Positions 1-43,177 of a DNA stretch of 43,177 nucleotides are shown here, piece by piece. The position numbers and the translations under genes are program-made. The DNA comes from Ruminococcus sp. (GTDB taxonomy: Bacteria; Bacillota; Clostridia; Oscillospirales; Ruminococcaceae). The stretch lies in assembly GCA_021199305.1 (NCBI GenBank), contig JAJQIH010000042.1, positions 1 through 43,177 on the forward strand. Direction: 5' to 3'. The notes beneath the pieces were generated by a model that did not search any database, was not told the DNA's origin, and saw only the letters and a program-made list of their open reading frames with translations. The first letter of the stretch is position 1. Every line of letters begins with the position of its first letter.

Positions 1-10
1 GATAATAACA

Positions 11-931
11 ATGAAGAATTTACTGAAAATGCTGGATCTCTCAAGGGAAGAGATTATTGAAATATTAAATCTTGCCGACCAGCTTAAGTACGAAAACAAA
101 AACGGCATCGAGCATCACGTTTTAAAAGGAAAAACGTTAGGTATGATTTTCCAGAAGTCGTCAACCAGAACCAGAGTTTCTTTTGAAACGGGAATGTATC
201 AGCTCGGCGGTCAGGCACTGTTTCTTTCAAACAGGGATTTACAGATCGGAAGAGGCGAGCCTGTTCAGGACACAGCGAGAGTTCTCTCACGCTACATCGA
301 CGGAATTATGATAAGAACCTTTGAGCAAAAGGAAGTCGAGGACTTAGCCGAGTACGGCTCAATTCCAGTAATCAACGGACTGACTGATTTCTGCCACCCA
401 TGTCAGGTGCTTGCCGACCTTATGACCATAAGGGAGTTCAAGGGTCGCTTCGATGGACTTAAAATGTGCTATATCGGCGACGGAAATAATATGGCTAATT
501 CGCTTATTGTCGGCGGTCTGAAGGTAGGAATGGAAGTTTCGGTCGCTTGCCCGAAGGATTATCAGCCTGACGATTCAGTCCTGGAGTTTACAAAGCAGTA
601 TGCTGACAAGTTCAGTATGACAGATATTCCGCTTGAAGCTGCAAAGGGCGCAGACGTTATTTTCACAGACGTCTGGACTTCTATGGGACAGGAAGAGGAA
701 ACCGCAAAGCGCAAGATTGCATTTGACGGCTATCAGGTAAACGATGAGCTGATGAGCGTTGCAAACGCTGATTGTATGGTTCAGCATTGCTTGCCAGCTC
801 ACAGAGGAGAAGAAATCACCAACGAGGTTTTTGAAGCTCACGCTGATGAAATCTTTGAGGAAGCAGAAAACAGACTTCACGCACAAAAGGCAGTTATGGT
901 GCTTTGCATGAAGGACAGCGAGGAAGAATAG
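11..931 (+). CDS. argF: Ornithine carbamoyltransferase
   Basis: This 306-residue cytosolic enzyme carbamoylates ornithine with carbamoyl phosphate to give citrulline in arginine biosynthesis; the same fold also serves catabolic arginine deiminase pathways. The carbamoyl-phosphate loop STRTR is at residues 51-55, HPCQ at 129-132, DVWTSMG at 220-226 and the ornithine-loop HCLPAHRGEE at 259-268, all in the expected order. Length is normal for the family and the gene is complete. The ATG lies 11 bases into the window, so its promoter and any upstream arg genes cannot be seen. It is followed by an independently promoted toxin-antitoxin pair, so it is probably the last gene of its transcript. The HCLPxHRGEE motif separates it from aspartate carbamoyltransferase. 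Whether it is anabolic (argF) or catabolic (arcB) is inferred only from general expectation. Confidence 0.95.
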   Translation: MKNLLKMLDLSREEIIEILNLADQLKYENKNGIEHHVLKGKTLGMIFQKSSTRTRVSFETGMYQLGGQALFLSNRDLQIGRGEPVQDTARVLSRYIDGIMIRTFEQKEVEDLAEYGSIPVINGLTDFCHPCQVLADLMTIREFKGRFDGLKMCYIGDGNNMANSLIVGGLKVGMEVSVACPKDYQPDDSVLEFTKQYADKFSMTDIPLEAAKGADVIFTDVWTSMGQEEETAKRKIAFDGYQVNDELMSVANADCMVQHCLPAHRGEEITNEVFEAHADEIFEEAENRLHAQKAVMVLCMKDSEEE

Positions 932-964
932 TCTGTGAATAATCTGTAAACTTTTAAAAGGCAC

Positions 965-993
965 TTGAAAAAATATAAAAGTCAGCGTACAAT
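965..993 (+). promoter_or_regulatory. Sigma-A promoter of the toxin-antitoxin pair
   Basis: TTGAAA at 965-970 and TACAAT at 988-993 are separated by 17 nt. The start site would fall near 1000, just before the inverted repeat and the AAGGAG ribosome binding site at 1042-1047. Confidence 0.75.
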
Positions 994-1004
994 ATAAGTA
1001 AGAA

Positions 1005-1029
1005 AGTTGGAATTTACTACTTTCCAACT
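1005..1029 (+). promoter_or_regulatory. Inverted repeat, candidate antitoxin operator
   Basis: AGTTGGAA at 1005-1012 and TTCCAACT at 1022-1029 form a perfect 8-bp inverted repeat with a 9-nt centre. It lies between the promoter and the antitoxin start codon, where toxin-antitoxin operons usually carry the site bound by the antitoxin. It could alternatively be a leader hairpin. Confidence 0.55.
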
Positions 1030-1055
1030 CTGCGAATCTGCAAGGAGATGATATT

Positions 1056-1316
1056 ATGCTGGCTGAATTGCGTAAAAAGGCACAAGTAACAATTCCAAAA
1101 GACATTATTTTAAAGCTCGGATTGTCTGAGGGCGACAAGCTGGATATTTTTGAGAAGGACGGTTCAATTTGCATTATGCCGGTGGTTGTCTATCCGAAAA
1201 AGTATTTAAATGACCTCAGGGAAGAAATCGGCGAGGTCAAGGCGAACATAGCTTCAGGCAAGCAGCCTGTCTTTGATAGCGTCGACGCTTTGTTTGATAA
1301 GCTGGAGGAGAAATAA
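1056..1316 (+). CDS. AbrB/MazE-fold antitoxin
   Basis: An 86-residue protein. Its N-terminal half (residues 3-45) has the swapped-hairpin AbrB signature: KAQVTIPKDI, then LGLSEGDKLDI and a following beta strand. The AbrB fold binds DNA as a dimer, while the C-terminal part (residues about 48-86, with helix-forming segments) would neutralise the toxin. It sits directly before a RelE/ParE-type toxin gene and overlaps it by one base, with AAGGAG at 1042-1047 setting the ATG. An autoregulatory role is inferred from its fold and the inverted repeat upstream. The combination of AbrB-type antitoxin with RelE-type toxin is common in Firmicutes. Confidence is high for the family and moderate for function, since activity depends on the partner. 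Confidence 0.85.
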   Translation: MLAELRKKAQVTIPKDIILKLGLSEGDKLDIFEKDGSICIMPVVVYPKKYLNDLREEIGEVKANIASGKQPVFDSVDALFDKLEEK

Positions 1317-1582
1317 TGGCGTATCAGTTTACCTTTACGCCACGTTTTCAAAAGCATTTTAAACGCCTTACTGAGCAGGAGAAGAAACAGCTCAAAAACA
1401 AATTGAAGTTACTAGCCGAAAACCCTTCTCACCCGTCACTTAGAACAAAACGAATACAGGGCATATCAAATTTGTTCGAGTGCAGCGTAAATATGGATAT
1501 TCGTATTATTTGGTATTACGAGGGCGATAAAATGATAATTTTGGTAGATGTTGGACATCACGATGTGCTAAAGCAATTTTAA
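1316..1582 (+). CDS. RelE/ParE-superfamily toxin
   Basis: An 88-residue basic protein of the RelE/ParE superfamily. It shows the N-terminal strand and paired helices (FTFTPRFQKHFKRLTEQEKKQ), a Lys/Arg-rich segment, and the conserved strands IRIIWYYEGDKMIILVDVG followed by HHDVL near the C-terminus. Members of the RelE branch cut mRNA on the ribosome and ParE members poison gyrase; the sequence alone does not decide between them. The C-terminal HHDVL resembles YafQ/RelE-like mRNA interferases more than ParE. The start codon overlaps the antitoxin stop (TAATG), so translation is coupled. A strong hairpin terminator follows immediately. Both partners are full length, so the pair looks intact. 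Confidence 0.85.
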   Translation: MAYQFTFTPRFQKHFKRLTEQEKKQLKNKLKLLAENPSHPSLRTKRIQGISNLFECSVNMDIRIIWYYEGDKMIILVDVGHHDVLKQF

Positions 1583-1595
1583 AACAACAGTAATA

Positions 1596-1637
1596 AACAA
1601 GCACGAAGGCTTTAATTAACCTTCGTGCTTGTTTTTT
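1596..1637. terminator. Bidirectional terminator between toxin gene and queH
   Basis: A 14-bp perfect stem (1596-1609 with 1620-1633) with T runs on its right side for the plus strand and an A-rich left side, so it can end both the toxin transcript and queH. The queH stop codon (1612-1614) lies in the loop and the right arm encodes its last residues. Confidence 0.85.
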
Positions 1638-2232
1638 CTTCCGCTTGTTTTTTTGAAAATACACAGCCGCAGAAATTTTGTCTGTACAAATTATATTCCT
1701 TTGAAAGCTCAATGCTCCGCTTGTAGCCGTTTTTCTTTTTAAAATCGCTGGGCAGGAATTTAACGTCAAGCTCGCTCGCCAAAGTATTGCCAATCTCGTT
1801 TATCCATTCAGCGTTTTTGTAAGGACTTATTGAAAGAGTTGTGCAAAAGTAATCGCATCCCAGACTATTTGCAAGCTGCGCTGTCTTCTGAATCCGTAGC
1901 CTGTAGCATTTTTTACAACGCTCGCCGCCTTCAGGAAGATTTTCAAGTCCCTTTGCAATTTCAAAAAACTCGTCCGGGTTATATTCTCCTTCTATGATTT
2001 TTATGTCAAGTTCCATCTCCTTGACAAGCCGCTTTAGCTCATCCAGCCGCTTGTTGTATTCCTCGGCGGGAGAAATGTTCGGGTTGTAAAAAAACAGCGT
2101 TATATCAAAATGTGAGCTTAAATATTCCAGAACATAGCTTGAACAGGGAGCACAGCAGGCGTGCAGAAAAAGAGCAGGCTTTTTGTCGCCAATGCTCGCT
2201 ATAATACCCTCCAGCTCTTTGCTATAATTCAT
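1612..2232 (-). CDS. queH: Epoxyqueuosine reductase QueH
   Basis: A 206-residue protein of the QueH (formerly DUF208) family, the non-QueG enzyme that reduces epoxyqueuosine to queuosine at tRNA position 34. The signature HACCAPCSSYV gives Cys26, Cys27 and Cys30, followed by the YNPNISP loop, the paired cysteines Cys106 and Cys109 (CKKC), and Cys188 and Cys190 in FCGC near the C-terminus. These cysteines bind a [4Fe-4S] cluster and an adjacent metal in characterised members. Length is typical. The start is fixed by GAGGTGA a few bases upstream on the minus strand. No other queuosine genes lie nearby. It is transcribed convergently with the toxin-antitoxin pair and divergently from marR. Confidence 0.93.
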   Translation of the reverse strand: MNYSKELEGIIASIGDKKPALFLHACCAPCSSYVLEYLSSHFDITLFFYNPNISPAEEYNKRLDELKRLVKEMELDIKIIEGEYNPDEFFEIAKGLENLPEGGERCKKCYRLRIQKTAQLANSLGCDYFCTTLSISPYKNAEWINEIGNTLASELDVKFLPSDFKKKNGYKRSIELSKEYNLYRQNFCGCVFSKKQAEEKTSTKVN

Positions 2233-2264
2233 AAAAGTTTCACCTCATTTTCACTCTTTTTAAT

Positions 2265-2293
2265 AGTTTAGCACAAACTTGAAAAAAATGCAA
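2265..2293 (-). promoter_or_regulatory. Promoter of queH
   Basis: Read on the minus strand, TTGCAT (2288-2293) and TAAACT (2265-2270) are 17 nt apart, about 30 bases upstream of the queH start. The -10 is imperfect, so strength is probably modest. Confidence 0.5.
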
Positions 2294-2301
2294 AAATCCC
2301 C

Positions 2302-2330
2302 TTGACATTTATTTTTTTATGTGCTATATT
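2302..2330 (+). promoter_or_regulatory. Promoter of the marR-ABC exporter operon
   Basis: A consensus -35 TTGACA (2302-2307) and TATATT (2325-2330) with 17-nt spacing. Transcription would start close to 2337, at the edge of the GAAAC repeat that probably serves as operator. Confidence 0.8.
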
Positions 2331-2334
2331 GTTA

Positions 2335-2350
2335 GAAACGAAACAGTTTC
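2335..2350 (+). promoter_or_regulatory. Candidate MarR operator
   Basis: GAAACAGTTTC at 2340-2350 is a perfect 11-bp palindrome, preceded by a further GAAAC at 2335-2339. It overlaps the expected transcription start, so a bound MarR dimer would block the promoter. Confidence 0.5.
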
Positions 2351-2403
2351 AAAGCGAACAATCTTTATATGGGATAACGGTTTTATTGAAGGGAGGAATA
2401 TGT

Positions 2404-2925
2404 ATGAGTGATGACAAGGACCATTTCAATGAGGAAACGAGCCATTTTATCGGTAGGGAGCTAAGTAGAGTTTCCCACACGGTACATAGAATGGTTACAT
2501 CCTCGAAGGGTCACAAGCTTTTGGACCAGAAGCTCGGAAAGACAAACGGCTGGGTAATCGGCTACCTTGCTCATAGCAAGGGAGATGTCTATCAGAAGGA
2601 CATTGAGAAGGAATTTTCAATAAGAAAATCCTCCATTTCAAAAATGCTCAGCAATATGGAGGAGCAGGGTCTTATCGTCCGGCAAAGCGTTGAAGGGGAT
2701 GCAAGGCTTAAAAAGCTTGTTCTGACGGATGCGGCGCTTGAGCTTCACGAAATTGCCGAAGAGGATATGTTGGCACAGGAAAGAGCGCTTCAGGAGGGAA
2801 TTGACCCCGACGAGCTTGAGGTGTTTCTGAAGGTGCTGAGAAAGGTCGGCGAAAACGCCGAAAAAGAAACTATAAGAGAGGGAGATAGAAGAGAACATGA
2901 TAAAAAGATTATTGAAATGCGTTAG
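2404..2925 (+). CDS. MarR-family transcriptional regulator of the ABC exporter
   Basis: A 173-residue winged-helix regulator. Helices flank a central wHTH at about residues 50-105, including QKDIEKEFSIRKSSISKMLSNMEEQGLIVR (recognition region) and the wing RQSVEGDARLKKLVLT; the DxR motif before the second wing strand is typical of MarR. An upstream in-frame reading extends to 2302, but GGGAGG at 2391-2396 with seven-base spacing selects the ATG at 2404, and the promoter lies inside the longer version. Its 3' end overlaps the first ABC gene by 29 bases, so the three genes form one operon. By analogy with other MarR-ABC exporter operons it probably represses its own operon until a toxic ligand is bound; the ligand is unknown. 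Confidence 0.9.
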   Translation: MSDDKDHFNEETSHFIGRELSRVSHTVHRMVTSSKGHKLLDQKLGKTNGWVIGYLAHSKGDVYQKDIEKEFSIRKSSISKMLSNMEEQGLIVRQSVEGDARLKKLVLTDAALELHEIAEEDMLAQERALQEGIDPDELEVFLKVLRKVGENAEKETIREGDRREHDKKIIEMR

Positions 2926-4639
2926 AGAATATAAGCGAGCTTCGCTTTTAGCTCCTGCATTTGTAACAGGCGAGGTTATACTTGAGGTTATAATTCCTAT
3001 TATAATGGCGGCGCTTATTGATAACGGACTGGGAAGCGACGAAGCTAATATGAGCTATATCATAAAAATGGGTATAGTGCTTGTTGTGGTTTGTATGCTG
3101 TCGCTTGGCTGCGGAACGCTTTCAGGAAAATACGCTGCGAAAGCTTCCGCTGGATTTGCTAAAAATATGCGACATGATATGTTTTACAACATCCAGACCT
3201 ATTCGTTCAAGAACATTGATAAGTTTTCAACTTCGTCGCTTGTAACAAGACTTACAACCGACGTAACCAATGTTCAGAACGCATATATGATGGTTATAAG
3301 AACAGCTGTAAGAGGACCTGTAATGCTTATCCTCTCAGTAATTGCAACAGCGCTTATCAGTCCTAAGCTTTCGCTTATTTTCTTAGTAGCAATACCAATT
3401 TTAGGCGTGACAATATTTACGCTGGCATTAAAGGTTCACCCGATATTTGAGAAGGTATTCAAAGGCTACGATAAGCTGAATAACGTAGTTGGTGAAAACC
3501 TTCACGGCATTCGCGTAGTCAAGAGCTTTGTAAGAGAGGAACACGAAAAGGAAAAGTTTGGTAATGTTTCAACTGAGGTTTATAAGCTTCAGTCGAAGGC
3601 TGAAAAGCTGCTTGCATTCAACCAGCCTGTTATGATGCTTTGCGTATACGGCTGTATGATAGCTCTTTCATGGTTTGGAGCTAATATGATAGTAAACAGC
3701 GGCGCTGCCGATCTTACAACAGGTCAGCTCACAAGTATGTTTTCCTACACAATGCAGATTCTTATGAGCCTTATGATGCTTTCAATGATTTTCGTAATGG
3801 TAATTATGTCAAGAGCTTCAATCAAGAGAATTGTTGAGGTTTTAGAAGAAACTCCTGACATCAAGGACCCTGAAAATCCTGATTACAACATCACAGACGG
3901 CAGCATTGAATTTAAAAACGTATCCTTCAGCTATGCTGGTAAGGGCGGAACTAACTGTATAAGCGATATAAACTTGAAAATCAACGCTGGTGAAACGATT
4001 GGTATTATCGGTGGAACAGGTTCAGCAAAGAGTACGTTTGTACAGCTTATCCCAAGACTTTACGATGTGACCGAGGGCGAAATACTTGTTGGCGGAAAGG
4101 ACGTTCGTGAGTACGATATTCCTGCTCTTCGAGGCGAGGTTGCAATGGTTTTGCAGAAAAACGTACTGTTCTCAGGAACCATTAAGGATAACCTTCGCTG
4201 GGGCAAGGAGGACGCAACAGACGAGGAAATTGAGAAGGCTTGCAGGCTTTCACAGGCTGACGAGTTTATAAGCACATTCCCTGACGGCTACGACACCTAC
4301 ATCGAGCAGGGCGGTACTAACGTATCAGGCGGTCAGAAGCAAAGACTTTGTATAGCAAGAGCGCTTATTAAAAAGCCGAAGATTTTGATTCTTGACGACT
4401 CTACAAGCGCCGTTGATACAAAGACCGACGCTCTTATCAGAAAGGCGTTCGCTGAGGAAATTCCTGATACAACAAAGCTTATTATCGCACAGAGAATTTC
4501 TTCAGTTATGAATTCTGACAAGATAATAGTTCTCGACGGAGGAAGAATAAACGACTTTGGTACTCATGAGGAGCTTTTAGCAAGAAATGAGATTTACCAG
4601 GAGGTTTACTATTCTCAGCAGAAAGGAGGGCTTGAATAA
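2897..4639 (+). CDS. ABC exporter half-transporter carrying the degenerate ATP site
   Basis: A 580-residue fused transmembrane-ATPase subunit. Residues about 15-310 form the six-helix exporter domain and residues about 335-575 the nucleotide-binding domain. Walker A (372-379) reads GGTGSAKS, with Ala replacing the last Gly before Lys. The signature VSGGQ (476-480) is good, but Walker B is followed by Asp501 instead of the catalytic Glu, and the H-loop His is Gln532. These are the hallmarks of the degenerate half of heterodimeric exporters such as TM287/288 and BmrCD. The partner is the next gene, which overlaps by one base. Together they should export a hydrophobic drug or lipid-like compound. 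The marR gene upstream overlaps this start. No substrate can be deduced. Confidence 0.92.
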   Translation: MIKRLLKCVREYKRASLLAPAFVTGEVILEVIIPIIMAALIDNGLGSDEANMSYIIKMGIVLVVVCMLSLGCGTLSGKYAAKASAGFAKNMRHDMFYNIQTYSFKNIDKFSTSSLVTRLTTDVTNVQNAYMMVIRTAVRGPVMLILSVIATALISPKLSLIFLVAIPILGVTIFTLALKVHPIFEKVFKGYDKLNNVVGENLHGIRVVKSFVREEHEKEKFGNVSTEVYKLQSKAEKLLAFNQPVMMLCVYGCMIALSWFGANMIVNSGAADLTTGQLTSMFSYTMQILMSLMMLSMIFVMVIMSRASIKRIVEVLEETPDIKDPENPDYNITDGSIEFKNVSFSYAGKGGTNCISDINLKINAGETIGIIGGTGSAKSTFVQLIPRLYDVTEGEILVGGKDVREYDIPALRGEVAMVLQKNVLFSGTIKDNLRWGKEDATDEEIEKACRLSQADEFISTFPDGYDTYIEQGGTNVSGGQKQRLCIARALIKKPKILILDDSTSAVDTKTDALIRKAFAEEIPDTTKLIIAQRISSVMNSDKIIVLDGGRINDFGTHEELLARNEIYQEVYYSQQKGGLE

Positions 4640-6567
4640 TGCCAGGACCAGGACCAAGAGGACCAATGGGACCAAGACCCAAGATGAAAGGAACGGGAAA
4701 GACGATAAAGACGCTTCTCTCGTTGGTCAGCAAGAAAAACAGAGCTTACTTTGGCGTTGTTGTAATTTGTATCATTCTCAGCGCTGTTGCAACTACCGCT
4801 TCCTCGGTATTTTTGCAAAGCCTTATCGACGATTATATCACTCCGATGCTGAGCGAATCTGCGCCAAGCTTTGCGCCGCTCGCACAAGCGCTTATGAGAA
4901 TGGCGCTAATATATATCGTCGGAATTTTAGCGAGCTGGCTTTACAATTTCCTGATGGTAATTATCTCGCAGGGAATTTTAAAGAGCGTGAGAGATTCAAT
5001 GTTCTCTCATATGCAAACACTGCCAATCAAATATTTCGATACTCACCTTCACGGTGATATAATGAGCCGTTACACAAACGATACGGATACTTTAAGACAG
5101 ATGATTTCACAGAGTATCCCGCAGGCTATTTCTTCGGTAATTTCAATTATCGTTACCTTTGTCGCTATGATAGGCACAAATGTATGGCTTACACTTTTCG
5201 TTCTGGCAACGGTAGTATTGATGGTATTCGTTATGAAAAATGTCGGCGGAAAAAGCTCGAAGCACTTTGTTTTGCAGCAAAAATCAATCGGTGAAATGAA
5301 CGGCTATATCGAGGAAATGATAACCGGACAAAAGGTAGTAAAGGTTTTCTGCCACGAGGAAAAGAACGAAGAGGGCTTCGATAAAATCAACGAAGAGCTG
5401 GGCGAAAACGCTTATCAGGCTAACAAGTACGCTAATATTCTGATGCCGATTATGGGAAACTTAGGAAATTTGCAATACGTATTGCTTGCAATTTTCGGCG
5501 GTGCGCTTGCATTCTTCGGAGTAGGCGGTATGACAGTTGGTACAATCGTTTCCTTCCTGCAGCTTTCAAAGAGCTTTACACAGCCGATAACCCAGATTTC
5601 ACAGCAGATGAACTCGGTTATTATGGCTCTTGCAGGAGCGCAGAGAATTTTCGACCTTCTTAATGAGGAGAGCGAAACCGACGACGGCTACGTAACTCTT
5701 GTAAATGCGAAGTACGATAAAAACGGTGAGCTTGTAGAGTGCGATGAAAGAACTGAAATGTGGGCGTGGAAGCATCCACACGGCGACGGAACTATAACCT
5801 ATACAAAGCTTGAGGGCGACGTAGTTCTCGACGGAGTAGACTTCGGTTATGTTCCTGAAAAGATAGTCCTTCACGATATAAGCATCTACGCAAGACCGGG
5901 TGAAAAGATAGCCTTTGTCGGAGCGACGGGCGCAGGAAAGACAACCATCACAAACCTTATCAACAGGTTCTATGATATTGCAGACGGAAAGATAAGATAT
6001 GACGGAATAAATATCAACAAGATCAAAAAGGCTGATTTGCGTCGTTCGCTCGGAATGGTTTTGCAGGATACAAACCTGTTTACGGGAACTGTTATGGAGA
6101 ACATCCGTTACGGAAGACTTGACGCTACCGATGAGGAGTGTATCGCCGCTGCGAAGCTTGCAAACGCCGACGACTTTATCGAAAGATTGCCTGACGGTTA
6201 TAATACAATGCTTACAGATAACGGAGCTTCAATTTCACAAGGACAAAGACAGCTTCTGTCAATCGCCCGATGTGCTGTTGCAGACCCGCCTGTAATGATT
6301 CTCGATGAGGCTACCTCCTCAATCGACACAAGAACTGAGATTATAGTTCAGAAGGGTATGGACAGCCTGATGTACGGAAGAACAACCTTCGTAATCGCTC
6401 ACAGACTTTCAACAATTCAGAACTCAGACGTAATTATGGTTCTGGATCTGGGAAGAATTATAGAGCGTGGAAACCACGATGCGCTTATTGCCGAAAAGGG
6501 TAAGTATTATCAGCTTTATACTGGTGCCTTCGAGCTTTCAAGCGGAAATCAGGAAAAGAATGTTTAG
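4639..6567 (+). CDS. ABC exporter half-transporter carrying the catalytic ATP site
   Basis: A 642-residue exporter subunit. It begins with a Pro/Gly/Met-rich cytoplasmic tail (MPGPGPRGPMGPRPK), followed by a six-helix domain (about 30-335) and an ATPase domain. Walker A GATGAGKT is at 428-435, Walker B with catalytic Glu557 (ILDEATSS), and the H-loop His588. Its own signature is degenerate, SQGQ at 533-536, which complements the degenerate Walker sites of the partner: one dead and one working site per heterodimer. About 45 residues (345-392) between the last helix and the ATPase domain form an acidic linker longer than usual. Translation is coupled to the upstream subunit (TAATG), with AAAGGAGGG before it. 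A terminator follows, ending the operon. Confidence 0.93.
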   Translation: MPGPGPRGPMGPRPKMKGTGKTIKTLLSLVSKKNRAYFGVVVICIILSAVATTASSVFLQSLIDDYITPMLSESAPSFAPLAQALMRMALIYIVGILASWLYNFLMVIISQGILKSVRDSMFSHMQTLPIKYFDTHLHGDIMSRYTNDTDTLRQMISQSIPQAISSVISIIVTFVAMIGTNVWLTLFVLATVVLMVFVMKNVGGKSSKHFVLQQKSIGEMNGYIEEMITGQKVVKVFCHEEKNEEGFDKINEELGENAYQANKYANILMPIMGNLGNLQYVLLAIFGGALAFFGVGGMTVGTIVSFLQLSKSFTQPITQISQQMNSVIMALAGAQRIFDLLNEESETDDGYVTLVNAKYDKNGELVECDERTEMWAWKHPHGDGTITYTKLEGDVVLDGVDFGYVPEKIVLHDISIYARPGEKIAFVGATGAGKTTITNLINRFYDIADGKIRYDGININKIKKADLRRSLGMVLQDTNLFTGTVMENIRYGRLDATDEECIAAAKLANADDFIERLPDGYNTMLTDNGASISQGQRQLLSIARCAVADPPVMILDEATSSIDTRTEIIVQKGMDSLMYGRTTFVIAHRLSTIQNSDVIMVLDLGRIIERGNHDALIAEKGKYYQLYTGAFELSSGNQEKNV

Positions 6568-6576
6568 GTTTAAGTG

Positions 6577-6613
6577 CTTTTGCCTCTGCCGATTGGCAGG
6601 GGCATTGCTTTTT
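6577..6613 (+). terminator. Terminator of the marR-ABC operon
   Basis: Stem TGCCTCTGCC (6581-6590) with GGCAGGGGCA (6595-6604), one wobble pair and a GATT loop, then a run of five T residues. Confidence 0.8.
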
Positions 6614-6673
6614 ACTCAAATTTTTCGAGTTAGCATATGCAAATGGTTAAAACATTTATTTTTTAAATACGTC

Positions 6674-6701
6674 TTGCATTTTTCAAAAAATATGCTATTA
6701 T
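6674..6701 (+). promoter_or_regulatory. Promoter of the ferredoxin gene
   Basis: TTGCAT (6674-6679) and TATTAT (6696-6701), 16-nt spacer, in a very AT-rich stretch. An overlapping TATATA offers an alternative -10. Confidence 0.65.
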
Positions 6702-6751
6702 ATATAGTAGAAGGCAAAAGCCTTTGAAATTTCTTGGAGGAGGGTAATTTT

Positions 6752-6922
6752 ATGGCATACAAAATTTCAGATGAATGTATTTCATGCGGCGCTTGTGCTG
6801 CAGATTGTCCTGTAAGTGCAATTTCTGAGGGCGACGGAAAGTACGTTATCGACGCTGATGCTTGCATTGATTGCGGTTCCTGCGCTGCTACTTGCCCAGT
6901 AGGTGCACCAGAGGCTGAGTAA
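6752..6922 (+). CDS. 2[4Fe-4S] ferredoxin
   Basis: A 56-residue clostridial-type ferredoxin, a soluble low-potential electron carrier. Two CxxCxxCxxxCP motifs bind the two [4Fe-4S] clusters: CISCGACAADCP near residues 9-20 and CIDCGSCAATCP near residues 38-49. Length matches the family. A longer in-frame start at 6734 exists, but the strong GGAGGAGGG at about 6736-6744 selects the ATG at 6752. It is a single-gene transcript with its own promoter and terminator, as is common for the main housekeeping ferredoxin of anaerobes. It may serve hydrogenases and pyruvate:ferredoxin oxidoreductase; neither is in the window. Confidence 0.97.
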   Translation: MAYKISDECISCGACAADCPVSAISEGDGKYVIDADACIDCGSCAATCPVGAPEAE

Positions 6923-6934
6923 TTTTTATTACAT

Positions 6935-6978
6935 AACAAAACGACCACATTCTTTTTCAAGAGTGTGGTTTTGTTTTT
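6935..6978 (+). terminator. Ferredoxin terminator
   Basis: Arms around ACAAAACGACCACA (about 6936-6949) and TGTGGTTTTGT (6964-6974) pair with one bulged base, followed by further T residues. Confidence 0.8.
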
Positions 6979-6983
6979 GCTAC

Positions 6984-7012
6984 TTGCAAATGTCAGTGAT
7001 TTGTGATACAAT
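6984..7012 (+). promoter_or_regulatory. Promoter of the leu operon
   Basis: TTGCAA (6984-6989) and TACAAT (7007-7012) with a 17-nt spacer. The leader to leuC is only about 55 nt, too short for a T-box or leader-peptide attenuator. Confidence 0.75.
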
Positions 7013-7075
7013 TATTTTAAGTAAAAGTGAAAATATAGCTTTTTCGCGATGCGCAATGAAAGGAGAGGTAAAAAT

Positions 7076-8338
7076 ATGGGTATGACAATGACTCAGAAGG
7101 TTCTGGCAGCTCACGCAGGAGTAGAGTCTGTCAAGGCTGGAGAGCTTATTATGGCAAACCTTGATATGGTACTGGGAAACGATATTACGTCCCCGGTTGC
7201 AATTAACGAGTTTAACAAGGCAGGATTTTCGGGAGTTTTCGACAAGACTAAAATTTCAATGGTAATGGACCATTTCGCTCCGAACAAGGATATTAAAGCT
7301 GCGGCTCAATGTAAGCAGTGCAGGGATTTCTGCAACGAGCTTGGAGTGGTAAACTTTTATGACGTCGGAGATATGGGAGTTGAGCACGCGCTTCTTCCAG
7401 AAAAAGGACTTGTAAAGCCAGGCGACTGTGTAATCGGCGCAGATTCACACACCTGTACTTATGGAGCGCTTGGAGCGTTTTCAACAGGTGTCGGTTCAAC
7501 AGATATGGCTGCTGGAATGGCAACAGGAAAGGCGTGGTTTAAGGTTCCTGCCGCTATTAAGTTTAACCTGACGGGAAGCCTTAACAAGTACGTAACAGGT
7601 AAGGATGTCATCTTACATATTATCGGTAAAATCGGCGTAGACGGTGCGCTGTATAAATCAATGGAATTTTCAGGCGACGGACTTTGTAACCTCACTATGG
7701 AGGACAGGCTTTGTATGGCAAATATGGCTATCGAAGCTGGAGCTAAAAACGGAATCTTCGCAGTTGACGATGTAACGCTTGAATATGTAAAGGGAAGAGT
7801 AACCGACGAGTTTACATATTATACCGCTGATGACGACGCTGAGTACGAAAGCGTTTATGATATAAACCTGAGCGAAATCAAGCCAACAGTTGCATTTCCT
7901 CATTTGCCAGAAAACGCAAGGACATTTGACGAAATAGGCGACATAAAGATTGATCAGGTGGTAATCGGTTCATGCACAAACGGCAGAATTGAAGATATGC
8001 GTGCGGCGGCTGAGGTCCTGAAGGGCAAAAAGGTTGCTGAAAATGTTCGCTGTATAGTAATTCCTGCTACTCAGAAGGTTTACCTCACAGCAATGGAAGA
8101 GGGACTTTTAAAGATATTTATCGATGCTGGCTGCGCTGTTTCAACTCCAACCTGCGGCCCTTGTCTTGGCGGTCATATGGGAATTTTAGCAAAGGGCGAG
8201 AGAGCTGTCGCTACGACCAACAGAAACTTCGTCGGAAGAATGGGTCACCCCGAGAGCGAGGTTTATCTCAGCAGTCCGTATGTTGCAGCAGCAAGTGCCG
8301 TAACAGGTAAAATTTCTCAGCCGAGCGAGATTATGTAA
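7076..8338 (+). CDS. leuC: 3-isopropylmalate dehydratase large subunit
   Basis: A 420-residue aconitase-family catalytic subunit that isomerises 2- to 3-isopropylmalate in leucine biosynthesis. The three [4Fe-4S] ligands are visible: Cys300 in GSCTNGR, and Cys360 and Cys363 in [11 protein letters not shown]. The length is that of the shorter bacterial/archaeal LeuC type rather than the ~465-residue enterobacterial form, and this branch can overlap in specificity with homoaconitase and citraconate hydratase. The leuD and leuB neighbours make isopropylmalate the natural substrate. The start is set by AGGAGAGG at 7061-7068, seven bases before ATG 7076; an upstream in-frame ATG at 7049 lacks such a site, and a third ATG lies at 7082. 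Confidence 0.95.
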
Positions 8339-8351
8339 GGAGGAAGAATAA

Positions 8352-8831
8352 ATGAAAGTAAACGGAACAGTTCATAAGTACGGCGACAATGTCGATACTG
8401 ACGTTATTATCCCTGCTCGTTATTTGAATACCTCCGACCACAAGGAGCTTGCATCACATTGCATGGAGGATATAGACGTAGATTTTGTAAAGAACGTAAA
8501 GGAAGGCGATATTATTGTCGCCGACCATAACTTTGGTTGCGGCTCGTCAAGAGAGCACGCTCCGATAGCTATTAAAGCGAGTGGAATTTCCTGCGTTATC
8601 GCCAAGACCTTTGCGAGAATTTTTTACAGGAATTCTATCAATATCGGACTTCCTATTCTTGAATGTCCTGAAGCTGCTGACGGCATTCAGAACGGCGACG
8701 AGGTTGAGATTGATTTCGATACAGGCGTTATCACAGATAAGACAACAGGCAAAACCTATCAGGGCAATCCATTCCCTGAATTTATAAAGAATATCATAAG
8801 CAAAAACGGACTGCTCAATTCTATAAAGTAG
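8352..8831 (+). CDS. leuD: 3-isopropylmalate dehydratase small subunit
   Basis: A 159-residue swivel-domain partner of LeuC. It starts with the conserved [17 protein letters not shown], followed by the substrate-loop motif [16 protein letters not shown] at about residues 59-74 and the [15 protein letters not shown] segment. All are standard for the short LeuD type that pairs with 420-residue LeuC proteins. It lies 13 bases after leuC, with GGAGGAAG at its front, so the subunits are co-translated from one transcript. The next gene of the pathway, leuB, is separated from it by a small unrelated gene. Confidence 0.95.
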
Positions 8832-8860
8832 TCGGTTCAAAAAAATATAGGAGGGTTTTT

Positions 8861-9172
8861 ATGTATTTGTTTTCAATTGAGAATTTAGGGAGTCAGAAGT
8901 ATCAGCCAATTTCACTGGTTAAGGGAAGCACAATCCAGTCCAAGAATATGTTCAAGGATATGGGACAGGGTTTTAAGAGTATGGTTGGCGGAGAGCTTGG
9001 AAGCTATACTAAAATGATGAACGAAGCCAGAGATATTGCAACTCAGCGAATGGTAGACGAAGCTCAGAGAATGGGAGCTGACGCTATAGTAGGTGTCAGA
9101 TATTCGTCTTCCGCCATTGCACAGGGTGCTGCTGAGGTAATGGTAATCGGAACTGCTGTAAAGTTCATCTGA
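8861..9172 (+). CDS. YbjQ/UPF0145 family protein
   Basis: A 103-residue protein of the YbjQ (UPF0145, formerly DUF74) family, which forms a small pentameric ring fold; its function is not established. Visible family features are a central helix with [27 protein letters not shown] (about residues 55-81) and a C-terminal strand with [11 protein letters not shown]. The typical N-terminal beta strand is present, though the LGxVxG turn is altered. It has its own AGGAGGG and lies inside the leucine operon between leuD and leuB, with gaps of about 30 bases on each side. Nothing in it suggests a leucine enzyme, so it may simply be carried along. Conservation of this position elsewhere would suggest otherwise. 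Confidence 0.75.
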
Positions 9173-9207
9173 TACACGCTATAAGGCAAAAGGAGAGGTT
9201 AAGAGAA

Positions 9208-10281
9208 ATGGAAAAGAAAATAGCTGTTATAAAGGGCGACGGAATAGGACCTGAAATTGTAACCGAAGCGCAGAAGGTGCTTGATAAGGTAGGCGAAAAG
9301 TACGGCCATAAATTTGAGTATACCGACGTTTTGATGGGCGGCTGCGCAATCGATGCTACAGGCGAACCGCTTCCAAAGGAAACGGTTGACGTTTGCTTGG
9401 CTTCCGATAGCGTTCTGCTCGGAGCTGTAGGCGGCCCTAAGTGGGATACGCTTCCAGGCGACAAGCGTCCTGAAGCCGGACTTTTAGGAATCAGAGGAGC
9501 GCTCAAGCTTTTTGCTAACATTCGTCCTGCAAAGCTTATTCCTGCTCTGAAGGGAGCTTGCCCATTAAAGGAAGAAATTACAGAAAACGGACTCGACCTT
9601 GTAATAGTCCGTGAGCTTATCGGCGGCGCATATTTTGGAAAGCGTGACACTCACGTTGACGAAAATGGAGTTAAAACAGCTTGTGACTCTATGGCGTATT
9701 CAGATTACGAGGTCGAAAGAATCGCAAGAGTAGCCTTCGATATGGCAAGAAAGAGAAGAAGCAAGGTTCACTCTGTAGATAAGGCGAATGTGCTTGATTC
9801 CTCAAGACTCTGGAGAGAGGTTACTCATAAGGTAGCAGCTGAATATCCTGACGTTGAGTTTTCTGATATTCTGGTTGACAATACCGCTATGCAGCTTGTT
9901 CACAATCCTGCTCAGTTTGACGTTATCGTAACAGAAAACCTGTTCGGCGATATTTTGTCAGACGAAGCTTCAATGATAACAGGCTCGCTCGGAATGATTC
10001 CGTCAGCATCACTCGGCGAAGGAAGCTTAGGACTTTACGAGCCTATTCACGGCTCTGCTCCTGACATTGCAGGACAAAATAAAGCAAATCCTATTGCAAC
10101 GATTCTGTCGGTTGCTATGATGCTGAGATATTCGTTCGATATGGCAAAAGAAGCTGATGCTATCGAGGCGGCAGTAGATAAAGTGCTTAATAACGGATAT
10201 CGCACAGGCGACATTATGTCCGAAGGAAACAAGCTCGTTTCCTGCAGCGAAATGGGCGACCTTGTAACAGCAGAAATTTAA
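9208..10281 (+). CDS. leuB: 3-isopropylmalate dehydrogenase
   Basis: A 357-residue NAD-dependent oxidative decarboxylase that makes 2-ketoisocaproate. Motifs in order are KGDGIGPEI (N-terminus), the substrate arginines around [18 protein letters not shown] near residues 134-144, the metal-binding Asp cluster [11 protein letters not shown], and the NAD-site segment [19 protein letters not shown] near residues 277-295. These are diagnostic for LeuB rather than isocitrate dehydrogenase. AGGAGAGG precedes the ATG at 9208. A terminator follows at once, so leuB ends the leuC-leuD-ybjQ-leuB transcript. leuA is not in the window. Confidence 0.96.
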
Positions 10282-10294
10282 AAGTAAAACACTT

Positions 10295-10330
10295 GCGGCT
10301 TTTTACACTTTGTGTGAAGGCCGCTTTTTT
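10295..10330 (+). terminator. leu operon terminator
   Basis: GCGGC (10295-10299) pairs with GCCGC (10320-10324), an inner ACAC/GTGT pairing extends the stem, and six T residues follow. Confidence 0.75.
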
Positions 10331-10351
10331 GTTTCTTGAGTCTCAGAAACG

Positions 10352-10380
10352 TTGACTTTGAAGAGCTGATATGATATACT
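10352..10380 (+). promoter_or_regulatory. Promoter of the glucokinase-led gene run
   Basis: TTGACT (10352-10357) and TATACT (10375-10380) with 17-nt spacing, about 65 bases before the ROK gene. Confidence 0.75.
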
Positions 10381-10445
10381 TAAAATAATTAGGCGCATAC
10401 ACATTTTAAGGGGAAAGCGTCCTGAAAATTTAATGAAGAGCGGGT

Positions 10446-11411
10446 ATGAATATGAAGTATTATATCGGAGTAGACCTTGGCGGAACAAATATCGTAGCGG
10501 GAGTTGTAGACGAAAAGTATAACATCCTTTCAAAGGCGTCTACTAAGACTAAAACGCCACGACCGGGCGAGGAAATCTGTAAGGACATAGTTGCAGTCGT
10601 TATGCAGGCGACCGTTGCCAGCGGAATTTCAATTTCCGACATTCAGAGCATCGGAATAGGAACTCCTGGAATCGCAAACAGTGACGACGGAATTATCGAG
10701 TATTCCTGTAATTTAGGCTTTTACAATTTTGATATGGTAAAGACTATGAGGGAAATGACTGACGTTCCTGTCTTTATTGAAAACGATGCCAATGCGGCGG
10801 CTTATGGAGAGTATTTAGCAGGCTCTGCAAAGAACGCCCGTGACGCTGTTTGTATTACTTTAGGAACTGGCGTTGGCGGCGGAATTATAATCGACGGAAA
10901 AATCTATTCAGGCTTTAACTTTGCAGGAGCGGAGCTGGGTCATACAGTAATCGACCCTAACGGACCTGAATGTACCTGCGGAAGAAAGGGCTGCTTTGAG
11001 GTTTTCTCATCAGCGACAGGCCTTATCCGTATGACGAAGGAAGCGGTCGAGCTTAGTCCGGACTGCCTGATGGCTAAAATGAGCCGTGAGGAAGGAAAAG
11101 TTTCTGGTAAGCTTTCATTTCAGGCAATGAGAGAGGGCTGTCCTGTTGCAAAGGAGGTTTGCGAAAGATATATCCGCTACCTCGCTCTGGGAATTACAAA
11201 TATGATAAACATTTTCCAGCCGAATGTTTTGTGTATCGGCGGCGGAGTTTGTAACGAGGGCGACGCTCTTTTGAATCCTGTCAAGGAAATTGTAAAGAGA
11301 GATATTTACACGAGAAATTCTGAGAAGAATACAGAGATAGTTATAGCGTCGCTGGGTAATGATGCCGGAATTATAGGCGCGGCGTTTTTAGGACTTAACA
11401 AGCGCAAGTAG
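10446..11411 (+). CDS. ROK-family glucokinase
   Basis: A 321-residue sugar kinase of the ROK family, the usual glucokinase of Gram-positive anaerobes, which phosphorylates glucose entering without a PTS. The N-terminal phosphate loop is GVDLGGTN (residues 8-15), the catalytic region FIENDANAAAYGEY follows, then GTGVGGGIIIDGKIYSG. The zinc site is His166 with Cys176, Cys178 and Cys183 (CTCGRKGCFE). No N-terminal DNA-binding domain is present, so it is an enzyme and not a ROK repressor. ATG codons at 10446 and 10452 are both possible because the ribosome binding site is weak. It is first in a run of closely packed genes. Glucose specificity is inferred from similarity to GlkA-type kinases. Confidence 0.88.
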   Translation: MNMKYYIGVDLGGTNIVAGVVDEKYNILSKASTKTKTPRPGEEICKDIVAVVMQATVASGISISDIQSIGIGTPGIANSDDGIIEYSCNLGFYNFDMVKTMREMTDVPVFIENDANAAAYGEYLAGSAKNARDAVCITLGTGVGGGIIIDGKIYSGFNFAGAELGHTVIDPNGPECTCGRKGCFEVFSSATGLIRMTKEAVELSPDCLMAKMSREEGKVSGKLSFQAMREGCPVAKEVCERYIRYLALGITNMINIFQPNVLCIGGGVCNEGDALLNPVKEIVKRDIYTRNSEKNTEIVIASLGNDAGIIGAAFLGLNKRK

Positions 11412-11419
11412 GAGCTTTT

Positions 11420-12013
11420 ATGGGACTTTTTGACTTAAAGGACAAGACTGAATCCGAGGAGGAGCTTGACAGGCTTATGAAAAGCCTGTCGGTGGATGTG
11501 GGCGCCGAGGAGATAGATTACAGATACCTTACCATCGAGCAGATTGATGAAATTTCAAGCGACGAGCTTGTAAAAGCCGTCTGTATCTGGATTAACAGAA
11601 AAATGGACGACGGCGAAGAGGAAGGTAATAGCCGAATCGACACTCTGAAAGGTCTGCCAGCTCCCTGCGGTATGGTGTACTCGATAAAGAAGCTGATTGA
11701 CGAGTTTGAACTAAACGGCTTTAACAAGTTTTACGAGTCGCCTTTGAACGCCGATTATATCGACCTTGCCGCAGACGGATTTCGGGCTCTCGGCGAATAC
11801 GACCTGACTGAAATCTGCGAGCAAAGCAAGGAAAAGTACCAAAAGCTTTGTAAAAAATACGGCGAGGATTACTTCTCGGAGTTTTTAAACAATTACGGCA
11901 ACAATTCTCTTACCGACCTTGATTTTGAATTTGAAACGATAATAGCGAAGAAGGACTTGAACCGACTTTTAGTAAACTACATCAGAGGAAATTCGGACGA
12001 CTTTGGCGATTAG
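11420..12013 (+). CDS. DUF4375/DMP19-like protein
   Basis: A 197-residue acidic protein I do not recognise at gene level. Its middle part resembles DUF4375 (DMP19 fold): a helical segment ELVKAVCIWINRKM (about residues 50-63), then LPAPCGMVYSIKKLIDEFELNGFNKFYESP (about 79-108), where the family usually has a NNGG..QFF type motif, then a helix over the ALGEYDLTEIC segment. It lacks signal peptide and membrane segments. It starts 8 bases after the glucokinase gene and ends 12 bases before dCMP deaminase, so it is part of the same transcript. DMP19 of a virus is a DNA mimic, but most bacterial DUF4375 proteins have no known role and none should be assumed here. Confidence 0.6.
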   Translation: MGLFDLKDKTESEEELDRLMKSLSVDVGAEEIDYRYLTIEQIDEISSDELVKAVCIWINRKMDDGEEEGNSRIDTLKGLPAPCGMVYSIKKLIDEFELNGFNKFYESPLNADYIDLAADGFRALGEYDLTEICEQSKEKYQKLCKKYGEDYFSEFLNNYGNNSLTDLDFEFETIIAKKDLNRLLVNYIRGNSDDFGD

Positions 12014-12025
12014 GCGGTGACACAA

Positions 12026-12505
12026 ATGAAAAGAACCGATTATATATCATGGGACGAATATTTTATGGGCGTGGCTATGCTTTCAGCAATGCGAAGCAAG
12101 GATTCAAACACTCAGGTTGGAGCTTGCATTGTAAGCCAGGAGAATAAAATTATCTCGGTAGGCTACAACGGAATGCCTACAGGCTGCGACGACGACGAAA
12201 TGCCGTGGGCAAGAGAGGGAAATCCTCTTGAAACGAAGTATCCGTTCGTTTGCCACGCTGAGCTTAACGCAATTTTAAACAGGCAGGCGGTATCGCTTGA
12301 CGGCTCAAGAATTTACGTTACGCTTTTCCCTTGTAACGAATGTGCCAAGGCGATAATTCAAAGCGGAATAAAAGAGGTTATTTACTTTGACAATAAGTAT
12401 GCCGACTCCGACGGAGTAAAAGCGAGCATCAAGATGTTTGAAATGACGGGAGTTAAGTACAGAGCTTTTCAGAAGGGCGATAAAAGCCTTACAATAAATC
12501 TTTAA
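12026..12505 (+). CDS. dCMP deaminase (ComEB family)
   Basis: A 159-residue zinc-dependent deoxycytidylate deaminase, which converts dCMP to dUMP for thymidylate synthesis. Zinc ligands are His77 with the catalytic Glu79 (HAELNAI), and Cys103 and Cys106 (PCNEC). The substrate loop [18 protein letters not shown] (44-61) separates it from cytidine deaminases and tRNA deaminases. An in-frame GTG at 12017 would add three residues, but AGGCGGTGA at 12012-12020 looks like the ribosome binding site for ATG 12026. It lies within a tightly packed run before aroE. The name comEB reflects the position of its homologue in Bacillus competence operons; no competence genes are near here. Confidence 0.9.
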
Positions 12506-12520
12506 CGGAGATGAAGTAAA

Positions 12521-13369
12521 TTGAGCAGAAAATATGCCATTTTAGGCGAAACATTAAAGCACACAATGTCGCCGCCAATACACAAGCGACTGTTTGAGCT
12601 TCGTGGCAGGGAATTTGAGTATGAAATTGTAGAGCTTACAGCAAGCGAGCTTGAAAACAAGGCGGATTATTTAAACTCGATGTGCGGCTACAATATAACA
12701 ATTCCCCATAAGGTGGAAATAATAAAGTATTTGGATTCGCTGGATGAGTCGGCGAAGCGTTATAATTCTGTAAACTGCGTCGACAATAAAAACGGAGTAC
12801 TTACAGGCTACAACACCGACTGTGACGGATTTTTGCAAACGGTATACGCTATGGGCGCAAAGCTTTCGGGAGAGGTTTTGCTTGTCGGCTGCGGCGGAGT
12901 CGGAAGAATGATAGCGATAGAGTCCGCTCTTGAAGGCGCAAGCCTTAATATTGCGGTTCTTGAAAGCGATATGCCGCTGGCAGTACAGGTTGAAAAGGAA
13001 ATAAAGGCTTTAAAGCCTGATGCAAAGATAAGCATTGTACTGAATACACAGATAGACCTTTCAAAGCACTATGACCTGCTTATAAACGCTTGTCCGGTTG
13101 GAATGTATCCGAAGAGTAATGCGTGCCCTGTTTCGGATGAAGTGATTGATAGGTGCGACGCTGTTTTCGACGTCGTTTATAACCCTTGCGAAACGCTTCT
13201 TGTCAAAAAGGCAAAGGAGAAGGGTAAAAAGGCGGTTGGCGGAATGGCAATGCTCGTCTGGCAGGCAGTATCCGCTCACAAAATCTGGGATGGCGACGAG
13301 TATACAAACGAAGAGATTGACAGCATAATTGACGAAATGAATGAAATCGTAAAGCGGGATTTTAAATAA
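12521..13369 (+). CDS. aroE: Shikimate dehydrogenase
   Basis: A 282-residue NADP-dependent enzyme of the shikimate pathway. The substrate site GETLKHTMSPPIHKRLF (residues 9-25), the NITIPHK motif with catalytic Lys, GYNTDCDGF near residues 96-104, the nucleotide loop GCGGVGRM and the C-terminal GGMAMLVWQA are present. The shikimate-binding pair SxS appears as T-M-S, a tolerated variant. The start is TTG at 12521, preceded by GGAG at 12507-12510, with no better ATG nearby. It overlaps aroK by one base (TAATG), so the two successive steps of the pathway are translated together. Length is normal. Confidence 0.92.
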   Translation: MSRKYAILGETLKHTMSPPIHKRLFELRGREFEYEIVELTASELENKADYLNSMCGYNITIPHKVEIIKYLDSLDESAKRYNSVNCVDNKNGVLTGYNTDCDGFLQTVYAMGAKLSGEVLLVGCGGVGRMIAIESALEGASLNIAVLESDMPLAVQVEKEIKALKPDAKISIVLNTQIDLSKHYDLLINACPVGMYPKSNACPVSDEVIDRCDAVFDVVYNPCETLLVKKAKEKGKKAVGGMAMLVWQAVSAHKIWDGDEYTNEEIDSIIDEMNEIVKRDFK

Positions 13370-13896
13370 TGGAAAGCAAAATTACAAAGCCGATATTTCT
13401 TTGCGGCTTTATGGGTTCAGGAAAAACAACAATCGGCAAACGCCTGGCGAGCGAGCTGGGTTGCGAGTTTACCGATATGGACGACTATATCGTGAGCCTT
13501 GAGCAAAAAAGCATATCTGATATTTTCAAAGATAACGGCGAGGACTATTTCAGAAGTCTTGAAACGGACGTTATAAAGTCTTTTAAAAACAAGACTGGCG
13601 TTATAGCTACTGGTGGCGGTGCGCTTTTACGTGATGAAAACGCAAGGGAAGCTATGAAAGCAGGAGTGGTTGTGTATATCGACGTTCGCTTTAATACCTG
13701 CTATATGCGAATCAAGGACGACAAAAACCGCCCGATAGCTCAAAGCTCTACAAAAGACGAGCTTAATAAGCTTTACCGAAAGCGACGACCGATATACAAG
13801 CGTAACTCGCAAATTTCCGTTGACGGAAATCATGGAGCTTTAACTGTTGCAAGGGAAATAATCAAAAAATATGATACAATAATAAAAGGAGAATGA
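13369..13896 (+). CDS. aroK: Shikimate kinase
   Basis: A 175-residue P-loop kinase that phosphorylates shikimate at the 3-hydroxyl. Walker A is GFMGSGKTT (13-21), the DxD motif is in FTDMDDYI (34-41), the substrate Arg is in YFRSLE, and the GGG motif is in ATGGGALL. The lid region KDDKNRPI with Arg and the C-terminal RRPIYK complete the family pattern. Its ATG overlaps the aroE stop. ilvD begins three bases after its stop, with the AAAGGAG ribosome binding site inside the aroK end. Confidence 0.95.
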   Translation: MESKITKPIFLCGFMGSGKTTIGKRLASELGCEFTDMDDYIVSLEQKSISDIFKDNGEDYFRSLETDVIKSFKNKTGVIATGGGALLRDENAREAMKAGVVVYIDVRFNTCYMRIKDDKNRPIAQSSTKDELNKLYRKRRPIYKRNSQISVDGNHGALTVAREIIKKYDTIIKGE

Positions 13897-13899
13897 ACA

Positions 13900-15564
13900 A
13901 TGAAAAGTAATTACATTAAAGAGGGAGTAAATAATGCTCCGCACAGAGCGCTATACCATGCGCTCGGACTTACAAACGAAGAGGTTGAGCGCCCGCTCGT
14001 CGGAATCGTTTCATCCTACAATGAAATCGTTCCTGGTCATATGAACATCGACAAGGTTGTCGACGCTGTCAAGCTGGGTGTTGCTATGGCTGGCGGAACT
14101 CCAATCGTTTTCCCTGCAATTGCCGTTTGTGACGGAATCGCTATGGGACATCAGGGAATGAAATACTCGCTTGTAACCCGTGACCTTATTGCTGACTCTA
14201 CCGAGGCTATGGCTATGGCGCACGCCTTCGACGCTTTGGTAATGGTTCCAAACTGCGACAAAAACGTACCAGGCCTTTTAATGGCGGCGGCAAGACTTAA
14301 TATTCCGACAATTTTCGTTTCGGGTGGCCCGATGCTTGCAGGTCACGTTGACGGAAGAAAGACATCATTTTCAAGCATTTCAGAAGCAGTAGGCGAGTTC
14401 AACGCTGGAAAAATCAGCGAGGACAAGCTTCGTGAATACGAGGTTAAAACCTGTCCGACCTGTGGTTCCTGCTCTGGTATGTATACAGCAAATTCTATGA
14501 ACTGCCTGACTGAGGTTTTGGGAATGGCGCTTAAAGGCAACGGAACTATTCCTGCTGTTTATTCTCAGAGAATTGAGCTTGCAAAGCACACAGGTATGCA
14601 GATTATGGAGCTTGTAAAGAAGGACATCCGCCCAAGAGATATTATGACAGAAAAGGCGTTTATGAATGCGCTTGCCTGCGATATGGCGCTCGGCTGTTCA
14701 ACAAACTCAATGCTTCACCTTCCTGCTATTGCACACGAATGTGGAATTGAGATTAACCTTGACATTGCAAACGAGATCTCCGACAGAACTCCAAACCTTT
14801 GTCACTTAGCACCAGCTGGAAGACATTATATCGAGGAGCTTGACGAGGCTGGCGGAGTTTACGCTCTTATGAACGAGCTTAACAAGAAGAATCTTTTAAA
14901 TACAGATTGCCTGACCTGTACGGGTAAGACAGTTGCAGAAAACATTGAAAACTGCCCGAATATGAATACAGAAATCATCAGACCGATTGACAATCCGTAT
15001 TCTACTACTGGCGGAATTGCCGTACTTCGTGGTAACTTAGCTCCTGATTCGTGCGTTGTAAAGCGTTCAGCAGTAGCGCCTGAAATGCTCGCTCACGAAG
15101 GACCAGCCAAGGTGTTCGACTGCGAAGAGGATGCAATGGAAGCTATTTTAGGCGGAAAGATCACAGACGGCGACGTTGTTGTAATCCGTTATGAAGGCCC
15201 GAAGGGCGGACCAGGAATGAGAGAAATGCTCAATCCTACATCTGCTATTATGGGTATGGGATTAGGCTCAACAGTAGCTCTTATTACCGACGGAAGATTT
15301 TCAGGCGCAACAAGAGGAGCAGCTATCGGACATATTTCTCCGGAAGCGGCAGTTGGCGGCCCTATCGCTATGGTACGTGACGGAGATATTATCAGCATCG
15401 ATATTCCAGCTAATAAGATTGAAGTTAAAATTTCCGATGAAGAAATGAAAAAGAGAACGCTTGAATGGCAGCCAAGAGAACCAAAGATAAAGACTGGCTA
15501 TCTTGCAAGATATGCGTCGCTCGTAACGTCAGGAAACAGAGGAGCTATTCTGGAAACCAAGTAG
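13900..15564 (+). CDS. ilvD: Dihydroxy-acid dehydratase
   Basis: A 554-residue iron-sulfur dehydratase that makes the 2-keto acids of valine, isoleucine and leucine. Conserved cluster ligands are Cys119 (PNCDKNVPG) and Cys191 (CGSCSGM). In plant-type [2Fe-2S] enzymes a third Cys lies in the NEI-PCN segment; here this reads NEIVPGHMN with Gly, as I recall for oxygen-sensitive bacterial enzymes, which suits an anaerobe. The C-terminal part holds [13 protein letters not shown] and GRFSGATRG, the latter with the catalytic Ser region. Length is standard. It lies between the aromatic and pyrimidine genes, away from the leu operon, with no terminator before it. Confidence 0.96.
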
Positions 15565-15591
15565 CTTTAAAACAAAAAAGGGAGAGTAAAA

Positions 15592-16062
15592 ATGAAAAGA
15601 ATTTTAGCGGCATTATGTGCGTTGTCGTTAGCGGCTGTTATGTGCGCTTGCGATGAGGTTCCAGTTGACGAGGAGTATGTTAAAGAAACAACGACAACCA
15701 CCACGACTACTACAACTACAACTGAATCTGCTGACGATTTGTTGGATGAAGACTCAGCAGACTCCGATTCAGAAAGCGCAGATTCAGATGACGAAAGTTC
15801 TGATGAAGTAACAGAATCTGCAGAGGAAACAAGCGTCAATACGGAGGCGGTTGAGGGACTTACCTATTCAACATGGACTCAGGCTAACACTAACGCAAAG
15901 GTTGAAATTGCCGAGCGCCTGTTAGCTTATATCGAGCTTTACGACGGCGAAATTTCAATGGAGAGCAGTGAGCTTATTTCTGAGCTTAATGCGGTTGAAG
16001 ACGCAAGCGACGAAGACAGCTTGCTTGACATAACTTATGGCATTTTAGGAATTGAGGAATAG
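15592..16062 (+). CDS. Acidic lipoprotein with polythreonine linker
   Basis: A 156-residue secreted protein of unknown role. It starts with a lipoprotein signal peptide (MKRILAALCALSLAAVM) with Cys17 and Cys19; Cys19, preceded by M-C-A, is the likely lipidated residue. After a short acidic stretch come 12 consecutive Thr residues (about 33-44), then a Ser/Asp/Glu-rich low-complexity stretch to about residue 85. This suggests an extended, perhaps glycosylated stalk. The C-terminal 65 residues look like a small helical domain without recognised motif. The 12 Thr are encoded by a mixture of ACA, ACG, ACC and ACT, so the run is kept by selection and not by simple-repeat slippage. GGGAGAG gives its start; it is co-transcribed with ilvD and pyrC. 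Confidence 0.75.
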   Translation: MKRILAALCALSLAAVMCACDEVPVDEEYVKETTTTTTTTTTTTESADDLLDEDSADSDSESADSDDESSDEVTESAEETSVNTEAVEGLTYSTWTQANTNAKVEIAERLLAYIELYDGEISMESSELISELNAVEDASDEDSLLDITYGILGIEE

Positions 16063-16066
16063 AAAT

Positions 16067-17326
16067 TTGAAAAGACTTCTGTTTAAAAATGCAAGACTTG
16101 CCAGCGGCAAAATAACAAATGTCCTCACCGAAGGAAGCTTGATAAAAGCGGTCGGCGAGAGCGTAAACTTAGCCGATGCTGAGATTATCGACTGCGAGGG
16201 AAGGCTTTATCTTCTGAATGGACTTTGCGATATGCACGTTCATTTTCGTGACCCTGGACAAACTCACAAGGAGGATATTCTGACTGGCGCAGACGCTGCA
16301 AAAGCCGGCGGTTTTACAGCTGTCGCCTGTATGCCAAACACTACTCCTGTGGTTGACAACGAGGACACCATCCGCTATATTCAGAATAAAGCTGATAAAA
16401 CAGGCATCGATATAGTTCCTATCGCCTGCGTAACCAAGGGTATGAAGGGCGAAGCCTTAGCCGATTTTGATAAGTACCTTACTCTTGGAATCAAGGTTAT
16501 TTCCGACGACGGCAGACCTGTTAAAAACGCTGAGCTTATGAGACAGGCGCTTGAGAAATCCGTTTCAAACGGCTTGCTTGTAACCTCTCATTGCGAGGAT
16601 CTCGACATTATCAACGGCGGAATTATAAACAAGGGCGAGGTTTCCCGCACTTTAGGTGTCAAGGGAATGGACAGAGCGAGTGAGGACTATATTACCGCCC
16701 GTGAAATTGCCCTTGCAGCAAGCTGTGGCGCAAGGATTCACATCTGCCACGTATCCACCAAAGGCTCGGTTAATATTATCAGAGCAGCAAAGCGCGACGG
16801 CGTGAAGGTAACCTGCGAAACTGCGCCGCACTACTTTACATTCACAGATGATAAGCTCTTAAAGCGTGATGCAGATTACAGAATGAATCCGCCGCTTCGG
16901 GAAGAAAGCGACCGCAAAGCGATTGAACAAGCTGTAATTGACGGCACAATTGATTGCATTGTAACCGACCACGCTCCGCATACCGCTGAGGAAAAGGCTG
17001 ACTTTTTGACAGCTCCGAACGGAGTAGTCGGACTTGAAACGTCGCTCGCAGCAGTTTTGACAAAGCTTTACCATACAGGAAAGCTAAGTCTTTTGGATGT
17101 TGAGCGGATAATGAGCAAAAACCCAAGAAGCATTACAGGACTCCCCGAGCTTAAAATCGACGAGGGCTATCCTGCAGACTTTACAGTAGTTGATACTGAC
17201 CTTGAATGGACGGTAGACAAGGATAAGCTTCATTCAAAAAGCAAAAACAGCGTCTTTAAAGGCGAGCATATGAAGGGCAGAGCTGTAATGACCGTTTCAA
17301 AGGGCGAGATTGTTTACTCGCTATAG
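16067..17326 (+). CDS. pyrC: Dihydroorotase
   Basis: A 419-residue class I dihydroorotase, an amidohydrolase that closes the ring to dihydroorotate in pyrimidine synthesis. The metal-binding DMHVHFRDPGQ motif has His57 and His59, the carboxylated-Lys region and later His residues (SHCEDLD, HICHVST) follow, and the last metal ligand is in TDHAPHTAEEK. I choose TTG 16067 because GAGGAAT at 16054-16060 lies seven bases before it; a TTG at 16052 in the same frame would overlap the lipoprotein gene. Length agrees with Bacillus-type PyrC. pyrF follows after 31 bases, giving a partial pyrimidine cluster. Confidence 0.93.
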   Translation: MKRLLFKNARLASGKITNVLTEGSLIKAVGESVNLADAEIIDCEGRLYLLNGLCDMHVHFRDPGQTHKEDILTGADAAKAGGFTAVACMPNTTPVVDNEDTIRYIQNKADKTGIDIVPIACVTKGMKGEALADFDKYLTLGIKVISDDGRPVKNAELMRQALEKSVSNGLLVTSHCEDLDIINGGIINKGEVSRTLGVKGMDRASEDYITAREIALAASCGARIHICHVSTKGSVNIIRAAKRDGVKVTCETAPHYFTFTDDKLLKRDADYRMNPPLREESDRKAIEQAVIDGTIDCIVTDHAPHTAEEKADFLTAPNGVVGLETSLAAVLTKLYHTGKLSLLDVERIMSKNPRSITGLPELKIDEGYPADFTVVDTDLEWTVDKDKLHSKSKNSVFKGEHMKGRAVMTVSKGEIVYSL

Positions 17327-17357
17327 ATTTCAAAAATTCTGATAAAGGAGAATGAAA

Positions 17358-18287
17358 ATGTCGTTTGACCGATTGATTGAAAAAATTATTAAAACTCAGA
17401 ATCCTACCGTAGTAGGACTTGACCCGAAGCTTGATTACGTTCCTGAGTATGTAAAGAAGAAGGCTTTTAAAAAGTACGGAAAGACTTTAAAGGGAGCTTC
17501 TAAAGCAATTCTGGAATTTAACAAGGGAATAATCGACGAAATCTGCGACATAGTTCCAGCTATCAAGCCGCAGGCTGCATATTACGAAATGTACGGCTAC
17601 GAGGGTGTTAAAACGCTTTCAAAAACTATAAGCTACGCTCAGAAGAAGGGAATGTTTGTCATCACAGACGCAAAGCGTAACGATATAGGAGCTACAATGG
17701 AAGCTTATGCTACGGCGCATTTGGGTAGCGTTATGGTTGACGACGAGGAGATAACTCCCTTCGGCACAGATGCTTTGACTGTAAACGGCTACCTCGGTAC
17801 TGATGGCATTGAGCCGCTTTTAAAGCTTTGCCGTGAAAATGACAAGGGTATTTTCGTCCTTGTCAAGACTTCAAATAAATCAAGCGGCGAGCTTCAGGAC
17901 CTTAAAATCGGTGACAAAACTGTTTATGAAACAATGGGCGATATGTGCGAAAAGTGGGGAGCGACAGCACCAGGTAAGCTCGGATATTCTTCAGTCGGTG
18001 CTGTAGTAGGTGCAACCTATCCTGAACAGCTCGCTGAAATGAGAGCGAAGCTTCCGAACACATTTTTCTTAGTTCCTGGTTACGGCGCACAGGGCGGCGG
18101 AGCTGAAGGCGTTTCAAAAGCGTTTGATGCAAACGGTTTAGGAGCGGTTGTAAATTCCTCAAGAGCGGTTATGTGTGCCTACAAGAAGGAAGAATGCGAA
18201 GAAACCGAATACGCAAGAGCCGCAAGGCGAGAGTGTATAAGAATGAAGGAGGATATTTTATCCTACCTTCCAAAGATTTCTCTTTAA
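17358..18287 (+). CDS. pyrF: Orotidine 5'-phosphate decarboxylase (long subfamily)
   Basis: A 309-residue decarboxylase that makes UMP. It belongs to the longer subfamily (about 270-310 residues), with VVGLDPKLDY at the N-terminus, the catalytic DAKRNDIGAT (Asp104, Lys106, Asp109) and the phosphate-binding end segment GYGAQGGGA followed by NSSRAV. Two ATG codons (17352 and 17358) are in frame; AAGGAG at 17345-17350 is only one base from the first and seven from the second, so 17358 is the likely start. It is downstream of pyrC and three bases before trmL. Confidence 0.93.
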   Translation: MSFDRLIEKIIKTQNPTVVGLDPKLDYVPEYVKKKAFKKYGKTLKGASKAILEFNKGIIDEICDIVPAIKPQAAYYEMYGYEGVKTLSKTISYAQKKGMFVITDAKRNDIGATMEAYATAHLGSVMVDDEEITPFGTDALTVNGYLGTDGIEPLLKLCRENDKGIFVLVKTSNKSSGELQDLKIGDKTVYETMGDMCEKWGATAPGKLGYSSVGAVVGATYPEQLAEMRAKLPNTFFLVPGYGAQGGGAEGVSKAFDANGLGAVVNSSRAVMCAYKKEECEETEYARAARRECIRMKEDILSYLPKISL

Positions 18288-18290
18288 GCT

Positions 18291-18788
18291 ATGAAAAGAC
18301 TTAATATAGTTCTGGTTGAACCGCAAATACCGCAGAACACAGGCAACATTTCAAGAACCTGCGCTGTGACAGGCGCCGCGCTTCACCTCATAAAGCCTTA
18401 CGGCTTTCAGATAAGCGACAAGCACTTAAAGCGTGCAGGACTTGATTACTGGGATAAGCTGGAGATTTATGAGTACAATAATCTGGACGAGTTTTTTGAA
18501 AAGAACAAGGGCGGCAGCTTTTATTACTTTACTACAAAGGGCACAAACGTTTACAGCGATGTAAGCTATCCTGACAACTCATTTATTCTTTTCGGACGAG
18601 AGGACAAGGGGCTTCCCGAAAGCCTTTTGTATGAAAATAAAGAAAGCTGCGTGAGAATACCGATGCGCCCGGAGCTAAGAAGCTTAAATCTTTCAAATTC
18701 TGTCGCAATAGCTACTTATGAAATATTAAGGCAGTGGGATTTTCCCGACCTTACGAGAGAGGGAAAGCTCACGCAATATACTTGGTAA
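18291..18788 (+). CDS. trmL: tRNA (cytidine/uridine-34 2'-O) methyltransferase
   Basis: A 165-residue SPOUT-class methyltransferase that 2'-O-methylates the wobble base of certain leucine tRNAs using S-adenosylmethionine. The three family motifs are present: NIVLVEPQIPQNTGNISRTC (residues 5-24), LFGREDKGLP (about 100-109) and IPMRPELRSLNLSNSVAI (about 123-140), the last two forming the trefoil knot. Length is that of single-domain TrmL. It begins three bases after pyrF without a clear ribosome binding site, so it is probably translated by coupling. The substrate is inferred from family membership. Confidence 0.92.
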   Translation: MKRLNIVLVEPQIPQNTGNISRTCAVTGAALHLIKPYGFQISDKHLKRAGLDYWDKLEIYEYNNLDEFFEKNKGGSFYYFTTKGTNVYSDVSYPDNSFILFGREDKGLPESLLYENKESCVRIPMRPELRSLNLSNSVAIATYEILRQWDFPDLTREGKLTQYTW

Positions 18789-18800
18789 AGGAGATTCGAT

Positions 18801-19676
18801 ATGGGAAAAACCGTGATATTAACCGACGCTGCTTGCGATATATCAAGGGAGCAGGAGCAGGAGCTTGGAATTAAGATTGTTCCGTTTAAGGTAGCGGTAG
18901 GAGATAAGAGCTATCTTCCGAGAGTTGATATTGATAACTTTGAGTTTTACAAGGTTATGGATGCTTATGAAGGAATACCTGCTACAAGTCAGGTTACAAC
19001 GCTCGACTGGTTTGAAGCTTACGAGGAGTTAGCTCAGGACAAGGAAATCACCGATATTATAAACGTCACGATTTCCTCGCACGGCTCAGCTACCTACAAC
19101 AACGCAGTTGTTGCGAAAAAGGATTTTTTCAGCAAGTATAAAGAGCGGGAGCAAGACCTTAACATTCACGTTATAGACAGCGATAATTATACGGGCGTTT
19201 ACGGCTATGCTGTCGTTCAGGCGGCAATCAAAGCGAATAACGGTGTTCCTGCAACGCAGATAATAGCCTTCATAAACGACTGGTTAAAGAGCGCTTATGT
19301 TCTTTTTGCCTGCTACAATTTAAAGTACGCCAAGAAGTCTGGAAGAATTTCAGCTGCTGCGGCTTTTGCAGGCGAGCTTTTAGGCTTGAAGCCGATTCTT
19401 AAAATTTCACACGGAGTGTCCTCAATTCTCAAAAAGGTAAGGGGAGAAAAGGCAATAATTCCGACAATTTTAGAGATTGCTAAGGACGATATGATTCCTA
19501 AAACACCTTATGTTATTATCTGGGGAAGCGACGAAACTCTGAAAAATGATATTGCAAAGGCTATGGAAAAGGCTGTAGGCTATCCGCCTGTTGATTATAT
19601 TCAGGTTGGTGCTGCTGTTGCCTGCAACGCAGGACATAGAGTAGCGGGAGTCGTTATCAAGGGAAAATCCGAGTGA
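18801..19676 (+). CDS. DegV family protein
   Basis: A 291-residue DegV-family protein. The family binds fatty acids and, as FakB, presents them to the kinase FakA. The N-terminal VILTDAACDIS, the ligand motif ATSQVTTLDWFEAYEEL (about residues 56-72), TISSHGSATYNNA near residues 94-106 and the fatty-acid tunnel segment KKSGRISAAAAFAGELLGLKPIL are typical. The usual TSQP is TSQV here. AAAGGAG precedes the ATG. It ends the long gene run; the next gene has its own promoter. No FakA-like kinase is in the window, so a role in exogenous fatty acid use is only a family-based guess. Confidence 0.88.
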   Translation: MGKTVILTDAACDISREQEQELGIKIVPFKVAVGDKSYLPRVDIDNFEFYKVMDAYEGIPATSQVTTLDWFEAYEELAQDKEITDIINVTISSHGSATYNNAVVAKKDFFSKYKEREQDLNIHVIDSDNYTGVYGYAVVQAAIKANNGVPATQIIAFINDWLKSAYVLFACYNLKYAKKSGRISAAAAFAGELLGLKPILKISHGVSSILKKVRGEKAIIPTILEIAKDDMIPKTPYVIIWGSDETLKNDIAKAMEKAVGYPPVDYIQVGAAVACNAGHRVAGVVIKGKSE

Positions 19677-19715
19677 ATTTAAATGTATTTTATGAAAAAT
19701 ATACCTTTTATCCAC

Positions 19716-19744
19716 TTGTAATTTGGCATAAAATGGTATACAAT
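19716..19744 (+). promoter_or_regulatory. Promoter of the pgk-tpiA-gpmI operon
   Basis: TTGTAA (19716-19721) and TACAAT (19739-19744), 17-nt spacer. The leader contains a small TCCGG-TTT-CCGGA hairpin at 19773-19785 before the ribosome binding site. Confidence 0.65.
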
Positions 19745-19815
19745 ATATCTAGCAAAACTTGCAAATCATGAGTCCGGTTTCCGGAGTCAAATATATTAAA
19801 AGAGAGGTTTTTAAA

Positions 19816-21030
19816 ATGGCAGGTTTAAACAAGGTTACTGTTGAAGACATTGATGTAAAGGGCAAGAAGGTTTTAGTCAGAGTTGACTTTAACGTACCGC
19901 TGAAGGACGGCGTTATTACTAACGACAACAGAATCACAGCAGCTCTTCCTACTATCAATAAGCTGGTTGAAAGCGGCGCAAAGGTAGTTCTTTGCTCACA
20001 TTTAGGTAAGCCAAAGAACGGCCCTGAGGATAAGTTCTCACTTGCTCCTGCTGCAAACAGACTGGCAGAGCTTGTAAACACAAGCGTTACATTTGCTAAA
20101 GATGATGTAGTTGTAGGCGACAACGCCAGGAAGGCAGTTGCTGAAATGAAGGACGGCGAAATTGTTGTTCTTGAAAACACAAGATTCAGAGGCGCTGAGG
20201 AAACCAAGAACGGAGAAGGCTTCGCTAAGGAGCTCGCAGACTTGGTTGACAACGAAGTATTCGTTATGGACGCTTTCGGTTCAGCACACCGTGCTCACGC
20301 TTCTACTGCTGGAGTTACAAAGTTTGTCAAGGAAACAGCTGTAGGATACCTGATGCAAAAGGAAATCAACTTCTTAGGAAATGCTGTTGAAGACCCGGTA
20401 AGACCTTTCGTTGCAATTTTAGGCGGCGCTAAGGTAGCTGACAAGCTGAACGTAATTTCAAATCTTATTGAAAAGTGCGATACTCTTATCATCGGCGGCG
20501 GAATGGCATACACATTCTTGAAGGCACAGGGCAAAGAGGTTGGAACCTCTCTTGTTGACGATACAAAGCTTGACTACTGTAAGGAAATGATTGAAAAGGC
20601 TGCTGCTAACGGCAAGAAGCTTTTGCTCCCGGTTGATACAACTATTGCTGACGCATTCCCTGATCCAATTGACGGAGATATTGAGGTCAGCGTTGTTGAG
20701 GATATTCCTGCTGACAAGATGGGACTTGACATCGGAACAAAGACAGCAGAGCTTTATGCTGAAGCTGTAAAGAGTGCAAAGACAGTTGTTTGGAACGGAC
20801 CAATGGGCGTATTTGAAAACCCGGTTTTGGCAAAGGGTACAATCGCTGTTGCCAAGTCCTTGGCTGACACAGACGCTACAACAATCATCGGCGGCGGTGA
20901 TTCAGCTGCAGCTGTAATTTCTTTAGGCTTTGCTGATAAGATGAGCCATATTTCAACTGGCGGCGGAGCTTCTCTTGAGTATCTTGAGGGTAAGGTATTG
21001 CCAGGAATCGACGTAATTGCCGATAAGTAA
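19816..21030 (+). CDS. pgk: Phosphoglycerate kinase
   Basis: A 404-residue glycolytic kinase that transfers phosphate from 1,3-bisphosphoglycerate to ADP. The signature [12 protein letters not shown] (about residues 21-32), [10 protein letters not shown], the hinge and the ATP-site loop WNGPMGVFE, and GGGDSAAAV near the end are all present, and the length is standard. An in-frame ATG at 19759 would add 19 residues, but the conserved start [17 protein letters not shown] at 19816, with AGAGAGG before it, matches other PGKs. It heads the operon pgk-tpiA-gpmI; gapA is not present, so that step is encoded elsewhere. Confidence 0.97.
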
Positions 21031-21038
21031 AAGCATTC

Positions 21039-21065
21039 AGGGATTGTCTTTTTCGGGCAATCCCT
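21039..21065 (+). other. Stem-loop between pgk and tpiA
   Basis: AGGGATTG (21039-21046) pairs perfectly with CAATCCCT (21058-21065). No T run follows, so it is more likely an mRNA processing or stabilising hairpin, or a weak attenuator, than a full terminator. Confidence 0.5.
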
Positions 21066-21106
21066 TAACATTGAATTTTTTGAATTTTTGACAAGGAGAA
21101 TTTGTT

Positions 21107-21877
21107 ATGAAAAAGAGTGTAAGAAAGGCAATAATTGCCGGAAACTGGAAGATGAACAAGACCCGTCCTGAAGCCAAGGCGCTTTTAGAAGAAATCAAGC
21201 CGCTTGTTGCAAACGCAGACGTTGAGGTTGTAGCTTGCGTACCTTTTACAAACCTTGAAACTGCAATCGCTGCAACAGAGGGTTCAAACATTAAAATCGG
21301 AGCTGAGAATGTTCACTTTGAAAAGAGCGGAGCATATACAGGCGAAATTTCAGCTGATATGCTTGTTGAGCTTGGCGTTGAATATGTAGTTATCGGACAT
21401 AGCGAAAGAAGACAGTATTTTGCTGAAACTGATGAAACTGTAAACAAGAGAACAAAGGCTGCTCTTGCAGCAGGCTTGAAGCCAATCGTTTGCGTTGGCG
21501 AGCTTTTGTGGGAGCGCGAGTGCAGCATTACTGAGGAGGTTATCGCTCGTCAGATCAAGCTTGACCTTTACGATATTCCTGCTGAGGACGTTAAGAAGAC
21601 TGTTATCGCTTACGAGCCTGTATGGGCAATTGGAACCGGTAAAACTGCTACTGCTGATCAGGCTGAAGAGGTTTGCGCTCTTATCCGTGCAACGCTCGCT
21701 AAGCTTTACGACGAAGAAACAGCTCAGGCTGTTACAATTCAGTACGGTGGTTCTATGAACGCTGGAAACTGCGCAGAGCTTCTTTCCAAGGAAAACGTAG
21801 ACGGCGGTCTTATCGGCGGAGCTTCCCTGAAGGCTGCTGACTTTAACACTATAGTTCAGGCAGCTGTAAACGGCTAA
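21107..21877 (+). CDS. tpiA: Triosephosphate isomerase
   Basis: A 256-residue TIM-barrel enzyme that interconverts dihydroxyacetone phosphate and glyceraldehyde 3-phosphate. Catalytic Lys15 is in AGNWKMNK, the catalytic His in VIGHSERRQYF, the catalytic Glu with loop 6 in YEPVWAIGTGKTAT, and the phosphate site in QYGGSMNAGN. AAGGAG at 21093-21098 sets the start. The gene follows pgk across a 76-base gap with a stem-loop and precedes gpmI by 27 bases, forming a glycolytic operon. Confidence 0.97.
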   Translation: MKKSVRKAIIAGNWKMNKTRPEAKALLEEIKPLVANADVEVVACVPFTNLETAIAATEGSNIKIGAENVHFEKSGAYTGEISADMLVELGVEYVVIGHSERRQYFAETDETVNKRTKAALAAGLKPIVCVGELLWERECSITEEVIARQIKLDLYDIPAEDVKKTVIAYEPVWAIGTGKTATADQAEEVCALIRATLAKLYDEETAQAVTIQYGGSMNAGNCAELLSKENVDGGLIGGASLKAADFNTIVQAAVNG

Positions 21878-21904
21878 ATTACATTTGAAAGGATAAAATT
21901 TGGT

Positions 21905-23473
21905 ATGAAACCTGTTGTTTTAGTAGTAATGGACGGAGTAGGATATTCAGTTACGGGCTTAGGTGACGCTGTAACCGAAGCTAACACACCTACTCTTGAC
22001 AAGCTTTTAAAAACCTGTCCGAATACCTCTTTAAAGGCTCATGGCGGAGCTGTCGGACTTCCGACAGACGACGATATGGGAAACTCAGAGGTCGGACATA
22101 ACGCTTTAGGCTGCGGACAGATTTATTCTCAGGGCGCAAAGCTTGTAAATGAATCTATCGAAAGCGGAAAAATGTTTGAAAGCGATACCTGGTGTGAGGT
22201 TGTCGGCAACTGCAAGGAAAAGTCGTCAACATTGCATTTTATCGGACTTTTGTCTGACGGAAACGTTCACTCAAACATTTCTCACCTTGAAAAGATGATT
22301 ACAAAGGCAAAGGAGGACGGCGTTTCAAAGGTAAGATGTCATATTCTTCTTGACGGAAGAGATGTGCCGGCTACCTCTGCGCTTCAATATGTAGACGAGC
22401 TTGAAAATCATCTGGGTAGCCTTAATGATGCAAGCTTTGACGCTAAAATTGCGTCTGGCGGCGGAAGAATGAAAATCACTATGGATAGGTATCAGGCTGA
22501 CTGGGCAATGGTTAAAAACGGCTGGGATACTCACGTTTCAGGAAAGGGAAGACAGTTTGAAAATGCGACAATCGCTATTGAAACTGCAAGAGCTGAAACT
22601 GACGGAATTATAGATCAGGACCTGCCAGCATTTGTAATTGCTGAAAACGGCGAGCCTGTTGGTAAGATTGTTGACGGCGACAGCGTTGTTCTCTTTAACT
22701 TCAGAGGAGACAGAGCTATAGAGCTTTCAATGGCGTTTGACGACGCTGACTTTGACAAGTTCGACAGAGAGATTGTACCGGACGTCGTATACGCTGGAAT
22801 GCTTCAATACGACGGAGATTTAAACCTCCCGAAGAAGTATCTTGTAAGCCCTCCTGAAATTACAAACACTCTTTCAGAGGTTCTGGTAAACGCAGGAGTT
22901 AATCAGTACGCTGTTTCTGAAACCCAGAAGTTCGGCCACGTTACCTATTTCTGGAACGGAAACAGAAGTGAAAAGTTCTCAGAGGAGCTTGAAACCTGGA
23001 CAGAAATTCCATCGGATAAGGTTTCCTTTGACGAGCGTCCCTGGATGAAGGCGGCTGAGGTCACAGACGACCTGATTGCAGCTATTAAGTCAGGAAAGTA
23101 CGGCTTCTTAAGATGCAATTATCCAAACGGCGATATGGTAGGACATACAGGAAATATGGACGCTACTATAATTGGCGTTGAAGCGGTTGACCTCGGACTC
23201 GCAAGACTTCTCAAGGTAGTTGATGAATGCGACTGTACGCTTCTTGTTACCGCTGATCACGGAAACGCTGACGAAATGCTTGAAAAGAACAAGAAGGGCG
23301 AGATTCAGACAAGAACTGCTCACTCGCTCAACAGAGTTCCATTCATCATTTACGATAAGGATACAAAATACGAAATCAAGGACGGAAGCTACGGACTTGC
23401 AAACGTAGCGCCAACCGTTTTAAAGATTTTAGGAATCAAAGCCCCGGATTGCTGGGAGGATAGTATGGTGTAA
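21905..23473 (+). CDS. gpmI: Cofactor-independent phosphoglycerate mutase
   Basis: A 522-residue manganese-dependent mutase of the alkaline phosphatase superfamily, converting 3- to 2-phosphoglycerate. Asp10 (VVMDGVG) and the phosphorylated Ser61 (DDMGNSEVGHNALGCG) form the first metal site. Further motifs are HILLDGRDVPATSAL, FNFRGDRAIELS, NYPNGDMVGHTG and TADHGNADEML. Length is normal. A weak AAAGGAT lies before the ATG. A strong terminator follows, closing the operon. Confidence 0.97.
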   Translation: MKPVVLVVMDGVGYSVTGLGDAVTEANTPTLDKLLKTCPNTSLKAHGGAVGLPTDDDMGNSEVGHNALGCGQIYSQGAKLVNESIESGKMFESDTWCEVVGNCKEKSSTLHFIGLLSDGNVHSNISHLEKMITKAKEDGVSKVRCHILLDGRDVPATSALQYVDELENHLGSLNDASFDAKIASGGGRMKITMDRYQADWAMVKNGWDTHVSGKGRQFENATIAIETARAETDGIIDQDLPAFVIAENGEPVGKIVDGDSVVLFNFRGDRAIELSMAFDDADFDKFDREIVPDVVYAGMLQYDGDLNLPKKYLVSPPEITNTLSEVLVNAGVNQYAVSETQKFGHVTYFWNGNRSEKFSEELETWTEIPSDKVSFDERPWMKAAEVTDDLIAAIKSGKYGFLRCNYPNGDMVGHTGNMDATIIGVEAVDLGLARLLKVVDECDCTLLVTADHGNADEMLEKNKKGEIQTRTAHSLNRVPFIIYDKDTKYEIKDGSYGLANVAPTVLKILGIKAPDCWEDSMV

Positions 23474-23489
23474 AGGCTTTATGCCTTTT

Positions 23490-23516
23490 GCGGACGCTTT
23501 AAAGCGTCCGCTTTTT
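23490..23516 (+). terminator. Terminator of the pgk-tpiA-gpmI operon
   Basis: A perfect GC-rich stem, GCGGACGC (23490-23497) with GCGTCCGC (23504-23511), loop TTTAAA, followed by five T residues. Confidence 0.92.
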
Positions 23517-23618
23517 GTTGCAAAGCACCACCAATTTTCTGATTGCAAGAAAATCCAAAGCAAATGTAAAAGTCCTGTAAATGCCGCTCTTTTTGGTTGT
23601 TTTGCAGATAAACACCCC

Positions 23619-23647
23619 TTGACATTTGTTCAATATTACTGTACAAT
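23619..23647 (+). promoter_or_regulatory. Promoter of glgP
   Basis: Consensus -35 TTGACA (23619-23624) and TACAAT (23642-23647), 17-nt spacer, about 35 bases before the ribosome binding site. Confidence 0.8.
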
Positions 23648-23687
23648 TAGTTTAGTTGGGATGAAATATTAAAATGGAGGTAGTATT

Positions 23688-26153
23688 ATGACAGTTCAAA
23701 GCGGAAGCACGAAAAAGACTACAAAGAAGAAAGCACTGAAGCCGATAAAGGGAACGGTGCCCGCACCAATCACTGAAAAGGAATTTGAGGAAAAGCTTAT
23801 TGATACGCTTGGCGACTTAAGCCGAACAACTATTGATAAAGCGTCAGATAAGCAAATTTATGAAGCAATTACAACTATCATCGTAAAGCTATTAAAGGAT
23901 AAAAGAAGGAAGTTTGTAAACAAGATTCATTCAGAAGGCAAAAAGCAGGTTTATTACTTGTCAATGGAGTTCCTGATGGGTCGTTCTCTTAAGACGAATC
24001 TTTACAATTTAATGATTAACGATATGGTAAAGGACGTTCTGGATAAGTACGGCATCAATATCGAAGGAATTTACGAGTGTGAGCCTGACGCTGGACTTGG
24101 AAACGGCGGACTTGGACGTCTCGCTGCTTGCTATCTTGACGGACTTGCAACAGACGGATACTCAGGAATGGGATATTCTATCTGCTATGAGTTCGGAATT
24201 TTCAAGCAGAAGCTCGAAGACGGCTGGCAGACCGAGCTTCCTGATAACTGGCTTCCAGGCGGCAAGTCATGGCTTGTTGAAAACTACGACAGAGCTATCG
24301 AGGTTCATTTTGACGGTGAGCTTGAAGAATACTGGGACGACCAGTACCACTGCGTAAACCACGTTAATTATTCAACAGTAAACGCAGTACCGGTTGATAT
24401 GTATGTCGCTGGTTACGACAGCGAAGCGGTTTCAGTTTTAAGACTCTGGAGAGCTGTAACGCCGTCGTTTGATATGAATATGTTTAACAAGGGCGACTAC
24501 TCCAAGGCTTTGGGTCAGAATATTATGGCTCAGGCAATCTCCAAGGTTTTGTACCCGAACGACAACCACGCAGAGGGTAAATCTTTAAGACTTCGCCAGC
24601 AGTATTTTATGTGTGCTGCGTCTGTCGGCGATATTGTCGACAAGCATATGAGAACCTACGGAACGCTTGACAATCTTCACGAGAAGGTTGCAATTCACGT
24701 AAACGACACTCATCCGACTCTTGCTATTGCAGAGCTTATGAGAATACTTTTGGACGACTGCGGTTATTCGTGGAACAAGGCTTGGCATATCGTTACAAAC
24801 ACATTTGCTTATACAAACCACACAGTAATGGCGGAAGCGCTTGAAAAGTGGGACTGCAACCTTGTAAGACAGGTTATTCCGAGAATTTTCTCAATTATCG
24901 TTGAGATAAACAATCGTTACTGCAAGGATTTGTGGGACAGAACAGGCGACGAGCCAAGAGTTTCGAGAATGTCTATCATTCAGAACAATCAGGTTAAAAT
25001 GGCAAATCTTTGCGTTCACGCTTCACATTCCGTAAACGGCGTTGCAAAGATTCATTCAGAAATCATCAAGCAGGACGTTTTCCACGACGAGTATCTTGAC
25101 ACACCTAATAAGTTCAAGAACGTAACAAACGGAATTGCTTTCAGAAGATGGCTTTTGCAGTCTAATGAAGGACTTACGAATCTTCTCCGCGAAAAGATTG
25201 GCGATGGCTTCTTAAAGGACGCTTCCGAGCTTTCAAAGTTCAATATGTTCAGAAACGACGACGATGTTTTAAACGCTCTTGCCGATATTAAAAGGGAAAA
25301 TAAAGCAAACTTTGCGAAGTACGTCAAGAACCAGTACGGAACGGTTCTGAATGTTGATTCAATTTTCGACGTTCAGGTTAAAAGACTTCACGAATATAAG
25401 CGTCAGCACTTAAATGTTCTGAACATTTTAGCTGAGTACAACTATCTGCTTGAAAATCCTGACGCTGATTTTACACCAAAGACTTATATCTTTACAGCTA
25501 AGGCGGCTCCTGGATATTATCTTGCAAAGCAGATTATAAAGCTTATCTGGTCGCTGGGCGAGGAGCTTAAGAAAAATCCGAAGATTAACGAAAAGCTTTC
25601 AGTTGTATTCCTTGAGGATTACTGCGTATCGCTTTCTGAGATACTTATGCCTGCAAGTGAAATCTCCGAGCAGATTTCATTAGCTGGAACAGAAGCTTCC
25701 GGAACAGGTAATATGAAGCAGATGTTAAACGGCGCTATTACTTTAGGAACTATGGACGGCGCAAATGTTGAAATTCACGAGGTAGTAGGGGACGAGAACA
25801 TTATCACATTCGGTATGACTGCCGAAGAGGTAGTTGCACGCAAGTCCAGCTATCACCCTGAAAAGTATTATAACGAAAACGGAATTATCCGTGCAGCAGT
25901 TGACAGAATGACTGGCGGAATTAACGGCAACACCTTTGAGGAGGTTGCAAATTCCTTGAAGTACAGCGACCCGTATATGGTTTTGGCTGACTTCGATTCT
26001 TACGCTCACGCTCAGTCCGTTTCAAGTGAATTGTACAGAGATCAGAAGAAGTGGCAGCAAATGTCGCTTGCTAATATTGCCGGTGCAGGAATTTTCTCAG
26101 CTGACCGTTCTGTTGAAGACTACGCAAGAGACATCTGGGGACTCAAAAAGTAA
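23688..26153 (+). CDS. glgP: Glycogen/maltodextrin phosphorylase
   Basis: An 821-residue GT35 phosphorylase that releases glucose 1-phosphate from alpha-1,4-glucans. It carries YYLSMEFLMGRSL near the N-terminal side, EPDAGLGNGGLGRLAACYLD, the substrate loop DTHPTLAIAELMR, the RLHEYKRQ motif, and the pyridoxal-phosphate site EASGTGNMKQMLNGA with Lys677. The first 30 residues are Lys-rich and not conserved. It has its own promoter and terminator, and GGAGG sets the start. Mobilised sugar would feed the glycolytic genes upstream. Specificity for glycogen over maltodextrin cannot be decided here. Confidence 0.95.
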   Translation: MTVQSGSTKKTTKKKALKPIKGTVPAPITEKEFEEKLIDTLGDLSRTTIDKASDKQIYEAITTIIVKLLKDKRRKFVNKIHSEGKKQVYYLSMEFLMGRSLKTNLYNLMINDMVKDVLDKYGINIEGIYECEPDAGLGNGGLGRLAACYLDGLATDGYSGMGYSICYEFGIFKQKLEDGWQTELPDNWLPGGKSWLVENYDRAIEVHFDGELEEYWDDQYHCVNHVNYSTVNAVPVDMYVAGYDSEAVSVLRLWRAVTPSFDMNMFNKGDYSKALGQNIMAQAISKVLYPNDNHAEGKSLRLRQQYFMCAASVGDIVDKHMRTYGTLDNLHEKVAIHVNDTHPTLAIAELMRILLDDCGYSWNKAWHIVTNTFAYTNHTVMAEALEKWDCNLVRQVIPRIFSIIVEINNRYCKDLWDRTGDEPRVSRMSIIQNNQVKMANLCVHASHSVNGVAKIHSEIIKQDVFHDEYLDTPNKFKNVTNGIAFRRWLLQSNEGLTNLLREKIGDGFLKDASELSKFNMFRNDDDVLNALADIKRENKANFAKYVKNQYGTVLNVDSIFDVQVKRLHEYKRQHLNVLNILAEYNYLLENPDADFTPKTYIFTAKAAPGYYLAKQIIKLIWSLGEELKKNPKINEKLSVVFLEDYCVSLSEILMPASEISEQISLAGTEASGTGNMKQMLNGAITLGTMDGANVEIHEVVGDENIITFGMTAEEVVARKSSYHPEKYYNENGIIRAAVDRMTGGINGNTFEEVANSLKYSDPYMVLADFDSYAHAQSVSSELYRDQKKWQQMSLANIAGAGIFSADRSVEDYARDIWGLKK

Positions 26154-26174
26154 TTTCATTGAATTTAAATTCTC

Positions 26175-26205
26175 AAAAGCGAGGTGAAAATTCCTCGCTT
26201 TTTTC
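26175..26205 (+). terminator. glgP terminator
   Basis: AAAAGCGAGG (26175-26184) pairs with CCTCGCTTTT (26193-26202), with further T residues after the stem. Confidence 0.88.
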
Positions 26206-26250
26206 TTTGCTATATTTAACGCAAATGTCAACAATTCCCACAAAAAGCGA

Positions 26251-26279
26251 TTGACAGATTGAGCTTTATATGGTATTAT
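26251..26279 (+). promoter_or_regulatory. Promoter of the GH5 gene
   Basis: Consensus -35 TTGACA (26251-26256) and TATTAT (26274-26279), 17-nt spacer. I see no clear operator or catabolite element nearby. Confidence 0.8.
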
Positions 26280-26326
26280 TAAACAAATAGCTGATAATTT
26301 TCAGACTAATATATGGAGGTTTAATG

Positions 26327-28138
26327 ATGAAAAAGAGATTTTTTCTTAAAAGGCTTGTCACAAGCGTTTTAGCAGCTGCTGTCACAGTTACAACAATCTG
26401 TACTGCACCTATCACAGTTTCTGCTGAAGATACGTTTGACGACCTGGATCAGTACGAAATTGTTGAAGCAATGTCACCTGCCTGGAACTTAGGAAATCAG
26501 CTTGAAGCTACAAGCAACGGTACTCCTAACGAAACTGTATGGGGAAATCCTACTATTACAATGGAAACTCTTCAGATGGTTAAGGACGCTGGCTTTAACG
26601 CAGTAAGAATTCCAGTTTCTTACCTTAACTATATCGGCGATGCAGATTCAAATTACGAAATCAAAGGAGATTGGCTTGACAGAGTTCAGGAAGTAGTTGA
26701 CTACGCTTATGATATTGGTTTGTATGTTATTATCAATATGCACGGCGACGGATACTATTCTGTTCCAGGAAGCTGGTTGCTTTGTGCTGAAAGTGCAGAG
26801 GAGCAGGTTGAAATCAAGAAAAAGTACGCTGCAGTCTGGGAGCAGATTGCCAACAGGTTCAAGGACTACGATGAACACTTGATTTTCGAGTCGATGAACG
26901 AAGAACATGACGGCAACTACAATGGCCCATCCGACGAGTATTACGCTAACATCAACGACTACAATCAGATTTTCGTTGATACAGTTCGTCAGACAGGCTC
27001 AAATAACGCTAAGCGTTGGTTGCTTGTTCCTGGCTGGAACACCGACATCACCTACACAGCAGGTGATTACGGCTTTGAAATTCCAACAGATACATACAGA
27101 GATTCATCCATTCCAGAGGACGAGCAGAGAATTATGATTTCTGTTCACTACTATAATCCTTGGGATTTCTGCGGCGAAGAGTCGACAGACGTTACAACCT
27201 GGGGAACAGACGCTGAAATTCAGACTATTGAGGACTATTTCGTTAAGTGCTACAAGAAGTTTGTCCTCGAAGGCTATCCTGTAGTTATCGGCGAGTACGG
27301 CTCGATTGACAAGTCTAACACAGAAAGCAGAGCTTTGTTTGCAAGCGAGGTTTGTAAGGCAGCAAGAAGCATGAGCATGGTACCAGTTTACTGGGATAAC
27401 GGCTGGAACGGAACTTACGGCTTTGCACTCTTTAACAGAACAACAAAGAAGGTAACTCAGCCTGAAATTATTGCAGCAATTATGGAAGCTTATGAAGGCG
27501 AAGCAGAGCCAGCTCCAGACATTGAAGACGCTATCACAAAGGACGAGGCGCTTGCAGTAATATACTACTCAAAGGCAGACGGAGCGGTAACACTTGATTC
27601 AGGAACAGTTGATTCTGAAATCGAAGGCGCAACAAGCATCAGAATTACATTCGACTGCGCATCAGACGTTACATTCAGCCAGTACACATCACTCAATGTT
27701 ATTGAGACTTTAAACGATGTTACAACAAAGACAACCGTTACTGGCGAAAGCGAGCTTGAGGGCGCAACAGCACTTACAATTACTGTTGATTTAAGCTCGG
27801 AGCTTGTTTCAGGCGATACCTATTCAATAAGCGCTTACACGCAGTCATGGAAGGACGCTGACGACTATGTATTCCTTATTCGTTCGGTTGAATATTTAGA
27901 TGCTAACGGAAATGTTCTGAAGACAGTTGTTAAGAGCGACAGACTACCAGGCGACGTAAACAACGACGGAAAGGTAACAACAGCAGATGTAGGTCTTGCA
28001 AACAGCCATGCTAAGGGCGTTACAACTCTCACAGGCGACGACTTTGATGCTGCTGATGTAAACGGCGACGGCTCAGTTACAACCGCAGACGTTGGACTTA
28101 TCAACTCCCACGCAAAGGGCGTTAAGCTACTTTGGTAA
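26327..28138 (+). CDS. Secreted GH5 endoglucanase with C-terminal dockerin
   Basis: A 603-residue secreted glycoside hydrolase. A signal peptide (residues 1 to about 33, ending TVSA) is followed by a GH5 barrel to about 390: WNLGNQLEA, NAVRIPVSY, the acid/base Glu192 in FESMNEEHD, SVHYYNPWDF, the nucleophile Glu323 in VVIGEYGS, and YWDNGWNG. Residues about 400-540 form a beta-rich domain that could be a carbohydrate-binding module or a spacer; I cannot name its family. A type I dockerin (about 542-603) with two near-identical calcium repeats, DVNNDGKVTTADVGLANSHAKG and DVNGDGSVTTADVG, should bind a scaffoldin cohesin. The second ATG is chosen because GGAGG (26315-26319) is seven bases before it. 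Substrate is probably beta-1,4-glucan, with mannan or xyloglucan possible. Confidence 0.92.
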   Translation: MKKRFFLKRLVTSVLAAAVTVTTICTAPITVSAEDTFDDLDQYEIVEAMSPAWNLGNQLEATSNGTPNETVWGNPTITMETLQMVKDAGFNAVRIPVSYLNYIGDADSNYEIKGDWLDRVQEVVDYAYDIGLYVIINMHGDGYYSVPGSWLLCAESAEEQVEIKKKYAAVWEQIANRFKDYDEHLIFESMNEEHDGNYNGPSDEYYANINDYNQIFVDTVRQTGSNNAKRWLLVPGWNTDITYTAGDYGFEIPTDTYRDSSIPEDEQRIMISVHYYNPWDFCGEESTDVTTWGTDAEIQTIEDYFVKCYKKFVLEGYPVVIGEYGSIDKSNTESRALFASEVCKAARSMSMVPVYWDNGWNGTYGFALFNRTTKKVTQPEIIAAIMEAYEGEAEPAPDIEDAITKDEALAVIYYSKADGAVTLDSGTVDSEIEGATSIRITFDCASDVTFSQYTSLNVIETLNDVTTKTTVTGESELEGATALTITVDLSSELVSGDTYSISAYTQSWKDADDYVFLIRSVEYLDANGNVLKTVVKSDRLPGDVNNDGKVTTADVGLANSHAKGVTTLTGDDFDAADVNGDGSVTTADVGLINSHAKGVKLLW

Positions 28139-28171
28139 AACGGCTAACATCAGAATACTGAAAACTAAAAT

Positions 28172-28204
28172 AGCAGCAGGCACTTTTGTCTGCTGCTTTC
28201 TTTA
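28172..28204 (+). terminator. Terminator of the GH5 gene
   Basis: AGCAGCAG (28172-28179) pairs with CTGCTGCT (28190-28197), followed by a T-rich tail with one C. Confidence 0.8.
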
Positions 28205-28252
28205 TTCGGATATAGCGGGAACTGAAATCTGACATTTTTATTTGCGAAGAAT

Positions 28253-28292
28253 CTCGTACTGCCTGCTATTTAAGAATAAATCTTAACATTCT
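28253..28292. repeat. Dispersed repeat, copy 1 (CTCGTACTGCCTGC type)
   Basis: These 40 bases match 40139-40178 at about 32 of 40 positions, with the first 17 identical (starting CTCGTACTGCCTGC). This copy lies between the convergent GH5 and PARG-like genes. The matching copy is downstream of the DUF815 gene. Its nature is unknown. Confidence 0.65.
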
Positions 28293-28314
28293 TTTTTCTC
28301 TTTCCGCTTGCTGT

Positions 28315-29331
28315 TCACCCTCCTCCCCCAAAATTCCTGTAAAATTCTTTATAGTTATAGTCCTTGCTAGGTCGGCAAAGCACAGCAAACTGAATAGAAT
28401 CATACAGCTGACTGCTGTCTTTTCCGTTGAAGCTAAAGCTGTGTATGGCACGTTCAAATAAATCTGATACTTCGGATGCGTCGTTTCCGTATATGCCGCA
28501 CCCGAAAGCACCCAGAATCAGATGACGATATCCACAAGAAGCCGCAACCAGAAGTATGCCGTTAATGCGATTAAGAAGCATAGCTTCATATTCCTGCTGT
28601 GACATACCCTCAAGTCCCAGCCGAATCATCGGAGCAGCACAGCTTATAATAGAAACAGGGAAGGGCGTATCAAGCGTTTCGGAAGTGTTTTTAATAACCT
28701 CTACGTTCGGTGACAATATAATGCCGTCTGATCCCATTCGTGTTTTTAACGCTTCGTTATATTGGTAATACTTTTTCGCAGCTTCACTCTCTAAAGACAA
28801 CAGGAGCGAAGTCCTTCGGCAAAGATCCTCCTCCTGCGCGCTTGCACCTTGCCTTGTGTGACCGCCCGGGTGAGTAGCGCTCGCTAAATTGAGCAGAAGT
28901 ATTTCAGGATTTTCCTCTCCGTTTTTCTTTAAAGCATTGTATTTTTTCTGCGCAAGAGCCAGAGCGTCGGCGTTTTCACAGCTAAAAGAGCATGGAGAAG
29001 CTTGTAGCTTGTTATCAACATTGCCAGCTTTTGCTGTATCATTTAAAGCTTTGATGTCGTCAGGCAAAAACACTTCTGCTATTTGCATTTGCTCTTTTGT
29101 ATAGCGAAGCTTGATGCTTCTGTTGCCTTTTTTGTAGCATCCGCTATCAAGAATACTCAGCGTATCATTAAGCTCGTCAATGTTTTGCTTTTTCCTCATT
29201 TCCTTTTGCCGCTCTTTTTGCTGAATTTCTTCCTCGGAAAGTCCTGCGTATTCGGCGTTGCGCATTTTAGCCGCTAACTGCTTTAGCCTTTCCTCTTCGG
29301 AAAGATTTTCCTGCTTAGCCATTTTCTTCAC
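28315..29331 (-). CDS. PARG-like ADP-ribosylglycohydrolase (TIGR02452 family)
   Basis: A 338-residue protein of the microbial TIGR02452/DUF2263 family, which has the macrodomain-like fold of poly(ADP-ribose) glycohydrolase. The catalytic loop reads HPGGHTRQGASAQEE (154-168), matching GGG-X6-8-QEE with the third Gly replaced by His158; Glu167 and Glu168 are the expected catalytic pair. The phosphate-binding loop GAFGCGIYGND (274-284) and the CAAPM segment are also typical. The first 50 residues are a charged, helical extension with two LSEEE motifs. A GTG start at 29331 and an ATG at 29322 are both possible. Its start overlaps the sirtuin gene by 17 bases. It probably removes ADP-ribose added by the adjacent sirtuins; the targets are unknown. 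Confidence 0.87.
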   Translation of the reverse strand: MKKMAKQENLSEEERLKQLAAKMRNAEYAGLSEEEIQQKERQKEMRKKQNIDELNDTLSILDSGCYKKGNRSIKLRYTKEQMQIAEVFLPDDIKALNDTAKAGNVDNKLQASPCSFSCENADALALAQKKYNALKKNGEENPEILLLNLASATHPGGHTRQGASAQEEDLCRRTSLLLSLESEAAKKYYQYNEALKTRMGSDGIILSPNVEVIKNTSETLDTPFPVSIISCAAPMIRLGLEGMSQQEYEAMLLNRINGILLVAASCGYRHLILGAFGCGIYGNDASEVSDLFERAIHSFSFNGKDSSQLYDSIQFAVLCRPSKDYNYKEFYRNFGGGG

Positions 29332-30049
29332 GCCTTTCTTTCAGCTTTTTAAATACGTCGTCGCAATCCTCCCGAATGTTAAGCGCAGCCACGCTGTCAA
29401 AGCCTGTGCGACCGGGATTTATCTGTATAATTACAGCTCCTCTGTTTCGATAACCCCAATATACATCGCCGTAGTTTCCACGAGTTCCAATAGCAAGAAT
29501 CAGATCTGCTTGTGAAATCCATTCTCTTGCTTTGCGGACATCTTCCTCCCATAATCCAATATGACTGTACAGCGGCCAGGGGAGTATTTCGCCTCCGCAG
29601 GATTTACAGCGTGGAAGCTCATCCTGCTTCCAGATTTCATAGCCGTCGTAATGCTGTCCGCAGTCGGCACAGCAGTTAACCTGAAGGCTTCCTTGAATTT
29701 CAGCAACATTTTTTGAACCAGCTATTGTGTGCATACAGTCCACATTTGTGGTGATAATTCCGAGAAGCTTTCCTTCATCCTCCAATTCCTTTAAAGCGTA
29801 ATGACCGAAGCTCGGCTGATATGAAAACATATTATCAAGATATGTCGGCAGGAAGGAGCTGTAACTGTCGCCGCTTCTTCTCATTCTGCCAGCGCCACGA
29901 TTGGAAAACAGCATTTGTCCATACGTTACACCTCCGCCTCCAACAGAAATTCCTGCGCCTGTAGTTGCAACGATATTGTGACTGCTGTCAATAAAAGCGG
30001 CCAGTTGGCCTATCTGGTCTGTTGTTTGACTGCTCTTGAAAAAACTCAT
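29315..30049 (-). CDS. Divergent class M-like sirtuin 1 (H-to-Q)
   Basis: A 244-residue Sir2-fold protein. The NAD loop GAGIS is at 31-35 but is followed by VGGGGVTYG instead of the usual SGIPDFR. TTNVDCMH (100-107) corresponds to TQNID-LH. Where deacetylases have the catalytic His in a LHG motif, this protein has EIQGS with Gln119. Two zinc pairs, Cys127/Cys130 and Cys148/Cys151, and the C-terminal AIGTRGNYG and IIQINPG are present. The missing PDFR and the Gln resemble the ADP-ribosylating class M sirtuins (SirTM) as I recall them, rather than lysine deacylases. It lies 12 bases after a second sirtuin and overlaps the PARG-like gene, so addition and removal of ADP-ribose are probably coupled. 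Confidence 0.85.
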   Translation of the reverse strand: MSFFKSSQTTDQIGQLAAFIDSSHNIVATTGAGISVGGGGVTYGQMLFSNRGAGRMRRSGDSYSSFLPTYLDNMFSYQPSFGHYALKELEDEGKLLGIITTNVDCMHTIAGSKNVAEIQGSLQVNCCADCGQHYDGYEIWKQDELPRCKSCGGEILPWPLYSHIGLWEEDVRKAREWISQADLILAIGTRGNYGDVYWGYRNRGAVIIQINPGRTGFDSVAALNIREDCDDVFKKLKERREENG

Positions 30050-30061
30050 ACCTACACTCCT

Positions 30062-30787
30062 TTATCCATTCATTACCTTATCGAATACCTCGGCTGCGTC
30101 GGCACGAATATTCAGATTTGCAATTTTATCAAATTCAGTTGCAGACGGATTTATCTGAACCAGAGTAGTAGTATCTTTCATACGACTTAGATACTCGTCG
30201 CTGCGAAAGCCAGTAGTTCCAATTATAATAACCAAGTCCGATTCGGAAATCATATCAGTAGCTTTTTCCATATTTTCGTGTGAAGTGATAGCGCTGGCTC
30301 TGCTGTTTCGTAAAAAGCAGGTCGGCATTAAAGGAGCGCCGCATTTTTCACAGCAGGGCATATGTCCCTGATTCCATACTGTATAATCATAGCAGCGGCT
30401 TTCGCATTCAATACAGATGTTATCTCTGAAGCTGCCTTGAAATTCCACAACATTTTTTGACCCCGCAATAGTATGCAGACAGTCAAGGTTTTGTGTAACA
30501 ATCCCATAGATTTTTCCTTGCCTTTCAAGCTCTGCAAGCTGCCTGTGAACGGCGCTGGGTCCCTTTACAAAGGTTGCGTCAAGAAATGCGTCCTTCATCG
30601 TAGCATAAAACTTTTCCGGGTTTTTGCGTATATACGAAGGGGAAAATATCCGACCCGCATTCATTATACCAACGCTCTGCTTTAGCCTTCTCATTCCGTA
30701 AAGATATGAAATTCCAGCTCCCGTTACAGCAACAGTCTTTTTGCTTCTCGCCATATATTCCTTTAACTGAATGTGTTCTTGTTCCAT
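30062..30787 (-). CDS. Divergent class M-like sirtuin 2 (H-to-Q)
   Basis: A 241-residue Sir2-fold protein, paralogous to the sirtuin that follows it. GAGIS is at 23-27, followed by YLYGMRRLK instead of SGIPDFR. TQNLDCLH is at 98-105, and the catalytic His position is Gln117 (EFQGS). Zinc pairs are Cys125/Cys128 and Cys146/Cys149. IIIGTTGFRS and LVQINPS form the second half of the NAD site. A longer in-frame reading starts at 30832, but AGGAGG on the minus strand (about 30797-30802) selects ATG 30787. Two H-to-Q sirtuins in tandem suggest separate substrates or a heterodimer. Activity as an ADP-ribosyltransferase is inferred from the residue pattern only. Confidence 0.85.
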   Translation of the reverse strand: MEQEHIQLKEYMARSKKTVAVTGAGISYLYGMRRLKQSVGIMNAGRIFSPSYIRKNPEKFYATMKDAFLDATFVKGPSAVHRQLAELERQGKIYGIVTQNLDCLHTIAGSKNVVEFQGSFRDNICIECESRCYDYTVWNQGHMPCCEKCGAPLMPTCFLRNSRASAITSHENMEKATDMISESDLVIIIGTTGFRSDEYLSRMKDTTTLVQINPSATEFDKIANLNIRADAAEVFDKVMNG

Positions 30788-30825
30788 TTTAAGTAGCCTC
30801 CTGTCAACCAAATTACATACAGCAA

Positions 30826-30859
30826 CACCCATCGGAGAGTAAATTCCCTTCGGTGGGTG
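30826..30859. other. Stem-loop between the nitroreductase and sirtuin genes
   Basis: CACCCA (30826-30831) pairs with TGGGTG (30854-30859), and the inner part pairs better on the plus strand (two G-U pairs) than on the minus strand (two mismatches). No T run follows in the direction of the operon. It may be a processing site or partial attenuator. Confidence 0.4.
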
Positions 30860-30892
30860 CCAATTGTTTAAATGCTTAAATCTTTAGCGTGA

Positions 30893-31561
30893 TCACATCC
30901 ATGTGAAGTTGTCCGTACCAGCGCCAAGCTCAAAGTGGTATTTGACTATTCCAAGATCAGCGCCTGAAAATGAACCGTTGTTGCAGGATATGCTGACTTT
31001 ATTCTCTTTGCCTTTTATCGAAAAAGCCTGCTTATTCATAGCCGTTGGAGCTAATAGAGCGGATGTAACGCCTTCATTGAACCATTGTGGCGCAGTGCCT
31101 TCATAGGATGACACTTCTGCTGCCGCTTTGGACTTGTGCGCAACGCCTTGCTCTTCGCCATAGCCTACTGCTACTACTCCGATGATTTTAGCGTCGTCAC
31201 CGGCATTTGAGTTCTTCCTTGCGCCCTTGCGACTGAACATTCCTCCAATCCACCAGGTGTTCAAGCCGAGCGTTTGTGCGTACAGCATTAAATCTGCGCT
31301 GCTGTATCCCAGCTTTTCATCAACATCTGCTGAATCAGGACCCGCAAGTATGATATAGTTTCTGACGCCCTTTGACATAAGCAGTGCTATAATGCCAGGC
31401 ATTGAATCCTTGTTGTTCGTAACAAGCTGCATATTCAAGCCGAATTTCTGATTCTGAGCTTCAATTCGCTCGTTAAGCTTAACTACCGAGTCCTTCGCCA
31501 ACGGTTCGTTTTTATACTTGCGAACTGAGTGCCGTGCGCTCATTGCTTCCTTTAAATTCAT
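30893..31561 (-). CDS. Nitroreductase-family protein
   Basis: A 222-residue flavoprotein of the nitroreductase superfamily. The N-terminal EAMSARHSVRKYKNEPL holds the Arg/Ser/Arg residues that bind the FMN phosphate, and a later segment GLNTWWIGGMFSRKGA (about 99-114) is the usual cofactor and substrate region. The C-terminal half (about 150-222) resembles the part seen in putative TM-nitroreductases, a group whose substrates are mostly unknown. It would use NAD(P)H and FMN. It lies 42 bases after the first nitroreductase gene and before the sirtuins on the same strand. It may produce NAD+ or sense redox state, but no direct link to the sirtuins is known. Confidence 0.8.
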   Translation of the reverse strand: MNLKEAMSARHSVRKYKNEPLAKDSVVKLNERIEAQNQKFGLNMQLVTNNKDSMPGIIALLMSKGVRNYIILAGPDSADVDEKLGYSSADLMLYAQTLGLNTWWIGGMFSRKGARKNSNAGDDAKIIGVVAVGYGEEQGVAHKSKAAAEVSSYEGTAPQWFNEGVTSALLAPTAMNKQAFSIKGKENKVSISCNNGSFSGADLGIVKYHFELGAGTDNFTWM

Positions 31562-31603
31562 AGCTAACCTCCATAACTATTGCCCTGATACGTCAAGCAT
31601 TCT

Positions 31604-32134
31604 CTAAATATAGTTCGTTTCAATAGAAACAGATATATTTCTCGGCTGTGCTTCGCCACTCTTGCTGTAGCCCAGCGCAGCTGCAGAAACAGGTCTGAAT
31701 CCTTCAGGAATACCCATTTTATCACACAGCTCTTTATTCTTAGACAGAGCCTGTACACCGCCCCAAAGATAAATGTTATCTACTCCTGCGTCTGTTGCGG
31801 CAAGTAGCATATTCTCAATAACGCAAGCGGCATTTGCGTACTCAATTCCCGGTGCCATTTGTTTTTCGCTTGCGCTTAGAAAAATGACAACTGGTGCGCT
31901 ATAGAAGAAATCTCTCGGTTCCATTTTCATAGCAGCGGCGGTTGTCTGATTTATTTCGTCGAGAATTTCTCTGCTGCTGCATACAGTTAAATGAAGAGAG
32001 TCCTTTTTGCCAGCGCCAATTGGAGCCTGACAGCCTGCCTTTACGATTGTATCAACAATTTCATCTGCAACCGTTTTGTCAGGGTCAAAATCCCTTGTTG
32101 ATTTTCTTCTTGCTATAGCTTCTGATGTTTGCAT
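31604..32134 (-). CDS. Nitroreductase-family protein, first gene of the sirtuin operon
   Basis: A 176-residue flavin-dependent nitroreductase-like enzyme. The N-terminal EAIARRKSTRDFDPDKTV is the FMN-phosphate motif, CQAPIGAGKKDSLHLTV is the second conserved stretch, and AACVIENMLLAATDAGVDNIYLWG with a C-terminal ALGY completes the superfamily pattern. The reading extends in frame to 32149, but GGAGG at 32143-32147 (minus strand) is inside that extension and is the ribosome binding site for ATG 32134. It is the first gene after a perfect promoter with two operators. Substrate unknown. Confidence 0.82.
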   Translation of the reverse strand: MQTSEAIARRKSTRDFDPDKTVADEIVDTIVKAGCQAPIGAGKKDSLHLTVCSSREILDEINQTTAAAMKMEPRDFFYSAPVVIFLSASEKQMAPGIEYANAACVIENMLLAATDAGVDNIYLWGGVQALSKNKELCDKMGIPEGFRPVSAAALGYSKSGEAQPRNISVSIETNYI

Positions 32135-32150
32135 AGAAAACGCCTCCATA

Positions 32151-32171
32151 ATGTAATCTTTATGGTTACAT
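32151..32171. promoter_or_regulatory. Operator 1, ATGTAA-N9-TTACAT
   Basis: A 21-bp inverted repeat whose arms are ATGTAA (32151-32156) and TTACAT (32166-32171). It covers the expected transcription start of the nitroreductase-sirtuin operon and touches its -10 element. Confidence 0.75.
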
Positions 32172-32198
32172 TATACAGCCTTTAAAATGTAATGTCAA
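32170..32198 (-). promoter_or_regulatory. Perfect consensus promoter of the sirtuin operon
   Basis: On the minus strand TTGACA (32193-32198) and TATAAT (32170-32175) are separated by 17 nt, both exact consensus. The -35 lies in the centre of operator 2 and the -10 abuts operator 1, so the promoter should be strong but fully repressible. Confidence 0.9.
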
Positions 32199-32208
32199 GA
32201 GTTACATT
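32186..32208. promoter_or_regulatory. Operator 2, ATGTAA-N9-TTACAT
   Basis: Arms AATGTAA (32186-32192) and TTACATT (32202-32208) with a 9-nt centre, centred 36 bp from operator 1. It encloses the -35 of the minus-strand promoter and overlaps the -35 of the divergent Rrf2 promoter by one base, so it can regulate both. Confidence 0.78.
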
Positions 32209-32236
32209 TGATTTTTTCAGAAAAATCTGCTATACT
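32208..32236 (+). promoter_or_regulatory. Promoter of the Rrf2 gene
   Basis: TTGATT (32208-32213) and TATACT (32231-32236), 17-nt spacer. Its -35 touches operator 2, suggesting autoregulation. Confidence 0.7.
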
Positions 32237-32276
32237 GTTCTGTACAAACACTATACAGCGGAAAGAGGGCGATTAT

Positions 32277-32752
32277 ATGCGGATAAGCAAACGGTTTCCA
32301 TTGGCGGTACATTCGTTGTTGTTCGTAGCGGTTTTATCTCCTGAAAGCGTGTAACAAGCGCTCTTGTTGCGGAAAGCACACGTTCTAATCCAGTCACAGT
32401 CAGAAATATTTTTCTCAATCTTTCAGATAGCGGACTGCTGATAGCCTCGGCAGGGAAAAACGGCGGCGTACACTTAGCAAGAGAACCAAAAGATATAACT
32501 CTGTGGGATATTTATGAATCTGTTGAGCTCAAAGACGTAAATAAGATTTTTAATATGTACGAGGGAAGCGACACCTGTCCGGTAGGTAAAAATTTCTATC
32601 AGATTCTGCACCCTCACATGGTAGCGGCTTCAAACGGTATGAAGGCGGAAATGGAAAAGGTAACCCTGGAAACGCTAATGTCTGAGCTAAAAGAGATGCT
32701 TAAAACTTCGCCGTTGGAAACCTGTCAGGCAAAATCTTTAAAGCAACAATAG
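32277..32752 (+). pseudogene. Rrf2-family repressor, frameshifted
   Basis: The first 25 codons (MRISKRFPLAVHSLLFVAVL...) match the start of Rrf2-family winged-helix regulators and then hit a stop at 32352. From 32351 the next frame continues with the recognition-helix region VTSALVAESTRSNPVTVRNI, the wing SAGKNGGVHLA, and a C-terminal half to 32752 with the typical DTCPVG. Dropping one of two GT units at 32349-32352 restores a 157-residue protein, so the lesion is a 2-nt duplication. Only one Cys lies in the usual cluster region, so it is closer to YwnA-like than to cluster-binding IscR/NsrR proteins. It is divergent from the sirtuin operon across the shared operators and is its likely regulator. 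A sequencing error cannot be excluded. Confidence 0.82.
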
Positions 32753-32824
32753 AATACAGGAGAAAAATCTTAGGGGCGGCAGCAAACAGATCTGTGATTG
32801 TGGTACAAAAAGGAAGGTAATGCT

Positions 32825-33523
32825 ATGCTACAAATCAAAGATATTCACAAACAATACAAAACCGGAGATATAATTCAAAACGCATTAGACGGAGTTTCGC
32901 TCAGCTTCAGAGAAAGCGAATTTGTCGCAATTCTTGGCTCAAGCGGTTCTGGAAAAACAACGCTTTTAAATATAATCGGTGGTTTGGACCGTTACGACAG
33001 CGGCGACCTTATCATCGACGGCGTTTCAACCAAAAAATACAAGGACAGAGACTGGGATACTTACCGAAACCATTCTATTGGATTTGTATTCCAAAGCTAT
33101 AACCTTATCACACACCAATCGGTGCTTGCAAACGTTGAGCTTGCACTGACTCTTTCGGGAGTTTCAAGAGCAAAGCGAAAGGAACACGCCGCTCAGATGC
33201 TTGAAAAGGTAGGACTTGGCGATCAGCTTCACAAAAAGCCAAACCAGCTTTCAGGCGGTCAGATGCAGCGAGTAGCCATTGCAAGAGCATTGGCGAACAA
33301 CCCTAAAATTTTGCTTGCTGATGAGCCGACTGGTGCGCTTGATACCAACACAGGCATTCAGGTGATGGAGCTGTTAAAAGAGGTTGCAAAAGACCGACTG
33401 GTTGTAATGGTAACTCACAATCCCGATCTGGCGCAGCAGTACGCTACCCGTATTGTAAGACTACAGGACGGTCAGCTGATTTCTGATTCAAATCCGCTTT
33501 CCGAACAGGAAGGAGGGGAATAG
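32825..33523 (+). CDS. MacB/LolD-type ABC transporter ATPase
   Basis: A 232-residue ATPase subunit. Walker A GSSGSGKT is at 38-45, the Q-loop in GFVFQSYNLI, the signature LSGGQ at 142-146, Walker B with LLADEP (Asp166, Glu167) and the H-loop in MVTHNPDLA. The sequence belongs to the MacB/LolD/FtsE group, which works with FtsX-fold permeases that move without transporting through the membrane. AGGAAGG at 32811-32817 sets ATG 32825. The permease follows two bases after the stop. No separate promoter is evident; it may be read through from the Rrf2 gene 72 bases upstream. Confidence 0.93.
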   Translation: MLQIKDIHKQYKTGDIIQNALDGVSLSFRESEFVAILGSSGSGKTTLLNIIGGLDRYDSGDLIIDGVSTKKYKDRDWDTYRNHSIGFVFQSYNLITHQSVLANVELALTLSGVSRAKRKEHAAQMLEKVGLGDQLHKKPNQLSGGQMQRVAIARALANNPKILLADEPTGALDTNTGIQVMELLKEVAKDRLVVMVTHNPDLAQQYATRIVRLQDGQLISDSNPLSEQEGGE

Positions 33524-33525
33524 AG

Positions 33526-36435
33526 ATGCCAAAAAATAAGAAAAAGCACTCCTCAATGTCCTTCCTGACAGCGCTTGGACTTTCAGCCAACAATCTGCGA
33601 ACCAAAAAGGGAAGAACTATTATGACTTCCTTTGCGGGAAGCATTGGTATTATTGGTATTGCGCTGATTCTTGCGCTTTCAAGCGGCGTTAATGAATACA
33701 TTCAGTCGATTGAAGAGGATACGCTTTCTGAGTACCCACTACAGATTACAAATTCTGAGTTTGACCTTACATCGCTGATGGCGGCAATGTCCTCAACTGT
33801 TGGAGATTCAGGTTCAGACGATGCTGAAATTTCAGTAACCGAAATCGTGTCTACACTATTTTCCGAGATGAATTCAAACGACCTTGCTTCCTTAAAAGAG
33901 TATATAGACAGCGGCGAAAGCGACCTTGAAAGCTATTCCACCGCCGTTGAGTATGTCTACGACCTGGAGCCTGAAATTTATCTTGCGTCAGACGATTCAG
34001 TTCGCAAGGTCAACCCCAACACAACTTTAAGCTCTGTCAGCGGAAATTCTATGCTGACAACTATGATGTCATCTTATGGTATCACTTCGTTTTACGCAAT
34101 GCCAGACAGCGAAGCGCTTTATAAGAACAAATATGAGGTAAAGGCTGGACGCTGGCCGAAAAACTACAATGAGTGCGTGCTTGTGCTTACATCTGACGGA
34201 AGTATAAGCGACTATATGCTTTACGCTTTAGGTTTAAGAGATTATTCAGAGCTTGAAGCCATACTGAACAATTATTTAAACGAAGAAAGTACGACCTCGT
34301 ACCAGAACAGCGACAGCTATTCTTATGAAGACGTTCTCGGCACAACCTACAAGGTAGTCTGCGCCGCAGATTATTACGCTTACGACAGTGAGTATGACGT
34401 CTGGGTTGATAAAACTGAAAACACAGATTATTTAAACGAGCTGGTTGAAAACGGCGAGGACCTGACGATTGTCGGCGTCGTTCAGCCGACAGAGGACTCT
34501 GCTTCAACGCTTTCGACTGGTATCAATTATTCCTCCTCGCTGATTACTCATATGGCGGAGCTTTCAGCAAAAAGCGATGTCGTAAAGGCACAGCTTGCAA
34601 CGCCCGACGTAAATATTTTTACAGGAGAAGCGTTTGGCGAGAGCGACAACAGCTTTAGCCTGGATTCGCTGTTCTCGTTAGACGAAGAAGCGCTTGCAGA
34701 ATTGTTCGACTTCGATTCGTTGAGCATAGATTCATCAGAGCTTGATATGTCCTCGCTTAGCATTGATACAGACTCTCTTCTTTCAGGGCTGGATACAGCA
34801 GACCTGTCGATTGACACCGACTTTTTAGAGGACTATCTGTCTGATTACGAGATAGATACAAGTTCGCTTGACCTTTCAGAAATGGATTCAATTTCAATAG
34901 ACCTCTCCGAGCTTGATTTAAGCGGAGTTCTTGACAGTATCACCGCAGATATTTCCGAAGACGCAGTTTCCACACTGCTCAACAATCTGCTTGCTGGCTA
35001 TCAATCCTATTCTGAAACCGTTGGCATTTCATACACCGATTTGAGCGAGGATTTTTCCAATTATTTACAAAGCGATGAAGCACAACAAATTATCGTCGAT
35101 TTTCTGAGCAGTCATATTTCAGTCGGAGATTTTTCTGTTTCCCCTGAAGGGTTATCCGATGCGATAGCTTCGGTAATTCCCGAGGACGAGGAAATAACCT
35201 CAGCAGATATCGAAAAGGTTACTGCCGCTGTGACGGCATATATAAATGAGAATGCTGAAATTTCTGTCAATATAAGCGATGAAGATTTAGCGACCCTTTC
35301 ATCTGCTCTCGTTTCTGGATATTCAGCATCTGCTACAATAGATTTAAACGCAATAAGCGAGAGCTTCAGCGATTATCTCAGCTCAGATGCCGCTATGCAA
35401 ATTCTATCGGACGGTCTTGCTGAAATGCTTGACTGGGATTCATTGCAAAGCCAGCTTAATTCAGCGGTTGAAAGCTATTTGCAGGAAATGATGTCTTCGG
35501 TAGTTTCGTCTTATATTGATGCCGTTGAAGCACAGCTTTTAAGCCTTACGGAACAAATGCAAGCGGAGCTTACATCAGCTCTCACCACAGAAATTTCCAC
35601 ACAGATTGACAGCATTATGGAATCGTCGGTCGACGACCTGATGAGCCAGATTTCAGAGCAGCTGTCGACCGAAATGGAGTCTTTATTTGAAAGCTCAATA
35701 AGCAATTTGCTGACGGCTGACAGTAGCTCGATACTTGAAGCCTTCGGACTTGAGATGGACGCTGACGAGCTGTCCGAACTGCTTCTGTCTATGAGCAATT
35801 CATCAAGCACAGATTACGAAAGCAATCTTGAAACGCTGGGGTATATAGATTTTGACACGCCAACAGAGATTGACATTTATCCTATAGACTTTGAAGCTAA
35901 GGACAGGATAGTAGAAATATTGGACGACTACAACAATCAGATGGAGGAATCGGGAGAAACAGAAAAGGTTATCACCTATACCGATTTAGTTGGCACAATG
36001 ATGTCGTCTGTAACAACTATTATCAATGTTGTCACTTATGTTCTTATTGCTTTTGTAGCGATTTCGCTTGTCGTTTCGTGCATTATGATTTCCATTATTA
36101 CGCAAATTTCCGTAATGGAGCGAACCAAGGAGATTGGTATTCTGCGAGCAATTGGCGCTTCAAAGCGAAATATCTCAGAGGTGTTTAACGCTGAAACCTT
36201 TATTATCGGAATAAGCTCAGGACTTATCGGAGTTGTAATTTCAAAGCTTTTGATTATACCGATAAATGTGTTGATTCATTGGCTTGCTGGTTCGACAAAC
36301 GTCAATGCAGTTTTACCCTGGAGCTACGCTTTTATTCTGGTAATTATCAGCGTTGTAATTACAGTTCTGAGCGGACTTCTCCCTGCGAGAAAGGCTGCAA
36401 AAATGAACCCTGTTACAGCATTGCGAACCGAGTAA
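33526..36435 (+). CDS. FtsX/MacB-type permease with giant acidic extracellular domain
   Basis: A 969-residue membrane protein. One helix lies near the N-terminus (about 31-52), and three at the C-terminus (about 830-858, 882-908 and 925-950), ending in the conserved LPARKAAKMNPVTALRTE. This is the MacB/FtsX topology, but the extracellular part is about 775 residues instead of the usual 200-250. Residues about 375-480 are rich in Ser, Asp and Leu with repeating SIDTDSL/DLSELDLS units, and about 640-740 look like a long helical or coiled-coil segment. The protein is strongly acidic. The ATPase is the gene before it. It may export a lipid or peptide or transmit force to the cell wall; function is unknown. 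Confidence 0.85.
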   Translation: MPKNKKKHSSMSFLTALGLSANNLRTKKGRTIMTSFAGSIGIIGIALILALSSGVNEYIQSIEEDTLSEYPLQITNSEFDLTSLMAAMSSTVGDSGSDDAEISVTEIVSTLFSEMNSNDLASLKEYIDSGESDLESYSTAVEYVYDLEPEIYLASDDSVRKVNPNTTLSSVSGNSMLTTMMSSYGITSFYAMPDSEALYKNKYEVKAGRWPKNYNECVLVLTSDGSISDYMLYALGLRDYSELEAILNNYLNEESTTSYQNSDSYSYEDVLGTTYKVVCAADYYAYDSEYDVWVDKTENTDYLNELVENGEDLTIVGVVQPTEDSASTLSTGINYSSSLITHMAELSAKSDVVKAQLATPDVNIFTGEAFGESDNSFSLDSLFSLDEEALAELFDFDSLSIDSSELDMSSLSIDTDSLLSGLDTADLSIDTDFLEDYLSDYEIDTSSLDLSEMDSISIDLSELDLSGVLDSITADISEDAVSTLLNNLLAGYQSYSETVGISYTDLSEDFSNYLQSDEAQQIIVDFLSSHISVGDFSVSPEGLSDAIASVIPEDEEITSADIEKVTAAVTAYINENAEISVNISDEDLATLSSALVSGYSASATIDLNAISESFSDYLSSDAAMQILSDGLAEMLDWDSLQSQLNSAVESYLQEMMSSVVSSYIDAVEAQLLSLTEQMQAELTSALTTEISTQIDSIMESSVDDLMSQISEQLSTEMESLFESSISNLLTADSSSILEAFGLEMDADELSELLLSMSNSSSTDYESNLETLGYIDFDTPTEIDIYPIDFEAKDRIVEILDDYNNQMEESGETEKVITYTDLVGTMMSSVTTIINVVTYVLIAFVAISLVVSCIMISIITQISVMERTKEIGILRAIGASKRNISEVFNAETFIIGISSGLIGVVISKLLIIPINVLIHWLAGSTNVNAVLPWSYAFILVIISVVITVLSGLLPARKAAKMNPVTALRTE

Positions 36436-36453
36436 AATTTCTTTAAAACCAAC

Positions 36454-36486
36454 ACCCCCGCAAACGCTTATCTCGTCTGCGGGGGT
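36454..36486. terminator. Terminator between the permease gene and ispD
   Basis: ACCCCCGCA (36454-36462) pairs perfectly with TGCGGGGGT (36478-36486). The genes converge, and neither side has a long T run, but the GC-rich stem probably serves both. Confidence 0.65.
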
Positions 36487-36503
36487 TAAATCTGCCTGTA
36501 TTT

Positions 36504-37223
36504 TTACTTATCCGATTCAGTCTTACCTCTTTGCCACTTGACATATCCTTCAGCAAACGCTATATCGCTTTGGTAGGTAAGCTTTATGTTTGCCACGTCA
36601 CCCAAAACTGTATAAACCTTTTCGCCAGCAAGCGTAAATAGTCGGGTGCAGTCTGTAGCAAGCTCCTTTTGCTCTTGCGTGAGGGAATTGTAAATCTCCT
36701 CAAATCTTAAAGCTTTAAAGGTCTGCGGAGTTTGTACCTGCTGCATTTTGCTTCTGTCAAAAATTTCTTCTACCTGAGCCCCACCCATAACAATAGTGTC
36801 TGTTGCTGGTATTGCCGTCGTGCAGGGGCCCAGAGATGCACAAACCTCAAGGTTTTCTTCGATTATTCTCTTTGTGACAAACGGCCGAACGCTGTCGTGT
36901 GTAAGAAGTATAGTCGATTCGTCAAGCTCTCCTTGCTCACGCAGAAAGTCTATGGCTTTTAAAATCGTGTCGTTGCGGGTCTTTCCGCCCGAAATTACCG
37001 TAGCGCCCGAAATTTTGTACTCTTTAAGCAACTCAGTTGTATATTTCACATAGTCAATTGGCGTCAGCACTAAAATCCTGTCGAACTCGCAAGCTGTAAA
37101 CTGCCTTAGCGTGTGAATTATAATAGGCTCGCCGCCAATTTTTATATACTGCTTTGGAAGGCTAGCTCCCATTCTGCTGCCGCTTCCACCTGCGGCAATA
37201 ACCGCCACTCTGTTGTTTTTCAA
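36504..37223 (-). CDS. ispD: 2-C-methyl-D-erythritol 4-phosphate cytidylyltransferase
   Basis: A 239-residue nucleotidyltransferase of the non-mevalonate isoprenoid pathway. The CTP-binding loop AVIAAGGSGSRMGASLPKQY at the N-terminus, THDSVRPFVT near the middle and QTPQTFKA later are diagnostic. I choose TTG 37223 because GGAAG precedes it by eight bases; a GTG at 37232 is in frame but overlaps that site. The same fold includes TarI, the ribitol-5-phosphate cytidylyltransferase, which is often about 235 residues long; with no TarJ-like gene next to it, IspD is the better guess but not certain. It stands alone, convergent with the permease gene. Confidence 0.82.
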   Translation of the reverse strand: MKNNRVAVIAAGGSGSRMGASLPKQYIKIGGEPIIIHTLRQFTACEFDRILVLTPIDYVKYTTELLKEYKISGATVISGGKTRNDTILKAIDFLREQGELDESTILLTHDSVRPFVTKRIIEENLEVCASLGPCTTAIPATDTIVMGGAQVEEIFDRSKMQQVQTPQTFKALRFEEIYNSLTQEQKELATDCTRLFTLAGEKVYTVLGDVANIKLTYQSDIAFAEGYVKWQRGKTESDK

Positions 37224-37267
37224 GAATATCACTTCCGTATTTAAGCTTTGTCGAAACTTCTGCCTTA

Positions 37268-37297
37268 ATTATACAATAGCGACATTATCTTTGTCAA
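37268..37297 (-). promoter_or_regulatory. Promoter of ispD
   Basis: On the minus strand TTGACA (37292-37297) and TATAAT (37268-37273), 18-nt spacer, both consensus. Confidence 0.78.
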
Positions 37298-37338
37298 ATA
37301 CTACTCAAACTTTTTACAATATTTTTTGCAAGTAATAG

Positions 37339-37367
37339 TTGACAAAATTATTTTCAAGTGATATACT
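37339..37367 (+). promoter_or_regulatory. Promoter of the aquaporin gene
   Basis: TTGACA (37339-37344) and TATACT (37362-37367), 17-nt spacer, immediately followed by an inverted repeat. Confidence 0.8.
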
Positions 37368-37368
37368 A

Positions 37369-37391
37369 TTTTTGTGAGAATATCACAAAAA
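37369..37391 (+). promoter_or_regulatory. Inverted repeat at the aquaporin transcription start
   Basis: TTTTTGTGA (37369-37377) and TCACAAAAA (37383-37391) form a perfect 9-bp inverted repeat around GAATA, at the expected start site. It may be an operator or a 5' hairpin. A second small repeat, GGGG-AATTA-CCCC, follows at about 37397-37409. Confidence 0.6.
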
Positions 37392-37433
37392 TCTACGGGG
37401 AATTACCCCAATATACTACCAGGAGGGCATATT

Positions 37434-38117
37434 ATGGAAAGATTTAAAAAGTACCTTGCCGAATTTATTGGTACCTGCGTTTTGGTAACATTTGGCTGCG
37501 GAACGGCAGTAGCAGTCGGCTGTTCAAGCGAGAATGGCAGTGGTTATATTTTAACTGCTCTTGCATTCGGACTTGTAATTGTTGCAATGGCTTATAGCAT
37601 CGGAAACATTTCGGGCTGTCATATCAACCCTGCTGTTTCACTGGCAATGCTTATAAGAGGTAAGCTTTCAGTTACTGACTTTATCGGCTACATTATTGCA
37701 CAATGTGCAGGCTCAGCACTCGGCTGTGTAATTTTAGGCATCGTTTTCGGCTTTGATTGCAGCTTTGGCGCAAATCAGGTTCAGACGGCGACATGGGAAC
37801 GCGGAAATGCTGGTCTGGCATTGGTTGTTGAAATTGTGCTGACGTTTGTATTTGTAATTGCTGTTGTTGGCGTTACAAGCAAAACTGAAAACACAGCAGT
37901 AACCGGTATTGTAATCGGCTTGACATTAACGCTTGTACATATTCTTGGAATTGCCCTCACGGGAACTTCAGTTAACCCTGCAAGAAGCTTGATGCCTGCA
38001 ATTTTTGCTGGTGGAGATGCTCTTTCACAGCTTTGGGTATTCATAGTTGGACCACTCGTTGGTGGAGCGCTTGCAGCTTTAGTTTATATGTTCCTTGAGC
38101 ATAAAAAGGCTAAGTAA
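37434..38117 (+). CDS. aqpZ: AqpZ-type water channel
   Basis: A 227-residue six-helix aquaporin. The two pore motifs are NPA at 65-67 and at 181-183. The aromatic/arginine filter by alignment is Phe45, His169, Thr178 and Arg184, the combination of water-selective AqpZ; glycerol facilitators have small residues in place of Phe and His. This separates it from GlpF. AGGAGG at 37421-37426 sets the ATG; a longer in-frame reading begins inside the inverted repeat and is unlikely. It has its own promoter and terminator and no glycerol genes beside it, which agrees with a role in water balance. Confidence 0.88.
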   Translation: MERFKKYLAEFIGTCVLVTFGCGTAVAVGCSSENGSGYILTALAFGLVIVAMAYSIGNISGCHINPAVSLAMLIRGKLSVTDFIGYIIAQCAGSALGCVILGIVFGFDCSFGANQVQTATWERGNAGLALVVEIVLTFVFVIAVVGVTSKTENTAVTGIVIGLTLTLVHILGIALTGTSVNPARSLMPAIFAGGDALSQLWVFIVGPLVGGALAALVYMFLEHKKAK

Positions 38118-38146
38118 TCAGCTAAATAGTCAAGAGTAAAAAAATA

Positions 38147-38175
38147 AACCGCTGGGATTATTCTCAGCGGTTTTT
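38147..38175 (+). terminator. Aquaporin terminator
   Basis: AACCGCTGGG (38147-38156) pairs with CTCAGCGGTT (38163-38172) with one wobble, ending in a T run. Confidence 0.85.
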
Positions 38176-38199
38176 CTTATGCCCTGATTTTTTTCTTTG

Positions 38200-38569
38200 T
38201 CAGCTTATGGATATATCGCCTGAATAGCTGTCAAAGTACGTGTAAAGGCGTGTTACTATACCGTTTTGGTTTGCAGTAATGTGAATTTTGTGAATGCGTT
38301 TAAGTCTTATGAAATTGCTCCCGTCGACCTTCACGTTAAACTTATCAAACAGGTCCTCTCCGCTATAGCCGTAAACCTTAACTGCCTTGTAGCTTGTCGC
38401 CCTGTTTGTATTCACTGAGGCAAAACAGGTTTTCAGGTTCGCCTGATGTAAAACCTGACCCCGCAAGACAAGCTAAATCGTCCTGCTCGGACATAACAAG
38501 CCTGTACAGTCCTATTTTTGCGAGATCCAAAGCGCTCGTGCGAAGTATTCGCCGATTAGAAATTTTCAT
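38200..38569 (-). pseudogene. Small gene of unknown function, apparently frameshifted
   Basis: On the minus strand a strong AGGAGGAG precedes ATG 38569, which begins MKISNRRILRTSALDLAKIGLYRLVMSEQDDLACL and ends at a stop at 38378 after 63 residues. A second frame overlaps it and continues to 38200 with protein-like sequence (AVKVYGYSGEDLFDKFNVKVDGSNFIRL and a beta-rich tail, YTYFDSYSGDISIS) but has no start codon with a ribosome binding site. Joining the two near 38385-38410 would give about 120 residues. I take this as one gene with a frameshift. I do not recognise the product. Alternatives are a real 63-residue protein with unrelated downstream sequence, or a programmed frameshift. Confidence 0.5.
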
Positions 38570-38732
38570 TTCTTTTCTCCTCCTGATTTTGTTCTACTGA
38601 AAAGTTTTCCGGAAATTACCTTTCACTAAAACACTGAAAGAGCGGGATTTTTGTACGTTTGCGTGCAACTGTAACAAAATCTCAAATACTTGTTTACAAA
38701 TTATTAAAATTCAGTGTCCGAAATCACTCTTG

Positions 38733-38761
38733 TTGCAAAATTAAAACGAATGTGGTAAAAT
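38733..38761 (+). promoter_or_regulatory. Promoter of the DUF815 gene
   Basis: TTGCAA (38733-38738) and TAAAAT (38756-38761), 17-nt spacer, 30 bases before the ATG. The rest of 38570-38790 shows no gene. Confidence 0.65.
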
Positions 38762-38790
38762 AGGTAAAATACTTCTGGAGATGACATTTA

Positions 38791-40131
38791 ATGAACCATA
38801 TAACCTCAAAGCTTCTGATTTTCGGAAACTTAGATAAGAACGAACCGCTTCTGAAGCTGTCTGAAATTTTCGCTGACCTTGAAGTGAAAAGTGTCAGCAA
38901 GGACGAAGCAATAAGCCGAATTTACGAGGAGATACGAGAGATTTTAAAAATCGCCACCGATTACGGCTTTGACAAAAATCTTTGGCAAAACTACCTCACA
39001 TTTTTGCTTGTGACAAACGAAAACCCCTTCACTGTTACCTGTGAGAAAACAGGTGCGCAGGAGGGGAGTGTAAATCATTTTGCTATTAACGACTGCAAGC
39101 TTTTTATGCAGCTTTTCAATTACGACTTCAGCAAAATTGAAAACGAGCTGTCTATCGATTGTTTTTCAAGAATTACAAGCTACAAAGCTATCGAGAAAAA
39201 GGAGCTTATGTACAACAAAAACGTGAGCGAAAAGGTAAGAGCGCTAAGCGAGAAGCTTTCCGTTTCCGCCGACGAACAGGAATTTTTTATTCACCTTACC
39301 GATTTCTACAAGGATTACGGCGTTGGAATGTTCGGACTCAACAAGGCGTTCCGACTTAAAAATATTGGCGACTCAATAGAACTAATTCCTATAAATAATA
39401 TGGACAGGGTAGTGCTTGACGACTTGGTAGGCTACGAGCTTCAGAAGCAGCAGCTAGTCGAAAACACGCTTGCATTTGTCGAAAACCGAAAGGCAAACAA
39501 CGTTCTTCTTTACGGCGACAGCGGAACAGGCAAGTCAACCAGCATAAAGGCGATTGTAAACGAGTTTTATCCAAGGGGCCTGAGAATGATTGAAATTTAC
39601 AAGCATCAGTTCAAGGACCTTTCAAACGTAATTGCAATGGTCAAGAACCGAAACTACAAGTTTATAATTTATATGGACGATCTCTCGTTCGAGGAGTTTG
39701 AAATAGAGTACAAGTTCTTAAAGGCGGTAATTGAAGGCGGCGTTGAAACGAAGCCTGATAACATACTGATCTACGCTACCTCAAACAGACGTCACCTTAT
39801 TAAAGAAACCTGGAACGACAGAAATGATATGGAGTCATCAAACGGCATTCACCGCTCTGATACTATCGAGGAAAAGCTGTCGCTTGTAAACCGCTTCGGC
39901 GTAAAGATAAACTACTCGAAGCCGACAAGGCAGGAGTATTTAAACATCGTTCTCGAGCTTGCAAAGCGAAGCGGTATTTCACTTTCCGACGACGAGCTTG
40001 TCAAAGAAGCTAACAAGTGGGAAATAAGCCACGGCGGCATCAGCGGACGAACCGCCCAGCAGTTTATCTATAACCTCTTAAGCAAAGAATTTTCACGTGA
40101 TATAGCTGCGGCGGACTGCTATTGTCTTTGA
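38791..40131 (+). CDS. DUF815-family AAA+ ATPase
   Basis: A 446-residue cytosolic protein of the DUF815 family of AAA+ ATPases, found widely in bacteria without an agreed function. Walker A GDSGTGKS is at 242-249, the Walker B-like [14 protein letters not shown] follows about 50 residues later, [12 protein letters not shown] is the sensor 1 region, and an Arg-rich segment ([21 protein letters not shown]) lies near the C-terminus. The N-terminal 200 residues are helical, with no recognised domain. AGATGA lies just before the ATG. It has its own promoter and terminator and appears to be monocistronic. Loading or remodelling of another protein is inferred only from the fold. Confidence 0.85.
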
Positions 40132-40138
40132 TTAGAAC

Positions 40139-40178
40139 CTCGTACTGCCTGCTATCTAAGAACTGATTCTGGCATTCT
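40139..40178. repeat. Dispersed repeat, copy 2 (CTCGTACTGCCTGC type)
   Basis: Matches 28253-28292 as described there. It begins eight bases after the DUF815 stop codon and ahead of that gene's terminator. Confidence 0.65.
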
Positions 40179-40213
40179 ATACAACGAACGTGTAAAAAGT
40201 GTACATAAAAAAG

Positions 40214-40240
40214 AAAACCCCGAAAAATCGGGGTTTTCTT
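40214..40240 (+). terminator. Terminator of the DUF815 gene
   Basis: AAAACCCCGA (40214-40223) pairs with TCGGGGTTTT (40228-40237). The A-rich left side would also allow termination from the other direction. Confidence 0.88.
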
Positions 40241-40246
40241 GCTATC

Positions 40247-40262
40247 TGGCGGAGAGGGTGGG
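40247..40262 (-). other. tRNA 3'-end-like fragment
   Basis: On the minus strand these 16 bases read CCCACCCTCTCCGCCA, which looks like the T-stem end, acceptor strand, discriminator and CCA of a serine-type tRNA. The rest of a tRNA is absent, so this may be a chance match or an attachment-site remnant. Confidence 0.35.
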
Positions 40263-40320
40263 CACCACGCCTGCTGCTGTTTGTTTGTCGGTGACACGCA
40301 TTATGCTATCGCATAACGCT
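40261..40320. repeat. Direct repeat, copy A, upstream of the LRR gene
   Basis: 60 bases homologous to 42879-42937. The first 18 bases are identical, then an 11-base diverged spacer, then about 25 of 31 matches with a one-base gap (GGTG-CACGCATTA ... AACGCT). Here the repeat lies inside a region closed by GGGTGGG (40256-40262) and CCCACCC (40337-40343). The gene-free stretch 40132-40577 otherwise holds a short repeat, a terminator, an AT-rich zone and the LRR gene promoter. Confidence 0.78.
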
Positions 40321-40462
40321 CTGCTGCTTCGCTGCTCCCACCCAATCCAAATAAAACGAACCTTAACCCAACCTAAGAAGATTCTTAACACATTTATTAA
40401 AATATCACAATTTTTGTTCATATCTCATATAATTTAAGTAACCGATTTGTTAATTCCGCTAA

Positions 40463-40491
40463 TTGACAACCCCAGCCGTAAAAGTTATAAT
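40463..40491 (+). promoter_or_regulatory. Perfect consensus promoter of the LRR-dockerin gene
   Basis: TTGACA (40463-40468) and TATAAT (40486-40491), 17-nt spacer, both exact. The leader of about 80 nt has GCAGGC and GCCTGC arms (about 40523-40554) that can form a hairpin before GGAGG at 40566-40570. Confidence 0.85.
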
Positions 40492-40577
40492 GAGTTTAGT
40501 TGAACCCAGTTGGAAAAGTAGTGCAGGCGCTTTTTCGACGTAAAGATAAGCCTGCTGGCATTTTTGGAGGGTTTAAA

Positions 40578-42827
40578 ATGAGGATTAAAAAGCTTTTGTC
40601 CGTCGTTCTGGCGGCGGTTTTTGCGGTTTCTTGCGTAACGCTGTCAGCTTTTACGGCAGCTTCTGCTGAAACAGCTAGTGGAACTTGCGGCGATAACGCA
40701 ACGTGGTCGCTTAGCGACGAGGGGGTTCTGACAATTTCGGGAACGGGTAGTGTTACGGATACTTCTGGTTATTCAGCTTATTCGTCGTCAGTTACAAGCG
40801 TCGTAGTTGAAGAGGGGGTTACTTCCCTTTGTGACAGCGCTTTCAGCGGATTTTCTGTGATGGAAAGCGCAAGCTTGCCAAGTACGCTTACTAGCTTAGG
40901 AGCCAAGGCGTTTTATAGCTGCTCAAAGCTTACAAGTATTGCGATTCCGGAGGGGATTACAGTCATTGATGCCTATACATTTTATATGTGTCTTTCTCTT
41001 ACAAGCGTAAGTCTGCCTTCAACTTTAGTAACAATAGCAGACCGTGCGTTCCAATGCTGTAAAGCGCTCACAGCTGTAACAATTCCAGAAGGCGTAACAA
41101 GTCTGGGTGCATATAGCTTTTATTATTGTATTTCGCTTGAGAGCGTGAGCTTACCGAGTACGCTTCTGACGATTGATACTTATGTGTTTTATAAATGCTC
41201 GTCGCTTGAAAGTATAACCTTGCCTGATTCGCTTACAACAATAGGTGCTTATGCTTTCAGAGAGTGTTCGGCTCTTACAAGTATTGTTATTCCGGAAAGC
41301 GTTACTGTTATCAATAAGTATGCATTTGCTGATTGTTCCGCTCTTGCAAGTGTAAGCTTGCCATCAACGCTTACCAGCATTGACATCGACGCATTTTACT
41401 GCTGTACATCTCTTACGAGTATAACGATTCCTGAGGGCGTTACAAGCGTTGGCAACTATGCCTTTTACGGATGTACTTCTCTTAAAACTGTAAGCTTGCC
41501 AAGTACGCTTACAACACTCGGAACTTACTGCTTCTCAGGCTGTACAGCACTCGCAAAAGTAAATGTTCCTGAAAATATTACTTCAATAGGAATCAAGACG
41601 TTTTATGATTGCACCAACGAGGATCTGGTAATTGATATTGAGTCGACTTCTGTGACAACCGTAAATTCTACAGCGTTCAGGAATGTAACAGGCACCATCT
41701 ATGTACATTCTGAAGAAATGTATACGCTTATTTCCAAATACGCGACTACAGCAACGGTAATTTACGGCGAAGTAAGCAGCAGCGTTGACACAACAGATCT
41801 CGAAACCGCAATAGAAGATGCCGAGGCTATTGATACAAATGCCTATACCGATGAAAGCGTTGCGGCATTAACAGAAGCTATTACTTCCGCAAAGGCTGTT
41901 TTGGCTGATTCTGATGCAACGCAAGATGATATCGACGAAGCTCTTGCCGCAATCACAGCGGCAGTAGCAGACCTCACATATAAAAGCGCAGATTATTCAG
42001 CAGTCGAAGCGGCGCTCGCAAGCGTTCCAACCGACCTCAGCATTTATACTGATGAGAGCGTTGCAGCTTTAAATGAAGCGATAGCCGCAGTAGACGACAG
42101 CAAAAACATTACCGAGCAGGGAGATGTAAACGCTATGGCGGAAGCAATCATTGCTGCCATTGCAGCTCTTGAGGTCAAGGCTGTTGATACAACTGCACTT
42201 GAATCGGCGATCGCCGAAGCCAAAGCGATAGACACATCAAGCTACACAAGCGATAGCGCTCAGAATCTCGAAGCCGCAGTCGAAGCTGCAAAAGTTATTT
42301 TAGCTGACGAAAGCGCTACGCAAACTGATGTTGATAATGCGCTTGAAGCAATTAACAGCGCAATTTCTGCTCTTGTAGAAGCCTTTATAGTAACCTACAG
42401 CGTAGCAGGAACTATCTACGTTTCGGATTCTGATACAGAAACCACAATGACAGTTGTAGCGGTAGCGGTAGACGGAACTGAAACGAGCGTAACCGCAACA
42501 AGCATGGGTGAGTACACAATCGAAGGCTTAGAAGAAGGGACATATACGCTCACCATAAGCGGCGGCAAATATGCTCCAAGAAGCTACGAGGTAGAAGTTT
42601 CCGAAGCTCTGTCACAGGACGTTTACCTGAATCCTTACGGCGACATCAATGGCGACGGTAAGGTAACAACAGCAGACGTTGGCCTTGCAAACAGCCACGC
42701 CAAGGGCGTTACAACCCTCACTGACTATCAATATATTTGCGCCGACGTAAATCTTGACGGCAGCATTTCAACCGCAGATGTTGGTAAGATTAACTCCCAC
42801 GCAAAGGGCGTAGTAACGCTCTGGTAA
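40578..42827 (+). CDS. Secreted BspA-type LRR protein with FIVAR repeats and dockerin
   Basis: A 749-residue secreted protein without a visible catalytic domain. Signal peptide is residues 1-30. Twelve leucine-rich repeats of exactly 23 residues run from about 73 to 348, most alternating SLPSTL and IPEG versions, each with a conserved AF-x-x-C core. Three FIVAR helical repeats follow (about 402-600), then a carboxypeptidase-regulatory-like beta domain (about 604-684) and a type I dockerin (about 688-749) with DINGDGKVTTADVG and DVNLDGSISTADVG. The dockerin is close to that of the GH5 protein, so both should bind the same scaffoldin. An in-frame start at 40500 is less likely because GGAGG is seven bases before 40578. 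Adhesion to substrate or cells is inferred. Confidence 0.9.
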   Translation: MRIKKLLSVVLAAVFAVSCVTLSAFTAASAETASGTCGDNATWSLSDEGVLTISGTGSVTDTSGYSAYSSSVTSVVVEEGVTSLCDSAFSGFSVMESASLPSTLTSLGAKAFYSCSKLTSIAIPEGITVIDAYTFYMCLSLTSVSLPSTLVTIADRAFQCCKALTAVTIPEGVTSLGAYSFYYCISLESVSLPSTLLTIDTYVFYKCSSLESITLPDSLTTIGAYAFRECSALTSIVIPESVTVINKYAFADCSALASVSLPSTLTSIDIDAFYCCTSLTSITIPEGVTSVGNYAFYGCTSLKTVSLPSTLTTLGTYCFSGCTALAKVNVPENITSIGIKTFYDCTNEDLVIDIESTSVTTVNSTAFRNVTGTIYVHSEEMYTLISKYATTATVIYGEVSSSVDTTDLETAIEDAEAIDTNAYTDESVAALTEAITSAKAVLADSDATQDDIDEALAAITAAVADLTYKSADYSAVEAALASVPTDLSIYTDESVAALNEAIAAVDDSKNITEQGDVNAMAEAIIAAIAALEVKAVDTTALESAIAEAKAIDTSSYTSDSAQNLEAAVEAAKVILADESATQTDVDNALEAINSAISALVEAFIVTYSVAGTIYVSDSDTETTMTVVAVAVDGTETSVTATSMGEYTIEGLEEGTYTLTISGGKYAPRSYEVEVSEALSQDVYLNPYGDINGDGKVTTADVGLANSHAKGVTTLTDYQYICADVNLDGSISTADVGKINSHAKGVVTLW

Positions 42828-42870
42828 CAAAAAGAGTTTTACTCCTTGATTTATTTGGATAAATTGTAAG

Positions 42871-42902
42871 AAGCAGCAGGCACCACGCCTGCTGCTTTCT
42901 TT
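42871..42902 (+). terminator. Terminator of the LRR-dockerin gene
   Basis: A perfect 11-bp stem, AAGCAGCAGGC (42871-42881) with GCCTGCTGCTT (42887-42897), and a T-rich tail. Its right half is also the start of repeat copy B. Confidence 0.85.
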
Positions 42903-42937
42903 GTATAGGTGGCACGCATTAAGTTTCGCAAAACGCT
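42879..42937. repeat. Direct repeat, copy B, downstream of the LRR gene
   Basis: Counterpart of the repeat at 40261-40320 in the same orientation. The two copies bracket the LRR-dockerin gene together with its promoter. The remaining stretch to the window end (42938-43177) is AT-rich and holds only hairpins. Confidence 0.78.
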
Positions 42938-43083
42938 AGGAGTCATAGCCGACCACATATTCTTTTTAAAATTCGTGCAGGGCAGAATAGAACAAATAAA
43001 AGTTAATAAAAACTATATTTTTATATCCCCGCATTACCGCTTTATGTTTTTCTCATTCCACATTTTTTAATCTCAAGCCTTGT

Positions 43084-43165
43084 ATTCCCAGCGACCCATT
43101 CGCTGGGAATTTTAAATCTTCAAAACGCCACTGTAAGTGGTGTTTTGAAACCTTTTCACAAAAGG
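43084..43165 (+). other. Three consecutive hairpins at the window end
   Basis: Hairpin 1: ATTCCCAGCG (43084-43093) with CGCTGGGAAT (43101-43110), followed by TTT. Hairpin 2: a 13-bp stem 43119-43131 with 43137-43149, one wobble. Hairpin 3: CCTTTT (43151-43156) with AAAAGG (43160-43165). They could be terminators for a gene beyond the window, a structured leader, or a small RNA. Confidence 0.55.
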
Positions 43166-43177
43166 GTGGGCTGGGTG

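Follow-up and report, generated by a model that had tools for sequence, protein, structure and literature searches.

Two Gln-sirtuins and a PARG-family hydrolase in one Ruminococcus operon: a candidate stress-inducible module for reversible ADP-ribosylation

The window, a stretch of 43,177 nucleotides of Ruminococcus sp. DNA, harbors five minus-strand genes whose open reading frames and families were found, the latter by profile search, as the initial annotation had described them. The two leading genes encode NR1, a nitroreductase-family flavoprotein (positions 31604–32149, likely start ATG 32134; PF00881, 59.6 bits), and NR2, a full-length TM1586-type nitroreductase (30893–31561; PF14512, 214 bits). 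They are followed by genes for two sirtuins with glutamine at the catalytic position (Gln-sirtuins), SirA (30062–30832; 82.8 bits) and SirB (29315–30049; 75.0 bits), both above the PF02146 cut-off of 24 bits, and for a PARG-family hydrolase (28315–29331) that matches PF10021 and scores 143.5 bits against TIGR02452, whose curated cut-off is 50 bits. The glutamine is residue 119 of SirB and, with ATG 30787 read from the sequence as the likely start, residue 117 of SirA. An overlap of 17 bases between sirB and the hydrolase gene had been noted; the overlap exists, but it takes this length only with GTG 29331 as the hydrolase start and probably comprises 8 bases (ATGGCTAA), since ATG 29322 is the likelier start codon. 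Between the operon and the convergent plus-strand gene upstream lies a terminator-like 11-pair stem-loop with a T-rich tail (28172–28197), a weak call because five such stem-loops were found and 5.1 are expected by chance. Compared with the related locus L034, the operon genes show pairwise dN/dS values of 0.05–0.23 (NR1, 0.08; NR2, 0.05).

The single promoter ahead of all five genes, as proposed earlier, was confirmed: it is a minus-strand TTGACA-17-TATAAT element (32170–32198), which agrees with the consensus at 12 of 12 positions and is the only such site among 10 promoter-like sites in the scan (8.2 expected). Two copies of the palindrome AATGTAA-N9-TTACATT, each without mismatch, overlap this element: copy 1 (32186–32208) covers the −35 box, and copy 2 (32150–32172) takes in the last part of the −10 box together with sequence just downstream. 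The 1.74-Mb genome has no further perfect copy. Divergently oriented is a plus-strand gene for an Rrf2-family regulator (32277–32752, start ATG read from the sequence; PF02082). In the assembly it is split into overlapping open frames (32193–32354 and 32345–32752), of which the downstream piece alone scores 77.1 bits (cut-off 30); relatives with an intact copy were found. Of the 32 loci that have a divergent Rrf2 gene, 24 carry the shorter palindrome TGTAA-N9-TTACA, and five lack even GTAA-N9-TTAC.

Direct reading and alignments bear out that both sirtuins carry glutamine in place of the catalytic histidine and lack PDFR. In alignments that include the window proteins, the exchange, which is also the HG-to-QG hallmark of class M sirtuins (SirTM), is present in all 68 SirA rows and in 112 of 113 SirB-type rows, whereas the ordinary sirtuins read keep histidine (25 of 25). 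GAGxS is retained, and the strand VVLYE of ordinary sirtuins is replaced along with PDFR. A sirtuin fold with a Cys4 zinc site is supported by alignment, structure comparison and predicted models (pLDDT 88.5 for SirA, 73.1 for SirB). The loss of the histidine fits proteins that merely sense NAD+ or ADP-ribose, or hydrolyze NAD+, and so tune the flavoenzymes with no ADP-ribosylated product, the hydrolase then clearing O-acyl-ADP-ribose or ADP-ribose esters. The SirA/SirB paralogs could form a regulatory heteromer of this kind, and NR2 is the sole enzyme beside the sirtuin in both minimal modules described below. We nevertheless consider such a role improbable, given that 68 SirA and 113 SirB sequences preserve the zinc cysteines, the TxNxD Asn and Asp and most of the neighboring residues (the cysteines, Asn and Asp invariantly), and that the class M precedent is catalytic.

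The initial annotation had invoked class M sirtuins as a precedent. The His-to-Gln change is indeed common to both groups, but kinship between them is not supported. The pyrophosphate-binding class M motif GVGx[NT]TP, present in all four SirTMs aligned alongside, is replaced by GTTGFRS in window SirA and GTRGNYG in window SirB, and the zinc module is shorter. SirTM Arg192, which contacts the glutamine, falls in a gapped region; SirA has an arginine near the aligned place that varies among relatives, and SirB has none. In the tree, SirTM stands alone on one side of a 100/100 branch with SirA and SirB outside, 14 Gln-sirtuins of the operon kind form a separate, moderately supported branch (86/70), and the branch that bears on a possible common ancestor of the two Gln clades has values of 69/79. 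Class M membership of SirA and SirB is rejected on motif, tree and neighboring gene: the place of the Zn-macrodomain gene next to the sirtuins is taken by the PARG-family gene, and the only Zn-macrodomain match in the genome (NF003163) lies on another contig, adjoining a SirTM, as a true SirTM/Zn-macrodomain pair (L115).

With ordinary CobB/Sir2 deacylases the two proteins share the overall fold, the NAD+ site and the zinc Cys4, and ordinary lysine deacylases top the matches listed in both profile and solved-structure comparisons, that for SirA being a re-alignment list of matches. The absence of SirTM chains (the 5A3x codes, which we take to be the SirTM structures) from the 60 and 50 matches listed is no evidence either way. 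Grouping with active deacylases, an outcome the initial annotation had regarded as contrary to its proposal, was therefore found by half: deacylases head the lists and motif and tree exclude SirTM, yet the Gln-sirtuins occupy a distinct branch of their own without the catalytic histidine, to which deacylases are closest overall. In our judgment it is quite improbable that the two proteins are lysine deacylases that use glutamine to take off some unusual acyl group, with the hydrolase clearing the resulting acyl-ADP-ribose: neither PDFR nor the histidine nor the VVLYE strand is kept, and class M enzymes, in which glutamine likewise stands for histidine, are ADP-ribosyltransferases that displayed no deacylase activity (PMC4518038). 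In SpySirTM, putting histidine for the glutamine abolished activity (PMC4518038). SirA and SirB lack the class M motif, so this precedent for ADP-ribosylation belongs to another clade.

The hydrolase shares with bacterial-type PARG (DUF2263/PF10021/TIGR02452) its family score, the QEE residues and the GAFG phosphate loop; all 22 aligned hydrolases have QEE and 21 of them GAFG, and retention of QEE in the window protein, claimed earlier, was confirmed by direct reading and in alignments. It differs in adjoining sirtuins, in a charged N-terminal extension and in the signature GGG-X6-8-QEE, which the window protein does not match since the third glycine is replaced by histidine. Of 64 relatives, 62 have GG[QHRK], one has GGG and one does not match the pattern, as compared with GGG in four of four other class members. 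This change in 62 of 64 proteins means that the hydrolase may not cut the substrates of known PARGs. The altered loop, the two operators and the divergent Rrf2 gene had gone unmentioned in the initial annotation.

A survey of 80 related loci, all on contigs of metagenome-assembled genomes (MAGs) from three accession blocks, revealed a conserved sirtuin–sirtuin–PARG unit with its own operators, often near nitroreductase-family genes. Of 74 testable loci, 65 encode SirA no more than 1.5 kb upstream of SirB, and of the 52 testable for the hydrolase, 43 encode it no more than 3 kb downstream, so that the co-occurrence with TIGR02452 on which the earlier proposal depended is borne out; in the tested spans, SirA is absent from nine of 74 loci and the hydrolase from nine of 52 (L072 among them). 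Median gaps are 10 bases for SirA–SirB (69 pairs) and −14 for SirB–PARG (64 pairs), and relatives have as many as four sirtuins, against two in the window operon.

At some loci further genes follow without a break: an AMP-ligase gene follows that of the hydrolase at a median gap of 26 bases (15 loci), and GNAT and esterase genes come next at 1 and 16. ABC-transporter cluster members occur in 17 of 80 loci, and three loci are from koala, a eucalypt feeder. Such surroundings would suit detoxification of small molecules. An electrophile of plant or microbial origin would be reduced by the nitroreductases and the product joined to ADP-ribose by the Gln-sirtuins; the accessory GNAT, AMP-ligase, esterase and ABC transporters would complete the process, and the hydrolase would recycle ADP-ribose. 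The enzyme Arr, for example, attaches ADP-ribose to rifampicin; to our knowledge, no sirtuin ADP-ribosylates small molecules in an Arr-like way. Furthermore, the window contains nothing that matches the AMP-ligase, GNAT or esterase, which appear in just 20–21 of the 80 loci, and the hydrolase would reverse the conjugation. Detoxification of this type hence seems unlikely to us.

The linkage of NR2 to a Gln-sirtuin, which sets it apart from other TM1586-type nitroreductases, recurs in three settings: the window operon and two minimal modules composed of MarR, NR2 and a Gln-sirtuin, one in a genome of another clostridial family (G1121) and one on a viral contig, with NR2 proteins 55–57% identical to that of the window. 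The viral copy, the one contig found in viral scans with three queries, sits among tail genes. An NAD+-depleting defence cassette directed against phages or between them would be compatible with this location; we hold it to be very improbable, as PADLOC returned two weak matches only (E 0.003 and 0.067) and the module has its own transcriptional regulator. A wide distribution of the sirtuins is not supported: among 398 genomes of the phylum, the SirA profile (E ≤ 1e-60) and the G1121 sirtuin (1e-36) each matched one, their own. Plasmid and phage collections yielded 25, 37 and 53 matching records, all below 60% identity, and the seven stretches examined all had histidine.

Of 51 loci for which 3 kb of upstream sequence is available, 21 have no nitroreductase-family gene in the span searched. 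This argues against an obligatory nitroreductase target and discards the nitroreductase as an obligatory partner; modification of these proteins is possible and is not required. The flavoprotein link is also less distinctive than had been claimed, as published extended SirTM operons likewise carry two flavin-type oxidoreductases (PMC4518038).

We give about an even chance to the operon being a stress-inducible module for reversible NAD+-dependent ADP-ribosylation. A dedicated Rrf2-family repressor would bind the two operators overlapping the promoter; its release, for which redox or electrophile stress is the probable trigger, would allow synthesis of two flavin reductases, two paralogous Gln-sirtuins and one PARG-fold hydrolase. 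The sirtuins, perhaps acting as a pair, would most likely transfer ADP-ribose from NAD+ to a target, from which the hydrolase would remove it. In favor of this module are its gene content and conserved order, the glutamine replacement with retention of TxNxD and zinc cysteines, the class M precedent for ADP-ribosyl transfer with glutamine, the conserved QEE and GAFG, the promoter-confined operators and the low dN/dS; against it are the deacylase-headed lists, the missing class M motif, the changed GGG loop, the loci without SirA or hydrolase in the tested spans, the five divergent Rrf2 loci that lack even the shortest palindrome and the split Rrf2 gene of the window.

SirTM/Zn-macrodomain operons, which are tied to the redox response, resemble this arrangement in that a His-to-Gln sirtuin adjoins a macrodomain-fold ADP-ribose hydrolase, and some have flavin-type oxidoreductases nearby (PMC4518038, PMC11490716). 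By contrast, the window operon has a PARG-family instead of a Zn-macrodomain eraser, two sirtuins and its own Rrf2 gene, and profile search confirmed the reported absence of GcvH-L and lipoate ligase (LplA2) from it; a genome-wide search for GcvH gave one match below cut-off (20.3 versus 22.2 bits). In the open-access literature found, reversible sirtuin-based ADP-ribosylation is described for class M, with GcvH-L its sole established target. The same literature yielded nothing joining nitroreductase, Sir2 and PARG in an operon, nor anything on gene neighborhoods of Sir2, PARG, macro domain and ADP-ribose. Similar neighborhoods may be mentioned in the computational survey of systems that use NAD by de Souza and Aravind (2012). 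A second Gln-sirtuin clade working with a PARG homolog of changed signature glycine loop, with operators of its own and no lipoyl partner, would show that this logic recurs with other parts, and would offer a system for finding the role of Gln-sirtuins where GcvH-L is absent.

More tentatively, and with rather less than even confidence, we speculate that a separate Gln-sirtuin clade performs a second type of Gln-sirtuin chemistry alongside class M, acting as a SirA/SirB pair whose ADP-ribose mark is removed by a re-tooled PARG, and that this system, together with its redox switch, has spread as a portable cassette for stress tolerance through gut Firmicutes of eucalypt feeders and into phage. 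On the matter of vertical descent versus transfer, the SirB tree requires eight family changes where the minimum is four, 39 of its 80 rows being without a family name. All 80 loci stem from the three MAG accession blocks, one of which is certainly koala faeces, and this suggests a testable habitat.

The five minus-strand reading frames of the operon were recovered where the initial annotation had placed them. They comprise the nitroreductase-family genes NR1 (31604-32149; PF00881; likely start ATG 32134) and NR2 (30893-31561; PF14512, 214 bits), the genes for SirA (30062-30832; PF02146, 82.8 bits, cut-off 24; likely start ATG 30787) and SirB (29315-30049; PF02146, 75.0 bits, cut-off 24), two sirtuins with Gln at the catalytic His position, and a TIGR02452/PARG-family hydrolase gene (28315-29331; TIGR02452/PF10021, 143.5 bits, cut-off 50; likely start ATG 29322). 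With these likely starts, which come from reading of the sequence, the catalytic-position Gln of SirA is residue 117, as annotated, and SirB overlaps the hydrolase gene by 8 bases instead of 17. Comparison with the nearest relative of the window (L034, Ruminococcus sp., SirB identity 96%) gave dN/dS values of 0.08 for NR1, 0.05 for NR2, 0.06 for SirA, 0.12 for SirB and 0.23 for the hydrolase.

A SirB scan with one genome per species returned 128 stretches and 106 relatives, the best 80 of which were kept (L034-L113). Of the 74 loci with enough sequence before SirB, 65 have SirA starting at most 1.5 kb upstream of it; of the 52 testable on the downstream side, 43 have the hydrolase no farther than 3 kb away, so that the expected co-occurrence of both sirtuins with the TIGR02452 gene is borne out. 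Extending this to all five genes does not hold for the nitroreductases: of the 51 loci that reach 3 kb or more upstream, 21 have none in a span from 3 kb ahead of the sirtuins to 4 kb behind them. The same 51 loci contain SirA in 44 cases, the hydrolase in 38, NR1 in 26 (distant matches counted), Rrf2 in 21 and NR2 in 10. Thus, the core is a sirtuin-sirtuin-hydrolase unit, and flavoproteins are its frequent companions. Loci off the rule have mixed causes: SirA is farther upstream in L059, and the hydrolase precedes SirA in L065. L053 and L057 read NR1-SirB-PARG without a SirA match, and no hydrolase was found at L072. Second or third SirB-type copies occur in many loci (e.g. L039, L056, L109, L111); in L109, Glu takes the place of Gln in the first of them.

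The operon promoter (TTGACA-17-TATAAT, 32198-32170, minus strand) agrees with the consensus at 12/12 positions, as does no other of the 10 promoter-like sites listed in 4.8 kb (8.2 expected). It is overlapped by two perfect copies of AATGTAA-N9-TTACATT, one covering the -35 box (32186-32208) and one running across the last part of the -10 box into the bases that follow (32150-32172). With up to two mismatches the pattern occurs at five places in the window (0.29 expected), three of which have two mismatches each and lie away from the operon promoter. No further perfect copy occurs in the 1.74-Mb genome, and with at most one mismatch there are four places versus one for the backward control. 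Divergent from the operon is an Rrf2-family gene (32193-32752), split into two frames in this assembly, whose downstream piece reaches 77.1 bits against PF02082 on its own. Unbroken copies occur in relatives, including L034; the split might be a real loss that leaves the operon unrepressed, or an assembly error. In the 32 relatives where an Rrf2 gene lies in divergent orientation, the interval to the next matched gene contains GTAA-N9-TTAC in 27, TGTAA-N9-TTACA in 24 and full arms in 21, and across the 884 kb of the 80 loci TGTAA-N9-TTACA occurs 33 times, the backward pattern once. We take Rrf2 to be a local, dedicated regulator of the operon, and infer that its protein binds the operators and senses redox state. 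Judged by eye, an ABC ATPase comes directly beyond it (32798-36435), followed by a permease-like protein of 969 aa whose very long middle region is rich in serine and acidic residues.

The hydrolase retains QEE, as annotated: an alignment of 22 hydrolases has QEE in 22 and GAFG in 21. The published PARG signature is GGG-X6-8-QEE (PMC3519477, PMC5966428). At its GGG position 62 of 64 relatives have GG[QHRK], one has GGG and one was missed by the pattern; the other TIGR02452 members of the class have GGG in 4/4. The bond cleaved may therefore differ from that of known PARGs. TIGR02452 is rare in the class (5/118, own included).

For the class M sirtuin SirTM, which carries the same His-to-Gln exchange, deacylase activity was reported as not detected and ADP-ribosyltransferase activity as requiring Asn118, Gln137 and Arg192 and being reversed by the operon macrodomain (PMC4518038, PMC11490716, PMC7050489). 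It is only by analogy with SirTM that SirA and SirB would write an ADP-ribose mark and the hydrolase would erase it. The class M precedent invoked initially stands for the exchange itself; however, SirA and SirB belong to a different clade, lack the class motif and have an ambiguous Arg192 equivalent, which weakens the analogy. The nitroreductases, proposed as possible targets, are unlikely to be the sole target because they are absent from 21 of the 51 loci. A sirtuin combined with a macrodomain-fold eraser is of a known kind; new are another Gln-sirtuin clade, an altered-loop PARG-family eraser, a doubled sirtuin and an Rrf2 gene with an operator pair. No description of a Gln-sirtuin/PARG-family operon was found in the open-access literature searched. 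The own genome also has a class M sirtuin adjoining a Zn-macrodomain gene and a PNPOx-ferredoxin gene (L115, contig 3, 24982-28755), with no GcvH-like ORF within this 3.8-kb stretch.

The sirtuins of two minimal modules share a tree branch with SirA and SirB. In G1121, a genome of another clostridial family, NR2, MarR and a Gln-sirtuin form one run (L154); weaker matches in four more genomes of that family have His in the three read, the fourth having escaped the pattern. The second module (MarR, TM1586-type nitroreductase NR2, Gln-sirtuin; L163 3897-5696) lies on the 66-kb viral contig IMGVR_UViG_3300013830_000222, behind genes for a tape-measure protein and a phage protein of unknown function and ahead of a tail-protein relative, a holin and an endolysin. 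This module, seen on one contig only, resembles phage or prophage cargo. In both modules the sole enzyme adjoining the sirtuin is NR2.

SirB matches at E<=1e-20 occur in 122 of 297 genomes of the window's family, yet identity exceeds 60% only in the own genome and G143, G027, G267 and G271, the others reaching at most 42%. All 25 ordinary sirtuins read (24 of the weaker family matches and the own CobB) have His. G027 has the window's order, Rrf2-NR1-NR2-SirA-SirB-PARG, with NR2 matched in two pieces; G271 has NR1-NR2-SirA-SirB-PARG without an Rrf2 match, G267 part of the cluster without a hydrolase match, and G143, where the contig is short, the sirtuins with the hydrolase. SirA at E<=1e-31 in 341 class genomes gave five matches: the own, two at 67-74%, G1121 (Gln) and G1011 (His). 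Among 398 phylum genomes there was no match beyond the own genome at the limits used.

Further genes accompany the cluster in relatives. Flavodoxin is present in 16 loci by one count and 15 by another. A small CxxCxxCC protein, scoring below the Pfam cut-off, occurs in 22 and is a candidate target or metal partner; it has 100 aa (L082 6957-7265 and 21 more loci), and in the 8 loci where SirA comes directly after it, the two ORFs overlap (median -22 bases). AMP-ligase, GNAT and esterase genes, found in 20, 21 and 20 loci, respectively, stand close behind the sirtuin/hydrolase genes (L056 4927 onward and 19 more loci) and read as an add-on cassette of small-molecule type.

Three accession blocks of MAG contigs account for all 80 loci: MSH (3; L042, L091, L099), JAJB (10) and JAJP/JAJQ (67, making 77 with JAJB). 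The MSH MAGs are named Zagget, a koala at Lone Pine (PMC5697889), and the cluster may thus mark one host habitat. Stretches of up to 7.9 kb in L091 and L099 are 90-96% identical in DNA to JAJ contigs; L042 has none longer than 300 bases. This suggests, without showing it, that the Zagget and JAJ MAGs come from the same kind of host.
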